Shown piece after piece: positions 1-64,000 of a stretch of DNA of 64,000 bases. The position numbers were made by a program, and so were the translations under genes. Position 1 is the stretch's first letter; each line of letters opens with the position of its first letter. The stretch covers positions 496,001 through 560,000 of the forward strand of contig NZ_JAFIWA010000001.1 of NCBI RefSeq assembly GCF_018588945.1. The letters run 5' to 3'. The notes under the pieces were generated by a model that had not been told where the DNA came from, searched no databases, and was given only the letters and a program-made list of their open reading frames with translations. Source of the stretch: Microbacterium flavescens (GTDB lineage: Bacteria > Actinomycetota > Actinomycetes > Actinomycetales > Microbacteriaceae).

Positions 1-219
1 CGGGGGCCGGATGACGAACCACAGGACCACGGACAGGACGCCGCCCGCGATGGTGATGACGGCGGCCGTGAGCTCGCCGAACGCGTGCACCCAGGCGGTG
101 CCCGAGAGTCCCATGAACAGAACGAAGATGCACCACCCGCGCAGCATCAGATGGCCCGTCTTCTCACGGACCGGGGGAGCCGGCGGCGCCGACGCCGGGT
201 GCTTCGAGTGGACGGCCAT
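1..219 (-). CDS. Membrane protein, N-terminal part only (cut by window start)
   Basis: The first 73 residues are visible; the rest lies before the window. The ATG at 217-219 opens a frame whose product starts with a short Pro/Ala-rich segment (about residues 1-20). Two hydrophobic stretches follow, about residues 26-46 and 50-70, both likely membrane helices. It is divergent from manA with an 80-base gap. I do not recognise the family. The frame is convincing because it stays open to the window edge with good hydrophobic pattern. Confidence 0.6.
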   Translation of the reverse strand, partial: MAVHSKHPASAPPAPPVREKTGHLMLRGWCIFVLFMGLSGTAWVHAFGELTAAVITIAGGVLSVVLWFVIRPP

Positions 220-299
220 CGCATGACAGGCTACCCCCGACGCCTCTCGCCTCCCCGCCGCGCGCGGGTGGTCGCGAACGCGCCGCGTACGCTGGATCC

Positions 300-1469
300 A
301 TGCTCGTGCCGCTGACGAACGAACCGCGGGATTACGCGTGGGGATCGACGCTCCTCCTCGCCGACCTCGAAGGCCGAGCGCCGTCCGGCCGCCCGGAGGC
401 GGAGGTGTGGTTCGGCGACCATCCGGCCGACCCGGCCGTCACGGAGGACGGCCGGACGCTGGACGTGTGGCTGGCCGAGGACGGGACCGCCACCGGAGCC
501 CCCGCTCAGCTTCCCTATCTGCTGAAGCTGCTGGCCGCGGCATCCGCTCTGTCGATCCAGGCCCATCCATCGAAGACGCAGGCCGAGGAGGGGTACGCGC
601 GGGAGGAGGCCGCCGGCATTCCGCGCGACGCGCCCCACCGCACCTACCGCGACGCCAACCACAAGCCCGAGCTCATCGTCGCGGTGAGCGAGGAGTTCCG
701 TGCGCTCGCCGGGCTGCGCGACCTCGACGCCACGCGCCGGCTGGTCCGTGCCCTCGGCGACGGAGCGCGTCCGCTCGCCGAGCGGCTGGAGCGGCAGGAT
801 GCGTCGCTCGCCGACGTGCTCGCATGGGTGCTGACCGACGAGGCGAAGGCCGACGTCCGGGCCGTCGTCGATGCCGCGGCGGCGGCCGACTCGGAGGAGT
901 TCGCCGCCGAGCTCGCCCTCGTGCGCACGCTGGACGCGCAGTTCGCCGGGGACGGGGGGATCGTCGTCGCGCTCCTGATGAACCTCATCACCCTGCGTCG
1001 CGGCGAAGGGCTGTTCGTACCTGCCGGTGTCCTGCACGCCTACCTCAGCGGACTGGGCGTCGAGCTCATGGCGGCGAGCGACAACGTCGTGCGCGGCGGG
1101 TTGACGCCCAAGCACATCGACGTCGGCGAGCTGCTCGCGGTCCTCGAACCGCGACCGGCGGCGCCGCACATCGTGCGCGCGCGCTCCGTGGCGCCCGGCG
1201 TCCAGCGCTTCGACGTGCCGGTCGCCGACTTCGCGCTCGACCGGGTGCGGGCGTCGGAGGACGACGAGCTCCGCCTCCCCGTGGACGGGCCGACGATCGC
1301 CCTGGTCACCGCAGGCGAGGTCACGGTCGCCGGCGGCACCAGCACCACGGTGCTCACGCTCGCACCCGGCGGAGCGGCCTTCGTCACGCCCGACGAGCAG
1401 TGGGTGCGTGTCACCGGGTCGGGGGAGCTCTTCCTCGCCGCTCCGGGCACGATCCCCGCCGCCGGATGA
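300..1469 (+). CDS. manA: Mannose-6-phosphate isomerase, class I
   Basis: Interconverts fructose-6-phosphate and mannose-6-phosphate, supplying mannose for GDP-mannose, glycolipids and glycans in the cytosol. The 389-residue length fits type I phosphomannose isomerases. Zinc-ligand candidates are Gln87 and His89 in IQAHPSK, Glu124 in HKPEL, and the later His in VPAGVLHAYLSG. The C-terminal part contains the conserved NVVRGGLTPKHID segment and a second cupin half. It starts at ATG 300. It lies beside whiB2 and a large glycosyltransferase, as manA does in mycobacteria. No phosphomannomutase gene, which often lies close by, is present in this window. Confidence 0.95.
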   Translation: MLVPLTNEPRDYAWGSTLLLADLEGRAPSGRPEAEVWFGDHPADPAVTEDGRTLDVWLAEDGTATGAPAQLPYLLKLLAAASALSIQAHPSKTQAEEGYAREEAAGIPRDAPHRTYRDANHKPELIVAVSEEFRALAGLRDLDATRRLVRALGDGARPLAERLERQDASLADVLAWVLTDEAKADVRAVVDAAAAADSEEFAAELALVRTLDAQFAGDGGIVVALLMNLITLRRGEGLFVPAGVLHAYLSGLGVELMAASDNVVRGGLTPKHIDVGELLAVLEPRPAAPHIVRARSVAPGVQRFDVPVADFALDRVRASEDDELRLPVDGPTIALVTAGEVTVAGGTSTTVLTLAPGGAAFVTPDEQWVRVTGSGELFLAAPGTIPAAG

Positions 1470-1572
1470 TCGGCCGAATGGGAGAGTTCTCATCCGACCG
1501 TTATCACAGAGCGACACGCCGTCGGCGCGTCGCGAAAGTTCAAGAGGTACTTGAGGCTTTAGTATCTGCGAC

Positions 1573-1601
1573 TTGACCTCGGAGAACTACACGGGTGTAA
1601 T
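1573..1601 (+). promoter_or_regulatory. Candidate housekeeping promoter of whiB2
   Basis: A -35-like TTGACC at 1573-1578 and a -10-like TGTAAT at 1596-1601 are separated by exactly 17 bases. This fits a vegetative sigma promoter, in an unusually AT-rich part of the gap before whiB2. The predicted start of transcription near 1608 would leave a leader of about 45 bases with a strong ribosome binding site just before ATG 1653. Confidence 0.55.
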
Positions 1602-1652
1602 TACTCGTACACGCACACCGCGTGCAGGGGGATATCCCGGGGGGAGAACGAG

Positions 1653-1976
1653 ATGACGGCTTCGCAATACCGTTCAGGCGTTCCCGAAAACTGGTTCGTC
1701 GATCCGGTGCAGCTCGGTGTTCCGGGCGTCCGCCGGCCGGTCGAGGGGGAGGATGAAAATCCTCTCTCGTGGCAGACCGATGCGCTGTGCTCGCAGACCG
1801 ATCCCGAGGCCTTCTTCCCCGAGAAAGGCGGCTCGACCCGCGACGCCAAGCGCGTCTGCGCGTCGTGCGACGTCCGCGGGGAGTGCCTCGAGTACGCGCT
1901 GCAGAACGACGAGCGCTTCGGCATCTGGGGCGGACTCAGCGAGCGCGAGCGCCGCAAGCTCAAGCGCCGCGCCTGA
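1653..1976 (+). CDS. whiB2: WhiB-family iron-sulfur transcriptional regulator, WhiB2/WhmD type
   Basis: A 107-residue WhiB-like protein, predicted to hold a 4Fe-4S cluster and bind DNA. The four cysteines are Cys46, Cys69, Cys72 and Cys78 (C-x22-C-x2-C-x5-C). The GIWGG turn is at 90-94 and a basic tail (ERERRKLKRRA) follows. The AFFPEKGGSTRDAK segment and the neighbouring manA and DUF3499 genes point to the WhiB2/WhmD branch, which controls septation in mycobacteria. About 40 residues precede the first cysteine. A GGGGGGAGAA ribosome binding site precedes ATG 1653. Subfamily assignment is from motif memory and context. Confidence 0.93.
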   Translation: MTASQYRSGVPENWFVDPVQLGVPGVRRPVEGEDENPLSWQTDALCSQTDPEAFFPEKGGSTRDAKRVCASCDVRGECLEYALQNDERFGIWGGLSERERRKLKRRA

Positions 1977-2065
1977 GCCCGAAGCCCGCGGTCGCTTCTT
2001 CGATCTCGCGGACCCGGCGCGTGCGTCGCCGACGCCTCCGCCCGGCCGCTTAGGCTGACCAGGTC

Positions 2066-4921
2066 ATGCCCGCTCGAGTCCACGCCATCCTCGTCGTGCG
2101 CCCCGACGGCCGCACGCCCGCCGCGTACCACCTGCGCCGGACGCTCGCCGCACTCGCCGATCAGACGCGTCCCGTCGATGTACTCACGATCGTGCTCTGC
2201 GGGGGCGACGACATCCTCGCCGAGGTGGCGGCCTCCTCCGACGCGGAGTCGATCGTCACCGCTCCCGCTTCGACGGGGTTCGCGAACGCGATCGGCCTGG
2301 TCTCGCCGCGGCTGGACGGCGACGCCGTCTGGCTCCTCGCCCAGGACACCGCACCCGAGCGCGATGCGCTGGCCCGCCTCGCCGGCGCGCTCGAGCTCGC
2401 ACCGTCGGTCGCGTGCATCGCGCCGAAGCTCGTCCGGTGGGACGACCGCTCCGAGATCGTCTCGCTCGGCGTCGGCATGACGCGCTTCGGCCGCGCGATC
2501 GGGTTCGCCGACGGCGAGCTCGATCAGGGCCAGCACGACGGGCGGGAGGATGTGCTCGGCGCCGACGTGCGCGGCCTGCTCGTCCGCGCCGACGCGTGGC
2601 GGGAGCTCGGCGGTCTGGATCCCGCCCTCGCCGGAGGGGACGAAGGGCTCGACCTCGGCGTCCGCGCCCATCTGGCCGGAGCCCGCGTCACCCTCGCCCC
2701 CAGCGCGATCGTCGCGACCGCCGGCGACGGCGTCGCGGGCACGCCCTCGCCCCTGACACCGCAGCGTCGCCGGCGGGCGACGTTCTCGGCGCGCGTCGCG
2801 CAGCTGCACCGCCGCCTGGCGTACGCGCACGTGGCAGCGGTGCCGTTCCTCTGGCTCTCGATCCTTCCCCTCGCGCTCTGGCGCACCATCGTCGACCTGG
2901 TCCGCAAGGAGCCGGGCAGCATCCTGCCCGAGTGGGGCGCGGCGGTGCTCGTCATGGTGCGGCCCGCGGCGGTGGCCCGCTCCCGCCGCCGCCTCGCGTC
3001 CGCCCGGCGCTCCTCGTGGGCGCAGCTGCAGCCGCTGCGCACGACCAGCACCGAGCTGCGTCAGCGGTTCGGCGACGATACGGACGACGGGTCGGCGACC
3101 GCGCACCGGCGCGGCGAGCTGCGCTTCTTCTCCGGCGGCGGGGCCTGGCTGGTGCTGGCGGCGCTCGTCGCGGGGATCGCAGCCTTCCCCGCCCTGCTGG
3201 CCTGGCCCGTGCTGGGCGGAGGGGCTCTCCAGCCGCTGCGGACCACGGTGATCCAGCTCTGGGCGGACGCGGCGTTCGGCCAGCGCGCCCTCGGCCTGGA
3301 CACGATCGGACCCGCCGACCCGTTCGCGGCGCTCATCGCCGTGCTCGGCTCGCTGTCGCCCTGGGAGCCCTCGCGAGCGCTCGTGGTGCTGTGGGTGCTC
3401 GCCCTGCCGCTCGCGGCTTTCGGCGGCTGGTTCGCGTCGACGCGCGTCACCGACCGATCCGTTCTGCGCCTGACGGGCGGGGCGCTGTGGGCACTGTCCC
3501 CCACGTTCCTGGTCGCACTCACCCAGGGCCGCCCGACCGCGGTCCTCGCTCACCTCCTCCTGCCCTGGCTCTTCGTCGCCGGTTCCGTCGCGCATCGCTC
3601 CTGGGCCGGTGCGGGTGCGGCATCCCTCCTCCTCGCCGCCGTGTTGGCGGTGGCACCGTCGCTCGCTCCGGCCTTCGCGGTGGTGTGGATCGCGTCGATC
3701 GTGCTCGCGGTCGTCCTGCGGGGCGGTCGCGGCGTCGCCCGGCTGATCTGGACGATCGTGCCGTCGCTCGTGGTCTTCGCGCCGCTCGTGTGGGCGGCGG
3801 TGCGCCGCGGCGAGGCGTGGGGACTGCTCGCCGACCCCGGGATGCCCTGGGCCGGTCCGCAGGTCGCCGCTGACGCGGCCGGTCGCGCGCTGCTGGCCGC
3901 GGGCGTCCCGACGGCCGACCTGGCCGGCTGGACGACGTTCGTGCCGGCCGACTTCCCGACCTGGTGGGTGCCTCTCCTGGCGGCCCCGGTCGCCCTGCTC
4001 GCCCTCGCCGCCCCGCTCACGCAGCGCTGGGCCGCGGGCATCGTCCTGCTCGGTCTCACCGCGGTCGGGCTCGGAACGGCGTTCGCGGCGGTCTCCGTCT
4101 CGGTGGCGTTCGAGCAGTCCCTCCCGATCCCGCTCTGGCCCGGGTGCGGACTGAGCCTGGCGTGGCTCGGCGCGGTCGGCGGGGCGCTGGTCGCCCTGGA
4201 CGCGGGGATCGCGCCGCGACTCGCGCTCGCGCGCAGCCTCGCCGCGGCCGTCGTCATCGCGGCCGTCGCCCTGCTGGCGGTTCCGTCTCTCACGGCGCTG
4301 GCGCGCGGCACGGCGCTCCTCACGAACGGGCCCGTCAGCACCCTTCCGGCGTACGTGGCCGCCGAAGGACGCGATGACCCCGATGTCGGAACGATCGTGC
4401 TGACGCCGCAGAACGCCACCGGCATCGCGGCGCGCGTGGTCTGGGGCGGCAGCGAGACCCTCGGCGGACAGACGACGCTGCTCTCCACCCGCTCCGAGGG
4501 ATCGACCGACGACTCCGGCATCGCCGAGCTTGCCGCCGACCTCGCGACGTCGTCGGCGGAGAACGCCGTGTCACAGCTCGCCGACCGCGGAGTCGCCTTC
4601 GTGCTGCTGGCTCCGGCGCTGCCGCCCGAGTCCGACGCCGCGCGCGCCACGCGGCTCTCGGTCAGCACCTCGCTGGACCAGCGGGGCTCGCTCGACGCCG
4701 TGGGCGAGACCGCCAAGGGCACGCTGTGGCGTGTGACGACGGAGGTCGCGCCCCGTCCGTCGGTCGCGCCGTCCGTCCACGTCACCGCCGGGCTCGTGGG
4801 CGGTGCTCAGCTCGCCGTGATCGCCGCCGCCCTTCTTCTCGCCCTGCCCACGGCCGCCTCGCGCCGCGAGGCGAGGCGCACGCCGCGCGTCGTCGGACCG
4901 TACTGGCAGGAGGGCCGATGA
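2066..4921 (+). CDS. Large membrane-embedded family 2 glycosyltransferase
   Basis: 951 residues. The first ~240 form a GT-A glycosyltransferase family 2 domain: an acidic QDTAPE segment near residue 95 and a GGDEGLDLGVRAH segment near residue 192, which corresponds to the ED motif region. The remainder is a long multi-pass membrane region, with helices from about residue 255 and again from about 355 to 730, a soluble insert near 740-900 and a final helix near 915. This layout is typical of actinobacterial enzymes thought to add sugars to a cell-wall or lipid-linked polymer from the membrane. It overlaps the next gene by ATGA and so is probably translationally coupled to it. The substrate cannot be read from sequence. 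Confidence 0.85.
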   Translation: MPARVHAILVVRPDGRTPAAYHLRRTLAALADQTRPVDVLTIVLCGGDDILAEVAASSDAESIVTAPASTGFANAIGLVSPRLDGDAVWLLAQDTAPERDALARLAGALELAPSVACIAPKLVRWDDRSEIVSLGVGMTRFGRAIGFADGELDQGQHDGREDVLGADVRGLLVRADAWRELGGLDPALAGGDEGLDLGVRAHLAGARVTLAPSAIVATAGDGVAGTPSPLTPQRRRRATFSARVAQLHRRLAYAHVAAVPFLWLSILPLALWRTIVDLVRKEPGSILPEWGAAVLVMVRPAAVARSRRRLASARRSSWAQLQPLRTTSTELRQRFGDDTDDGSATAHRRGELRFFSGGGAWLVLAALVAGIAAFPALLAWPVLGGGALQPLRTTVIQLWADAAFGQRALGLDTIGPADPFAALIAVLGSLSPWEPSRALVVLWVLALPLAAFGGWFASTRVTDRSVLRLTGGALWALSPTFLVALTQGRPTAVLAHLLLPWLFVAGSVAHRSWAGAGAASLLLAAVLAVAPSLAPAFAVVWIASIVLAVVLRGGRGVARLIWTIVPSLVVFAPLVWAAVRRGEAWGLLADPGMPWAGPQVAADAAGRALLAAGVPTADLAGWTTFVPADFPTWWVPLLAAPVALLALAAPLTQRWAAGIVLLGLTAVGLGTAFAAVSVSVAFEQSLPIPLWPGCGLSLAWLGAVGGALVALDAGIAPRLALARSLAAAVVIAAVALLAVPSLTALARGTALLTNGPVSTLPAYVAAEGRDDPDVGTIVLTPQNATGIAARVVWGGSETLGGQTTLLSTRSEGSTDDSGIAELAADLATSSAENAVSQLADRGVAFVLLAPALPPESDAARATRLSVSTSLDQRGSLDAVGETAKGTLWRVTTEVAPRPSVAPSVHVTAGLVGGAQLAVIAAALLLALPTAASRREARRTPRVVGPYWQEGR

Positions 4922-6336
4922 GCGACCGCCGCGTGTTCCGCTGGGCGACCACCAGCACACGACTGCTTGCCGGGACGGCCGTCTCGGCGGTCGCTGTGGT
5001 CGCCGTCGTGACCGCGGTCTCCGTGCCGTGGCCCACGCTGACGCGCGAGCCGCTGAGCGTCTCCGCCGTGCCGGCACCGTCGGCGTCGGTCGCGTCGTGC
5101 GACGGCGGCCTGCTCTCCGTCGGCCGCGACCTCGCCGCCGTCGACTCGATCTCGCTGGCTGAGAGCCAGCTCCTCACGAGCGGCGCCAGCGAGGGCGCCG
5201 AGCCGCCGGAGGAGCAGATCCTCGAGGTTACGGGGCTTCCGGACGGCGAAGGCCCCACCGTCTTCACGTCGCCGCCCGAGGGCCGCGAACGCGTCGACGT
5301 CGCGGCCGCCGGCTCCGCGACGGCCTCCGATGACGACCTCGCCGGGTACGCGGCATCCGCGTGCCGTCCGCCCCTCCTGGAGTCGTGGCTCGTGGGCGGC
5401 TCCGGCGAGACCGGAGCCGCCGACCTCGTGCTCCTCGCCAACCCCGGCGTCGTCCCGGCGACGGTGCAGCTCACCGTGTTCGGCGCCGAAGGACCGACCA
5501 CCCCGCCCGGTGGTACCGACCTCGTCGTCCCGGCAGGCGAGCAGCGGGTCGTTCCGCTTGCGGGCCTCGTGATCGGCGAGGCCAGTCCGGTCGTACGCGT
5601 GTCGGCGGCGGGCGCAGCCGTCCACGCGTCGCTGCAGGCGAGCATCACCCGCACGCTGACGCCCGGTGGCGTCGAGCAGGTCGGCGCCGTGGCCGAGCCC
5701 CAGGCGGAGCAGACCATCACCGGCATCGCCGTGACGCGCAACCCGGGTGCCGAAGGCGCCTCCGACGCGGCCACGGTGCTGCGGCTGCTGTCGCCGTCCG
5801 CCGATGCGACCGCACGGATCGCGGTCACCGCGACCGGACGTGACGCGCCGTCTCTCGAGCCCGAGGACGTGTCGCTCGCCGCCGGAGAGCCGGTCGAGGT
5901 CGACCTCGGCGGGCTGGCGCGCGGCACGTACACCGTGCAGGTGACGGCCGACGCCCCCCTCGTGGCGGCGGTGTGGCAGACCACGGGCTTCGGCGAGGGC
6001 GACGACTTCGCGTGGTACACGCCGTCGCCCCTCGTCGGCGTGCCGAGTCTCTTCGCCGTGCCGACCGGCCCGCCGCCGGCGCTGACGCTGGTCAATCCCG
6101 GCGAGGAGCCCGCCGAGGTATCGGTGTCGTCGGCCGACGGCTCGTACCGCCTCGATCTCTCCGTGCCGGCGAACGGCAGCATGACCGCCCGGCTGTCGAC
6201 GCGCACCGTCTACGTCCTCGACCCCGGGACGAGCGAGATCCGTGCCGGGCTGTCGCTCACCGGCAATGGCGCGCTCGCGGGCATCCCGGTCTGGCCGGCG
6301 GATGCCGCGTCCCCCGAGATCGTCGTCTACCCGTAG
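4918..6336 (+). CDS. DUF5719 family secreted or membrane-anchored protein
   Basis: 472 residues starting at ATG 4918 inside the stop of the glycosyltransferase. One N-terminal hydrophobic segment (about residues 14-38) acts as signal or anchor. The rest is extracytoplasmic, with repeated beta-rich modules reading like adhesion or Ig-type folds (LVLLANPGVVPATVQLTVFG and LTLVNPGEEPAEVSVS). The family is known as a conserved partner of the upstream glycosyltransferase in Micrococcales. Its function is unknown; a role in presenting or assembling the polymer is an inference from gene coupling. Confidence 0.75.
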   Translation: MSDRRVFRWATTSTRLLAGTAVSAVAVVAVVTAVSVPWPTLTREPLSVSAVPAPSASVASCDGGLLSVGRDLAAVDSISLAESQLLTSGASEGAEPPEEQILEVTGLPDGEGPTVFTSPPEGRERVDVAAAGSATASDDDLAGYAASACRPPLLESWLVGGSGETGAADLVLLANPGVVPATVQLTVFGAEGPTTPPGGTDLVVPAGEQRVVPLAGLVIGEASPVVRVSAAGAAVHASLQASITRTLTPGGVEQVGAVAEPQAEQTITGIAVTRNPGAEGASDAATVLRLLSPSADATARIAVTATGRDAPSLEPEDVSLAAGEPVEVDLGGLARGTYTVQVTADAPLVAAVWQTTGFGEGDDFAWYTPSPLVGVPSLFAVPTGPPPALTLVNPGEEPAEVSVSSADGSYRLDLSVPANGSMTARLSTRTVYVLDPGTSEIRAGLSLTGNGALAGIPVWPADAASPEIVVYP

Positions 6337-6346
6337 CGGCGATCGA

Positions 6347-6787
6347 TCAGAGGAAGCGGAACCGCTCCGGGCCGAGATCCCACGGATCGCGGTCGAGGTA
6401 CTCGGCCGCAGCCCGGAAGACGCAGCTCTCGACCATCATCCGGCGGTGGAGTTCGTCGTCGCGGTGCAGGTGGCTGAGGCGCTCGATGGGCAGCCGGTAG
6501 ACGATGATCCGCTTGGCGTCGGCGAGCACCGTCCAGCGGGGGATGCCGTCCTCGTCGGGAGCCTGGGGCATGTCGGCGATCTCGAAGCTCACCTCTCGCA
6601 GCTCCGGCCACGCCGACCGCAGGAACTCGGCGGCCGTGCCGACGGCGAGGTCGAAGCGCTCGACGCGGGTGTCGAGCGGCGGGAGCGGTGGCCGCACCAC
6701 GGGACTGCGCCCCTCGCGTCCGTGACGGCCATGCCGTGACACGCGACGGGAGGTGGTCGGGGTGCTTCGAGTCCTCCGCCACGCCAT
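6347..6787 (-). CDS. Zincin-like metallopeptidase-family protein lacking HExxH (Rv3259-like)
   Basis: 146 residues, start at ATG 6787 with an AGGATGG ribosome binding site eight bases upstream. It resembles the small protein encoded beside whiB2 and the DUF3499 gene in mycobacteria, which is annotated as a metallopeptidase-family protein. Where a zincin would carry HExxH, this one reads LHRRMMVESCVFRAAAEYL, so the zinc site is not visible. The first ~35 residues are basic and low-complexity and may be disordered. It probably has no protease activity. Family assignment rests on context and on the segment VERFDLAVGTAAEFLRSAWP. Confidence 0.7.
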   Translation of the reverse strand: MAWRRTRSTPTTSRRVSRHGRHGREGRSPVVRPPLPPLDTRVERFDLAVGTAAEFLRSAWPELREVSFEIADMPQAPDEDGIPRWTVLADAKRIIVYRLPIERLSHLHRDDELHRRMMVESCVFRAAAEYLDRDPWDLGPERFRFL

Positions 6788-6886
6788 GCGACCATCCTAG
6801 GCTCGGCCGCTGCGTGCGCAGCCTGATCCGCGTTCGCCGGGCGCGGCATCCCACCGCCGCGTCGTCCGCTGGATAGTGTCGAGCCG

Positions 6887-7093
6887 ATGCGCGAGAGACT
6901 CTGCTCCAAGGTCGGGTGCGCCCGCGAGGCCGTGACGACGCTGACGTACGACTACGGCGACCAGATGGCGGCCCTCGGGCCGCTCGGCGGCGGCGGCGAC
7001 CCCCATGCCCACGACCTGTGCGCGATCCACACCGATCGTCTGTCGGTGCCCAAGGGATGGGTCGTCGTACGGCACGAGACCCTGCGCGTCTGA
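6887..7093 (+). CDS. DUF3499 family small protein
   Basis: 68 residues starting MRERLCSKVGC. Cysteines at 6, 11 and later in DLCAIHTDR suggest a small metal-binding fold: two Cys near the start, then Cys-x2-His towards the end. The family is conserved in actinobacteria beside whiB2, the zincin-like gene and manB. It is divergent from the zincin-like gene, and in this window is followed by rmlA rather than a phosphomannomutase gene. The function is not known. Confidence 0.8.
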   Translation: MRERLCSKVGCAREAVTTLTYDYGDQMAALGPLGGGGDPHAHDLCAIHTDRLSVPKGWVVVRHETLRV

Positions 7094-7141
7094 GTCGCAG
7101 AAAGCGTGTGTCGGCGACTCCTGCCGTGACACAATGCACGC

Positions 7142-9009
<1,868 letters not shown>

Positions 9010-9010
9010 C

Positions 9011-10438
9011 ATGAGCGCCGAGCTTCTGACCGTCGATGCGACTCCCATCCCGGGGCTCCTCGTCGCGAGCCTGCCCGTGCACCGCGACGGGCGGGGATGG
9101 TTCAAGGAGAACTGGCAGCGCGAGAAGATGACCGCCGCGGGCGTCCCCGACTTCACGCCCGTGCAGCAGAACATCTCGTACAACGACGACGTGGGCACCA
9201 CCCGAGGGATCCACGCCGAACCCTGGGACAAGTGGGTTTCGGTGGCAGCGGGCCGCGTCTTCGGCGCGTGGGTCGACCTCCGGGAGGGTCCTTCCTTCGG
9301 GACCGTCTTCACGACGGAGATCGACGCCTCTCGCGCGGTCTTCGTACCCCGCGGCGTCGGAAACGCCTACCAGACGCTGGAGCCCGCGACGGCGTATACC
9401 TACCTGGTGAACGACCACTGGTCGGCGCAGTCCGAGTACGTGCTGCTCAACGTCGCGGATGAGACCGTCGGGATTCCCTGGCCGATCCCGCTGTCCCGGG
9501 CTGTGCTGTCCGGGAAGGACCAGGCCCACCCACGGCTGGCGGACGTCGTGCCGGTGGCGCCCCGGAAGATCCTGGTGGTCGGCGCGAACGGACAGCTGGG
9601 CCGCGCGCTCCGGCGGGTGCTGGGCGGGGGTCACGTCGAGTACGCGGCACACGAGGATCTCGATCTCACCGCTGACGTGCCGTCTGCGCGACCGTGGCGC
9701 GCCTACAGGACGATCATCAACGCGGCCGCATTCACCGCCGTGGATCGCGCGGAGACCGCTGAGGGCCGGGTTGCCGCCTGGAGGGTCAACGCAGAGGGAG
9801 CGGCTGCCCTGGCCCGGGTCGCCGCGGATCATGCGCTGACGCTCGTCCACATCTCGAGCGACTACGTGTTCGACGGAGATCTCGATGGCGAGTACGGCGA
9901 AGAGCAGCCGATGAATCCGCTCGGCGTCTACGGTCAGACCAAAGCCGCAGGCGACATCGCGGCAGCCTCAGCGCCCCGCCACTACATCGTCCGCACGTCG
10001 TGGGTCGTCGGGGACGGGCCGAACTTCCTCCGCACCATGCACGCGCTGGCGAGGAAGGGCGCCTCGCCGCGGGTGGTCGACGATCAGCGCGGACGTCTGA
10101 GTTTCGCCGACGACCTGGCGCACGCGGTCGCTCATCTCCTCGAGTCCGGCGCGCCGTACGGCGTGTACAACATCACCGGCTCCGGCGAGCCGATGACCTG
10201 GGCGGAGGTGGCTCGCGAGGTCTTCGCCGCGGCCGGGAGCGACCCGCAGCGTGTTGTGCCGGTCTCCACCCAGGAGTACGCGGCCACGGCCACGGCACCG
10301 ACCGCACCGAGGCCCCGCAACAGTGTGCTCTCACTCACCCGCATCCGAGGCACCGGCTTCGAGCCGCGCGACCACCGCGCCGCGCTCGCCGACTATCTGG
10401 CGTCGGAGCTGCCCGAGGGGCGTGCGGAGCCGAGCTGA
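9011..10438 (+). CDS. rmlCD: Fused dTDP-4-dehydrorhamnose 3,5-epimerase and 4-dehydrorhamnose reductase
   Basis: 475 residues from ATG 9011, just after the rmlB stop. Residues 1 to ~180 are an RmlC cupin with base His68 (RGIHAEPWDKW) and Asp170 in the LSGKD segment. Residues ~185-475 are an RmlD reductase with GANGQLG at 191-197, SSDYVFDG at 282-289 and YxxxK as Tyr307/Lys311. The fusion completes dTDP-L-rhamnose synthesis in one protein and occurs in other Micrococcales. The epimerase half reads VNDHWSAQ where stand-alone RmlC carries a Tyr in a TDYY-like segment, so its acid residue may differ. The product probably feeds a rhamnosylated wall polymer. Confidence 0.92.
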   Translation: MSAELLTVDATPIPGLLVASLPVHRDGRGWFKENWQREKMTAAGVPDFTPVQQNISYNDDVGTTRGIHAEPWDKWVSVAAGRVFGAWVDLREGPSFGTVFTTEIDASRAVFVPRGVGNAYQTLEPATAYTYLVNDHWSAQSEYVLLNVADETVGIPWPIPLSRAVLSGKDQAHPRLADVVPVAPRKILVVGANGQLGRALRRVLGGGHVEYAAHEDLDLTADVPSARPWRAYRTIINAAAFTAVDRAETAEGRVAAWRVNAEGAAALARVAADHALTLVHISSDYVFDGDLDGEYGEEQPMNPLGVYGQTKAAGDIAAASAPRHYIVRTSWVVGDGPNFLRTMHALARKGASPRVVDDQRGRLSFADDLAHAVAHLLESGAPYGVYNITGSGEPMTWAEVAREVFAAAGSDPQRVVPVSTQEYAATATAPTAPRPRNSVLSLTRIRGTGFEPRDHRAALADYLASELPEGRAEPS

Positions 10439-10488
10439 GACCGCCCGCGCCGTCCGCCGGCAAGGTCGCCGACTCAGGACGGCCTGCC

Positions 10489-10513
10489 CGCGCCCGGCAG
10501 CGCACCGGGTGCG
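10489..10513 (+). promoter_or_regulatory. GC-rich hairpin abutting the ahcY start
   Basis: Arms 10489-10497 (CGCGCCCGG) and 10505-10513 (CCGGGTGCG) pair over nine bases with one G-U, around a 7-base loop. It ends three bases before ATG 10517. It could terminate rmlCD transcripts (no T tract follows) or control ahcY translation. It does not resemble the SAH riboswitch. Confidence 0.35.
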
Positions 10514-10516
10514 ACA

Positions 10517-12001
10517 ATGGGGCGCATGACGACCGAGTCGCCCGCCACCGCCGCCGTCCGCACGCTCGACTTCGAGGTCGCCGACCTCGCCCTGGCCGAA
10601 GCGGGCCGCCACCAGCTGCGCCTCGCCGAGAACGAGATGCCCGGCCTGATGGCCCTGCGCGAGGAATACGGTCCGCGGCAGCCGCTCGCCGGAGCCCGCA
10701 TCGCCGGCTCGCTCCACATGACGGTGCAGACCGCTGTTCTCATCGAGACCCTGGTGGCCCTCGGCGCCCAGGTCCGCTGGGCGAGCTGCAACATCTTCTC
10801 CACCCAGGACGAAGCGGCAGCGGCCGTCGTGGTCGGCCCGGCCGGCACCGTCGACGCCCCCGCGGGCGTTCCGGTGTTCGCCTGGAAGGGCGAGACCCTC
10901 CAGGAGTACTGGCGTCTGGCGGACCGCATCTTCGACTGGACCGCGGAGGGCTTCGACGGACCGAACCTGATCCTCGACGACGGCGGCGACGCGACACTGC
11001 TGGTGCACAAGGGCGTCGAGTTCGAGAGCGCGGGCGCTGTTCCGGATGCCTCGGCCGGCGACTCCGAGGAGTATCGCATCGTGCTCGACACCCTGCGGGC
11101 GAGCCTGGCGGCCGATCCGCAGCGCTTCACGCGCATGGCCGGAGGCCTGATCGGCGTGACCGAGGAGACCACCACCGGCGTCCACCGCCTGTACGAACTC
11201 GCCGCCGCCGGGCGGCTGCTCTTCCCCGCCATCAACGTCAACGACTCGGTGACCAAGTCCAAGTTCGACAACACCTACGGCATCCGGCACTCTCTGCCCG
11301 ATGGGCTCAATCGTGCGACCGACGTGCTCATCGGCGGCAAGGTCGCCTTCGTCGCGGGCTACGGCGACGTGGGCAAGGGCGCGGCGGAGGCGCTGCGGGG
11401 TCAGGGCGCGCGCGTGGTCGTCGGCGAGGTGGATCCGATCTGCGCGCTGCAGGCGGCGATGGACGGCTTCCAGGTCGCCCGGCTCGAGTCCGTCCTGGGT
11501 GACGTGGACATCGTGGTCACCGGCACCGGAAACACGCGTGTGGTCACGCCCGAGCACATCCTGGGGCTCAAGCATCTCGCGATCGTCGCGAACGTCGGCC
11601 ACTTCGACGACGAGATCGACATGGCGGGCCTCGCCGCGATCCCGGATGCCGAGCGCATCGAGATCAAGCCGCAGGTGCACGAGTGGCGCCTGCCCAACGG
11701 CCGCAGTGTCCTCGTCCTGAGCGAGGGCCGCCTCATGAACCTCGGCAACGCCACCGGGCATCCGTCCTTCGTGATGAGCGCGTCGTTCACCAACCAGGTG
11801 CTGGCCCAGCTCGAGCTGTACTCGCGACCGGAGGAGTACCCGATCGGCGTCCACACCCTGCCCAAGACCCTCGACGAGAAGGTGGCACGGCTGCACCTCG
11901 ACGCGCTCGGCGTGGAGCTGACCACGCTCACACCCGAGCAGGCCGCGTACATCGGCGTTCCGGTCGAGGGTCCGTACAAGCTCGACCACTACCGGTACTG
12001 A
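10517..12001 (+). CDS. ahcY: S-adenosylhomocysteine hydrolase
   Basis: Splits S-adenosylhomocysteine to homocysteine and adenosine in the methyl cycle. 494 codons; an in-frame ATG at 10526 (MTTESPA) is an equally possible start, three codons in. Visible signatures are [13 protein letters not shown], the catalytic region [16 protein letters not shown], the NAD-binding [13 protein letters not shown], and the C-terminal LDHYRY ending used to complete the neighbouring active site. The length includes the actinobacterial insert relative to short bacterial forms. The stop is four bases from the convergent RDD gene. Confidence 0.97.
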
Positions 12002-12005
12002 CGCC

Positions 12006-12851
12006 TCAGCGCGCGGGGAAGCCCCGCGGTGCGTCGGGCGTCGAGCCCGTGAGGGCCGCCACGCGCTCGCTCTCGAGCTCGAGGGCGCGCAGCTCGCGCC
12101 GGCGCCGGAGGGCGACGATGCCGATGATGAGCGTCTCGGGCTCGACCGCCGGCACAGGCGACACGTACTCGGCCGCCTCGGCGGCAAGGGATGCCGCCAC
12201 CCGCGCCCGCGCGGACGGCTCCATGCTGCGCGCCGACTGGGCGAACTGCGCGAGCCGCCGCGCGAGGCGCTCCGGCAGCCGGGCCACGTCCGCCATCTCG
12301 GCCCACGCCGTGAGCGGAGGCGGGATGTCCACCGGTGCCGCAGGCAGGCGCGGCGTGCGGGTGCGCTCCGAGTAGGTTCCGGCCATCAGATCCCCCAGGC
12401 GCTGGGAGCGCGGGGCGAAGGCGCCGACGAGCGCGGCTACGGCGCCGAACGTGAACCACAGCTCGAAGACGCCGATGAGCGCGCGGATCAGCGCGTGGCG
12501 GAACCCGGCCGCGCCGCCGTCGCTGCGAACGATGCGGCCGCCGACGGCGAGCTTGCCGAGACTCCGGCCGCGCGAGGTCGTCTCGACCGCGGTCGGCACG
12601 ACGACGGTGACCACCACGATGATGGCGATGGTCAGGATCGGCGCCACGTCGGGAGGGAGGGCGCCCAGGCCGTCGAGCCAGTTGATGAGGAGCACGAAGA
12701 GCAGCAGCAGTCCGACGCCGATCAGCATGTCGATCAGCACGCCGAGGGCACGGAGGAAGTACCCGATCGGCTGCACGTCCAGGGCGACCGCTTCGCCCGT
12801 GAGCACCTCGTCCTGGTGGATGTCGATGATCGTCGGGTGGACGTCGGTCAT
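12006..12851 (-). CDS. RDD family membrane protein
   Basis: 281 residues from ATG 12851 (MTDVHPTIIDIHQDEV); an in-frame ATG 12 codons upstream would overlap the divergent gene and is less likely. Two hydrophobic segments, about residues 30-60 and 70-95, precede the Arg/Asp residues of an RDD domain (RSLGKLAVGGRIVRSDGG). The C-terminal half is soluble and Ala/Arg/Glu-rich. RDD proteins sit beside SpoIIM-like, MoxR and DUF58 genes in actinobacteria (compare Rv3695). The molecular role is unknown. Confidence 0.85.
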   Translation of the reverse strand: MTDVHPTIIDIHQDEVLTGEAVALDVQPIGYFLRALGVLIDMLIGVGLLLLFVLLINWLDGLGALPPDVAPILTIAIIVVVTVVVPTAVETTSRGRSLGKLAVGGRIVRSDGGAAGFRHALIRALIGVFELWFTFGAVAALVGAFAPRSQRLGDLMAGTYSERTRTPRLPAAPVDIPPPLTAWAEMADVARLPERLARRLAQFAQSARSMEPSARARVAASLAAEAAEYVSPVPAVEPETLIIGIVALRRRRELRALELESERVAALTGSTPDAPRGFPAR

Positions 12852-12867
12852 GGGTACAGTGAAGCAC

Positions 12868-13863
12868 ATGGATCTCGACGCCCTCACCGCTGCGAGGCGG
12901 GCGGAATGGGCGCGTCTGGACGAGCTGAGCCGGGCTCGCCGGCTGTCGGGGGCCGAGATCGACGAGCTCGTCGACCGCTACCGCGCGGCATCCGCCGATC
13001 TGGCCGACGCGAAGACGTCGGCGGGGCGCAGCATCCAGGCCGATCACATCTCGACCATGCTGGCGCGGGCGCGCCTGCGCCTCACCGGTGCGCCGGAGAA
13101 CGTGCTGCGGCAGATCCCTCGCTTCTTCGCGCTCCAGCTGCCGGCGGCCCTCTACCGCGTCCGGTGGGTGACGCTGGTGATCGCCCTGGCGTTCGTCCTC
13201 GTCGGCACGATCGTCGCCTTCTGGGTCTCGGGCGACCCCGCGCTCGTCGCCTCGCTCGGCAGCCGGCTGGAGCTCGAGCGCTATGCCGAGGGCGAGTTCA
13301 CCGACTACTACAGCGAGAAGCATCCGGCGACGTTCGCGGGCACGGTGTGGACCAACAACGCCTGGCTCGCCGTGCAGTGCGTGATCTTCGGCGTCACGGG
13401 CTTCTGGCCCGTCATGGTGCTGGTGTCGAACGCGGTCAGCGTCGGCACGGCCGCCGCCGTCATGCTCGCGTTCGACCGCGGCGACGTCTTCCTGCTGTAC
13501 ATCCTTCCCCACGGCCTCCTCGAGCTGACGTGCCTGTTCGTCGCCGCAGCCGCGGGCCTCGGCATCTTCTGGGCGTGGGTCGCGCCCGGACGCCGCACGC
13601 GCGGCGAGGCGCTGGCGGCAGCGGGTCGCTCGCTCGCGACGATCGCGATCGGCCTCGTGGTGTGGCTCGCGATCGCCGGCCTCATCGAGGGCTTCGTGAC
13701 GGCGCAGCCCTGGCCGTGGCCGGTGAAGATCGGGATCGGCGCGGTGGCCCTGGGCCTGTTCGTCGTCTACATGATCGTCATCGGCGGACGCGCCTTCCGC
13801 CGAGGCGAGACCGGCGATCTCACCGAGTACGAGGCGGGAACCCCCACGCTCGTCGCGGGATGA
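12868..13863 (+). CDS. SpoIIM-like (stage II sporulation protein M family) membrane protein
   Basis: 331 residues from ATG 12868. A soluble helical N-terminus (about 1-95) precedes five or six membrane segments, the first near residues 98-118. The NAWLAVQCVIFGVTGFWP and LPHGLLELTCLFVAAAAG segments are typical of the family; GHGxxE-like motifs (here LPHGLLE) are its signature. The name comes from spore formers. In actinobacteria the gene partners RDD, MoxR and DUF58 genes and has no known sporulation role. It is divergent from the RDD gene with a 16-base gap. Confidence 0.85.
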   Translation: MDLDALTAARRAEWARLDELSRARRLSGAEIDELVDRYRAASADLADAKTSAGRSIQADHISTMLARARLRLTGAPENVLRQIPRFFALQLPAALYRVRWVTLVIALAFVLVGTIVAFWVSGDPALVASLGSRLELERYAEGEFTDYYSEKHPATFAGTVWTNNAWLAVQCVIFGVTGFWPVMVLVSNAVSVGTAAAVMLAFDRGDVFLLYILPHGLLELTCLFVAAAAGLGIFWAWVAPGRRTRGEALAAAGRSLATIAIGLVVWLAIAGLIEGFVTAQPWPWPVKIGIGAVALGLFVVYMIVIGGRAFRRGETGDLTEYEAGTPTLVAG

Positions 13864-13873
13864 GGCATTCGCT

Positions 13874-13898
13874 CGTCTTTTGAACGCATCAAAAGACG
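13874..13898. promoter_or_regulatory. Perfect inverted repeat, probable FurA operator
   Basis: CGTCTTTTGA (13874-13883) and its exact complement TCAAAAGACG (13889-13898) flank a 5-base centre, 13 bases before the furA ATG. A -10-like TAGGGT at 13900-13905 lies directly downstream, so the operator overlaps the promoter. With that -10 the transcript would begin at or next to ATG 13912, so furA may be leaderless, as reported for mycobacterial furA. The position makes it a better operator than a terminator for the upstream gene. Confidence 0.7.
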
Positions 13899-13911
13899 AT
13901 AGGGTGGAGTC

Positions 13912-14352
13912 ATGACCTCGCTCCCCTCCACCGCGCACGACGCGGGGGAGCGGATCCGCTCCGCAGGACTGCGGGTGACCGACTCCCGCCGTGCCGTGCT
14001 CGACGCCCTCCGGGAGCGCCCCCATGCGAGCGCCGACGAGCTGTTCGCGCTCGTCGCGGTGACGGTGCCCCACACGAGCCTGCAGTCGGTCTACAACGCC
14101 CTCAGCGACTTCGTCGACGCCGGACTCGTGCGCCGCATCGAGCCGGCGGGGCGCCCGGGCCTCTTCGAGCTGCGCGTGGACGACAACCACCACCACCTCG
14201 TCTGCACCGAGTGCGGCGCCGTCGAGGATGTCGACTGCGCAGTCGGTCCCGCACCGTGCCTCACGCCCTCCGACGCCCGCGGGTACGCCGTGAGCGTGGC
14301 CGAGGTGACGTTCTGGGGTGTCTGCCCGGCCTGCGCCGCGGCATCCCGCTGA
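13912..14352 (+). CDS. furA: Fur-family metalloregulator, FurA/CatR type
   Basis: 146 residues. A winged-helix domain (about 12-85) precedes a metal-binding dimerisation domain with HHH at 93-95 and the structural zinc pairs Cys98/Cys101 and Cys138/Cys141. Placement 33 bases upstream of katG is the classic FurA-KatG arrangement: a peroxide- and metal-sensing repressor of itself and the catalase-peroxidase. The perfect inverted repeat just before the gene is the likely binding site. Confidence 0.92.
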   Translation: MTSLPSTAHDAGERIRSAGLRVTDSRRAVLDALRERPHASADELFALVAVTVPHTSLQSVYNALSDFVDAGLVRRIEPAGRPGLFELRVDDNHHHLVCTECGAVEDVDCAVGPAPCLTPSDARGYAVSVAEVTFWGVCPACAAASR

Positions 14353-16695
<2,343 letters not shown>

Positions 16696-16714
16696 CCCTC
16701 CCGCCAGAGCGACG

Positions 16715-16746
16715 AAGCGGCCCGCCCCCACGGGGGCGGGCCGCTT
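16715..16746 (+). terminator. Terminator after katG
   Basis: Perfect 15-base arms, 16715-16729 and 16732-16746, around a 2-base centre, beginning 20 bases after the katG stop and ending 18 bases before the convergent luxR stop. The hairpin is symmetric (AAGCGG...CCGCTT) and could stop both transcripts, although there is no long T tract. Confidence 0.8.
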
Positions 16747-16764
16747 CCGCGTTCCGCGCGGTCG

Positions 16765-19620
16765 CTACTCGCCAGCGGGGTCGTCGAGGAGGCTCCCCGC
16801 GCGAACGGCGGCCTCGGTGCGCGACGACACCTCGAGCTTGCGCAGCAGAGCGGTCACATGGACGCTCGCGGTCTTCGGGCTCATGTAGAGCCGCGCGCCG
16901 ATCTGCCGATTCGTGAGGCCCTCGCGCAGCAGGAGCAGCACGTCGCGCTCACGCGGGGTGAGGAGGCCGCCCCGCGAGCCCCCGCCGGTCAGGCGTGCCT
17001 GCAGCTCGCGCGCGCGCCGGACGTCGCGCGCGGCTCCGATGCTCCGGGCGACGCCCAGTGCTCGCTCGGCGGCCGCTCGCGCGGGTGCGCGCTCGCCGTC
17101 GGCCGCGAGCGCTGCCGCATGGTGCAGGATCACCGGTGCGAGCATCCAGCGATGCACCGAGGCGTGGTCCGCGGCGTCGACCGCACGCGACCAGTTATCG
17201 GCCGTCGGCGCGGCGTACGCGTCGGTCACGGCGCGCCAGCGTGCCGTGCGCGGAGTCGGCGGCATGATCGCGAGCGCCTCGTGTGCGAGGCCGACGGCCT
17301 CGTCGACGCGGGCGCCGGCAGCACGCCGTGCGGCGGCGATCTCGCACGCCGCGAACAGCGGGTACATCGCCTCGGAGGCGGGGAAGTCGTTCGAGAGGTC
17401 GTCGGAGAGAGGCCGCAGCTCGTCCCACGCGACGTCCTGCTCGCCGCGTGCGACCGCCAGTTCGGCGCGGGCGATCCGGAGCCCGCGCGTCTCCTCCTCG
17501 CTGAGCTCGGGGTGGCGCACGAGATCGGCATGCACGTCGAGCAGCGAGGCCGCGTGGTCGAGCCGGTCGGCGAGCACCTCGAGGCGGACGAGCTGACGCA
17601 GTCCGTAGGCGGCGAAGTCGAGGGCCGGTGCCAGACCGAGCGTGCGCTCTGCGAACGGGCGGGCGTCGTCGAGCGCTCCGACGGCGGCCAGCGAATCGGC
17701 GAGATTCCCGCTGATGAGAGTTCCCCAGGTGCGTCCGTGCTGCAGCTCCTCGGCTCGAGCGACACCGTTGCGACCGAGCTCGGCCGCCTCGGCGAACCGA
17801 CCCACGCGATGCAGCCCGTCCACGGTGTTGAGCGTCAGACGGAGCTCCGCTTCGGGCGAGACGAACGAAGTCGACCGCACGAAGTCGCGCAGGTCGAGGG
17901 GGACCCGCTCGTCGCCCGCCTCGATCGCGTCGACGGCGAGCGACGAGCGCACATAGGCCTCGAGATCGCTGTCGCCGAGCTGGGCGGCGAAGGCCCGCGC
18001 CCGCGCGGCGTGCGCCGCGCCATCGGCGAACGCCTCGGACGGGAGACCGCCGAGGTTGCCGTGGACCCGCGCCCTCGCCGCGATCGCAGCCGCATCCTCG
18101 AAGGCCGCGAGCAGGTCGAGGGCTTCGAGTCCGGCGGCGATCGTCTCGGTGACGCGCCCGCTCGAGACGGCCTGCGAGTGCGTCAGCAGCAGGAGCTCCC
18201 CGCGTCCGCGTGCGTCATCGGGGCCGAGGAGCGACTCCGCGATGTCGAGAAGCGGGCGGATGCGCGACGTGAGACCGCCCCGATCGGCGGCCTCGGCGGC
18301 GGCGATGACAGCGCGTGCGCGCGTCAGGCCGCTGCGCGCGTCGGCGTCCGGCACGAGCGGCCAGAGCTCGACGAGCCGTTCCAGGATCGCCGACTGCGCG
18401 CGGAACCCGAAGGTCGCGCGGGCGTCGTCCAGCGCCGCGAGGTAGGCGTCGAAGGCCAGAGCCGGCTCGTGCGCGGCGAGCCAGTGCCGTGCGGCCTCGC
18501 TCGCCACCGAAGGATCGGCCGCGAAGTCGAGGCGCTTCGCATACGCGGCGTGCAGCCGGTCCTTCTCGCCGGGGAGGATCTCGTCGGCGACGGCCTCGCG
18601 GCTCAGGGCATGGCGGAATCGGTAGGCCTCGTCGGCGACCGTGATGATCCCGCCGGACGCCGCCTCGCGCAGTGCGTCCTCGAAAGCGTCGCCGGGGATC
18701 CCCAGCTCGTCGGCCACGCCGGCGAGCACGCGGTGATCGATGCTCTCGCCGATGGCGAGGACGCGCAGCACGCGCTTGGTGCCTTCGCTCATGCGGTCGT
18801 ACCGTGCGAGCACCACGTCGCGGAGCGAGTCGGCCAGCTGACCGTCGGCGAGGCCGAGCAGCTCTTCGATGAAGAAGGGGATGCCGTCGCTGCGCTCGAT
18901 GAGGCGGTCCAGCTCCCGGGCCTCGGCCATGCGTCCGCGACCTTCGACGGCCATCTGCGCCACGGCATCGCGGGGGAGCGGCGTGAGCTCGATGCGAGTG
19001 GCGAGGCGACCGCGGTCCACGTCGTGAAGGAACCCGCGCAGCGGATGCCCGCGTGGCACGTCGTCGGTCCGGTAGGTCAGGATCAGGAAGCGACGTCCTG
19101 ACGTGCGGTAGCGGAGGATCGCACCGAGCAGGCCGAGGGTCGAGGTGTCGACCCAATGCAGATCCTCGATGACGACGACGAGAGGACGCGTCGCCGACAG
19201 CTCCTCGAAGACGAGGTCGACGGCCTCGTGGACTCGCGCGGGGGAGAGATCGGGTTCGAGGCCGGCCCCGAGCCCGACGGGCAGGAGGCCGGCGAGGGTC
19301 CGGGCGACCGGGGCGATCGCGGCATCCCACTCCTCGGCGCCGACCGCGGCGGGCAGCTGCCGCAGGATCTGGCGAATCGGGACGAAGGGCGCGATGTCCT
19401 GTGACTCGTAGCAGGAGCCGACGGTCACGACGGCTGCGTCGCCGATCGTCGACAGGAAGTCCGTGACCAGCCGCGACTTGCCGATCCCCGCTTCGCCGCT
19501 GACGACCACGGCGCGTTGACCGCCGGCGGACAGCGCGAAGGCCTCGGCGAGGCGCTGCATCTCGGCATCCCGTCCGACCAGGCTCGTCCGCGCGGGGGAT
19601 TCCATACTCGATAGTGGCAC
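16765..19620 (-). CDS. LuxR-family transcriptional regulator with N-terminal AAA+ ATPase (LAL type)
   Basis: 951 residues, usual for large ATP-binding LuxR regulators. Walker A GEAGIGKS is at 42-49, a Walker B-like VVVIEDLHW segment follows near 155, a long helical repeat region spans about 350-870, and a C-terminal LuxR helix-turn-helix begins LTPRERDVLLLLREG near 888. The GTG at 19620 is preferred because GGAAGG lies six bases upstream; an internal ATG at 19605 has no such site. It is 32 bases behind a small gene and probably in its transcript. The signal and regulon are unknown. Confidence 0.9.
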   Translation of the reverse strand: MPLSSMESPARTSLVGRDAEMQRLAEAFALSAGGQRAVVVSGEAGIGKSRLVTDFLSTIGDAAVVTVGSCYESQDIAPFVPIRQILRQLPAAVGAEEWDAAIAPVARTLAGLLPVGLGAGLEPDLSPARVHEAVDLVFEELSATRPLVVVIEDLHWVDTSTLGLLGAILRYRTSGRRFLILTYRTDDVPRGHPLRGFLHDVDRGRLATRIELTPLPRDAVAQMAVEGRGRMAEARELDRLIERSDGIPFFIEELLGLADGQLADSLRDVVLARYDRMSEGTKRVLRVLAIGESIDHRVLAGVADELGIPGDAFEDALREAASGGIITVADEAYRFRHALSREAVADEILPGEKDRLHAAYAKRLDFAADPSVASEAARHWLAAHEPALAFDAYLAALDDARATFGFRAQSAILERLVELWPLVPDADARSGLTRARAVIAAAEAADRGGLTSRIRPLLDIAESLLGPDDARGRGELLLLTHSQAVSSGRVTETIAAGLEALDLLAAFEDAAAIAARARVHGNLGGLPSEAFADGAAHAARARAFAAQLGDSDLEAYVRSSLAVDAIEAGDERVPLDLRDFVRSTSFVSPEAELRLTLNTVDGLHRVGRFAEAAELGRNGVARAEELQHGRTWGTLISGNLADSLAAVGALDDARPFAERTLGLAPALDFAAYGLRQLVRLEVLADRLDHAASLLDVHADLVRHPELSEEETRGLRIARAELAVARGEQDVAWDELRPLSDDLSNDFPASEAMYPLFAACEIAAARRAAGARVDEAVGLAHEALAIMPPTPRTARWRAVTDAYAAPTADNWSRAVDAADHASVHRWMLAPVILHHAAALAADGERAPARAAAERALGVARSIGAARDVRRARELQARLTGGGSRGGLLTPRERDVLLLLREGLTNRQIGARLYMSPKTASVHVTALLRKLEVSSRTEAAVRAGSLLDDPAGE

Positions 19621-19652
19621 GTCGACCTTCCGCGGGAGGAGGGCGAGGGAGC

Positions 19653-19838
19653 TCAGGCCGTCTGCAGGCGGGTCCGCAGCCGGCGCAGCGCGCCGCGGAC
19701 GAAGAGGCGGGCGGTGGCGGGAGCGGTGCTCCGGTCTGCGGCGGCGCGCTCATCGCTCCGGCGACGCAGCTCGGCCATGGCGGCGACCTCGCGCTCCTGC
19801 TGGCGGGCCATCGTCTCGAAGTAGAAGGTCGTGTTCAT
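19653..19838 (-). CDS. 61-residue basic small protein preceding luxR
   Basis: ATG 19838 has a good AGGAG ribosome binding site seven bases upstream, which supports it as a real gene. The product starts MNTTFYFETMARQQEREVAA, then is Arg/Ala/Glu-rich and likely helical (about 10-35 and 45-60), with pI clearly basic and no membrane segment. It precedes luxR on the same strand. CCTAAGG-type boxes lie 58 to 150 bases upstream. I do not recognise a family. Confidence 0.6.
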   Translation of the reverse strand: MNTTFYFETMARQQEREVAAMAELRRRSDERAAADRSTAPATARLFVRGALRRLRTRLQTA

Positions 19839-19895
19839 GATGTGCTCCTGAGGTGGGGCCGGTGTCCGGCGGGGTTCGATGACACAGACATTCCT

Positions 19896-19988
19896 CTCTA
19901 AGGAGCACCCCGCGGATCGGCACTGTGCCCAGGTTCCAGCGGCTCCGGGGCCTTAGGCGTCGCACCCGGCCGCAGTCCGCCTAAGGCG
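19896..19988. promoter_or_regulatory. Three CCTAAGG/CCTTAGG boxes upstream of the small gene-luxR unit
   Basis: CTCTAAGGAG at 19896-19905, GCCTTAGGCG at 19950-19959 and the palindrome CGCCTAAGGCG at 19978-19988. The last two are exact inverted copies of one another over ten bases, spaced 18 apart. The arrangement suggests a regulator-binding cluster, plausibly for the adjacent LuxR protein. Confidence 0.5.
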
Positions 19989-20005
19989 CCGGCGGGCGCA
20001 CACGA

Positions 20006-20041
20006 CGAAGCGGCCCGTCCCTCCCGGGACGAGCCGCTTCG
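20006..20041 (-). terminator. Terminator after aqpZ
   Basis: CGAAGCGGC at 20006-20014 pairs with GCCGCTTCG at 20033-20041, with mostly paired bases inside and an apex of about four bases. It lies 15 bases beyond the aqpZ stop on the minus strand. The outer arms resemble those of the katG terminator. Confidence 0.7.
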
Positions 20042-20056
20042 GCGTTGGTGCGAGGG

Positions 20057-20854
20057 TTACTTGACGCGCGCCTCCGCCGGGGCGGGCGGCACGGACCCCT
20101 TCGACTCGAACAGCGCGCGATGCAGGAATCCTGCGAGCAGGCCGCCGACGAGCGGGAACACGATGAACACCCACAGCTGGCCAAGGGCCGCCGGCCCGCC
20201 ATAGATCGCCGTGGCGATCGAGCGCGCCGGGTTGACCGACGTGTTGTCGATCGGGATCGACGCCAGGTGGATGAAGGTGAGCGTGAGGCCGATCGCCAGA
20301 CCCGCGAACCCGGCGGTTCCGCGCTGGGGGTGCGTCACGCCGAGGATCACCATCAGGAAGACCGCGGTGAACAGGATCTCGGCGATGATCGCCGCACCGA
20401 GGCCGAAGCCGCCGGGCGAGTGCTCGCCGAAGCCGTTGCTCGCGAAGCCGCCGTCCTGCGCGGTGGTCAGCCAGTCGGCGGGGCCGAAGATGCCGATGAG
20501 CACGATGAGCGTCGTGGCCAGCGCGCCGCCGACGATCTGCGCGATGAGATAGCCCGGGGTGTCCTTCCACGGGAAGCGTCCCGCGGCGGCGAGCCCGAAG
20601 GTGACGGCCGGGTTGAAGTGCCCGCCCGAGATCGGTCCCCAGGTGTAGATGCCGGCGAGCAGCGTCAGGCCGAAGGCCAGCGAGACGCCGATGAAGCCGA
20701 TGCCGAGCGATGAGCCGTTCGACCCGGTGCCGAAGTCGGACGCGAACAGGGCCGCGCCGATCGAGCCGAAGACGAGCAGGAACGTTCCGAGAGCCTCCGC
20801 GACGAGTTTGTTCGCGGTGCTGGGCGTGCTGAGCGTGGTGGTGGTGTCAGGCAT
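20057..20854 (-). CDS. aqpZ: Aquaporin Z-like water channel
   Basis: Major intrinsic protein family channel, 265 residues, six membrane helices plus two re-entrant loops. The two pore motifs are NPA at 81-83 (SGGHFNPAVTFG) and NPA within NPARS at 208-212. The Arg after the second NPA is the selectivity-filter arginine. The spacing and lack of the glycerol-facilitator Asp after the second NPA favour a water channel. A GGAAAGGGG ribosome binding site precedes ATG 20854. Confidence 0.93.
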   Translation of the reverse strand: MPDTTTTLSTPSTANKLVAEALGTFLLVFGSIGAALFASDFGTGSNGSSLGIGFIGVSLAFGLTLLAGIYTWGPISGGHFNPAVTFGLAAAGRFPWKDTPGYLIAQIVGGALATTLIVLIGIFGPADWLTTAQDGGFASNGFGEHSPGGFGLGAAIIAEILFTAVFLMVILGVTHPQRGTAGFAGLAIGLTLTFIHLASIPIDNTSVNPARSIATAIYGGPAALGQLWVFIVFPLVGGLLAGFLHRALFESKGSVPPAPAEARVK

Positions 20855-20950
20855 GGACGGACCCCTTTCCTCGTCGCGAGGGTACCGCCACTGTCAGGTG
20901 ATTCCCAGGAACCGACGGCGGAGTGTCCGTAGGTGACGAAAACGTCCGGA

Positions 20951-22252
20951 TCAGAGGCGTCCGGCGGCCTTGAGCGCGAGATAGCGGTCGGCGATGCGGG
21001 GAGGAAGCAGCTCGGGGCCGTCGGCGATCGCCTCGGCGCCCGCCCGTCCGATCGCGGCCGCGACGGTCGCGGCATCCCGCGCCGTCTTCTCCGCGGCCGC
21101 TTCGCGGTAGACGGATGCCGCGTCCGGCCGCTCCTCGCGCGGCGGCGTCTCCTGCGTGACGGTGCCCACGAGCACGTGGGCGCGGGCGGTGAGCCCGGGG
21201 AGCGATCCGAGGAAGCCGCGGGCGGCATCGGCGGCGTCCTGCGCGGTGAGCAGCACGACCAGGGAGGGCCGCGAGGTGAGGGCGCGGATCTGGGCGAACG
21301 CCGCGTCCCAGTCGGTGTCGATCAGCTGCGGCTGCACCGGCGCCATGGCGTCGACGAGCGCCGGCAGCAGCGCGGGGCCGTCGACGCGCGTGACGCGGGC
21401 GCGGATGACGCGGTCGAACATCAGCAGGTGCGTGTGATCGCCGGCGCGATTGGCCAGCGCCGCGAGGAGGAGCGCCGCCTCCATCGCGGCATCGAGGCGC
21501 ACGGCGTCGCCGACGCGGGCGGCGGACGTGCGTCCGGTGTCCACGACGATCACGACGTGACGGTCGCGCTCCGGGCGCCACGTGCGCAGCATCGTCGTGG
21601 TCGAGCGTGCCGTGGCGCGCCAGTCGATCGCGCGGACGTCGTCGCCGCGGACGTACTCGCGGAGGCTGTCGAACTCGGTGCCCTGGCCCCGGACCTGGAC
21701 GCTCGTGTTGCCGTCGAGCTCGCGGAGGCGGGCGAGGCGCGAGGGCAGGTGGCGGCGGGCGGTGAACGGCGGAAGCACCCGGATGACACCGCGGGCGTCG
21801 ATCCTCGCCTGCCGGCCGGCGAGCCGCAGCGGGCCGTCGGAGCGGACGACGACGAAGGCGGTCGCCAGCTCGCCGCGACGCCGCGGGAGCAGCGGAATCG
21901 GCGACATGCGCCGCTCGCCGGGCGGGATGACCATCGGCACGCGGGCTTCCGGCGCGCCTGCCGTCGGCTGCCACGCGTCGCGGAATCGCCCATGCAGAGT
22001 ACGCGAGCCGGTGTTGCGGAGCCCGACCTCGGCGACCGCGGGCTCTCCGAGCAGCACGCGGCGCGGCATCCGTCTCTCGATGCTGACCTGTCGCGGATCG
22101 GGCGCCGCGGCGGCGTCGACCAGCACCACGATCGCGCACAGGACCACCCAGCCCGCGGCCGCGAGCCACGCGTCCACGCCGGCCAGCGAGAGCAGCACGA
22201 CGGGAACGACGCCCAGGGCGATCAGCAGGGGAGTGCGTCCGGTGAGATACAT
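20951..22252 (-). CDS. DUF58 domain protein
   Basis: 433 residues. Two N-terminal hydrophobic stretches (about 8-25 and 28-47) anchor it in the membrane; a beta-rich region follows, and then the DUF58 signature GTEFDSLREYVRGDDVRAIDW near 235 and a von Willebrand A-like fold (VVIVDTGRT, near 285). It is encoded just after MoxR, with which DUF58 proteins are thought to work as a chaperone-substrate pair. Last gene of the DUF4129-DUF4350-MoxR-DUF58 unit. Confidence 0.9.
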   Translation of the reverse strand: MYLTGRTPLLIALGVVPVVLLSLAGVDAWLAAAGWVVLCAIVVLVDAAAAPDPRQVSIERRMPRRVLLGEPAVAEVGLRNTGSRTLHGRFRDAWQPTAGAPEARVPMVIPPGERRMSPIPLLPRRRGELATAFVVVRSDGPLRLAGRQARIDARGVIRVLPPFTARRHLPSRLARLRELDGNTSVQVRGQGTEFDSLREYVRGDDVRAIDWRATARSTTTMLRTWRPERDRHVVIVVDTGRTSAARVGDAVRLDAAMEAALLLAALANRAGDHTHLLMFDRVIRARVTRVDGPALLPALVDAMAPVQPQLIDTDWDAAFAQIRALTSRPSLVVLLTAQDAADAARGFLGSLPGLTARAHVLVGTVTQETPPREERPDAASVYREAAAEKTARDAATVAAAIGRAGAEAIADGPELLPPRIADRYLALKAAGRL

Positions 22253-22276
22253 GCGGCTAGTCCAGGATCATCCGAC

Positions 22277-23266
22277 TCAGATCGGAACGCGCGTCTGCTG
22301 CACGACCGACCCGAGGACCGCGTCGACAGAGACGCCCTCGAGCTCCGCGTCAGGACGCAGGCGGATGCGGTGACGCCACGTCGGGAGCAGCATGGTCTGG
22401 ACGTGGTCGGGCGTGATGGCGGGGGAGCCGCCGAGCCACGCCCAGGCCTTCGCCGCGGCCAGCAGCGCCGTCGCGGCGCGCGGGCTCACCCCCAGCTGCA
22501 CCGACGGGCTGCGGCGGGTCGCCTGCGCGAGGTCGACGACGTAGCCCAGCACGTCGTCGGAGACGGTGACGGATGCCGCGGCCCGCTGTGCCGCGCGGAT
22601 CTCGTCCGCCGTCGCAGCGCGCTCGAGTCCCGCCGCGGCGAGGTCGCGCGGATCGAATCCGCTCGCGTGGCGACGCAGCACGGCGAGCTCGGCATCGCGG
22701 GCCGGCACGTCGACGATGAGCTTCAGCAGGAACCGGTCGAGCTGCGCCTCGGGCAGCGTGTACGTGCCCTCGTGCTCGATCGGGTTCTGCGTCGCCGCCA
22801 CGAGGAAGGGGTCGGGCAGCGGCCGTGTCACGCCGTCGGCGGAGACCTGACGCTCCTCCATGGCCTCCAGCAGCGCGGCCTGGGTCTTCGGGGGCGTGCG
22901 GTTGATCTCATCGGCGAGCACCACGTTGGTGAAGACGGGGCCCTCCCGGAACTCGAACTCTCCGGAGCGGGCGTCGTAGATCAGGGAGCCCGAGACGTCG
23001 CCGGGCATGAGGTCGGGCGTGAACTGGATGCGCTTGGTGTCGAGACCCAGCGCCGTGGAGAACGCCCGCACGAGCAGCGTCTTGGCGACGCCCGGAACCC
23101 CCTCGAGCAGCACGTGGCCGCGCGCGAGGACCGCGATGAGCAGGCCGGTCACTGTTCCGTCCTGCCCGACCACGGCCTTGCCCACCTCCAGGCGCACACG
23201 GTTCATGGCCTCGCGCAGCGCCGCGTCGTCGGACGCGACAGCGTCGATCGGGGGAGTGTCGGTCAT
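22277..23266 (-). CDS. moxR: MoxR-family AAA+ ATPase
   Basis: 329 residues from ATG 23266. Walker A GVPGVAKT is at 56-63; the Walker B/sensor segments VLADEINRTPPKTQAALLEAMEE and VAATQNPIEHEGTYTLPEAQLDRF are diagnostic of MoxR. The ATGA overlap with the upstream DUF4350 gene shows coupling. Proteins of this family are chaperone-like ATPases for metal or envelope-protein maturation; the client here is unknown. Confidence 0.96.
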   Translation of the reverse strand: MTDTPPIDAVASDDAALREAMNRVRLEVGKAVVGQDGTVTGLLIAVLARGHVLLEGVPGVAKTLLVRAFSTALGLDTKRIQFTPDLMPGDVSGSLIYDARSGEFEFREGPVFTNVVLADEINRTPPKTQAALLEAMEERQVSADGVTRPLPDPFLVAATQNPIEHEGTYTLPEAQLDRFLLKLIVDVPARDAELAVLRRHASGFDPRDLAAAGLERAATADEIRAAQRAAASVTVSDDVLGYVVDLAQATRRSPSVQLGVSPRAATALLAAAKAWAWLGGSPAITPDHVQTMLLPTWRHRIRLRPDAELEGVSVDAVLGSVVQQTRVPI

Positions 23267-24480
23267 CGAGGGTTCCTTTCCGGGCGGACGGCCGCGTGCA
23301 CGGCGTCCTCGAGGTGGCGAAGCTGCAGGCTGAGGGCGACGAGCTCGGCGTCCGTGGCGGGCACATCGTCGATGAGGATCCGCCGGGCGGCGCCGGAGTC
23401 GATTCCGGCGCGCGCGGCCGCGGCGTCGGCGATCTCGGGTGCGGAGGCGGACGGACCGAGTCCGAGGACCTTGCCCAGCCGCCCGAGGGCGCCGATGCGC
23501 AGCTGGTCGGCGGCGTGCAGCGCGTCGCGCGACTGGGCGTAGAGGCGCGCGCGGCCTTCGGTGGTCTCGGACGCGCGCACGGTCACCGGGAGGCGCTCGG
23601 CCACGAGCGGACCGAAGCGGCGTCCGCGCCAGATCCCCGCCGCGACCCCGGCCACGAGCAGGAGCACGATGACCGGACTCACCCACGGCGGGGTCAGCTC
23701 GCCCAGCGAGGGATCCGTGTCGGTCAGGTCGGTGTCGCCGAGCCCAGGCTGGTACCAGACGACGAGCGGATGCCGCCCCATCAGGTTGATCGCGAGGGCG
23801 GCGTTGCCGTCGTCGGCGAGGGCGTCGTTGGTGAAGAGGACGGTGCCGTCGACCGCGGCTGCACGCCCGTCGCCGTGCGGGGCGACGAGCAGTCCGTAGC
23901 CGTCGCCGGCCGGGTAGCACGCCGAGACGTCGGGCGCGCTGGTCTCCTCCGCACCGTTCGGCACGAGGACGACCCCGGGTTCGACGGGGCCGGAGCGGAC
24001 CGCGTCGGGAAGGTCGCAGTCGGGATCGACCCTGTCGAGACCGGCGAAGCCGGCGGTGTCGGCACCCGGGATGAGCAGGTCGAGCGAGCGCGAGCGCGGG
24101 TCGATGAGAACGAGGTCGTCCGCGCGATCGGCGAGGTTCTGCAGCCCCTCGTCCGACAGGGCGGGGGTGTCGGGGAGGACGAGCGTCGCGGTTTGGCCGG
24201 TCAGGGCGGCTGCCGCGTCGCCCCGGTCGCGCACGACCCGCACCTCGAGGCCGCGGTCGCGGAGGACCTCGACGAGCGCGCGGGTCCCGGAGGGACCGGC
24301 CGACTCGGGATCCAGTTCGTCGCGCTCGTTCCATTCGCCCGCGGCCGCGATCGCCGCGCCGATCCCGCCCACGATCAGCAGGACGACGGCGATCACGATC
24401 CACGTCGTCACCCGGCGCGCGCGGCGGGGAGAGTCGGGCGTCGCGGCCGCGTCGGGGGCTGCCTCGGCCACTGCGCTCAC
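23263..24480 (-). CDS. DUF4350 domain membrane protein
   Basis: 405 residues, GTG start at 24480 overlapping the DUF4129 gene stop. An N-terminal helix is at about 25-48, a soluble extracytoplasmic DUF4350 domain at about 55-265, and a second helix near 270-290 precedes a cytoplasmic C-terminal domain. The PSGTRALVEVLRDRGLEV segment marks the DUF4350 start. It probably forms a membrane complex with its operon partners; function unknown. Confidence 0.85.
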   Translation of the reverse strand: MSAVAEAAPDAAATPDSPRRARRVTTWIVIAVVLLIVGGIGAAIAAAGEWNERDELDPESAGPSGTRALVEVLRDRGLEVRVVRDRGDAAAALTGQTATLVLPDTPALSDEGLQNLADRADDLVLIDPRSRSLDLLIPGADTAGFAGLDRVDPDCDLPDAVRSGPVEPGVVLVPNGAEETSAPDVSACYPAGDGYGLLVAPHGDGRAAAVDGTVLFTNDALADDGNAALAINLMGRHPLVVWYQPGLGDTDLTDTDPSLGELTPPWVSPVIVLLLVAGVAAGIWRGRRFGPLVAERLPVTVRASETTEGRARLYAQSRDALHAADQLRIGALGRLGKVLGLGPSASAPEIADAAAARAGIDSGAARRILIDDVPATDAELVALSLQLRHLEDAVHAAVRPERNPR

Positions 24481-25178
24481 GCGGAGACCTCCGCCCGGAC
24501 CGTCGGCCTCGCCGCGACGACCGCCGCGTCGGTCTCGGCGACCTGGCGATAGAGGTCGGCGCTACCGGGACGCCGCAGATAGCGGACGGCGTCGAAGGCG
24601 GTCGCCGCCTGCTCGAGCTCGTCGCCGAGGTCGGGGAACACCCGTGCGGCCGCGCGGGCGAAGGCGTGGACCGTCGCTCCCGGGGGCGTGTCCACGACGC
24701 CGCGCTCGAAGCACCCGCGGGCGAGTGCGCGGAAGTGCAGCACGATCGCCGCGTCCCAGTCGGCGTTCCGGGCGTGGGATGCCGCGGCCGACCGCAGCTC
24801 GGCGGCCGAGCGTCCTTCCGCCTCGCCGAAGAGCGTGGGGGACTGCCCACGGGCGCGTCGAGAGGAGCGTGGCACGCCCCAGATCGCGAAGGCCACCGCG
24901 ATGAGGGCGATCACCACGATCGCCGCGACGACGGCCACGGCCGAGCCCCACTCGCCCGACAGCTCGGTGGAGAAGAGTCGCTGGAAGAACTCGGAGACCG
25001 CCTGGGCGATGCGGTCGAACGGCGTCGGCTCGGCGATGTCGTAGACCGGGTCGGAGAGCTCCTGCTCCGCCCAGCGCCGCGCCTCCTCACCGTCCGGAGT
25101 CACCGGGCCGGCGTCGGCGGCGCGGCGCATCGCGACGGACGTCGCCACGGCGCCGAGCGCGACGGCGCTCAAGCCCAC
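24477..25178 (-). CDS. DUF4129 domain protein
   Basis: 233 residues from GTG 25178, overlapping the preceding gene by ten bases. One hydrophobic segment lies near residues 78-97 and a second weak one at the extreme N-terminus. The C-terminal DUF4129 helical domain contains WDAAIVLHFRALARGCFERG. The start was chosen because the in-frame GTG is the first one near the upstream stop; longer starts would run deep into that gene. Confidence 0.8.
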   Translation of the reverse strand: MGLSAVALGAVATSVAMRRAADAGPVTPDGEEARRWAEQELSDPVYDIAEPTPFDRIAQAVSEFFQRLFSTELSGEWGSAVAVVAAIVVIALIAVAFAIWGVPRSSRRARGQSPTLFGEAEGRSAAELRSAAASHARNADWDAAIVLHFRALARGCFERGVVDTPPGATVHAFARAAARVFPDLGDELEQAATAFDAVRYLRRPGSADLYRQVAETDAAVVAARPTVRAEVSA

Positions 25179-26521
25179 GGGGACTCTCGGTCGGCGCCGT
25201 CGGCCGGAGCGCCCGGAGCGGTCCACGCGGTCGGCGCAGGGGCGGGGGGCTCGTCGGCCGGGGCGGGCTGTGCCTGCGCCGGAGCGGGCTGGGCATCCGC
25301 CGGGCGTGCGTACGGGGGCACGAGGGGCGGCTGTGTCGGGAGCGGCGCCTGCGGCGGCTGACCGTACGCGCCGGCGGGCTGGCCGTACGCCGGCGGCGCG
25401 CCGTACGCCGCGGGCGGCTGACCGTAGACCGGGGGATAGCCGGCGGGCGCGGCGTACACGGGCTGCAGGACGCGGGGCGCAATCGCCCGCCCGATGTGCT
25501 CGCGGTACGGGTCGGGGAGCGCGGCGGCGCCGGCATCCCGTCGCTCCACGTAGGCGAGCAGATCGAGGTCGAGGCCCTCGTGTCTCATGCGGCAGTCGAT
25601 GTAGATGATCGCGGTCGCCGTCGACTGCACGACGACGGCCACCGACTGCAGCAGGAGCGTGACCGCCTGGGTGAGCAGGAGCGCGACGATCATGGCGATG
25701 ATCGCGGACGGCTCGGGATCGCCGGTGGGGGCGATGACCGTGGTCAGCCCGGTGCTGAGGAAGCTGAACGGGATACTGACGATCTGGGCGACGAAGCCGA
25801 AGACGAGCGAGATCAGGATGATCACGCCGAACGCCGGCCAGAAGCGCCCCTTGGTCAGCCGCCACGACCGCGCGAGCGCCTGGCCGATGGTGGCGTGCTC
25901 GAGGATGATCGCCGACGGCGCGAGCAGCAGCTTGATCATCAGCCACAGGGTCAGCGGAATCGCGGCGAGGATGGCGAGCACGGCGAACAGGATCGCGAGG
26001 GGCCCCGCGGCGATGGCGATCCCGACGATCGCGGCGACCACGGCACCGACGACGACGATAGCGGCGAGGGTGAGTAGCAGGGTGTAGCCGATGAGCCGCC
26101 AGACCACGGGCTTGAGCTGGCGCCACAGCGCCGAGAGGCGCAGCTTCTCGGCCACGGCCGCATGGGCCACTTCGATCACGACGATGCCCTGGACGATGAC
26201 GCCGATCGCGCCCGCAGCCAGCCCGAGGACCAGGCCGGCGATCAGGGTGATGGCGACGGACCCGGCCATCACGGCGTCGAACTCCTCCGTGCCGTATTGC
26301 AGCGTGTCGAGACGGGTGAACGACGCCCAGGCCACCGCCACGATGGCCGCCGTGACGATGAGGTAGGCGAGCGTCTGCACGATCAGCGCGAAGCCGAGGA
26401 GCACCCGTGGGTTCTGGCGCAGCGCGGAGAAGGAGCGCCCGAGCATCGTGCCGAACGACAGTGGGTGCAGCGGGATGATGCCCGGTCGGGATGCCGGTGT
26501 CCAAGCCGGATAGGCGGTCAC
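25169..26521 (-). CDS. Multi-pass membrane protein with Pro/Ala/Tyr-rich tail
   Basis: 450 residues from GTG 26521, chosen because GAGGGG lies just upstream; an in-frame GTG ten codons earlier is possible. Six or so membrane segments run between about 40 and 300 and resemble the membrane domain found in glycerophosphodiesterase-like proteins. The tail from ~330 is low-complexity, with repeated YGQPPAAYGAPPAYGQPAG-type units. It is the first gene of the DUF4129-DUF4350-MoxR-DUF58 unit. No phosphodiesterase active site is visible, so it is not an enzyme on this evidence. Confidence 0.75.
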   Translation of the reverse strand: MTAYPAWTPASRPGIIPLHPLSFGTMLGRSFSALRQNPRVLLGFALIVQTLAYLIVTAAIVAVAWASFTRLDTLQYGTEEFDAVMAGSVAITLIAGLVLGLAAGAIGVIVQGIVVIEVAHAAVAEKLRLSALWRQLKPVVWRLIGYTLLLTLAAIVVVGAVVAAIVGIAIAAGPLAILFAVLAILAAIPLTLWLMIKLLLAPSAIILEHATIGQALARSWRLTKGRFWPAFGVIILISLVFGFVAQIVSIPFSFLSTGLTTVIAPTGDPEPSAIIAMIVALLLTQAVTLLLQSVAVVVQSTATAIIYIDCRMRHEGLDLDLLAYVERRDAGAAALPDPYREHIGRAIAPRVLQPVYAAPAGYPPVYGQPPAAYGAPPAYGQPAGAYGQPPQAPLPTQPPLVPPYARPADAQPAPAQAQPAPADEPPAPAPTAWTAPGAPADGADRESPWA

Positions 26522-26752
26522 GGTCTTCCCCTCTGGATCGAGCTTCCGCACGGGCGGAGCGCCTTCGCTGGCTGCCCCTATCGTGTCATATCCGCTGGGG
26601 CCTCCCGCGGCCCCCCGGTCGGACGCTCGGCGGCGTCACGGCCGGTCTTCGGCCTGTCCTCAGGCGGGGTCGACTACTCTGTGGGGAGCGCAGGGGGACG
26701 GCGCCGTCCGTGCCGTGCCCCGCGTGCCCAAGAAGAAGGACGAACCCGCGCG

Positions 26753-27433
26753 ATGACTTCACGCATCCTGGTGGTCGACGACGACACCGCTCTCGCCGAG
26801 ATGATCGGCATCGTGCTGCGCACCGAGGGGTTCGACACGGCGTTCTGCGCGGACGGCGCGAAGGCGGTCGACGCCTGGCGCACCGAGCGCCCCGACCTGA
26901 TCCTCCTGGACCTCATGCTGCCGGGCATGGACGGCATCGAGATCTGCACCCGCGTGCGCGCCGAGTCCGGCGTCCCGATCATCATGCTGACCGCCCGCAC
27001 CGACACCGCCGACGTCGTGAAGGGCCTCGAGTCGGGCGCTGACGACTACATCGTCAAGCCCTTCAATCCGAAGGAGCTCGTCGCGCGGATCAAGACCCGG
27101 CTGCGCCCGGCGAGCCAGCCCGCCAACGACCACCTCCGCATCGGCGACCTGACGGTGGATGTGGCCGCGCACGAGGTCCGTCGCGGTGACACCCCGATCG
27201 CCCTCACTCCGCTCGAGTTCGAGCTGCTCGTCGCGCTCGCCTCGAAGCCGCAGCAGGTGTTCTCCCGCGAGATGCTCCTCGAGCAGGTGTGGGGCTACCA
27301 CTACAAGGCCGACACGCGCCTCGTGAACGTCCACGTCCAGCGTCTGCGCGCGAAGGTCGAGCTCGATCCCGACAACCCGAAGATCGTGACCACGGTGCGC
27401 GGCGTGGGCTACCGCGCCGGCGCCGTCGTCTGA
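26753..27433 (+). CDS. mtrA: Response regulator MtrA (OmpR family)
   Basis: 226 residues from ATG 26753. The receiver domain (1-115) has DDD at 9-11, phospho-acceptor Asp53 and the conserved Lys in VKPFNP; a winged-helix domain follows with the recognition segment of the OmpR family (YHYKADTRLVNVHVQRLRAKVE). It is the DNA-binding partner of MtrB and controls division and envelope genes in related actinobacteria. mtrB begins seven bases after it. Confidence 0.97.
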   Translation: MTSRILVVDDDTALAEMIGIVLRTEGFDTAFCADGAKAVDAWRTERPDLILLDLMLPGMDGIEICTRVRAESGVPIIMLTARTDTADVVKGLESGADDYIVKPFNPKELVARIKTRLRPASQPANDHLRIGDLTVDVAAHEVRRGDTPIALTPLEFELLVALASKPQQVFSREMLLEQVWGYHYKADTRLVNVHVQRLRAKVELDPDNPKIVTTVRGVGYRAGAVV

Positions 27434-27440
27434 GGCGCCG

Positions 27441-29153
27441 ATGACGGCCCCGATCACGGGGGTGACGGCCACCCGGACGCCGCTCGCGGGATGGCGCGAC
27501 TGGCGCGCCTGGCCCGGGAACATCGTCGCGCTGTGGCGTCGCTCACTGCGCTTCCGGACCCTGCTGGTCACGTTCGGCCTGACCGCCCTCGCCGTCATCG
27601 TGGCGTGCGTCTGGATGGCGCTCGCCATCCAGAACGACCTCTTCGTCTCGCGCAAGGACCAGGTGCTCGACGACGCCCTGCGCGGCGCGACGGCCGCCCA
27701 GCGCACGCTCGACAGCGCAACGGCGCAGAGCGACAGCGTCCAGCTGCAGAACGTGATGATCCTCGCGCAGGGCACCCTCGCGGCCCAGTCCTCGAGCGAC
27801 ATGCGCGCGGCGTTCCGGATCGGCCCGCCGGCGCCCGCCGCGCCGCAGGACTTCACGAGCAACCTGCGCTTCGAGGACTCCATCAGCGAGTCGCTGCGCG
27901 AGGCGGTGCGCGCGAGCGCCGACCGGCAGGTCTGGCAGTCCTTCGCGATGCCGACCGACGACGGCAGCACGGTTCCCGGCATCGTCGTCGGCCAGCAGCT
28001 CACGGTTCCGGGGGTGGCCCCGTACGAGCTGTACCTCGCGTACGACCTCGAGAACGCCCCGCAGACGCTGGGGTTCGTCCAGGGCACGCTCTGGATCGTC
28101 GGCATCGGCCTGGTGCTGCTGATCAGCGGCATCGCCTGGTTCGTGCTGCGCTCCGTGACGACGCCGATCGGCGAGGCCGCCGACACCAGCGCCAAGCTCG
28201 CCGCCGGCGAGCTCGGCGTGCGCCTGCCGGTGCGCGGCGAGGACGAGCTGGCGACCCTCGGACGCTCGTTCAACGCCATGGCGGACAGCATCGAGTCGCA
28301 GATCAAGGAGCTCGCCGACCTCTCGCTCGTCCAGCAGCGGTTCGTCTCCGACGTGTCGCACGAGCTGCGCACGCCGCTGACGACCATCCGTCTGGCCGCC
28401 GACATGATCAACGACCAGCGTGCGGACTTCGACCCCGCCACCGCCCGAGCCGCCGAACTGCTGAACAACCAGGTGCAGCGGTTCGAGACGCTCCTGACCG
28501 ACCTGCTCGAGATCAGCCGCTACGACGCCGGATCGGTCCAGCTCGAACTCGAGGCGACGAGCCTCGCCCACCTCGCGGAGGACGTGATCACCTCGATGGA
28601 GCAGCTCGCCGAGCAGCATGGCAGCGACGTGCGCCTCGTGGCGCCCGGCGGTTACTCGCCGGTCGACATGGATCCCCGCCGCGTGCGACGCGTCGTGCGC
28701 AACCTGCTCGGCAACGCGATCGAGCACGGCGAGGGCCGGCCCATCGTCGTCACCGTCGACAGCAACCAGCAGGCCGTCGCCATCGGGGTGCGCGACTACG
28801 GCCTCGGCATGAAGCCCGACGAGGTCGAGCGCGTGTTCGACCGGTTCTGGCGGGCCGACCCCTCGCGCACGCGCACGATCGGCGGCACCGGGCTCGGCCT
28901 CTCGATCGCGCTCGGCGACGCGCGTCTGCACGGCGGCGCGCTCGCCGTGTGGTCGGAGCTCGGGCGCGGCACGAACTTCGTCCTCACGCTGCCCCGCAGC
29001 GGTGGCCCGCTCGTCGGCCCCTCGCCGATCCCGCTCGATCCGGGCGACGACTCGATCGGCGCGGTCGACCTGGGGCTCACCCAGCCGATCCAGATCGCGC
29101 AGCCCGACGTCGTGGATGCTCGGGATGCCGCGCCCCGGGGTGGTGCGTCATGA
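27441..29153 (+). CDS. mtrB: Sensor histidine kinase MtrB
   Basis: 570 residues. Two membrane helices, about 42-63 and 213-236, flank an extracytoplasmic sensor loop; a HAMP domain follows (about 237-290), then the phospho-acceptor His307 in DVSHELRTPLTT, and the ATP-binding N, D/F and G boxes (NLLGNAIEHG, RDYGLGM, GGTGLGLSIA). The stop overlaps the lpqB ATG. Confidence 0.97.
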   Translation: MTAPITGVTATRTPLAGWRDWRAWPGNIVALWRRSLRFRTLLVTFGLTALAVIVACVWMALAIQNDLFVSRKDQVLDDALRGATAAQRTLDSATAQSDSVQLQNVMILAQGTLAAQSSSDMRAAFRIGPPAPAAPQDFTSNLRFEDSISESLREAVRASADRQVWQSFAMPTDDGSTVPGIVVGQQLTVPGVAPYELYLAYDLENAPQTLGFVQGTLWIVGIGLVLLISGIAWFVLRSVTTPIGEAADTSAKLAAGELGVRLPVRGEDELATLGRSFNAMADSIESQIKELADLSLVQQRFVSDVSHELRTPLTTIRLAADMINDQRADFDPATARAAELLNNQVQRFETLLTDLLEISRYDAGSVQLELEATSLAHLAEDVITSMEQLAEQHGSDVRLVAPGGYSPVDMDPRRVRRVVRNLLGNAIEHGEGRPIVVTVDSNQQAVAIGVRDYGLGMKPDEVERVFDRFWRADPSRTRTIGGTGLGLSIALGDARLHGGALAVWSELGRGTNFVLTLPRSGGPLVGPSPIPLDPGDDSIGAVDLGLTQPIQIAQPDVVDARDAAPRGGAS

Positions 29154-30835
29154 CCCGTCGCCGCAGCATCCCGATCCTGCTCATCGCCATGCTCGCCGTG
29201 GTGCTCACCGCATGTGCGGGGCTGCCGACGAGCGGACGGATCAACTACGGACTCGGCACGGCGGACGCGCCCGACGACGAGGAGATCTCGTTCCTCCTGC
29301 CGGACAGCCCTCAGCCCGGCGCATCGCCGGTGCAGATCGTGGAGGGATTCATGCGCGCGGGCTCCGGCCCGGGTCTCGGCGCGAACTGGGACCGCGCGCG
29401 CGAGTTCCTGACCGAGGACTTCGCGGCCGAATGGCGCCCGGAGGCCGGCGTGACGGTCGACGTCCTCGGGGACCGTTTCCCGACCGAGAACACCGAGGGC
29501 AACGTCGAGGTCGCGATCAGCGCCGTCGCGACGGTCGACGACATCGGCACCTATGAGCGAGCCGCCGTCGGCGAGCGACTGCTCGGATTCGAGCTCGTGC
29601 AGGTCGACGGGGAGTGGCGCATCAGCTTCGCCCCCGACGGCGTCGTGCTCGACGAGAACGTCTTCCCGCGGGTGTTCCACCGGTACGCGGTCATGTACTT
29701 CGACCCCTCGTGGCAGTACCTCGTGCCCGATTCACGCTGGTTCCCCACCACCAACTCGGCCGGACGCGTTGCACAGGCGCTCGTCGACGGTCCGCCGAGC
29801 GCTTGGCTCGCCGAGTCCGTCGCGTCGGCCTTCCCCGAGAGCGTCGAGGTCCTCCCTTCGGTGCCGGTGACAGGCAGCGTCGCCGAGGTCGACCTCAACG
29901 AGGCCGCGCTGTCGGCGGATCCCGAGACCCTCGACCGCATGTACACGCAGCTGCTCGCGAGCCTGCGCACGACGAACGTCACCGACGTCGAGCTCACCGT
30001 GGAGTCGGTGCCGATCGACGTCGAGGCGATCGACGTCCGCTCCACGCGCGTGCCGGGAGCTCCCCTCGTGCTCACCGCCGAGGGCTTCGGGTTCATCACC
30101 GGGGGCGACACCCTCGACCCCGTGCCCGGCATCTCGCCCCTCGTCGAGCAGTTCGCCCCCGTCGCGGTGCAGCTCGCGCCCGATCGCCGGGCGGCCGCCG
30201 CGCGTCTCGAGACGGGCGAGGTGATGCGATTCCGTGAGGACGAGACATATGAGGTCCTCGACTCGCGGCCGGGGCTGGTCGATCCGTCGATCGACCCGTT
30301 CGGCATGATCTGGAGCGTCCCGCGGGACGAGCTCGCCGCGCTGCGCGTCTTCCTGCCCGACGGCACGGCCGTCGACGTCACGGACTCATGGTCCGGAGCG
30401 ACCTCGATCACGGCGATGGCGGTGTCGCGCGACGGCACCCGGGCCGCCGCGATCGTCTCGGCGGGGGGCCGCAGCGCCCTGTGGGTGGCCGGGATCGTGC
30501 GCGACCCCGACGACCAGGTGCCCATCCGCCTCGGCGATCCCGTGCAGCTCGCCGAACTGTCGGGCGGCATAGGCCTCGCCTGGCTCGACGACGAGTCGGT
30601 GGGCGTGCTCTCCGGCGATGCCGAGGGGTCCTCGATCCTCGAGCAGGTGGTGGGCGGCACGGGCTCGACGAGCTCGGCATCCGCAGGGATGGCGTCCATC
30701 GCGGGCGGCACGTCCCTCTCGAGCGCGCGCCTGCGCGCGACCGACGGAGCCCTCTACGTCAAGCGCGGAACGGGATGGCAGCCGACGGCCTCGGATGTGC
30801 TCCTGCTCGCGACCCAGCAGGGCGCGCCCGAGTAG
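29150..30835 (+). CDS. lpqB: Lipoprotein LpqB
   Basis: 561 residues. The signal peptide ends at the lipobox LTAC, with Cys22 lipidated. A GerMN domain lies near 200-330 and a beta-propeller-like C-terminal half follows. LpqB partners MtrAB and modulates MtrB signalling in mycobacteria. It starts at ATG 29150 overlapping the mtrB stop, giving a three-gene operon. Confidence 0.95.
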   Translation: MTRRRSIPILLIAMLAVVLTACAGLPTSGRINYGLGTADAPDDEEISFLLPDSPQPGASPVQIVEGFMRAGSGPGLGANWDRAREFLTEDFAAEWRPEAGVTVDVLGDRFPTENTEGNVEVAISAVATVDDIGTYERAAVGERLLGFELVQVDGEWRISFAPDGVVLDENVFPRVFHRYAVMYFDPSWQYLVPDSRWFPTTNSAGRVAQALVDGPPSAWLAESVASAFPESVEVLPSVPVTGSVAEVDLNEAALSADPETLDRMYTQLLASLRTTNVTDVELTVESVPIDVEAIDVRSTRVPGAPLVLTAEGFGFITGGDTLDPVPGISPLVEQFAPVAVQLAPDRRAAAARLETGEVMRFREDETYEVLDSRPGLVDPSIDPFGMIWSVPRDELAALRVFLPDGTAVDVTDSWSGATSITAMAVSRDGTRAAAIVSAGGRSALWVAGIVRDPDDQVPIRLGDPVQLAELSGGIGLAWLDDESVGVLSGDAEGSSILEQVVGGTGSTSSASAGMASIAGGTSLSSARLRATDGALYVKRGTGWQPTASDVLLLATQQGAPE

Positions 30836-30928
30836 CGTCTCCTCCCCAGCCGCGCTCCCGCGCGCGATGATCTCCGACGCGCGGGCACAGCGGCTGCGGC
30901 ATCCGGCGGCCCCGCCACACTCGAGGGC

Positions 30929-31627
30929 ATGACCTCGCACCGACCCGCTCGCTCGGTCGTGAGCGCGGCGCTCGCCGACGCGCTCGCGCTGCTCCTCCCC
31001 GTGGTGTGCGCCGGGTGCGGTGCACCCGACGCCGACCTGTGCGAGGCGTGCAGCGATGCGCTGACGCCGCGGACCGACACGCGCCGGGTCGACGCGGCCG
31101 GCGGCCCGATCGCGGTGTGCAGCGGACTCCGCTTCGAGGGCGTGACGGCGCGGGTCGTGCGGGCGATCAAGGAGGAGGGCCGCACGCCGCTGGCCAGAGC
31201 GCTCGCGCCCGCGCTCGCGGCCGCCGTGGCGGAACTCGCCGGCCCGGGCGCCGTGCTCGTGCCCATGCCGACCTCCCGTGCGTCGTTCCGTCGCCGCGGC
31301 TACCGGGTGCCCGACCTGGTGGCGCGGCGTGCGGGTCTGCCCCTCACGCGGCTGCTGCGTCCGGTCCGCCGCACCGCCGACCAGCGCGGTCTCGACCGCG
31401 ATCAGCGCCGGGCGAACGTCGCGCACAGTCTGTCGTCGCGGGATGCCGCGGGCCTCGCGGTCATCGTGATCGACGACGTCGTCACCACCGGAGTCAGCCT
31501 CGCGGAGGCCGTCCGTGCGCTCCGCGAGGCGGGTGCCGACGTCATCGGGGCCGCGACCATCGCTGCCACGCCGCGCCGGGCCAGCGGCGAGGAGCAGGCG
31601 TGGGTCGCATTCCAAACTCACAGGTGA
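30929..31627 (+). CDS. comF: ComF-family phosphoribosyltransferase-like protein
   Basis: 232 residues. An N-terminal Cys pair set (CAGCGAPDADLCEACSDAL, near 24-43) is a zinc-finger-like motif; the C-terminal phosphoribosyltransferase fold carries VIVIDDVVTTGVSLAEA near 180. Natural-transformation roles are known for some ComF proteins, but the actinobacterial member is uncharacterised. hpf follows. Confidence 0.9.
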   Translation: MTSHRPARSVVSAALADALALLLPVVCAGCGAPDADLCEACSDALTPRTDTRRVDAAGGPIAVCSGLRFEGVTARVVRAIKEEGRTPLARALAPALAAAVAELAGPGAVLVPMPTSRASFRRRGYRVPDLVARRAGLPLTRLLRPVRRTADQRGLDRDQRRANVAHSLSSRDAAGLAVIVIDDVVTTGVSLAEAVRALREAGADVIGAATIAATPRRASGEEQAWVAFQTHR

Positions 31628-31715
31628 CAGGTGCCTCCCGCGGGGCTAGCGTGGGGGAGACAAGGCGACTGATGGTCCGCCCTTGGCCGGGAGGACCGGA
31701 ACAAGGAGGTCAGGG

Positions 31716-32375
31716 ATGGAAACCAGCATCGTCGGCGTGGGAGTGGGAGTGACAGATCGCTTTCGCTCGGTCGTCGAAGACAAGGCTGCCCGCATCGAAC
31801 ACCTCGCTCCGCGCGCTCAGCGCGTGGACGTCAAGGTCACTCACCGCGCGTATCACAACGGACGCGTGGAGGACGACACCGTCGAACTGACGCTCACCGG
31901 AAAGGGCCCGATCGTCCGGGCCGAGGCCACTGACGGTGACAAGTTCACTGCGCTCGATCTCGCGGTCGACAAGCTGTGCGAGCAGCTGCGACGCGCGAAG
32001 GACAAGCGCGTGGACGCCCGCAACCACCCGCGGGGCGCCAAACTCGACAAGGGCAGCGGCGCCATCCAGGGGATCGATGTGCAGCCGGCATCGGCCGACG
32101 TGCTCCGCGCCGTCGCGACCGGCGAGATCCCGATCGTCACCGGCAATGAAGAGGAGGAGGGCTACACGCCCGTCGTCATCCGCACGAAGGAGTTCGAGCC
32201 GGAATGGATGTCGGTGGAGGAGGCGGTCGACCGGATGGAACTGGTCGGCCACGACTTCTTCCTGTTCGTCGACGCCCGCACCGACCACCCCAGCGTGGTG
32301 TACCGCCGCAAGGGCTGGGACTACGGCGTGATCTCGCTCACGACGCAGGCCGCCCCCGAGGCGGTCGCCTCCTAG
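31716..32375 (+). CDS. hpf: Long-form ribosome hibernation-promoting factor
   Basis: 219 residues from ATG 31716 behind an AAGGAGG ribosome binding site. The N-terminal ~105 residues are the ribosome-binding domain and the C-terminal ~60 (EWMSVEEAVDRMELVGHDFFLFVDA) are the dimerisation domain typical of long HPF, which forms 100S ribosomes at rest. A bidirectional terminator follows. secA, usually next, is separated here by four other genes. Confidence 0.96.
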   Translation: METSIVGVGVGVTDRFRSVVEDKAARIEHLAPRAQRVDVKVTHRAYHNGRVEDDTVELTLTGKGPIVRAEATDGDKFTALDLAVDKLCEQLRRAKDKRVDARNHPRGAKLDKGSGAIQGIDVQPASADVLRAVATGEIPIVTGNEEEEGYTPVVIRTKEFEPEWMSVEEAVDRMELVGHDFFLFVDARTDHPSVVYRRKGWDYGVISLTTQAAPEAVAS

Positions 32376-32396
32376 GGGCTCCCGCGCGCTGAACGA

Positions 32397-32430
32397 GCGA
32401 ATGCCCCGGCCGGAAGGCCGGGGCATTCGC
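32397..32430. terminator. Bidirectional terminator between hpf and the convergent coiled-coil gene
   Basis: Perfect 15-base arms 32397-32411 (GCGAATGCCCCGGCC) and 32416-32430 with a GGAA loop, 22 bases after the hpf stop and 14 bases from the convergent stop. Its symmetry and position suit both strands. Confidence 0.85.
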
Positions 32431-32444
32431 CTGTCGTCGACGAG

Positions 32445-33800
32445 TCAGTCGATGAAGCCGTCGAGGATGCTGCCGATCACGAGACCGCCGAGGATGCCGC
32501 CCATGAGGTCGCCGCCGCCGCGGCGGCCGCCGCCCCAGCCCTGCTGCTGCGGACCGCCCCATTGATCGGGACCGCCCTGCGGGCGCGAGGCGTCGATGTC
32601 GCGCTGCGCGAGCTGCAGCGCCTCGCCTGCCAGGAACGCCACGCGGCGCGACATCGCCATGGCCTGCTCGCGGTGATCCTCGTCGATGGTGGTCGCAGCG
32701 GAGGCCGACATGCCGAGGTAGCGGTCGAGGTCGATCCGGATGCGCTCGGCCTCGGCCAGGCGTGTGCGCGCGTCGGCGCCGATCCACCCGCGGTGCCCGG
32801 CGATGACGTCGCGGGCGACCGCGAGCTGCCGGTCGCCGTCGTCGATCGAGTGCCGCACGTGCTCGAAGGCGGGAATCGGTCGCGCGGCGCGCTCGCGCGC
32901 CTTCGCGATGGCCTCGTCGAGGCCGGCGTTCGCCTCGCGCAGGCGCGAGAGCAGGCTGAACGGGTTGGTGTTGACGCCGGCGGCCGGCAGCGACGCCAGG
33001 GCGTCCTGGAGCTTGGAGATCGCGGCGCTCACGGCCGGGCTGTGCGGCTCCCTGAGCGCGACCACGATGTCGTCGCGCGAGTCTTCGACGATCGCGGACA
33101 GCGTCGACTCCGCACGCAGGGCCTCCACTTCGAAGGTCTCGACCGCGTCGATGAGTGTCGCCGCTCGGCGCGCGGCTTCGGTGCAGGCCTCGAGGGCGAG
33201 ATTCGCCTGCTCGCGCTGACCGGCCTCACGGCGGCGCTCGGCGATCCCGGCGCTGTGCTCGGCGAATCCGATCAGCTGCTCGGCCTCGGCGGGATTGGCC
33301 TCGACCTGGGCGAGCGCCTCCGCCGAATAGCGCGCGGCCAGGCGCTGGACCGTCTCGCGCGCCTGGGGGAGCCGGGCACGCAGGCGCTCGGCATCCGCTC
33401 GCACTCCCGCGATGATCTCGGGAGCCCGGCGCGCCCGCTCGATCGGCGCCGCGAGCGCCGAAGTGCGGTCGTCGAGCAGGTCTTCGGCCCACTCGCACAG
33501 CTGGACGATGCGCGCGTTTCGGGTGCGCAGCTCTTCCGGGGTGTCGGGGATCTCGTCGTGGTTCAGCTGGTGCAGGTGGAAAGCCTCGGACATATGGGTG
33601 CGCACCGACTCGAGGGCGTCGCGGAGCTCTCGGGTGGGTTCCGCGCCCAACTCGGCTTCGGCGAAGGCGAGTTCGTCGGTGGTCACCCGGATGCGCTCAT
33701 CGGCCGAGACGAGTGCAGAGCGGGCGCGGCGTGCCAGATCGGCGTCCTGCGCCTCGAGCTCTTCGTTCTCACGTTTGCGTTTGCCCCAGAATCCGGCCAT
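32445..33800 (-). CDS. Helical coiled-coil protein with Gly-rich tail
   Basis: 451 residues, mostly long Ala/Glu/Arg helices from about residue 10 to 400. The tail (about 405-451) is Gly/Gln-rich with a hydrophobic LMGGILGGLVIGSILDGF end. It resembles the region after the TPM domain in actinobacterial TPM-domain proteins, but the TPM domain, signal peptide and N-terminal helix are not there. It may be a cytoplasmic relative. No function can be assigned. Confidence 0.75.
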   Translation of the reverse strand: MAGFWGKRKRENEELEAQDADLARRARSALVSADERIRVTTDELAFAEAELGAEPTRELRDALESVRTHMSEAFHLHQLNHDEIPDTPEELRTRNARIVQLCEWAEDLLDDRTSALAAPIERARRAPEIIAGVRADAERLRARLPQARETVQRLAARYSAEALAQVEANPAEAEQLIGFAEHSAGIAERRREAGQREQANLALEACTEAARRAATLIDAVETFEVEALRAESTLSAIVEDSRDDIVVALREPHSPAVSAAISKLQDALASLPAAGVNTNPFSLLSRLREANAGLDEAIAKARERAARPIPAFEHVRHSIDDGDRQLAVARDVIAGHRGWIGADARTRLAEAERIRIDLDRYLGMSASAATTIDEDHREQAMAMSRRVAFLAGEALQLAQRDIDASRPQGGPDQWGGPQQQGWGGGRRGGGDLMGGILGGLVIGSILDGFID

Positions 33801-33901
33801 GCCTTCGATCCTATGGGCGGTGACGGGGAGCAGGCTGAGCGTCGGGGTCGCCTGTGGACGCCGGCTGCCGACCGCCGCCGCCGCGACGCGCGGACCCGCC
33901 G

Positions 33902-35674
33902 TCAGTCGCGGTGACGGGGCTTGCGTGCGGGGCGGTCGTCGTCGTCGCGGCGTCGGCCGGGACCGCCGGTGTCGAGCCGCAGCTCGATGAGCCGGCCCGA
34001 GATGCGCGTGTCGGTCAGTCGCTCCAGCGTTCCGCGCGGCAGATCGGCGGGCAGCTCGACGAGCGAGAAGTCCGGGCGGATCTGGATCGCGCCGAAATCG
34101 TCACGGCGCAGGCCGCCCTCGTTCGCGAGGGCGCCGACGATCTGGCGCGGCTCGACGCGGTGACGCTTGCCGACGGCGATGCGGTACGTCGCCATCCCCT
34201 CGCGCGGCGCGCGCTGGCGGCGCTCAGGCCGGTCACCGCGATCGTCGCGGTCGAACCGACCGCCGCTCGCGCGGTCGTCGCGGGTGCGCGGCTCGTAGCG
34301 GGGACGCTCGGGCTCCGGCTCGAGGAGGAGCGGCGACTCACCCTGTGCCACGACAGCGAGCGCGGCGGCGACGTCGACCTCGGGCACGTCGTGGTTGCGC
34401 ACGTAGTGGGCGACGATGTCACGGAAGCGGTCGATGCGCTGGGACTCGGCGAGCGCGGCGGTGATGCGGTCGTCGAAGCGCGAGAGGCGCGTGACGTTGA
34501 CCTCGTCGACGCTGGGCAGCTGCATCTCGGTGAGCTCCTGGCGGGTCGCGCGCTCGATGGCGCGCACGAGCCCGCGCTCGCGCGGGGTCACGAAGCTGAT
34601 CGCGTCGCCGGTGCGGCCGGCACGGCCCGTGCGGCCGATGCGGTGCACGTACGACTCGGTGTCGGTCGGGATGTCGAAGTTCACCACGTGCGAGATGCGC
34701 TCGACGTCGAGGCCTCGGGCCGCGACATCCGTCGCCACCAGGATGTCGAGCTTGCCCGATTTGAGCTGATTGACGGTGCGCTCGCGCTGCACCTGCGCGA
34801 CGTCGCCGTTGATTGCGGCGGCGGAATACCCGCGGGCGCGCAGCTTCTCGGCGATCTCCTCGGTGACGCTCTTGGTGCGGCCGAAGACGATCATGCCGTC
34901 GAAGTTCTCGACCTCGAGGATGCGCGTGAGCGCGTCCATCTTCTGCTGGAACGACACGATGAGGTACCGCTGCGTGATCGTCGCCGAGGTCGTGGTCTTG
35001 GTCTTGACCGTGATCTCTTCGGGATCGTGGAGGTACTGCTGCGACATGCGGCGGATCGTCGCCGGCATGGTCGCCGAGAAGAGGGCGACCTGCTTCGTGT
35101 CGGGGGTCTCCGCGAGGATCGTCTCGACGTCCTCGGCGAAGCCCATCTTGAGCATCTCGTCGGCCTCGTCGAGCACCAGGTACGTCAGCTCCGACAGGTC
35201 GAGGGTGCCCTTGTCGAGGTGGTCCATGATGCGGCCGGGCGTTCCGACGACGATGTGCACGCCGCGACGCAGCGCCGACAGCTGCACGCCGTAGCCCTGA
35301 CCGCCGTAGACGGGAAGGACGTGCACGCCCTTCAGGTGCGACGCGTACTTCTCGAACGCCTCGCAGACCTGCAGCGCCAGCTCGCGGGTCGGGGCGAGCA
35401 CGAGCGCCTGCGGCTTCTTCTGCGACAGGTCGAGGCGGTCGATGATGGGCAGCGCGAAGGCGGCCGTCTTGCCGGTTCCGGTCTGCGCCAGCCCGACCAC
35501 GTCGCGCCCGGCGATGAGCGGAGGGATCGTGGCCGCCTGGATGGCGGAGGGGGTCTCGTAGCCGACATCGCGCAGCGCCTTGAGCACTGCGTCACCCAAT
35601 CCGAGATCGGAGAACGTCATCGCTGCGGGCTCTGCGGGAGCCTCGGCCACGATCGTGGAGTCGCTTTCGGTCAC
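33902..35674 (-). CDS. DEAD-box ATP-dependent RNA helicase
   Basis: 590 residues, GTG start at 35674. Motif I AQTGTGKT is at 63-70, DEAD at 169-172, SAT at 200-202, and HRIGRTGRAG near 345. A C-terminal region contains a DbpA-type RNA-binding fold (YRIAVGKRHRVEPRQIVGALANEGGL) and an Arg/Asp-rich stretch and tail. It is close to CsdA/DeaD helicases that unwind structured RNA in cold and ribosome assembly. Confidence 0.95.
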   Translation of the reverse strand: MTESDSTIVAEAPAEPAAMTFSDLGLGDAVLKALRDVGYETPSAIQAATIPPLIAGRDVVGLAQTGTGKTAAFALPIIDRLDLSQKKPQALVLAPTRELALQVCEAFEKYASHLKGVHVLPVYGGQGYGVQLSALRRGVHIVVGTPGRIMDHLDKGTLDLSELTYLVLDEADEMLKMGFAEDVETILAETPDTKQVALFSATMPATIRRMSQQYLHDPEEITVKTKTTTSATITQRYLIVSFQQKMDALTRILEVENFDGMIVFGRTKSVTEEIAEKLRARGYSAAAINGDVAQVQRERTVNQLKSGKLDILVATDVAARGLDVERISHVVNFDIPTDTESYVHRIGRTGRAGRTGDAISFVTPRERGLVRAIERATRQELTEMQLPSVDEVNVTRLSRFDDRITAALAESQRIDRFRDIVAHYVRNHDVPEVDVAAALAVVAQGESPLLLEPEPERPRYEPRTRDDRASGGRFDRDDRGDRPERRQRAPREGMATYRIAVGKRHRVEPRQIVGALANEGGLRRDDFGAIQIRPDFSLVELPADLPRGTLERLTDTRISGRLIELRLDTGGPGRRRDDDDRPARKPRHRD

Positions 35675-35709
35675 GCTTCAGGGTAGTCCGTGCCGCCTGT
35701 GAGGCGACA

Positions 35710-35731
35710 GGATGCCGCGGCCGCGGCATCC
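35710..35731. repeat. 22-base perfect palindrome in the gap before the helicase gene
   Basis: GGATGCCGCGG followed directly by its complement CCGCGGCATCC. It shares the GGATGCCG/CGGCATCC core that is spread through the window and that also forms an 18-base palindrome at 41051-41068. Confidence 0.6.
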
Positions 35732-35763
35732 GCTTTCCTTCCCGTGAGCGACCGCGGCTCCGG

Positions 35764-35868
35764 TCAGCGGGGGCGGACCGACTGCGCGGCGAGCTCGGTG
35801 ATGTCTATCGGCTGCGTCGGGGGCAGGTGGATGGCGGCGGGGTCGATCGCGGGCACAGCGGGGGTCAT
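35764..35868 (-). CDS. Putative 34-residue Pro/Ile-rich protein behind padR
   Basis: ATG 35868 has GGAGAGGA seven bases upstream; the frame reads MTPAVPAIDPAAIHLPPTQP, then 14 more residues to TGA at 35764. It has no Cys or membrane segment. It lies 63 bases behind padR on the same strand, and CACCT-GT-AGGTG (35892-35903) is in the gap. Translation is plausible, not proven; it might be a structured leader or small effector. Confidence 0.4.
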   Translation of the reverse strand: MTPAVPAIDPAAIHLPPTQPIDITELAAQSVRPR

Positions 35869-35931
35869 GACACGTCCTCTCCAGCGGGGTTCACCTGTAG
35901 GTGTCGGGCTGGGGGCGGTTCGTCTCACTTC

Positions 35932-36534
35932 TCAGGCGACGGATGCCTCGACCCTCGCTGGACGGCCGCGCTTGGGTCGCTCGGTGGAGAGGCCGAGCGC
36001 CATCCCATGATCGGGATGCCGGGCGAGGCGCTGCTCGGTGTGGTCCAGCCAGCGCAGTTCGGCCTCGGCCGCGCAGACCATCGAGTCGACGACGAGCGAC
36101 CAGGCGAGCTCCTCGGGGCCGTCGGCCTTCGCGCCGGCGTACTCCGCGCGGTTCAGCGACTCGAGCTGGCCGAGGGAGGCGCGGCGCTGCGCCTGGATGA
36201 TCTCCGCCACGTCGACCCCCGGCAGGGTGGCCGCGACGGCGAGCTTGATCGCGAGCTCGTCGCGCGTTCCCTGCGAACGTGCGACGGGGGCGCCCAGCCA
36301 CTGGCGGACGACGGCGGCTCCGGCATCCGTGATCTGCCAGTACACATGGCCGTGCTCGTCGATCTCGCCCTTCGCCACGAGGCCGTCGCGCTCGAGGCGG
36401 TCCAGCGTGTTGTAGATCTGGCCGACGTTGAGCGGCCACGTCGAGCCGGTGCGGCGGTCGAACTCGGCGCGCAGCTGGTAGCCGTAGCACGGCCCCTGGT
36501 CGAGGATGGCCAAGAGGCTCTGCCGGACCGACAT
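35932..36534 (-). CDS. PadR-family transcriptional regulator
   Basis: 200 residues from ATG 36534. N-terminal PadR winged helix about 1-90 (MSVRQSLLAILDQGPCYGYQL, YNTLDRLERDGLV), then a coiled-coil C-terminal domain about 95-175 for dimerisation. The operator region is immediately upstream. PadR proteins often control a linked ABC transporter, but none is present here; the divergent gene is secA. Confidence 0.93.
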   Translation of the reverse strand: MSVRQSLLAILDQGPCYGYQLRAEFDRRTGSTWPLNVGQIYNTLDRLERDGLVAKGEIDEHGHVYWQITDAGAAVVRQWLGAPVARSQGTRDELAIKLAVAATLPGVDVAEIIQAQRRASLGQLESLNRAEYAGAKADGPEELAWSLVVDSMVCAAEAELRWLDHTEQRLARHPDHGMALGLSTERPKRGRPARVEASVA

Positions 36535-36551
36535 GGTTCTCCGTTCGATTG

Positions 36552-36589
36552 TGCATACCCCGTATCTGGTTGCCGAGTATATGCATACC
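36552..36589. promoter_or_regulatory. Probable PadR operator and padR promoter
   Basis: TGCATACC occurs at 36552-36559 and again at 36582-36589, a 30-base period, about three helical turns. The second overlaps the palindrome TATGCATA (36580-36587). A minus-strand -10-like TATACT is at 36576-36581, between the copies, so binding there would repress padR. The region lies 18 to 55 bases before the padR ATG and 139 or more bases before secA. Confidence 0.5.
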
Positions 36590-36727
36590 GGGCATCGATT
36601 CGACGGCCGCCGTGCACACCCAGCGCACACCAAGGTCACGGGTGGATAACATAGGCAGGTATGTCTGGGGCCATGCGCCCCGGCGGCACCGGCGCCGTTC
36701 GCGCCACCCGACAGATGGAGACACTCC

Positions 36728-39565
<2,838 letters not shown>

Positions 39566-39656
39566 GTCGGGCCGCGGCCGGGCCGCGGCATCCGCTCTCT
39601 CTTCCGGTTCTCTCCATTTCCTTCCCACGCTCTTCCTTCCCCGCTTTTCCACTTGC

Positions 39657-39731
39657 CCAGATCAGGTGATCTGGCGGACACAGGACGATCCCGCCCGTAT
39701 CCTCCTGTCCACGCCAGATCACCTGTTCTCG
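39657..39731. repeat. Imperfect palindromic element between secA and alaA
   Basis: CCAGATCA-GG-TGATCTGG at 39657-39674 is an exact 8+2+8 palindrome. A partial copy, CCAGATCA-CC-TGTTCTCG, is at 39714-39731. The segments 39663-39676 and 39712-39725 are exact complements of each other, so the whole can also fold as one long hairpin with an imperfect inner stem. It could be a paired operator, a REP-type element or a terminator. Secondary reading only; transcription evidence is needed to choose. Confidence 0.55.
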
Positions 39732-39818
39732 TTCACGACGGTGGGCGCCGGCGGGCCACGTACGTGACCGGCCACGCGGCGTCGATTGGCCTTCGCCGGG
39801 CGCCGGTATCCTGATCCG

Positions 39819-41045
39819 ATGAGTCCCCTCCGCCCGCTCGACCAGTCCAGCAAGCTCAAGGATGTGCTCTACGAGATCCGCGGGCAGGCACTGGTCGAGG
39901 CCGACCGGCTGGAGGACGAGGGCCATACGATCCTCAAGCTCAACACGGGCAACCCGGCGGTGTTCGGCTTCGAGGCACCGTTCCAGATCGTGCGCGACAT
40001 GCTCGAGGCCGTTCCGCACGCGCACGGCTACAGCGACAGCCGCGGCATCGTGTCCGCCCGCCGCGCCGTCGTCTACCGCTACGAGCAGGACCCGACCTTC
40101 CCGCCCTTCGGCCCCGACGACGTCTACCTCGGCAACGGCGTGTCCGAGCTCATCACGATGGTGATGCAGGCGCTGCTCGACGAGGGCGACGAGGTGCTCA
40201 TCCCGGCGCCCGACTACCCGCTGTGGACGGCCATGACGAGCCTGGGCGGCGGCACTCCGGTGCACTATCTCGCCGACGAGCAGAACGGCTGGCAGCCCGA
40301 CCTCGACGACATCCGCGCGAAGGTGACGCCCCGCACCAAGGCGATCGTCGTGATCAACCCCAACAACCCGACCGGCGCGGTGTACTCGCGCGAGGTGCTC
40401 GAGGGCATCGCCGAGATCGCGCGCGAGAACTCGCTGCTCGTGCTGTCGGACGAGATCTACGACCGCATCCTGTTCGACGAGGCCGTGCACATCCCGATGG
40501 CATCGGTCGCGCCCGACCTGCTGGTGCTCACGTTCAACGGCCTGTCCAAGACCTACCGTGTCGCCGGATACCGCTCCGGGTGGCTCGTGATCACCGGGCC
40601 GAAGTCGCACGCCGCCGGCTTCCTCGAGGGGATCACCCTGCTGGCGTCGACGCGGCTGTGCCCGAACGTCCCCGCACAGCACGCGGTGCAGGCGGCGCTG
40701 TCGGGCGTGCAGTCGATCGACGCGCTGATCGCCCCCACGGGGCGGCTGCACGAGCAGCGCGATGCGGCGTGGGAAGGCCTCGAGGCGATCCCCGGCGTCA
40801 CCTGCGTGCGGCCGCAGGGCGCGCTGTACGCGTTCCCGCGCCTCGATCCCGAGGTGTATGACATCCGCGACGACGGCAAGCTCGTCTACGACTTCCTCGT
40901 GGCCGAGCACGTGCTGCTCGTCCAGGGCACGGGCTTCAACTGGCCGACCCCCGATCACCTTCGCATCGTCACGCTGCCCGAGGCGCGCGTGCTGTCGGAA
41001 GCCATCGAGCGTCTCGGCAACTTCCTGTCGTCGTACAAGCAGTGA
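39819..41045 (+). CDS. alaA: AlaA-like pyridoxal phosphate aminotransferase
   Basis: 408 residues from ATG 39819. Fold-type I aminotransferase with the PLP lysine Lys244 (NGLSKTYRVAGYRSGW), the NPNNPTG loop at 180-186, and DEIYDR at 211-216. The closest remembered family is glutamate-pyruvate aminotransferase AlaA. Alternative: another aromatic/alanine aminotransferase of subgroup I. Confidence 0.9.
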   Translation: MSPLRPLDQSSKLKDVLYEIRGQALVEADRLEDEGHTILKLNTGNPAVFGFEAPFQIVRDMLEAVPHAHGYSDSRGIVSARRAVVYRYEQDPTFPPFGPDDVYLGNGVSELITMVMQALLDEGDEVLIPAPDYPLWTAMTSLGGGTPVHYLADEQNGWQPDLDDIRAKVTPRTKAIVVINPNNPTGAVYSREVLEGIAEIARENSLLVLSDEIYDRILFDEAVHIPMASVAPDLLVLTFNGLSKTYRVAGYRSGWLVITGPKSHAAGFLEGITLLASTRLCPNVPAQHAVQAALSGVQSIDALIAPTGRLHEQRDAAWEGLEAIPGVTCVRPQGALYAFPRLDPEVYDIRDDGKLVYDFLVAEHVLLVQGTGFNWPTPDHLRIVTLPEARVLSEAIERLGNFLSSYKQ

Positions 41046-41050
41046 GGGAG

Positions 41051-41068
41051 CGGATGCCGCGGCATCCG
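41051..41068. repeat. 18-base perfect palindrome after alaA
   Basis: CGGATGCCG joined to CGGCATCCG, five bases after the alaA stop. No T run follows, so terminator activity is uncertain. Its core matches the 22-base palindrome at 35710. Confidence 0.55.
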
Positions 41069-41112
41069 TCAACCCCTCCCGCTGCGCCCGGCCACCGACG
41101 TAGCGTCGCACC

Positions 41113-41469
41113 ATGGCCATCGAATTGAATCAGCCGGCCCTGCGTCACGCGCGTGCACTGGTCCGCGAGGGCAAAGTGGTGCGCGACGAGCGCGATGCAT
41201 GGTCGGAGGCGGCGCCGACCGCGGACGAGGAGAACGCCTTCATCGAGAAGGAGGGGTGGACCGAGTACTCCCACTGGCACCTCGGCATCGACAAGAGCGA
41301 GGATCGCGAGACCAAGGGCGCCTACTCGTTCCCGTTCGGCGACTTCCGCAAGGTGCATCGGTCGGGCGTGATCTCGGGCGAGAGCCGCGCCGGCCAGTAC
41401 GACCACGATGAGATCCGCGACGCTCTCAAGGCGCTCCTCGACCTGATCGACGAGGACGCCGAGCGCTGA
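41113..41469 (+). CDS. Conserved hypothetical protein, about 118 residues
   Basis: Acidic/charged soluble protein without signal or membrane segment. The centre EGWTEYSHWHLGIDKSED and YSFPFGDFRKVHRSGV looks strongly conserved in character and may form a compact fold. ATG 41113 lacks a clear ribosome binding site. I recognise the general type as widespread in actinobacteria but know no function. Confidence 0.8.
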   Translation: MAIELNQPALRHARALVREGKVVRDERDAWSEAAPTADEENAFIEKEGWTEYSHWHLGIDKSEDRETKGAYSFPFGDFRKVHRSGVISGESRAGQYDHDEIRDALKALLDLIDEDAER

Positions 41470-41537
41470 CGGCAGGGCCGGCCACGACGCTGTGACAGGC
41501 CCTGGCGTCAGTCTGGGGGGCGGGGCGAGCCGGCTCG

Positions 41538-41978
41538 CTACAGCAGCGCGAGGGATGTCGCGCGCCAGCGCCCGTCCATGCCCTCGAGGCGCAGCGCCAC
41601 GGCGCGCGTGCGCGCGGGGCCCTGCACGATCACGACCGACTCGACGACGCCGTCGGCGGGCGTCGAGTGGTGCACCGAGAGGATCGCGTGAACCGGGCGC
41701 CTCGCAGGCACGCCGCGCGCGTTGCGGGCTCGGGCGGCGAGGTTCGATCGCGTGACGAGCTTTCGATACGGATCTTCGGTGAGCCAGCGTGCGAGCTGGT
41801 CGACTTCGCGCACGCCCGCGAGCACTTCGAGCACACCGCGTGTGATGTTGCGGAGGAACGGTTCGGGCTCGGGGAGAGCGGTGGACGGCGTCCGTTGCGG
41901 CGCGAAGAACTCGGAGAGCTCGACGGCGCCGCCGGGCGCGCGGAAGACGCGGGCTGAGCCCGCGGGCGTCATTGCCAT
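41538..41978 (-). CDS. Rv3235-family protein
   Basis: 146 residues starting MAMTPAGSARVF (an ATG two codons further, at 41972, is possible). The segment FLRNITRGVLEVLAGVREVDQLARWL and a beta-rich C-terminal half fit the conserved actinobacterial family named after Rv3235, encoded near secA. It is cytosolic; no function is known. It is divergent from the next gene across 129 bases containing a DnaA-box match. Confidence 0.75.
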   Translation of the reverse strand: MAMTPAGSARVFRAPGGAVELSEFFAPQRTPSTALPEPEPFLRNITRGVLEVLAGVREVDQLARWLTEDPYRKLVTRSNLAARARNARGVPARRPVHAILSVHHSTPADGVVESVVIVQGPARTRAVALRLEGMDGRWRATSLALL

Positions 41979-42059
41979 GGGTGCCTATCTCGACAGGGGG
42001 GATGTCTTGCGGCCAGTAGAACACACGGTCGACTCACAACGAGAACCGAGAAGGGCCGC

Positions 42060-42068
42060 TGTGGATAA
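42060..42068 (-). promoter_or_regulatory. Perfect DnaA box
   Basis: TGTGGATAA, complement of the consensus TTATCCACA, in the divergent gap between the Rv3235-family gene and the next gene. A second match is at 43121. Confidence 0.4.
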
Positions 42069-42107
42069 CTTGTTAGCCACTCGTGATGTTTGGCCTACTC
42101 TCGCTGG

Positions 42108-42713
42108 GTGCGCTGGGACCGGTTCTTCGACGACCTCGAAGACCAGCTCGCCTCCGAGTGGGAGGCGGAGCGCGCCGCGCTCGACACCGAGGCCGAGCGG
42201 CTGCGGCTGTCGCGGGTGGCGCTGCACGAGCGGCTGGGTGAGCTGACGGGGAGGGATGCCGCGGCCGCGGTCGTCGTGATCGAGCTGTCCGACGGCACCG
42301 CGCAGCGCGCCACCGTGACCGGCGTCGGCGCAGACTGGGTCGCCCTGCGGCCGGTTGAGGGGCGCGGGGGTGCGGTCGTCGCGCCGTTCGCGGCCATCGT
42401 CGGTATCGGGATGCCGCATCACGACCTGCTGCGCAGCGCGCGACCGGCGGCACCGCGCTCGGCACTCGCCGAGCGGATGACGTTCGGCTTCGTCCTGCGC
42501 GACCTGGTCCGCCGCCGCGCGGGCGTGGTCGTCCATCTGTCCTCGGGCAGAGCGCTGACCGGCACGATCGATCGAGCCGGCGCCGATCACTTCGACCTCG
42601 CACTGCACGAGCCCGGAACGCCTCGACGCGCCGACGCGATCGCGGGACATCGCATCGTGCCGTTCGCCGCGGTCGCGTGGGTGCGGGTCGAGGGGAGCGC
42701 CCCGGCTCTGTGA
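42108..42713 (+). CDS. Hypothetical protein, about 201 residues
   Basis: GTG 42108 gives VRWDRFFDDLEDQLASEWEAE, which looks like a natural start; an in-frame ATG six codons earlier exists. A helical N-terminus (1-45) precedes two beta-rich repeats, each with a similar VVVIELSDGT / VVVHLSSGRALTGTIDRAGADHF pattern, suggesting a duplicated Sm- or Tudor-like fold. A -10-like TACTCT about ten bases before the GTG suggests a very short or absent leader. No function known. Confidence 0.7.
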   Translation: MRWDRFFDDLEDQLASEWEAERAALDTEAERLRLSRVALHERLGELTGRDAAAAVVVIELSDGTAQRATVTGVGADWVALRPVEGRGGAVVAPFAAIVGIGMPHHDLLRSARPAAPRSALAERMTFGFVLRDLVRRRAGVVVHLSSGRALTGTIDRAGADHFDLALHEPGTPRRADAIAGHRIVPFAAVAWVRVEGSAPAL

Positions 42714-42788
42714 CCCGGGGCGGCCGGGTGGCACCGGGCGCGCCGGTGCCAAGGCGTGCGGGCGCCCGCCGCCCAGGCGTGCGGGCCG

Positions 42789-43070
42789 TCAGTCGGGGTG
42801 GCGGACGGAGCCCGTGCCCCACAGCTCGGGGAAGCTCGCGTTCTGCGCCTGCTGCCACAGCGCGGTGCGGCGGGCCTCCTCGGCCTGGTCGTCGAGGTAG
42901 GCGGCGACGCTCGCCTCCTCCACACGCCAGCGCGTGGGAGAGCCGACTCGCATGCCTCGCAGGCGACCGTCAAGGACGAGCGCCATGACCTCGTCGACCG
43001 ACACGCCGAGTACCTCTCCCACCTGGGCGGGAGCGAGCAGACGCACGTCCGAAGTCGGGATTTCGGGCAT
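42789..43070 (-). CDS. Small helix-turn-helix protein (excisionase-like, BldC-like type)
   Basis: 93 residues from ATG 43070. A MerR/excisionase-type winged helix, LLAPAQVGEVLGVSVDEVMALVLDGRLRG, then MRVGSPTRWRVEEASVAAYL, occupies nearly all of the first 70 residues. No sensor domain. Such proteins in actinobacteria are often DNA-binding developmental regulators; specific targets are unknown. Confidence 0.85.
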   Translation of the reverse strand: MPEIPTSDVRLLAPAQVGEVLGVSVDEVMALVLDGRLRGMRVGSPTRWRVEEASVAAYLDDQAEEARRTALWQQAQNASFPELWGTGSVRHPD

Positions 43071-43120
43071 GCCCCCATTATGGCCTCGCCCCGGAGCAGC
43101 GGGCTCGGGCGCCATGCGGC

Positions 43121-43129
43121 TGTGGATAA
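43121..43129 (-). promoter_or_regulatory. Perfect DnaA box
   Basis: TGTGGATAA in the gap between the helix-turn-helix gene and the SAF-domain gene, about 1 kb from the match at 42060. Both are preceded by GGC-rich flanks. Confidence 0.4.
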
Positions 43130-43168
43130 AGAAATCGGCCGATCGGCGGCCTGGGTGACGATGGGTGG

Positions 43169-43798
43169 ATGACCGCCCTCGACGCCCCCCGCACCCCTCG
43201 CCGAGCCTTCTGGGGAGACGCCCGATTCCTCCTCGGCGTGCTGCTGATCGTCGCCTCCGTCGCCGGCGTGTGGTTCGTCGTCTCGGCTGCGAGACAGACC
43301 GCACCCGCGTTCGCGGCCGCCCGCACGATCGTCCCGGGTGAGGCCATCACGGCCGACGACCTGCGTGAAGTGGATGTCGCCCTCGGGTCGCTCGGCGTCT
43401 CATACCTGACGCCCGGTCAGCTCGACGGCGACGTCGTCGCCACCCGCACGATCGCCGAGGGCGAGCTCGTCCCGTCCGCCGCAGTGGGCGATGCGACGGG
43501 ATCCCGCACGACCAACGTCGTGGTGCGCAGCGCCGTCGAGGTTCCGTCATCGGTCGACACCGGCTCCGTGGTCGAGGTGTGGGCGGCGCCGCTGGAGGAA
43601 GGAGGCGACTACGCCAAGCCACGCATCCTGGTCGCCGACGCGACGGTCGTCTCGGTCGTCCGCGACGACTCGATGATGGGAGGCGGCGCTTCGGCGGTGG
43701 AGCTCGTGATCCCGCGAGCGGATGTCGCGGCCGCGCTGGCCGCCATGGCCGACCAGTCGGCGCTCTCGGTCGTTCCGACGGCGGGCGCGGGCTCGTGA
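43169..43798 (+). CDS. SAF-domain (CpaB/RcpC-like) membrane-anchored protein
   Basis: 209 residues. One membrane helix at about 21-41, a SAF domain at about 47-110 (ARTIVPGEAITADDLREVDV, LDGDVVATRTIAEGELV), then a beta-rich C-terminal part. CpaB-type proteins stabilise Tad/Flp pilus secretin assemblies. No other tad genes occur nearby, so the role here is open. The stop overlaps the next gene by GTGA. Confidence 0.85.
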   Translation: MTALDAPRTPRRAFWGDARFLLGVLLIVASVAGVWFVVSAARQTAPAFAAARTIVPGEAITADDLREVDVALGSLGVSYLTPGQLDGDVVATRTIAEGELVPSAAVGDATGSRTTNVVVRSAVEVPSSVDTGSVVEVWAAPLEEGGDYAKPRILVADATVVSVVRDDSMMGGGASAVELVIPRADVAAALAAMADQSALSVVPTAGAGS

Positions 43799-45063
43799 AG
43801 GTCGTCGTCGCAGTCGACGTGGGGCACGCGCTGGCCGACGGCCTGCGCCGCGAAGGGCTCGACATCGTGGCGGTGGTCGAGGCATCCGCTCTCTCGTTCG
43901 TCGCCGGTGACGGCCCGTCCGGCTCGGAGGGCGAGCGGGTGCTGCGGGCTGTCGCCGACGCCGATGCGGTGGTGCTCGAGGTCACGCGCGACACCGTGAC
44001 CGCCTCGGTCGTCGCGCTGTGCGACCGCGCCTCGACGCGGATCGTGCCGCTGTGCGCCGACCCGGCGTCGGAGCGGCTGGCGGCGGCATTCGGGCTCGAG
44101 CGGGCGGTCGGTATCGACGTCGAGCCGTGGCGCCTGGCCGACGTGCTGGCGTCCACGCCTGCGCCGGCGGCCGCTCCGGAGGCGTCGGCGCCGTCCGCTC
44201 CTCGGGTGATCGTCGTGTGGGGTCCGGCGGGCGCACCGGGTCGCTCGACCGTGGCGATCGAGCTCGCCGTGGAGCTGGCACGCGGCGGCCGGCACGTCGG
44301 CCTCGTCGACGCCGATACGCACGCGCCGTCGATCGCGCTCGCCCTCGGACTGGCCGACGAGGGCCCCGGCTTCGCGGCGGCCTGTCGTCAGGCGGAGCTC
44401 GGAGGACTCGACGCGCGGGAGCTGTCCCGCGTGAGCACGCCCCTCGGTCGGTCGGGGGTGGACGTGCTGACCGGCATCAACCGGCCGTCCCGCTGGCCGG
44501 AGCTGAGTGAGCGGCGCGTCGAGGGCGCACTCGCGGTCTGCCGCGACTGGGCCGACTTCACCGTCGTCGACGTCTCCTCGTCGCTCGAGCGTGACGAGGA
44601 GATCATGAGCGACCTCGACGGTCCCCGTCGCAACGCCGCGACGCTGGGCGCACTGCGCTCGGCCGACCTGGTCGTGGCCGTGGCCGGTGCGGACCCGGTC
44701 GGGGTGTCGCGCTTCCTGCGTGCGCACTCCGAGCTGCGCGCCACGATAGGTGCGACGCCGATCGCGGTCCTGGCCAACCGGCTGCGTCCCGGTGCCCTCG
44801 GCATCGACGCCCGCGGTCAGGTCCGCCGCACCCTGGACCGCTTCGGCGGCATCGAGGACGTGTGGTTCCTGCCGCAGGACCCGAGGTCGGCCGACGCGGC
44901 GCTGCTCGCCGCCCGGCCGATCGCCGAGGTCTCGCCGAAGTCTCCGATGACGCTCGGGCTGCGCCGGTTCGTGGGCGAGGCTATCGTCGCGCCTCCCGCC
45001 GCGGAGCGCCCGGCACGGCGTCGTCGCGTCCCGTCGACGGAGCGTCTCGCGCGCGCCGTCTAG
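43795..45063 (+). CDS. CpaE/MinD-like P-loop ATPase
   Basis: 422 residues, GTG start inside the preceding stop. An N-terminal receiver-like domain (about 1-125) precedes a ParA/MinD-like ATPase with the deviant P-loop region VWGPAGAPGRSTVAIELA near 143 and DADTH near 179. The P-loop ends GRST rather than the usual GKT/S, so the lysine is replaced by Arg. Coupled to the SAF protein, which looks like a CpaB-CpaE pair; in mycobacteria a ParA-like gene sits near pdtaS (Rv3213c). Pole or pilus localisation is an inference. Confidence 0.85.
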   Translation: MKVVVAVDVGHALADGLRREGLDIVAVVEASALSFVAGDGPSGSEGERVLRAVADADAVVLEVTRDTVTASVVALCDRASTRIVPLCADPASERLAAAFGLERAVGIDVEPWRLADVLASTPAPAAAPEASAPSAPRVIVVWGPAGAPGRSTVAIELAVELARGGRHVGLVDADTHAPSIALALGLADEGPGFAAACRQAELGGLDARELSRVSTPLGRSGVDVLTGINRPSRWPELSERRVEGALAVCRDWADFTVVDVSSSLERDEEIMSDLDGPRRNAATLGALRSADLVVAVAGADPVGVSRFLRAHSELRATIGATPIAVLANRLRPGALGIDARGQVRRTLDRFGGIEDVWFLPQDPRSADAALLAARPIAEVSPKSPMTLGLRRFVGEAIVAPPAAERPARRRRVPSTERLARAV

Positions 45064-45072
45064 GCTGGGAGC

Positions 45073-46560
45073 GTGTCGACCCTCAGCGATCTCGTGTACG
45101 CCCAGGGCCGTTCGAGCGCGGAGGACGTCGAGTGGCTCCATCGTCTCGCCGGCGACGGACAGCTCCTCGCCGATCTGGCCTTCGCGGACATCGTGCTGTG
45201 GGTCCCGACATCCGATGACTCCTTCGTCGCTGTGGCGCACACCCGCCCCAGCGGCGCGGCCACGCTCTTCTACCGCGACATCGTCGGCGACCGCGTGCGT
45301 CCGCAGTGGCGGACGCAGGTGCGCGACGCCTTCGCGACCGGGCGCATCGTCGACTCCGCCTCACCCGACTGGTTCGAGGAGACCCCGACGCGTGTGCGCG
45401 CCGTCCCGGTCGTGCGGTCGGGCGCGGCTGAGGGCCTGCAGACGGTCGGCGTACTGACGCGTCACACCAACCTCGGCGAGGCGCGCACGCCGTCGCGTCA
45501 GCAGATCACGTTCAACGACTGCGCCGACGAGCTGTTCGGAATGGTGGCGACGGGGGACTTCCCCGACATGAACGCGCCGACCTCGCCGCGCCGCGGAGCG
45601 CCCCGAGCCTCGGACGGGCTCGTGCGCCTGGACGTCGACGGCATGACGACGTTCGCGAGCCCCAACGCGCTCTCGGCGTTCAACCGGCTCGGATTCGACG
45701 ACGAGCTCGAGGGCGAGTCGCTCGTCGAGGTCGTGACGCGCATCCTGCCCGGCAAGCGCCAGTTCGACGAGTCACTCCCCGTCGTGGTGGCCGGCCGCGC
45801 GCCGTGGCGCTCGGACATCGAGGCGCGCGGCGTCACGGTGTCGCTGCGCACGATCCCGCTCCGAGATCACGGCAAGCGCATCGGCGCGATCGTGCTCTGC
45901 CGCGACGTCACCGAGATCCGCCACCAGGAGCAGGAGCTCATCACCAAGGATGCGACGATCCGCGAGATCCACCACCGCGTCAAGAACAACCTGCAGACGG
46001 TCGCATCGCTACTGCGCATCCAGGCGCGCCGCTCCCACAGCGAAGAGGCGCGCGAGGCGCTGACGCAGGCCATGCGCCGCGTGTCGGCGATCGCCGTGGT
46101 GCACGACACGCTGTCCGAGGGGCTGGCGCAGAACGTCGACTTCGACGAGGTGTTCGACCGCGTGCTGAAGCTCGTCGCCGAGGTGGCAGCCGCCCCCAAC
46201 ACGCGCGCGAAAACCCACTCGACGGGGCGCTTCGGCACGCTGCCGAGTGAATACGCGACGCCGCTCGCGCTCGCCCTGACCGAGCTCGTCACGAACGCCG
46301 TCGAGCACGGGCTCGCCGGTCAGGAGGGCGACGTCGAGATCATCGCCGAGCGCACCGACGAGCACCTCGAGGTGCGCGTGCGCGACACCGGCTCCGGTCT
46401 GCCCGAGGGGCAGGTGGGTCGCGGCCTCGGCACGCAGATCGTCCGCACGCTCATCCAGGGCGAGCTGGGCGGCACGATCGACTGGCACACCATCATGGGC
46501 AGCGGCACCGAGGTCACGATCGAGATCCCGCTGCGCTACATCGAGCGCTCGCGCGACTGA
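45073..46560 (+). CDS. pdtaS: Sensor histidine kinase PdtaS
   Basis: 495 residues, GTG start at 45073. GAF-like domain about 1-150, PAS domain about 180-285, then a HisKA_2 phospho-acceptor region with EIHHRVKNNLQT (His300/301) and an HATPase with ELVTNAVEHG and GRGLGTQIV. Cytosolic, no membrane helix. The partner PdtaR antiterminator regulator is not in the window. Location by whiB1 matches mycobacterial order. Confidence 0.95.
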   Translation: MSTLSDLVYAQGRSSAEDVEWLHRLAGDGQLLADLAFADIVLWVPTSDDSFVAVAHTRPSGAATLFYRDIVGDRVRPQWRTQVRDAFATGRIVDSASPDWFEETPTRVRAVPVVRSGAAEGLQTVGVLTRHTNLGEARTPSRQQITFNDCADELFGMVATGDFPDMNAPTSPRRGAPRASDGLVRLDVDGMTTFASPNALSAFNRLGFDDELEGESLVEVVTRILPGKRQFDESLPVVVAGRAPWRSDIEARGVTVSLRTIPLRDHGKRIGAIVLCRDVTEIRHQEQELITKDATIREIHHRVKNNLQTVASLLRIQARRSHSEEAREALTQAMRRVSAIAVVHDTLSEGLAQNVDFDEVFDRVLKLVAEVAAAPNTRAKTHSTGRFGTLPSEYATPLALALTELVTNAVEHGLAGQEGDVEIIAERTDEHLEVRVRDTGSGLPEGQVGRGLGTQIVRTLIQGELGGTIDWHTIMGSGTEVTIEIPLRYIERSRD

Positions 46561-46582
46561 GCGACCCGGCGCTCGGCGCCAG

Positions 46583-46703
46583 CGTGTCTCACTTGCGGCG
46601 GCTTGCGCGGTCGTCGCCCACAGTTTGTGCGACACAGCGCAGCGCCGCGTCGCACTCGGTGTGGGTGATGGATGCCGCGACCCGCCGTTTGTGAGACACG
46701 GCG
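46583..46703. repeat. Triple intergenic motif GTTTGTGAGACACGGCG between pdtaS and whiB1
   Basis: Copies at 46687-46703 and 46623-46639 (GTTTGTGCGACACAGCG, two differences) are in the same direction, and an inverted copy (CGTGTCTCAC followed by TTGCGGCGG) is at 46583-46601. The outer pair are inverted over 19 bases with three mismatches. It resembles a REP-type intergenic element. Other copies were not systematically searched for. Confidence 0.55.
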
Positions 46704-46744
46704 TGTACGCCAGCTGCAGGCCCGCCGCCAGGACCCGGCCCGGG

Positions 46745-46993
46745 TCAGGAAGCGCGGCGGGCGCGGGCGGCGCGGCGCTTGAGGGCGCGGCGCTCGTCTT
46801 CGGAGAGCCCGCCCCAGACGCCGGAATCCTGTCCGGTCTCGAGGGCGTACTGGAGGCAGATCTCGGTCACGGTGCAGCGTGCACAGACCGACTTGGCCTT
46901 CTCGATCTGATCGACGGCCGGTCCGGTGTTCCCCACGGGGAAGAACAGCTCGGGGTCGACGGTCAGGCAGGCGGCCTTGTCGCGCCAGTCCAT
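46745..46993 (-). CDS. whiB1: WhiB1 redox-sensing regulator
   Basis: 82 residues, iron-sulfur WhiB-like protein with Cys9, Cys37, Cys40 and Cys46 (C-x27-C-x2-C-x5-C) and GVWGG at 58-62, then a basic tail. ATG 46993 has AAGGAG eight bases upstream. The sequence MDWRDKAACLTVDPELFFPVG and the position beside pdtaS mark the WhiB1 branch, essential and NO-sensitive in mycobacteria. Confidence 0.95.
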   Translation of the reverse strand: MDWRDKAACLTVDPELFFPVGNTGPAVDQIEKAKSVCARCTVTEICLQYALETGQDSGVWGGLSEDERRALKRRAARARRAS

Positions 46994-47244
46994 TATGGTG
47001 CTCCTTGATACGAGAGGGTCTTGAAAATGAGGACACCGAATTCGGGTCCGGTACCCTGTGGGATGTGCGAGCAATCGCCCGCCCCACTTCGCTGTGGGAG
47101 CACACGGCTTCACCAATCGTCCCATAGCGGTTTACCTGAATCAAGGGATCCGGGGCAGGATTCTGTGCAGCTTGCTGAGTATTCCCTTTGCGACATAGAG
47201 AGTTCGCACAATCCGCGGGCCCGTCACTGGAGAAATCGTTAGGT

Positions 47245-47643
47245 ATGCGAACAAACACGCTGGGACGCACCGCCGCCGTGCTCGTCGCACTGGGGGGGCT
47301 GGGCCTGGTCGCGCTGACCGTGTGGCAGATCGTCGCCGTCGTCGCGGGCGACACCGCGTCGATCGAGAGCGCGCTGGCGCTCATCGTGCTGTCGGCCGTG
47401 GGCGCCGCGATCGTCCTGGCCTTCGCCGTCGGGATCTGGCGCGATCAGTCGTGGGGCCGCTCGGGTGCGATCGTCGCCCAGCTGCTGGTCCTGGCCGTCG
47501 CGCTGGGGGCGGCGACGGGCTCCTACGCCGAGCCGATCGTCGCGCTGCTGATCGCCACGCCCGCTGTGGTGGTGCTCGTGCTCCTCATCCTCGCCGTGCG
47601 CGAGGCGGGGAAGCGCGCTCGGACAGAGCCCAGCGCTGAGTGA
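47245..47643 (+). CDS. Four-helix integral membrane protein
   Basis: 132 residues. Hydrophobic segments lie near 11-33, 43-65, 75-92 and 96-118, with short loops and a charged C-terminus. ATG 47245 is preceded by AGGT only, so initiation is weak. It is divergent from whiB1 across 251 bases of relatively AT-rich DNA that holds both promoters; no clear consensus boxes could be fixed there. Position resembles the Rv3217c-type membrane gene. No function known. Confidence 0.75.
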   Translation: MRTNTLGRTAAVLVALGGLGLVALTVWQIVAVVAGDTASIESALALIVLSAVGAAIVLAFAVGIWRDQSWGRSGAIVAQLLVLAVALGAATGSYAEPIVALLIATPAVVVLVLLILAVREAGKRARTEPSAE

Positions 47644-47712
47644 GCCAGGCCCGACGGGCGGCCGTCGGAGGCGGCATCCGCTGATCTGAACAGCCGCCGG
47701 GAAGAGCTCGCC

Positions 47713-48189
47713 CTACGCAGCGTCGAGTCCGACGAGCTTGCGGACGCGCGCCACGTGGCCGGTCGCCTTGACGTTGTAGAGCGCGTGCTCGATGCGTCCG
47801 TCGGCGTCGATGACGAACGTCGAGCGCAGAACGCCCGTGACCGTCTTGCCGTAGTTGAGCTTCTCGCCCCACGCGCCGTACGCCTCGTGGACCGCGTGGT
47901 CGGGGTCGCTCAGCAGGTCGTACGTGAGGCCGTCGCGCTCGCGGAACCGCCGCAGCTTCTCGGGCTCGTCGCGCGAGATGCCGAGCACGGTGTAGCCGGC
48001 GGCCTGCAGCGGGGCGAGGCTGTCGCGGAAGTCGCACGCCTCGGTGGTGCATCCCGGGGTCATCGCCTCGGGGTAGAAGAAGAGGACGACGCCCCCGCCG
48101 CGCAGTGACGCCAGGGAGACCGGGCGGTCGTCCTGGTCGACGAGCGTGAAGTCGGGAGCGGGGGAGCCGGGTTCGAGGCGCGTGGTCAC
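47713..48189 (-). CDS. bcp: Thioredoxin-dependent thiol peroxidase (Bcp/PrxQ)
   Basis: 158 residues, GTG start at 48189. Peroxidatic Cys47 and resolving Cys52 are in TPGCTTEACDF, the PrxQ spacing of five. It reduces hydroperoxides in the cytosol using thioredoxin. It is nine bases downstream of rsgA on the same strand, so it is likely last in an aroA-rsgA-bcp run. Confidence 0.96.
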   Translation of the reverse strand: MTTRLEPGSPAPDFTLVDQDDRPVSLASLRGGGVVLFFYPEAMTPGCTTEACDFRDSLAPLQAAGYTVLGISRDEPEKLRRFRERDGLTYDLLSDPDHAVHEAYGAWGEKLNYGKTVTGVLRSTFVIDADGRIEHALYNVKATGHVARVRKLVGLDAA

Positions 48190-48198
48190 CCCTCCAGC

Positions 48199-49290
48199 CT
48201 AGGCTCCGTCGCGCAGGGTGTTGGGGTCGCGCTTGGCGAACGTCTCGAGCAGGCGCTGCAGCGAGTCGAGGCGGGCATCGCCGCCCGGGCCCAGGCGCCC
48301 CTCGGCGACCGCCTCGGCCATCGCGCAGTCGGGCGCATCGGGGAGGTGGGTGCAGCCGCGCGGGCATTCCTCGGCGATCTCGGCCAGATCCGTGAACGCG
48401 CGAAGGATGTTGGCCGGGTCGACGTGGCCGAGGCCGAACGACCGCACACCCGGTGTGTCGATGACCCAGCCGCTGCCGCCGTCGCCGCGGTAGCGGTACG
48501 AGACGGTGGAGCTCGACGTATGGCGCCCGCGGCCGGTCACCTCGTTCACATGGCCGGTCGCCCGCCGCGCCTCGGGCACAAGCGCGTTCACGAGCGTCGA
48601 CTTCCCGACGCCGGAGTGACCCACGAACACGGTCGAATGGCCGATCAGCGCTGCCCCGATGCGATCCAGCGGCATTCCGGCCGCCGGGTCGTCGTCGGTG
48701 CCCAGCGCGCTCGTGAACACCTCGAGGTCGAGACCCTCGAAGTGCCCGAGGAACTCGGACGGGTCGGCGAGGTCGGTCTTCGTGACGACGAGCAGGGGAC
48801 GGATGCCGGCATCCAGCGCCGCAACGAGGTAGCGGTCGACGAGCCGCGCGCGGGGCTCGGGGTCGGCAGCGGCGACGACGACGAGCATCTGGTCGGCGTT
48901 GGCGACGATGACCCGCTCGACCTGGTCGGTGTCGTCGGCGCTGCGGCGGAGCAGCGACGTGCGCTCCTCGATGCCGACGATGCGCGACAGCGTGCCCTGA
49001 TCACCGGTGGTGTCGCCGACCACCCGCGCGCGGTCGCCCGTGACGATCGGGGTCTTGCGCAGCTCGCGAGCCCGCACGGCGGAGATCGTGTGCTCGTCGG
49101 GGCCGTCCTCGTCGACCAGCGCGCTGTAGCGGCCGCGGTCGACGCCGAGCACTCGCGCGATCCGGGCGTCGGCGTGGGCAGGTCGACGCTTCGTGCGCGG
49201 CCGGTTCGCCTTCGGGTTCGGGCGGACGCGCACGTCGGCCTCGTCGAACTCGGGTTCGTCGTCCTCGTCGGAATCGTCGAGCCAGCTCAC
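48199..49290 (-). CDS. rsgA: Ribosome small subunit-dependent GTPase A
   Basis: 363 residues, GTG start at 49290 overlapping the aroA stop by GTGA. An acidic/basic N-terminal extension of ~45 residues precedes the OB fold; circularly permuted GTPase motifs follow (VVVTKTDL G4 near 176, FVGHSGVGKSTLVNAL G1, DTPGVRSFGL G3). Zinc-binding C-terminal CPRGCTHLPDAPDC. Assists late 30S assembly. Confidence 0.95.
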   Translation of the reverse strand: MSWLDDSDEDDEPEFDEADVRVRPNPKANRPRTKRRPAHADARIARVLGVDRGRYSALVDEDGPDEHTISAVRARELRKTPIVTGDRARVVGDTTGDQGTLSRIVGIEERTSLLRRSADDTDQVERVIVANADQMLVVVAAADPEPRARLVDRYLVAALDAGIRPLLVVTKTDLADPSEFLGHFEGLDLEVFTSALGTDDDPAAGMPLDRIGAALIGHSTVFVGHSGVGKSTLVNALVPEARRATGHVNEVTGRGRHTSSSTVSYRYRGDGGSGWVIDTPGVRSFGLGHVDPANILRAFTDLAEIAEECPRGCTHLPDAPDCAMAEAVAEGRLGPGGDARLDSLQRLLETFAKRDPNTLRDGA

Positions 49291-50660
49291 GATGCCTGCA
49301 TCGTCTCCGCGTGATGGCCGGCGGCGCTGCCGTCGTCGTCGATCATCGCCTGCCAGAGTTCGGGGAACTCGGGCATGGTCTTGGCCGTCGTGCCGATGTC
49401 GTCGACCTCGACGCCCGGCACGGCGAGGCCGATCAGCGCGCCGGTCGTCGCCATGCGGTGGTCGTGGTGGGCGTGCCAGGCGCCCCCGTGGAGCGGACGC
49501 GGCACGATGCGGATGCCGTCGGGCAGCTCTTCGGCCTCGCCCCCGAGGCCCCGCAGCTCGCCGACGAGTGCCGCGATGCGGTCGGTCTCGTGTCCGCGGA
49601 TGTGGCCGATGCCGTGCAGCGTCGACGGGGTCTCGGCGAACGCGGCCAGGGCGAAGATCGTCGGCGTGAGCTCGCCCGCCGCCGAGAGGTCGAGGTCGAC
49701 ACCCTGGATGCCGGCACCCGCCGTGACGGTGAGCGCACCGCCCCGGCGCTGTACGCGGGCGCCCATGAGCGCGAGGATCTCGGTGAGCATCGCACCGGGC
49801 TGCGTGGAGTGCGCCGGCCAGCCGGTGACGGAGACGGAGCCGCCGACCACCATCGCCGCCGCAAGGAACGGGGCGGCGTTGGAGAGGTCGGGCTCGATGG
49901 CGACGTCCTTGCCGCGCAGGGGCCCGGCGGGGACGATCCACTCGCCCTGACCTGGCCGTTCGACGTGGACCCCGCGGTGCGCGAGCGCTTCGACGGTCAT
50001 GTCGATGTGAGGGATGCTCGGAAGGCGCGCCCCGGCGTGGTGGAGGTGGAGTCCGACGTCGAACCGGGGAGCGGCGAGCAGCAGCCCGGAGACGAACTGG
50101 CTCGACGCGCTCGCGTCGATCGTCACCTCGCCGCCGCGCGTGTGGCCGTGGCCGCGCACGATGAACGGGAGGGCCCAGCGGCCCCCGTCGTCGATGTCGA
50201 CGCCGACGTCGCGCAGCGCGGTGATCATGGCGCCCATCGGGCGGTGCAGGGCGCTCTCGTGTGCGGTGATGGTGACGTCGCCGCGGGCGAAGCCGCCGAG
50301 GCCCGCCACGAACCGCATGACCGTCCCGGCCTGCCCGCAGTCGACCTCGGTGTCGCCGCGGAGGGGCCAGATCGGGCTGACGATGATGTCGTCGCCGAAT
50401 CGGCCGGCGCCCGGCTCGAGCGCGATGCCGACTCCGAGCGCCTTGAGCGCCTCGATCATGCGGGCGGAATCATCGGAATGCAGCGGCGCCATGAGGCGGC
50501 TCGGACCGTCGGCCAGAGCGGCCAGGATCAGCTCCCGGTTGGTGAGGGATTTCGACCCCGGGACGGTGACTGTGGCGTGCAGCGGACCCGCCGCCACCGG
50601 CGCACGCCAGCGTCCGCGCCCACCCGGCGCGGTGGAAGGGGAATAGCCGCTGCCTGTCAT
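49287..50660 (-). CDS. aroA: 3-phosphoshikimate 1-carboxyvinyltransferase (EPSP synthase)
   Basis: 457 residues, sixth step of the shikimate pathway to aromatic amino acids. PEP and shikimate-3-phosphate contacts GSKSLTNRELIL (about 35-46) and GQAGTVMRFVAG (about 109-120) are conserved, as are HDHRMA near the C-terminus and the usual two-domain length. Upstream of rsgA and bcp. A candidate SigH promoter for the opposite strand overlaps its start. Confidence 0.97.
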   Translation of the reverse strand: MTGSGYSPSTAPGGRGRWRAPVAAGPLHATVTVPGSKSLTNRELILAALADGPSRLMAPLHSDDSARMIEALKALGVGIALEPGAGRFGDDIIVSPIWPLRGDTEVDCGQAGTVMRFVAGLGGFARGDVTITAHESALHRPMGAMITALRDVGVDIDDGGRWALPFIVRGHGHTRGGEVTIDASASSQFVSGLLLAAPRFDVGLHLHHAGARLPSIPHIDMTVEALAHRGVHVERPGQGEWIVPAGPLRGKDVAIEPDLSNAAPFLAAAMVVGGSVSVTGWPAHSTQPGAMLTEILALMGARVQRRGGALTVTAGAGIQGVDLDLSAAGELTPTIFALAAFAETPSTLHGIGHIRGHETDRIAALVGELRGLGGEAEELPDGIRIVPRPLHGGAWHAHHDHRMATTGALIGLAVPGVEVDDIGTTAKTMPEFPELWQAMIDDDGSAAGHHAETMQAS

Positions 50661-50666
50661 CGGGTT
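50640..50666 (+). promoter_or_regulatory. Candidate SigH/SigR-type promoter for sigH
   Basis: GGAAT at 50640-50644 and GTT at 50664-50666 with 19 bases between match the redox-sigma consensus (GGAAT, about 18, GTT) and point toward sigH, 58 bases before its first ATG. This suggests autoregulation. Confidence 0.5.
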
Positions 50667-50723
50667 CTACCCTACTGAACCCCGTCCCCACGGCCGGGAT
50701 CGACGTCATGGAAGCGGAGACGG

Positions 50724-51410
50724 ATGATCGCCACCCTCGATCGCCTCGATACGGAGGCGCCTGTGCAGGACCCCTCGGATGCGGGGCTCATCGCCGTAGA
50801 CTGGCGCGTGATGAGCGAGCCGATCGAGCAGGTGCAGGACACGCGCGGGCAGTTCGAAGAGCAGGCGCTGCCCTTCATGGACCAGCTGTACGCCGCCGCG
50901 ATGCGCATGACGCGCAATCCGGCGGACGCCGCCGACCTCGTGCAGGAGACCTTCGTCAAGGCGTTCGCCTCGTGGAAGACCTTCACGCAGGGCACGAACC
51001 TCAAGGCGTGGCTCTACCGCATCCTCACGAACACGTACATCAACACGTACCGCAAGAAGCAGCGCGAGCCCTACCAGGGCACGATCGACGAGCTCGAGGA
51101 CTGGCAGCTCGGCGGCGCCGAGTCCACCACAGCCACGAGCACCCGCTCGGCTGAGGCGGAGGCGATCGACCATATGCCCGCCTCGGTGGTCAAGGACGCG
51201 CTGCAGTCCATCCCGGAGGATTTCCGGCTGGCGGTGTACCTCGCCGACGTCGAGGGCTTCGCCTACCAGGAGATCGCCGACATCATGAAGACCCCCATCG
51301 GCACGGTCATGAGCCGCCTGCATCGTGGCAGGCGAATGCTTCGTGAACTGCTGGCCGACTACGCCAATGAGCGCGGCATCTCCACTGCCGCCACAAGGAG
51401 CACGAAATGA
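50724..51410 (+). CDS. sigH: Redox/heat-stress ECF sigma factor SigH (SigR type)
   Basis: 228 residues from ATG 50724, which has GGAG six bases upstream; an in-frame ATG at 50811 gives a 199-residue form beginning [15 protein letters not shown]. Sigma region 2 (about 50-115, [15 protein letters not shown]) and region 4 (about 165-215, [41 protein letters not shown]) are clear. A redox-type promoter lies upstream and its stop overlaps rshA by ATGA. Confidence 0.95.
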
Positions 51411-51649
51411 CGGACTGCGGCTGCGAGAAGGCGCGGCGAGACCTGGAGGAGTACCTCCGCAACGAGGTGTGCAAGACACAGCACACCGATATCGCGGAGC
51501 ACCTCGAGAACTGCCAAGGATGCCGTGACGAGGCGCTCGTCGCCACCACGCTGACCGAGGTCGTCGCGCGTGCGTGCAAGGAGACCGCTCCGGAGGAGCT
51601 GCGCGACCAGGTGCTGGCTAAGCTGCGGGCCCTCCAGGCGACGCACTGA
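51407..51649 (+). CDS. rshA: Zinc-containing anti-sigma factor RshA/RsrA type
   Basis: 80 residues. The ZAS motif His32-x3-Cys36-x2-Cys39 (HLENCQGC) plus Cys4, Cys6 and Cys22 provide the redox-sensitive zinc site. It binds SigH in reducing conditions and releases it on disulfide stress in related systems. Translationally coupled to sigH. Confidence 0.93.
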
Positions 51650-51678
51650 CCCCGGGGCGCTGACGCTGTCGACAGGCG

Positions 51679-52584
51679 TCAGCCCGCCGGCGCAAAGACC
51701 GTGAGCGTGCGGGCGGCCACGTCGATCGTGAGCGGCAGCGCCCCGATGGGGTCGCCGTCGGCATACGCGGTGACCCCGGGTGACGACAGTCGCACCGACC
51801 GCACACGGTGCATCCTCACCTCCGGGATGCCGCCGTGCGTCCCCGCGTACACGCGGGGAAGCAGCCGGAGAAGCCGCAGGCGACCGGCCGGCCGCACGAG
51901 CACGACGTCGAGCAGGCCGTCGGCCGGATCGGCGTCAGGACAGATCGGGATGCCGCCGCCGTAGGTGCGGCCGTTCCCCACGGTCGCCATCACCAGGTCA
52001 CGCGCGACGCGCTCCCGAGTCCCGTCGGCGAGCTCGAGATCGACCTCGTACGGGATGCCCGCCAGCGTCGCGAACTCGAGCAGCAGCGCGATGTTGTAAC
52101 GCGAGCCTCCGCGCGGCCATCGCATCGCGTTGGCCCGGTCGTTGACCCGGGAATCGAACCCGCTCGCCAGCACCGTGCCGAAGTAGGTCGCCGACCCGTC
52201 TGCCCGCGTCACCCGTGCGAGGTCGACGGTGCGTGTCCTGCCGGCGGCGATCGCGTCCGCCGCCGCCGTGACGTCGAGCTCGCGCAGTCCGAGCATCGCG
52301 GCGAAGTCGTTGCCGGTGCCGGACGGCACGATGCCGAGTGGGATGCCGGTGCCCGCGATCTCCTGGATCGCGAGGTGCACCGTGCCGTCGCCCCCGGCCA
52401 CCGCGACCGCGTCGGTTCCGAGCGCGACCGCCGCCCGCAGCAGCTCGCTCGACTCGGCCGCGCTCCCGCCGCTGATGATCGCCGTCTTGACGCCCCGCGC
52501 ACGGAGACGCTCGGCGGCCTCCGCGGCCGCGCCGGCGTGCGCGCCGCCGCGCGCCGTCGGGTTCACCAGGAGCGCGACCTTCAC
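51679..52584 (-). CDS. Diacylglycerol/lipid kinase-like protein
   Basis: 301 residues, GTG start at 52584 overlapping the FAD-oxidase stop. The nucleotide-binding GGDGT is at 64-68, followed by PSGTGNDFA, typical of DAGK-catalytic proteins. It may phosphorylate diacylglycerol or a related lipid. Coupling to a glycerolipid-type oxidase and glpD suggests a lipid/glycerol theme. Confidence 0.9.
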   Translation of the reverse strand: MKVALLVNPTARGGAHAGAAAEAAERLRARGVKTAIISGGSAAESSELLRAAVALGTDAVAVAGGDGTVHLAIQEIAGTGIPLGIVPSGTGNDFAAMLGLRELDVTAAADAIAAGRTRTVDLARVTRADGSATYFGTVLASGFDSRVNDRANAMRWPRGGSRYNIALLLEFATLAGIPYEVDLELADGTRERVARDLVMATVGNGRTYGGGIPICPDADPADGLLDVVLVRPAGRLRLLRLLPRVYAGTHGGIPEVRMHRVRSVRLSSPGVTAYADGDPIGALPLTIDVAARTLTVFAPAG

Positions 52585-54230
52585 GTGGGGTCCGGCTCCG
52601 CAGCGGGGATCAGCGCGCCGGGATTCATGATCCCTGCAGGGTCGACGACCGCCTTCACCGCGCGCAGGATCTCGACGCCGATCGGACCGATCTCGGCCTC
52701 GAGGTAGTCGCGGTGGTCACGGCCGACCGCGTGGTGATGGGTGATCGTGGCTCCTTCCGCGGAGATCGCGCGGGACGCGGCATCCTTCGCCCCCGACCAC
52801 TGTGCCAGCGGGTCGTCGGTGAGCGCGGCGACCACGGTGAAGTAGAGCGAGGCGCCCGCCGGGTACACGTGCGAGATATGGCACAGCACGATCGGCTTGG
52901 TGCCGGCCTCGGTGAGCGATTCGACGAGCGCGGCCGTCACGGCAGCCTTCAGCGACGGCAGCGCCGCCCAGGTTGTCGCAGTCTCGAGGGTCTCGGCGAG
53001 GACGCCCGAGTCCATCAGCGTGTCGCGCAGCGCCGGCGCCGAGAAGCGTCCGCGCTCCCACGAGCGGGCAGGATCCTCGCCCCGCGACTTCGCCCCGTGC
53101 GCCGCGAAGACCCCGTCGAGCGCTGCACGCACAGCTTGAGCCTCGCCCGAGCTCGCGCCTTCGAACGTGGCGACGGCGAGGCATCCGCGCAGACGTGTGA
53201 CATGCCCGCCCATCGCCGCGTTCACACGGGTCTCGGTCTCGTCGCTCAGCCGCAGGACGGTGGGGCGGATGCCTCGCTGCGTCGCCTCGCGGAAGGCAGC
53301 GGCTCCGGAGGCGAAGTCGGGGAAGCTCCAGGCGCCGTAGGCGGTGACCGCCGGGACCGGGCGGATGCGCACAGTCACCTCGGTGAGCACGCCGAGGGCG
53401 CCCTCCGAGCCGAGGAAGAGCTGCCGCAGGTCGGGACCGGCCGCGCTGGCCGGTGCGCGGCCGAGGCGGAGGTCGCCGACGGGGGTGGCGACGCGCAGTC
53501 CGTGGACCAGATCGTCGAACCGGCCGTAGCCGCGCGAAGCCTGACCGCTGGAGCGTGTCGCGGCGTACCCCCCGAGGGAGGCGTAGGCGAAGCTCTGGGG
53601 GAAGTGGCCGAGGGTGAAGCCGCGCTCGTGCAGGAGGTCCTCGGCCTGGGGACCGGTGGTGCCGGCGCCGAAAGCAGCGAGCAGCGACGTCTCGTCGAGG
53701 TCGAGGAGCGCCGCCGTGCGCGCGAGGTCGAGCGAGACCACGCCGCGGTGGGAGCCGGCGACGGGGTCGACCCCGCCGACGACGGACGTGCCGCCGCCGA
53801 ACGGCACCACCGCGAGGCCGAGGCGCGCGCACTCCGCGAGCAGGGCGGCCACCTCGGCGTGATCGCCTGGGGAGACGACGGCGTCGGGCGCCGCCTGCGG
53901 CTCGTCGAGGCGGCGGCGCAGCAGATCCGGGGTGCTCTTGCCTCCGAGGTGCAGGGCGCGCACGGCGTCATCCTGCGTGGCGTGGGCGTCGCCGACGATG
54001 CGGGCCAGCGCGGCGAGGTCGGCTTCCGTCAGCCGCGAAGGCGTCAGCGCAGGGCGCTCGCGGCGAGCGACGGGGTGTGCCTTGCCCGGGAGCAGCGCCG
54101 CCATGATCGCCTTCGCCCCGTGAGGAAGGTGGGCGGACTGATCGCCCCAGGCGTCCCATGTCGATCGCGGGCGCGGTGCGGGGACCGCCAGGGGACGAGC
54201 GGACGAGCCGGAGTGCGCCATCGCGGTCAT
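52581..54230 (-). CDS. FAD-binding oxidoreductase (alkyl-DHAP synthase-like)
   Basis: 549 residues from ATG 54230; the open frame continues to an ATG at 54248 but that lies inside the promoter region. A PCMH-type FAD domain (VVSPGDHAEVAALLAEC, VVPFGGGTSVVGGVDP) and a FAD-linked oxidase C-terminal domain with HHHAVGRDHRDYLEAEIG occupy the expected places. Similar to enzymes labelled alkyldihydroxyacetonephosphate synthase, but the substrate is not known. Regulated probably by the divergent TetR. Confidence 0.85.
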   Translation of the reverse strand: MTAMAHSGSSARPLAVPAPRPRSTWDAWGDQSAHLPHGAKAIMAALLPGKAHPVARRERPALTPSRLTEADLAALARIVGDAHATQDDAVRALHLGGKSTPDLLRRRLDEPQAAPDAVVSPGDHAEVAALLAECARLGLAVVPFGGGTSVVGGVDPVAGSHRGVVSLDLARTAALLDLDETSLLAAFGAGTTGPQAEDLLHERGFTLGHFPQSFAYASLGGYAATRSSGQASRGYGRFDDLVHGLRVATPVGDLRLGRAPASAAGPDLRQLFLGSEGALGVLTEVTVRIRPVPAVTAYGAWSFPDFASGAAAFREATQRGIRPTVLRLSDETETRVNAAMGGHVTRLRGCLAVATFEGASSGEAQAVRAALDGVFAAHGAKSRGEDPARSWERGRFSAPALRDTLMDSGVLAETLETATTWAALPSLKAAVTAALVESLTEAGTKPIVLCHISHVYPAGASLYFTVVAALTDDPLAQWSGAKDAASRAISAEGATITHHHAVGRDHRDYLEAEIGPIGVEILRAVKAVVDPAGIMNPGALIPAAEPDPT

Positions 54231-54236
54231 CGCGAC

Positions 54237-54263
54237 AGTATGACACATTCTGTATGGTTGTCA
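54237..54263. promoter_or_regulatory. Overlapping divergent promoters with TetR operator candidate
   Basis: TGACA at 54241-54245 and TGTCA at 54259-54263 are inverted around 13 bases. A plus-strand -10-like TATGGT (54253-54258) is six bases before the tetR ATG, and a minus-strand -10-like CATACT (54237-54242) is six bases before ATG 54230. Both transcripts could thus be leaderless, and one dimer could block both. Confidence 0.5.
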
Positions 54264-54264
54264 C

Positions 54265-54843
54265 ATGGTCGACGCTGCGCACGAGACCGAGACGGCGATT
54301 CTCGACGCCGCACTCGCCGAGGTGCTGGCGCACGGCATCCGCCGCACCACCGCATCCGACATCGCGCGGCGGTGCGGCATCGCGCGGCAGACGCTCTACC
54401 GGTACTGGCCCGACGCGCAGGCGATCTTCGCCGCTCTGGTCACTCGCGAGCTCGTCGCTGCGCTTCCGGCGGACGCCGCCGATGGCGCAGACCTCGAGGG
54501 GACCGTAGGACTGCTCGTCGAGACGGCCGATCGCATCCGGCGCATGCCCCTCGTGGACCGCCTGCGCGACACCGACCCGGAGCTGTTCGCGCGGTACATC
54601 CTCGATCGACTCGGTACGAGCCAGCGCGTCATCCACGCCGAGACCGCCCGTCGGCTGGCCGCCGGCCAGGCGACCGGCGCCGTCCGCGAGGGCGATCCCG
54701 CACGGCTCGCGGCGATGGTGCTGCTGATCACGCAGTCCGCCGTGCAGTCGGCGCCGCTCGTCGCAGAGTGGCTGCCCGCCGACGCCTGGCGAGCCGAGCT
54801 CGGCGCTGCACTGCGCGGCTACCTCGGCCCGAAGGCCGTCTGA
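54265..54843 (+). CDS. TetR-family transcriptional regulator
   Basis: 192 residues. Helix-turn-helix at about 25-55 (TTASDIARRCGIARQTLYRYW), then a ligand-binding helical domain. The stop overlaps the glpD start by TGATG, so it is in an operon with glpD and divergent from the FAD oxidase. Likely controls both units; the ligand is unknown. Confidence 0.93.
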   Translation: MVDAAHETETAILDAALAEVLAHGIRRTTASDIARRCGIARQTLYRYWPDAQAIFAALVTRELVAALPADAADGADLEGTVGLLVETADRIRRMPLVDRLRDTDPELFARYILDRLGTSQRVIHAETARRLAAGQATGAVREGDPARLAAMVLLITQSAVQSAPLVAEWLPADAWRAELGAALRGYLGPKAV

Positions 54844-56426
54844 TGGCCCGCATCGTCGGCCGCACGCCGTTCCCGTCGGCGCTGAGCGCCGCCCGGCGTT
54901 CGCGCGAGCTCGAGGCGCTCGCTGCCGACCCGGTCGTCGACGTGCTGGTGATCGGAGGCGGAGCGACCGGAGCCGGGATCGCATTGGATGCCGCGTCCCG
55001 AGGCCTGCGCACGGTGCTCGTCGAGCGGCGCGATCTCGCCCACGGCACGAGCCGCTGGAGCTCGAAGCTCATCCACGGCGGGCTGCGCTACCTCGCCTCC
55101 GGCCAGGTCGGCATCGCTCACGAGAGCGCGTCGGAGCGTCACCTCCTGATGACGCGCATCGCGCCTCACCTCACGCGCCCGCTCGCGCAGATCGTCCCGC
55201 TGTATGCGCCCGGTCACCTCCCGCGCGGGGCGTTCGTGGGCGCCGGCTATGGGCTGGGCGACGGGCTGCGGCGGTTCGTCGGAACCCCGGGTGCGGTGCT
55301 CGGCGCCCCGGGCATGATCGGCTCCGCGGAGACCCTCCGCCGGGCACCCGCCGTCCGGCCGGACGGCCTGCGGGGCGGCGTGCGCGGATGGGACGGGCAG
55401 CTCATCGACGACGCGCGGCTGGTCGTGGCGATCGCCCGGACGGCCGCCGGGTACGGCGCATCCGTCCTCACCCGCGTCGAGGCGATCTCGGCCGTCGGCG
55501 ACCGAGCCGTCCTGCGTGACGCGGTGAGTGGGAGCGAGATCGCCGTTCGCGCCGGCGCCGTCGTGAGCGCGACGGGCGTCTGGGCGGGCGAGCTCGACCC
55601 CAGCGTGCGGCTGCGTCCGAGTCGCGGCACCCACCTCGTCGTCGCGTCCGAGCGGCTCGGCGGCGCAGACGTCTCGCTCACGGTGCCGGTCGCGGGGTCG
55701 GCGAGCCGGTTCGTCTTCACGCTCCCGGCGCCTCACGGCCGCACCTACATCGGGCTGACCGACGTTCCGGCCGACGGACCACTGCCGGACGAGCCAGAGG
55801 CGACCGAGCCGGAGATCGACATGCTGCTCACCACGGTCAACACCGTCCTCGCGCGCCCGCTCGACCGCGACGACGTCATCGCGACCTTCGCCGGGCTCCG
55901 GCCGCTGCTCGCCGGGGCCGAGGCGAGCAGCGGGTCCGATGCCGGGGTGGAGGGCGCCGACACGAGCGACCTCTCGCGTCGGCACGCCATCCTCGAAGGA
56001 CCGTCGGGTGTGCTCAGCGTCGTCGGCGGCAAGCTCACGACGTACCGGCGCATGGCCGAGGACGCGGTCGACGCCGTGGCGGACCGGCGGTTCGCGCGCG
56101 TAGAGCTTCCGGCGTCATCGACACGGCACATCCCCCTCGTCGGCGCGTGGCCGCGCGACCGCCTGGGCGAGATCACCTCTCCCGCCCGGCTCGTCCGCCG
56201 CTACGGCGCGGAGGCGCCGTTCGCGGCGTCGCTCCCCGGCGGACCGGCGGCCGCATGCGGCGTCACCGCACAGGAGCTGCACTGGGGCATCGCGGTCGAG
56301 GGCGCCCTCGACGTCGACGACCTGCTCGACCGCCGCACCCGGCTGGGCCTGGTGGCGTCGGATCGGATGGCATCGGCGGATGCCGCGGCCGCCGCCTTCG
56401 AGCGCGCCGGTGTCGACCCGCTCTGA
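54843..56426 (+). CDS. glpD: Glycerol-3-phosphate dehydrogenase (FAD)
   Basis: 527 residues from ATG 54843. FAD-binding GGGATGAG is at 38-45 and SSKLIHGGLRYL, TGVWAGEL and VVGGKLTTYRRMAEDAVD are family signatures. Oxidises glycerol-3-phosphate to DHAP at the membrane. Some bacterial GlpD run longer, but the C-terminal cap domain (about 430-527) is intact. Confidence 0.95.
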   Translation: MARIVGRTPFPSALSAARRSRELEALAADPVVDVLVIGGGATGAGIALDAASRGLRTVLVERRDLAHGTSRWSSKLIHGGLRYLASGQVGIAHESASERHLLMTRIAPHLTRPLAQIVPLYAPGHLPRGAFVGAGYGLGDGLRRFVGTPGAVLGAPGMIGSAETLRRAPAVRPDGLRGGVRGWDGQLIDDARLVVAIARTAAGYGASVLTRVEAISAVGDRAVLRDAVSGSEIAVRAGAVVSATGVWAGELDPSVRLRPSRGTHLVVASERLGGADVSLTVPVAGSASRFVFTLPAPHGRTYIGLTDVPADGPLPDEPEATEPEIDMLLTTVNTVLARPLDRDDVIATFAGLRPLLAGAEASSGSDAGVEGADTSDLSRRHAILEGPSGVLSVVGGKLTTYRRMAEDAVDAVADRRFARVELPASSTRHIPLVGAWPRDRLGEITSPARLVRRYGAEAPFAASLPGGPAAACGVTAQELHWGIAVEGALDVDDLLDRRTRLGLVASDRMASADAAAAAFERAGVDPL

Positions 56427-56458
56427 CGTCGGCCGCTGACGTCGCCGGCGCCGACTGG

Positions 56459-59400
56459 CTAGAGCGTCAGCGCCTTCTTCAGGATCTCGGCCTGCTCGGC
56501 AGCGTGCACCTTCGGCGAGCCGGTGGCAGTGGAAGCCGCCGACGTACGCGACACGCGACGGACGGTGCGGCCCTGCAGGTGCTTGCTCACCTCGAGGGCG
56601 ATGAACGGCCAGGCGCCCTGGTTCTCGGGCTCGTCCTGCACCCACACCAGCTCGGCGTCCGGGTACTCGCCGACGACCGCGTTGAGCGCTTCGACGGGCG
56701 TCGGGTAGAACTGCTCGAGGCGGACGAGGGCGATCGCCGGATTCGGGTTCTTGTCGAGCTCGGCCCGCAGGTCCCAGTGGATCTTGCCGGAGTGCAGCAG
56801 CACGCGCTTCACCGCCGACTTGTCGATGCCGCGGTTGTCGTCGAGCACGGGCTCGAACCGACCGGTGAGGAAGTCCTCCACCGGGCTCGTGGCGCCGCGC
56901 AGCCGCAGCATCGCCTTCGGCGTGAAGACGATGAGCGGACGCCGCGGCCGTGCGTACGCCTGGCGGCGCAGGAGATGGAAGTACGAGGCGGGCGTGGAGG
57001 GACGAGCGACGGTCATGTTCTCCTGCGCGCACATCTGCAGGTACCGCTCGATGCGGGCCGACGAGTGGTCGGGTCCTTGGCCCTCATAGCCGTGGGGGAG
57101 CAGGAGGGTGACGGCGGACTGCTGTCCCCACTTCTGGTCGGCGGACGAGATGAACTCGTCGATGACCGACTGGGCGCCGTTGGCGAAGTCGCCGAACTGC
57201 GCCTCCCACAGCACGAGGGAGTCGGCGCGCTCGACGGAGTAGCCGTACTCGAAGGCCATCGCCGCGTACTCGCTCAGCAGGGTGTCGTACACCCAGAAGC
57301 GACCCTGGTCGTCCGACAGGTTGGCGAGCGGGATCCACTCCTGGCCGTTCGCGCGATCGTGGAGGACCGAGTGGCGCTGCACGAAGGTGCCGCGGCGGGC
57401 GTCCTGGCCGGCGAGGCGGACGTTCGTCTTCTCGAGCAGCAGCGATCCGAACGCGAGGAGCTCGCCGAAGCCCCAGTCGATCGAGCCGTTGCGGCTCATG
57501 TCGAGGCGCTTGTCGAGCAGCTGCTGAAGCTTGGCGTGGACGGTGAAGCCCTCGGGCTTGTTGACGAAGGCATCGCCGATCATGCTCACGACCTCGCGCG
57601 AGACACCGGTGGTGTCGGGCTCGCCGGCCACGGGGCCCTCGGGCTCGGCATCCGCATCTACGATCGGAGAGGGTCCGGTCTCGGCGGCGTGCGTCTCGGC
57701 GAACGCGACCTCCAGGCGACCCTGGAAATCCTGCTTGGCCTTCTCGTACTCCTCCTGCGTGATGTCGCCGCGACCGACGAGAGCCTCCGTGTAGAGGCGG
57801 CGCACGGAGCGCTTCGCCTCGATGAGGTTCGTCATGAGGGGCTGCGTCATCGACGGATCGTCGCCCTCGTTGTGACCGCGGCGGCGGTAGCAGACGAGGT
57901 CGATCACGACGTCGCGGTGGAACCGCTCACGGTAGGCGAACGCGAGCTGCGACACCCGCGTCACGGCCTCGGGGTCGTCGCCGTTCACGTGGAAGATCGG
58001 GGCCTGGATCGTCTTGGCCACGTCGGTGGCGTACACCGACGTGCGCGCGTCGAAGGGTGTGGTGGTGAAGCCGACCTGGTTGTTGACGACGACGTGCACC
58101 GTGCCGCCGGTGCGGTAGGCGCGCAGCTGCGACATCTGGAGCGTCTCGAACACGACGCCCTGGCCGGCGAACGCGGCATCTCCGTGCACGAGGATCGGCA
58201 GCCACGAGAACGAGCCGATGGGCTTGCGGTCCTGCTTGGCGCGGACGATGCCCTCGAGGACGCCGTCGACGGTCTCGAGGTGCGACGGGTTCGCGGCGAG
58301 GTACACCGGCAGCTGCTCGCCGCCGTCGGCGACGAACGTGCCCTCGGTGCCGAGGTGGTACTTGACGTCGCCGGACCCGCTCTTCGAGCCGATCGCGACG
58401 GAGCCCTCGAACTCGCGGAACACCTGGCCGTAGGTCTTGCCGGCGATGTTGGTCAGCACGTTGAGGCGGCCTCGGTGGGCCATGCCGATCGCGGCGCCGT
58501 CGAGCCCCGCTTCAGCCGCTCCCTGGAGGATCTCGTCGAGCAGTGGGATGAGCGACTCGCCGCCCTCGAGGCTGAATCGCTTCTGGCCGACGTACTTCGT
58601 CTGCAGGAAGGTCTCGAACGCCTCAGCCTGGTTGAGCTTGTCGAGGATGCGCAGCTGCTCGGCGTGACCCGGCTTCTGGTACTTCAGCTCCACGTTCTGC
58701 TGGAACCACTTGCGCTGCTCGGGGTCCTGGATGTGCATGTACTCGATGCCGATGGTGCGGCAGTACGAGTCGCGCAGCACGCCGAGGATGTCGCGCAGCT
58801 TCATGGTGCGCTTGCCGCCGAAGCCGCCCGTGACGAACTCGCGGTCGAGGTCCCAGAAGGTCAGGCCGTGCTGTTCGATCTCGAGGTCGGGGTGCGTGCG
58901 CTGCACGTACTCGAGCGGGTCGATGTCGGCCATCAGGTGGCCGCGGACGCGGAACGAGTTGATGAGCTCCTGCACGCGCGCCTGCTTGTCGACGCGCTCG
59001 GCGAGGTCGACGTTGATGTCGGCGGCCCAGCGGATGGGGGCGTAGGGGATGCGCAGCGCCGCGAAGATGTCCTCGTAGAAGTTGCGCTGCCCGATCAGCA
59101 GCTCGTGCACCTTCTTGAGGAACTCGCCCGAGCCGGCGCCCTGGATGACGCGGTGGTCGTAGGTGCTCGTGAGCGTGATCGTCTTGCCGATCGCCATCTC
59201 GTTGAGCGTCTTGTCGCTCGCGCCCTGGAACTCAGCCGGGTATTCGAGGGCGCCGGCGCCGACGATGCATCCCTGCCCCTTCATCAGGCGCGGGACCGAG
59301 TGAACCGTGCCGATTCCGCCGGGGTTGGTGAGCGAGATCGTCGTGCCCTGGAAGTCGGCGGCGGTCAGCTTGTTGTTGCGTGCACGGCTCACCAGGTCTT

Positions 59401-60184
59401 CATACGTGGTGAGGTACTCGCCGAAGCTCAGCTGGTCTGCCCGCTTGATGCTGGGGACGAGCAGTGCGCGGGTGCCGTCGGGCTTGGGCAGGTCGATCGC
59501 GATGCCGAGGTTGATGTGGGCCGGCGCCACGACCGAGGGCTTGCCGTCGATCTCGGCGTAGAAGACGTTCTGGCTCGGGAACTCCTTGAGGGCCCGGATG
59601 ATCGCCCAGCCGATGAGGTGCGTGAAGCTCACCTTGCCGCCGCGGGTGCGCGACATGTGGTTGTTGATCACGATGCGGTTGTCGATCATGAGCTTCGCCG
59701 GCACGGTGCGGACGCTCGTCGCCGTGGGGACGGTGAGCGACTCGTCCATGTTGACGGCGAGGGTCTTGGTCATGCCGCGCAGGGGGGTGACTTTGTCCTC
59801 TTCCGTGCTCTCGGCGGCTGCGGAGGGCTGCGACTTCGGCGCCTGTGCCGGGATCGGCTGCGGAGCAGCGGGCCGGGCTGTGGTGCGGGCGACGGGCTGC
59901 GCGCCGATCACGGGGATGGGCGCCGTCACCGGACGGGGCTCGCTCGCTTCCGGAGCCGTCGCCGGCGGGTTCGCGCCCTCCGAGGCGGGCTGCGTGGGCA
60001 CCGACGGCGCCGCGGCGGCACTCGCCTCGTCGACCGGATGGTAGGCCTCGAGAACGGGCCACCATGCCTTGTCCACGGAGTTCCTGTCGATCTTGAACTG
60101 TTCGTACAGCTCGTCGACGAGCCATTCGTTGGCTCCGAACTCTCCTTCGTTCGAGACCCCGAGGCCCGTCACCTGGCTCGACAC
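56459..60184 (-). CDS. kgd: Multifunctional 2-oxoglutarate dehydrogenase E1/E2-like protein (Kgd/OdhA)
   Basis: 1241 residues, GTG start at 60184. N-terminal ~85 residues contain the FGANEWLVDELYEQF element, a Pro/Ala linker precedes a lipoate-acyltransferase-type domain (about 120-360, DHRVIQGAGSGEFL), and the thiamine-diphosphate E1 domains fill the rest (AHRGRLNVL, YRRRGHNEGDDPSMTQP). This fused form is the actinobacterial decarboxylase/dehydrogenase of the TCA cycle, whose activity is set by GarA-type inhibition. Confidence 0.97.
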   Translation of the reverse strand: MSSQVTGLGVSNEGEFGANEWLVDELYEQFKIDRNSVDKAWWPVLEAYHPVDEASAAAAPSVPTQPASEGANPPATAPEASEPRPVTAPIPVIGAQPVARTTARPAAPQPIPAQAPKSQPSAAAESTEEDKVTPLRGMTKTLAVNMDESLTVPTATSVRTVPAKLMIDNRIVINNHMSRTRGGKVSFTHLIGWAIIRALKEFPSQNVFYAEIDGKPSVVAPAHINLGIAIDLPKPDGTRALLVPSIKRADQLSFGEYLTTYEDLVSRARNNKLTAADFQGTTISLTNPGGIGTVHSVPRLMKGQGCIVGAGALEYPAEFQGASDKTLNEMAIGKTITLTSTYDHRVIQGAGSGEFLKKVHELLIGQRNFYEDIFAALRIPYAPIRWAADINVDLAERVDKQARVQELINSFRVRGHLMADIDPLEYVQRTHPDLEIEQHGLTFWDLDREFVTGGFGGKRTMKLRDILGVLRDSYCRTIGIEYMHIQDPEQRKWFQQNVELKYQKPGHAEQLRILDKLNQAEAFETFLQTKYVGQKRFSLEGGESLIPLLDEILQGAAEAGLDGAAIGMAHRGRLNVLTNIAGKTYGQVFREFEGSVAIGSKSGSGDVKYHLGTEGTFVADGGEQLPVYLAANPSHLETVDGVLEGIVRAKQDRKPIGSFSWLPILVHGDAAFAGQGVVFETLQMSQLRAYRTGGTVHVVVNNQVGFTTTPFDARTSVYATDVAKTIQAPIFHVNGDDPEAVTRVSQLAFAYRERFHRDVVIDLVCYRRRGHNEGDDPSMTQPLMTNLIEAKRSVRRLYTEALVGRGDITQEEYEKAKQDFQGRLEVAFAETHAAETGPSPIVDADAEPEGPVAGEPDTTGVSREVVSMIGDAFVNKPEGFTVHAKLQQLLDKRLDMSRNGSIDWGFGELLAFGSLLLEKTNVRLAGQDARRGTFVQRHSVLHDRANGQEWIPLANLSDDQGRFWVYDTLLSEYAAMAFEYGYSVERADSLVLWEAQFGDFANGAQSVIDEFISSADQKWGQQSAVTLLLPHGYEGQGPDHSSARIERYLQMCAQENMTVARPSTPASYFHLLRRQAYARPRRPLIVFTPKAMLRLRGATSPVEDFLTGRFEPVLDDNRGIDKSAVKRVLLHSGKIHWDLRAELDKNPNPAIALVRLEQFYPTPVEALNAVVGEYPDAELVWVQDEPENQGAWPFIALEVSKHLQGRTVRRVSRTSAASTATGSPKVHAAEQAEILKKALTL

Positions 60185-60362
60185 GCTGGATCGCCTGCTT
60201 TCTTCGATGAAGATCTGGAAGCATCCGGGAGCCGCACAGTGCCCTCCCGCACGACTGTTAAGCGTAGCCCAGTCTGCGGTGGTGATCCCGGCCCCGAGCG
60301 CTGCCCGGCTGAAAGAACGCAGATCATTTCCCGCACAGGAACTGTCACTACTCTTGGCCGAT

Positions 60363-61820
60363 ATGGAGTTCTACGGCGACCAGCCCGACGTCGACCTGAC
60401 GTATTCGGATGTGTTCCTCGTTCCCCGGCGATCATCGATCACCAGCCGGCTCGACGTCGACCTCTCGCCCGGGGACGGCACCACCGCGACCGTCCCGGTC
60501 GTCTCGGCGAACATGAACTCCGTCACGGGCGCCCGCCTCGCGGCCACCCTCGCCCGGCGCGGCGGCCTCGGTGTGCTGCCGCAGGACATGCCTCTGCAGG
60601 AGCTCGACGCTGCGATCCGGTGGGTCAAGGCGCAGCCGGTGCCGTGGGACACCCCGCTCGTCCTCCCGCCGCACGCCACGGTCGCCGACGCCGCGCGGCT
60701 GCTTCCGGCCACCGAGGGCCACGGCATCGTGGTGGCGGATGCCGCGTCCGGCCACCTCGACATCGATGACGTGCTCGGCATCGTGCCCGCCCTCCGGCTG
60801 GGCACGGCGCTGCCCGACGCACGCCTCGGCGATCTCGCCCGCGGGCGCGTCGCATCCGTCGACGCCGTCGACATCGAGAGCGCCCGGCATGCGTTCGACG
60901 TGATCGTCGCGGCCGGAGCCGAGACGGTCTGCGTGGTCGACCACGGTCACGTGGTCGGAACCCTCTCGCGGCGCAGCGGGCTCCGGTCGACCCTGTACCG
61001 CCCCGCCGTCGACGCGTCGGGACGCCTCATCGTCGCGGCCGCGGTCGGGATCAACGGCGACGTGGCGGCCAAGGCGCAGGCTCTCGCCGCCGCAGGCGTC
61101 GACGTTCTCGTGGTCGACACCGCTCACGGACACCAGGAGGGGATGCTGCGTGCCCTGCGCTCCGTGGCGGACCTCGATCTCGGCATCCCCATCGCTGCCG
61201 GCAATGTCGTGACCGCGGAAGGTGTGCACGACCTCGTGGCGGCCGGTGCCGACATCGTCAAGGTGGGCGTGGGACCGGGCGCCATGTGCACGACGCGCAT
61301 GATGACGGCCGTGGGCCGCCCGCAGTTCTCGGCCGTGCTCGAGACGGCCGAGGCCGCGCGCGTCATGGGCGCGCACGTGTGGGCGGACGGAGGAGTGCGC
61401 TACCCGCGCGACGTCGCCCTGGCGCTGGCCGCGGGCGCGGCATCCGTCATGATCGGCTCGTGGTTCGCGGGCACCATCGAGGCGCCCGGCGAGCTGCAGA
61501 CCGACGCGGCCGGCCGCACCTACAAGGAGTCGTGGGGCATGGCATCGACCAAGGCGGTGCACGATCGCTTCGGCCGGCTCGATCCCTACGAGCTCGCGCG
61601 CAAGGAGCTGTTCGCCGAAGGAATCTCGTCGTCCAAGATCTACCTCGACCCCCTTCGCCCGGGGCTCGAGGACCTGCTCGACATGATCACGTCGGGGGTG
61701 CGCTCGTCGTTCACCTACGCCGGCGCCTCGACCGTCGCCGAGTTCCACGACCGCGCGCGCGTCGGGCTGCAGTCCGCCGCGGGCTACGACGAAGGCAAGG
61801 CGCTCCCCGTCAGCTGGTAG
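60363..61820 (+). CDS. guaB1: GuaB1-family GMP reductase (IMP dehydrogenase-related)
   Basis: 485 residues from ATG 60363. TIM-barrel halves flank two CBS domains (about 95-205). The catalytic Cys309 is in VGVGPGAMCTTRMMT. The actinobacterial branch called GuaB1 was shown in mycobacteria to be a GMP reductase regulated by purine nucleotides, so the older name IMP dehydrogenase is probably wrong. It is divergent from kgd across 178 bases. Confidence 0.92.
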   Translation: MEFYGDQPDVDLTYSDVFLVPRRSSITSRLDVDLSPGDGTTATVPVVSANMNSVTGARLAATLARRGGLGVLPQDMPLQELDAAIRWVKAQPVPWDTPLVLPPHATVADAARLLPATEGHGIVVADAASGHLDIDDVLGIVPALRLGTALPDARLGDLARGRVASVDAVDIESARHAFDVIVAAGAETVCVVDHGHVVGTLSRRSGLRSTLYRPAVDASGRLIVAAAVGINGDVAAKAQALAAAGVDVLVVDTAHGHQEGMLRALRSVADLDLGIPIAAGNVVTAEGVHDLVAAGADIVKVGVGPGAMCTTRMMTAVGRPQFSAVLETAEAARVMGAHVWADGGVRYPRDVALALAAGAASVMIGSWFAGTIEAPGELQTDAAGRTYKESWGMASTKAVHDRFGRLDPYELARKELFAEGISSSKIYLDPLRPGLEDLLDMITSGVRSSFTYAGASTVAEFHDRARVGLQSAAGYDEGKALPVSW

Positions 61821-62922
61821 GCCGCGCACGCGCGCTTGCGTCGCGTCCTTCGGGTGCGTCGTCATCCGTGTCATCGTCCTCGTGCTCCGCGCGGATGCGG
61901 CGGCCGGCCTCGATGTCCTCCCGCTCCTTCTCGGCCGCTTTGTCGCTCTTGCGGGTGTCGCGCGGCGGCAGCTGGATGTCCTCCTCGGCTTCGATGCCCG
62001 CCTGCAGCTGGCGTCCTCGTTCCAGTTCGGCGTCGAACTCCGCGCCGAACAGCAGGGCGATGTTCGCGATCCACAGCCACAGCAGGAAGATGATCACGCC
62101 GGCCAGCGAGCCGTACGTGCGGTCGTAGTTCGAGAAGTTGGCGACGTAGATGCCGAACAGCAGCGACGCGACGCCGAGCAGGATGATCGCGAGCAGGGCA
62201 CCCAGGCTCATCCACCGGAACTTGGGCTGCTTCGCGTTGGGGTTCGCGTAGTAGAGGATCGCCACCATCAGGACGACGATGATCGCGAGCACGATCCACT
62301 TCGCGAACGACCAGACGGTGACGACCACCTCGCTGAGCCCCAGCGCCGAGCCGATCGCATCGGCGACGGGGCCCGAGACCACGAGGATGATGAGCGCGAG
62401 GCTGATCAGGACGATGCCGATGACCGTGATGAACAGCAGCGCGGGGACCAGCTTCCAGAACGGGCGGCCCTCGCGGATCTCGTAGATGCGGTTCATGCCG
62501 CGGCTGAACGCCTTCACGTACCCGGAGGCCGACCAGACGGCCAGTACGATTCCGGTGACCAGGGCGAAGCCGGCGGCAGGGGAGTCGGCGAAGCCCTCGA
62601 GCGGAGCGCGGACGGTCTCGGCCGCATCCGGCGCCACCTGCTCGACGATTCCCATGATCGCGTTGACGGCTTGGTCGCTCTGCCCCATGACGCCGAGGAT
62701 CGAGAAGACCGCGAGGAGCGCGGGGAAGAGCGCCAGCACGGCGTAGTAGGTCAGGGCGGCCGCGATGTCGGTGCACTCATCGGCGCCGAACTCGCGGATC
62801 GTCTTGGTGAGGACGTACTTCCAGGAGCGCTTCTCGATCTCGCGAGGCGTGTCCGGCTTGTCGGGGTGCTCGGGGTCGGGGGCGTTCTTGTCGTCCTTGC
62901 GATCCGTGTCGGTGGCGGTCAT
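61810..62922 (-). CDS. YihY/BrkB-family membrane protein
   Basis: 370 residues from ATG 62922. A charged N-terminus (1-40), six membrane helices between about 50 and 290 (TYYAVLALFPALLAVFSILG, AAGFALVTGIVLAVWSASGYVKAFSRGMNRIYEIREGRP, GVIIFLLWLWIANIALLFGAEFD) and a highly charged tail (about 295-370) fit the YihY family, formerly misnamed RNase BN. Its stop overlaps the guaB1 stop by 11 bases. Function unknown. Confidence 0.9.
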   Translation of the reverse strand: MTATDTDRKDDKNAPDPEHPDKPDTPREIEKRSWKYVLTKTIREFGADECTDIAAALTYYAVLALFPALLAVFSILGVMGQSDQAVNAIMGIVEQVAPDAAETVRAPLEGFADSPAAGFALVTGIVLAVWSASGYVKAFSRGMNRIYEIREGRPFWKLVPALLFITVIGIVLISLALIILVVSGPVADAIGSALGLSEVVVTVWSFAKWIVLAIIVVLMVAILYYANPNAKQPKFRWMSLGALLAIILLGVASLLFGIYVANFSNYDRTYGSLAGVIIFLLWLWIANIALLFGAEFDAELERGRQLQAGIEAEEDIQLPPRDTRKSDKAAEKEREDIEAGRRIRAEHEDDDTDDDAPEGRDASARARPTS

Positions 62923-63125
62923 GGCCTCTCCGCTCGTCGTAGGAGTCCGGCGAAGACGCCGGGCGACCATCCTGCGAGTCCGGCGGCTGCCGGGAGAGGG
63001 GGTTGACAGGGCACGGCGGGACGCGGCATCCGCTGTCGTAGACTTGTCGGCACAATGGACGACCCTCCTAGTTGCAGACGATCGCCCCACCGACCCTCCT
63101 CCCGTTCGATCGGGGGTGATGCGTG

Positions 63126-64000
63126 ATGGATTACGTCATGCTGGGCGTGGGGCTCCTGCTCACCGTCGGGACCGGGTTGTTCGTCGCGAGCGAGTTCGCG
63201 CTGGTCAACCTCGATCGCGCCGACCTCGAAGCTCGCCAGGCGGCCGGTGAGACCCGGCTGTCGATGACGATCAACGCGCTGAAGATCACCTCGACGCACC
63301 TGTCGAGCGCGCAGCTCGGCATCACGCTGACGACGCTGCTCACCGGTTACACGATGGAGCCGGCGATCTCGAATCTGCTGCGCCCCGTGTTCACGGCCTG
63401 GCGGCTGCCCGAGGGGCTCGTCAGCCCGCTGGCCGTGATCATCGCGGTCTCGGTCGCCACCATCTTCTCGATGATCATCGGCGAGCTGGTGCCCAAGAAC
63501 TTCGCGCTCGCGATTCCGCGGCAGACGGCGAAGCTCGTGATGCCGTTCCAGGTCGCGTTCACCACGGTCTTCCGCCCGGCGATCGTCGTGCTCAACGGGT
63601 CGGCCAACGGCGTGTTGCGCTCGGTCGGCATCGAGCCCAAGGAGGAGCTGTCGGGCGCCCGCACGGCGGAGGAGCTCTCGAGCCTCGTGCGCCGGTCCGC
63701 CAGTGCCGGCGTGCTCGAGGAGGACACCGCGTCGCTGCTCGACCGCAGCCTCACCTTCGCCCGGCTGAGCGCCGCCGACGTCATGACGCCGCGCCCCAGC
63801 GTGCATGCCCTCGCCGCCGACGACTCCGCCGAGGACGTCATCCAGCTCGCTCGGCGCACCGGTCACAGCCGGTTCCCGGTGTACGACGACTCGATGGACG
63901 ACATCACCGGCATCGTGCACCTCAAGGCGGCCGTCAGCGTTCCCCGCGAGCGCCGCACCGACGTGCCCGCCGCCGCGCTGGCCACCGAGCCGCTGCGGAT
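63126..64000 (+). CDS. CNNM-domain and CBS-domain transporter (hemolysin-C family), 3' end cut
   Basis: 291 residues visible from ATG 63126. A CNNM transmembrane domain (about 1-185; VASEFALVNLDRADLEA, SMIIGELVPKNFALA) is followed by the start of a CBS pair (DVMTPRPSVHALAADDSAEDVI). The family is thought to export or sense magnesium/cobalt. The CBS second half and any CorC domain lie beyond the window. Confidence 0.92.
   Translation, partial: MDYVMLGVGLLLTVGTGLFVASEFALVNLDRADLEARQAAGETRLSMTINALKITSTHLSSAQLGITLTTLLTGYTMEPAISNLLRPVFTAWRLPEGLVSPLAVIIAVSVATIFSMIIGELVPKNFALAIPRQTAKLVMPFQVAFTTVFRPAIVVLNGSANGVLRSVGIEPKEELSGARTAEELSSLVRRSASAGVLEEDTASLLDRSLTFARLSAADVMTPRPSVHALAADDSAEDVIQLARRTGHSRFPVYDDSMDDITGIVHLKAAVSVPRERRTDVPAAALATEPLR

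Follow-up and report, generated by a model that had tools for sequence, protein, structure and literature searches.

A conserved promoter associates a small basic protein with a LAL-type LuxR regulator in Microbacterium and other actinobacteria

What does a tiny reading frame do in front of a large LAL regulator, and what purpose do the sequence boxes ahead of it serve? The minus strand of the 64,000-nucleotide stretch of Microbacterium flavescens DNA analysed here (the window) holds an aquaporin gene (20057-20854), a box-bearing intergenic region, an ORF of 61 residues and a LAL regulator, a member of a family termed poorly studied in the available text of PMC3282765. An earlier note on this DNA had listed three CCTAAGG-type boxes, the small ORF and the luxR gene behind it, and the sequence and ORF list confirm all of these features on the minus strand. 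The ribosome binding site claimed for the 61-residue ORF is AGGAG at 19849-19845, the luxR gene begins, with its GTG, 32 bases beyond the end of that ORF, and two of the boxes, GCCTTAGGCG (19950-19959) and CGCCTAAGGC (19978-19987), are indeed exact inverted copies over ten bases. A long inverted repeat seen by eye 3' of the aquaporin gene (20006-20042, GAAGCGGC...GCCGCTTC) looks like the aquaporin terminator, which would separate that gene from the small-gene/LAL unit. The features of the locus are:

16765..19620, minus strand: LAL regulator with AAA_16 NTPase, long middle (sensor-like) region and C-terminal LuxR/GerE HTH (ORF, Pfam)
19611..19616, minus strand: CACTAT, perhaps the -10 of a leaderless second promoter for the LAL gene (precedes the ATG at 19605; nAnnnT enrichment)
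19653..19838, minus strand: small basic protein of 61 residues (ORF; 98% identical in the relative G095; relatives have diverged small ORFs in the corresponding position)
19845..19849, minus strand: ribosome binding site AGGAG of the small ORF (sequence)
19879..19882, minus strand: predicted transcription start (from leaderless small ORFs with the same promoter)
19888..19893, minus strand: -10-like hexamer GAATGT (alignment of 66 sequences; leaderless relatives start about 7 bases downstream)
19898..19903, minus strand: CCTTAG element, consensus CCTYAG, inside box 1 (spacing kept in 65 of 66 genus loci scored, and in the window)
19916..19933, minus strand: conserved dyad and probable operator of the LAL (genus alignment; genus consensus ATAGGGCATCCGYCCGAT)
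19952..19956, minus strand: upstream CTAAG element, consensus CTRAG, inside box 2 (position -22; genus CTRAG count)
19978..19988, no strand assigned: third box, CGCCTAAGGCG (common to the close relative G095; without conserved counterpart elsewhere)

The regulator has 951 residues if it starts at the GTG at 19620 and 946 if it starts at the ATG at 19605, and is of large LAL size (about 900 residues) in both cases. In ATG numbering, residues 9-175 match the AAA_16 NTPase (Pfam E 1.5e-25), with the Walker A motif GEAGIGKS, and residues 882-936 form the GerE HTH of LuxR proteins (Pfam E 3.1e-16). It is not a MalT equivalog by the NCBIfam model (33.7 bits vs a cut-off of 537, the match lying in the HTH only), nor a PAS-LuxR protein, there being no PAS domain among the nine Pfam families that match at E <= 1. 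Against known anti-phage systems in PADLOC it gives only local HTH or P-loop matches (best 2.6e-5), and the small protein gives none; a reading of the locus as a defence system thus has no support. In 53 of 75 genus loci the LAL ATG is preceded, at a distance of 5-8 bases, by a hexamer of the form nAnnnT, compared with 9% in shuffled sequences, which suggests separate leaderless transcription of the LAL gene from a second promoter.

Counting alone does not make the boxes significant: 0.84 occurrences of CCTAAGG are expected in the window and two are found, a count reached in 22 of 100 shuffles. They rise above chance because they are conserved at set positions, and this is true of two of the three. 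In the alignment of genus promoters (81 loci available, 15 dropped, 66 scored), a dyad, ATAGGGCATCCGYCCGAT, is followed by 12 bases, the element CCTYAG and a -10-like hexamer. In 65 of the 66 the distance from the dyad start to the CT[CT]A of CCTYAG is exactly 32 bases, and the bases G, C.GAT, CT.A and A...T are invariant, in that order, in all 66 aligned sequences, that of the window included. Box 1 (19896-19905), which has only CCTTAG in common with boxes 2 and 3, contains this element. Box 2 corresponds to a CTRAG element upstream of the dyad, whose first base, counted from the dyad start, is at -21 or -20 in 22 of 65 genus loci and at -22 in the window; CTRAG is found somewhere within the 110 bases upstream in 36 of the 65 loci (200 shuffles: mean 9.1, maximum 18). 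Box 3, at -51 from the dyad start, has no conserved counterpart in the 65 genus loci checked. The most conserved operator-like element, the dyad at 19933-19916, was absent from the list of the earlier note. The window's copy of the dyad departs from the consensus on its upstream side, with CCT in place of ATA, and retains the palindrome GGCACAGTGCC. Within the dyad, base matching is clearly above expectation at one pair only, positions 7/12 (45 of 63 vs 35.7). At loci L130 and L133 the dyad sits between extended inverted arms, CTGAGGTAGGCC and GGCCTACCTCAG, which exceed the length found at most of the loci seen.

The hexamer has an invariant A at its second and an invariant T at its last position in the 66 aligned sequences, in keeping with the pair of bases best conserved in -10 hexamers. 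In several relatives (L117, L119, L125, L130, L133 and L135) the ATG of the small ORF follows the hexamer after about 7 bases, a distance that fits a leaderless mRNA and supports the predicted start site. From this start site it follows that the dyad is centred near -43.5, the position typical of a class II activator; the promoter has no conserved -35 element.

A model built from the sequences of the 66 genus promoters (R1) was run on the same 149 genus genomes in which the LAL regulator was sought. At E <= 1e-4 it matches 73 of them, comprising all 70 that carry the LAL regulator (E <= 1e-80) and 3 of the 79 that do not. The presence side of this count is partly circular, as most of the positive genomes trained the model; the near absence from LAL-negative genomes is not. 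Among the three exceptions, G091 and G037 have a LAL-like gene adjoining the site, and G002 has none in the 7.5 kb fetched around it. The G002 site (promoter match 1.9e-10) has a shortened spacing, with neither a LAL gene nor a typical small ORF nearby and no LAL at 1e-80 in the genome, and is perhaps a remnant. Positive genomes have one to three strong sites, usually one, although weak further targets could escape the model.

Of 84 promoter copies in the genus, 10 were seen by eye to stand directly before the LAL gene without a small ORF (L042, L060, L061, L068, L069, L073, L078, L079, L083 and L086), and the remaining 74 precede a small ORF. A script assigned an ORF to 79 of the 84; six of the small-ORF picks among the 74 were corrected by hand, and that at L102 was picked wrongly by the script. 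The small ORF of L097 continues into the LAL gene, and those of L092 and L099 are little like the other small proteins. The promoter and small ORF lie just downstream of the LAL gene at L090-L092 and divergent from it at L093; at L094-L096 there is no LAL gene in the 7-kb stretch fetched and one elsewhere in the genome. These varied arrangements imply that the promoter goes with the small gene or with the LAL gene itself, rather than with one fixed operon. LAL genes at L077, L084 and L087 have no such promoter nearby. One LAL gene (L100 and L081, G130:C5) is preceded by two copies of the promoter, separated by about 330 bases and each accompanied by a small ORF, which suggests a tandem duplication of the small gene.

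The small proteins have no clear Pfam, NCBIfam or PHROGs family. The 61-residue protein itself matches nothing in Pfam, NCBIfam, PHROGs or PADLOC, and among 24 members searched against Pfam, NCBIfam and PHROGs and 20 more searched against Pfam and NCBIfam, no family matches more than one member (best E 0.0023). BLAST at E <= 0.001 in the 149 genus genomes finds it only in its own genome and in G095, where the copy is 98% identical; the remaining relatives were recognised because of their position and promoter. At the best 30 LAL loci (L009-L038) an ORF of 56-110 residues with a ribosome-binding-site-like stretch is always found in front. Many genus small proteins begin MYEHPYL or MFEHPYL, followed by EQEQ.ERA.ERRRF, and that of the window begins MNTTFYF, resembling a group with MNDTTF. 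In a broad set of 88 the length ranges from 31 to 121 residues, with a pI above 9 in 73 and a median pI of 10.6. The protein of the window is predicted to form two helices, residues 3-38 and 41-60 (AlphaFold2 from the single sequence, mean pLDDT 88.5, pTM 0.44). A similar short C-terminal tail follows a variable linker in many genus small proteins (CTPHAA, CEPVAAR, CVSHAA or LAGPSS, at L012, L025, L041, L053 and others). Carriage of the unit by plasmids is unsupported, as two relatives of the small protein used as queries matched nothing.

Small ORFs arise by chance as well (14.3% of 2600 random positions have one by the criterion used for the loci outside the genus), so that sequence, place and promoter have to be taken together as the basis of the argument. 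That the small ORF might be only a leader peptide, or a chance ORF that tunes LAL translation, is in keeping with its place 5' of the LAL gene in most loci and with its varying length (31-121 residues). Close pairs (16 of 17 usable), however, differ at codon positions 1, 2 and 3 by 122, 133 and 223, an excess at the third position which supports translation under mild constraint; the N-terminal helix region is recognisable in diverged copies, and some promoter copies with a small ORF lie downstream of the LAL gene, divergent from it, or in a fetched stretch without one. We therefore consider this explanation very improbable.

The unit extends beyond the genus. At E <= 1e-4 the promoter model matches 63 of 299 genomes of the family (26 of 85 genera, its own included), 21 of 297 of the order (8 of other families) and 43 of 296 of the class (33 sharing the class only). 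All 65 sites fetched outside the genus were examined. A qualifying small ORF is present at 59 of them and missing at 6, to be compared with the 14.3% of random positions; a LAL-like ORF lies downstream at 50, elsewhere only at 4, and is not in the stretch at 11. With a profile made from 72 small proteins of the genus, the predicted ORF comes out on top in 42 of the 65 loci, where these targets make up 184 of 4361 ORF entries. In the distance between dyad and CTYA, 43 of these loci agree with the genus, 14 exceed it by one base and 8 fall short of it by one; CTRAG occurs 12-26 bases upstream of the dyad in 20. The comparison with relatives proposed in the earlier note, namely a box and ORF upstream of LuxR-LAL genes, has largely come out in its favour, since CCTYAG and a small basic ORF precede the LAL gene in the majority of loci of the genus and also at loci belonging to further families and orders of the class; conservation of the small ORF holds for most loci and fails in one LAL clade that has the promoter only. 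Promoter, small ORF and their linkage to the LAL gene are thus conserved.

At L121 and L138 the product of the first ORF past the promoter is small and membrane-like and carries a DGY..(I/V)P motif (MIFFVALLVVLA..., MWIFIVLGAIG...), possibly a different target. At L210, in a 7.3-Mb class-level genome, a promoter match near 1498 (1.5e-7) precedes a leaderless ORF of 397 residues that is MFS-transporter-like by eye, with no LAL gene in the locus. Viral carriage is likewise unsupported, as a search with the exact promoter pattern found no match; this pattern catches 65 of 230 fetched loci and misses the divergent copy of the window.

The architecture of the regulator recalls MalT of E. coli, a STAND-type LuxR activator that also has an N-terminal NTPase and a C-terminal LuxR HTH. 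A difference is that positive genomes of the genus have one to three promoter sites each, one of them usually before the small-protein gene, and that the dyad is unlike the MalT boxes. MalT multimerises with its inducer and the multimer binds its boxes cooperatively, according to the available part of PMC4381067. PAS-LuxR regulators such as PimM recognise CTVGGGAWWTCCCBAG, a GGGA/TCCC dyad in the -35 region of regulated promoters (PMC9774167), and a GGG/CCC dyad in that region is common to both systems. The dyad of the present unit, AT.GGG......CCC.AT, has a wider centre and flanking CTRAG and CCTYAG elements, however, and the regulator has AAA_16 and no PAS match; its target is a small gene, whereas PAS-LuxR targets are biosynthesis genes. 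SCO0877 and SCO7173 of Streptomyces coelicolor are LAL regulators too, and SCO7173 shares an overlap with the 3' end of another gene, whose putative product is a hypothetical protein of 89 residues (PMC3282765); in the available text the two regulators were studied for phosphate and antibiotic effects, with no such promoter or small-gene work reported.

On balance we favour the reading that the LAL regulator, bound to the dyad near -43, switches on the small-protein gene as well as its own, the small protein being the main output. As a STAND-type ATPase the regulator would oligomerise on a signal, as MalT does, and occupy the dyad near -43.5, with the flanking inverted CTRAG and CCTYAG elements perhaps serving as further half-sites. 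It would then bring RNA polymerase to the promoter, for all that this has no conserved -35 element, and so give small protein and, where the LAL gene is downstream, more LAL; basal LAL may come from the second leaderless promoter. We infer this binding, oligomerisation and activation, and likewise an effector role of the small basic helical protein, which might bind some partner, be it a nucleic acid, the ribosome, the polymerase or a membrane. As there is usually one strong site per positive genus genome, the chief output is probably the small protein, and its basic, helical character suggests an acidic binding partner.

Might the dyad instead be bound by another regulator, the LAL gene being merely carried in the operon? 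Co-variation between HTH and dyad is absent beyond general kinship (partial Mantel test on 63 loci, dyad vs HTH given AAA, r 0.018, p 0.40), and CCTYAG is not known as a LuxR site. The promoter, however, is found in 70 of 70 LAL-positive genus genomes and is absent from 76 of 79 LAL-negative ones (E <= 1e-4), it precedes the LAL gene even in the clade without a small ORF, and its dyad is similar to the PAS-LuxR site. All this makes a foreign regulator unlikely.

A tentative alternative of more substance is that the small protein acts mainly on the LAL regulator, whose sensor or ATPase domain it would inhibit in a feedback loop or serve as a cofactor, much as MalY, MalK and Aes keep MalT inactive. 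The "cofactor or signal protein" of the earlier note is one option. Small gene and LAL gene are tightly linked across the class, and over 60 loci the divergence of the small protein follows that of the three LAL domains (simple r 0.81-0.90), with a partial correlation of 0.51 (p 0.002) for the sensor-like region given AAA and HTH. Two 100-residue LAL windows, 310-409 (0.17, p 0.005) and 610-709 (0.14, p 0.01), correlate with the small protein and not with the promoter core or dyad, although both are weak and picked from ten. There is also a precedent, in that protein partners can hold MalT inactive, the inhibitory proteins binding its inactive form (available part of PMC10427625). Against this, the strongest LAL window, 710-809, gives about equal correlations for the promoter core (0.29) and the small protein (0.31) and one of 0.20 for the dyad, a pattern that looks like kinship rather than contact; moreover, the regulator has very few targets, and on this view none of the outputs found here would remain for it. 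Promoter copies before small ORFs without a LAL gene in the fetched stretch fit a target or effector better than a cofactor, and we retain the small protein as output of the LAL regulator as the preferred reading. A broader form of it, in which a class-wide actinobacterial module has a STAND-type LuxR ATPase driving essentially one gene, whose fast-evolving small basic product would be both response and feedback partner, and in which the operator would be a conserved array of half-sites, is rather doubtful at present.

LAL regulators and LuxR dyads are known already; among the best matches listed, mainly from open-access literature, there is no description of the pairing with a small protein without clear family, under a promoter found across several orders. 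For a group of LAL regulators whose relatives extend over several families and orders of the class, the analysis predicts an operator, a start site and a target, and it marks a group of small proteins without a clear family in the libraries searched. The highly conserved promoter shared by many actinobacterial genomes suggests an overlooked regulatory unit, of which a tiny protein may be the main product.
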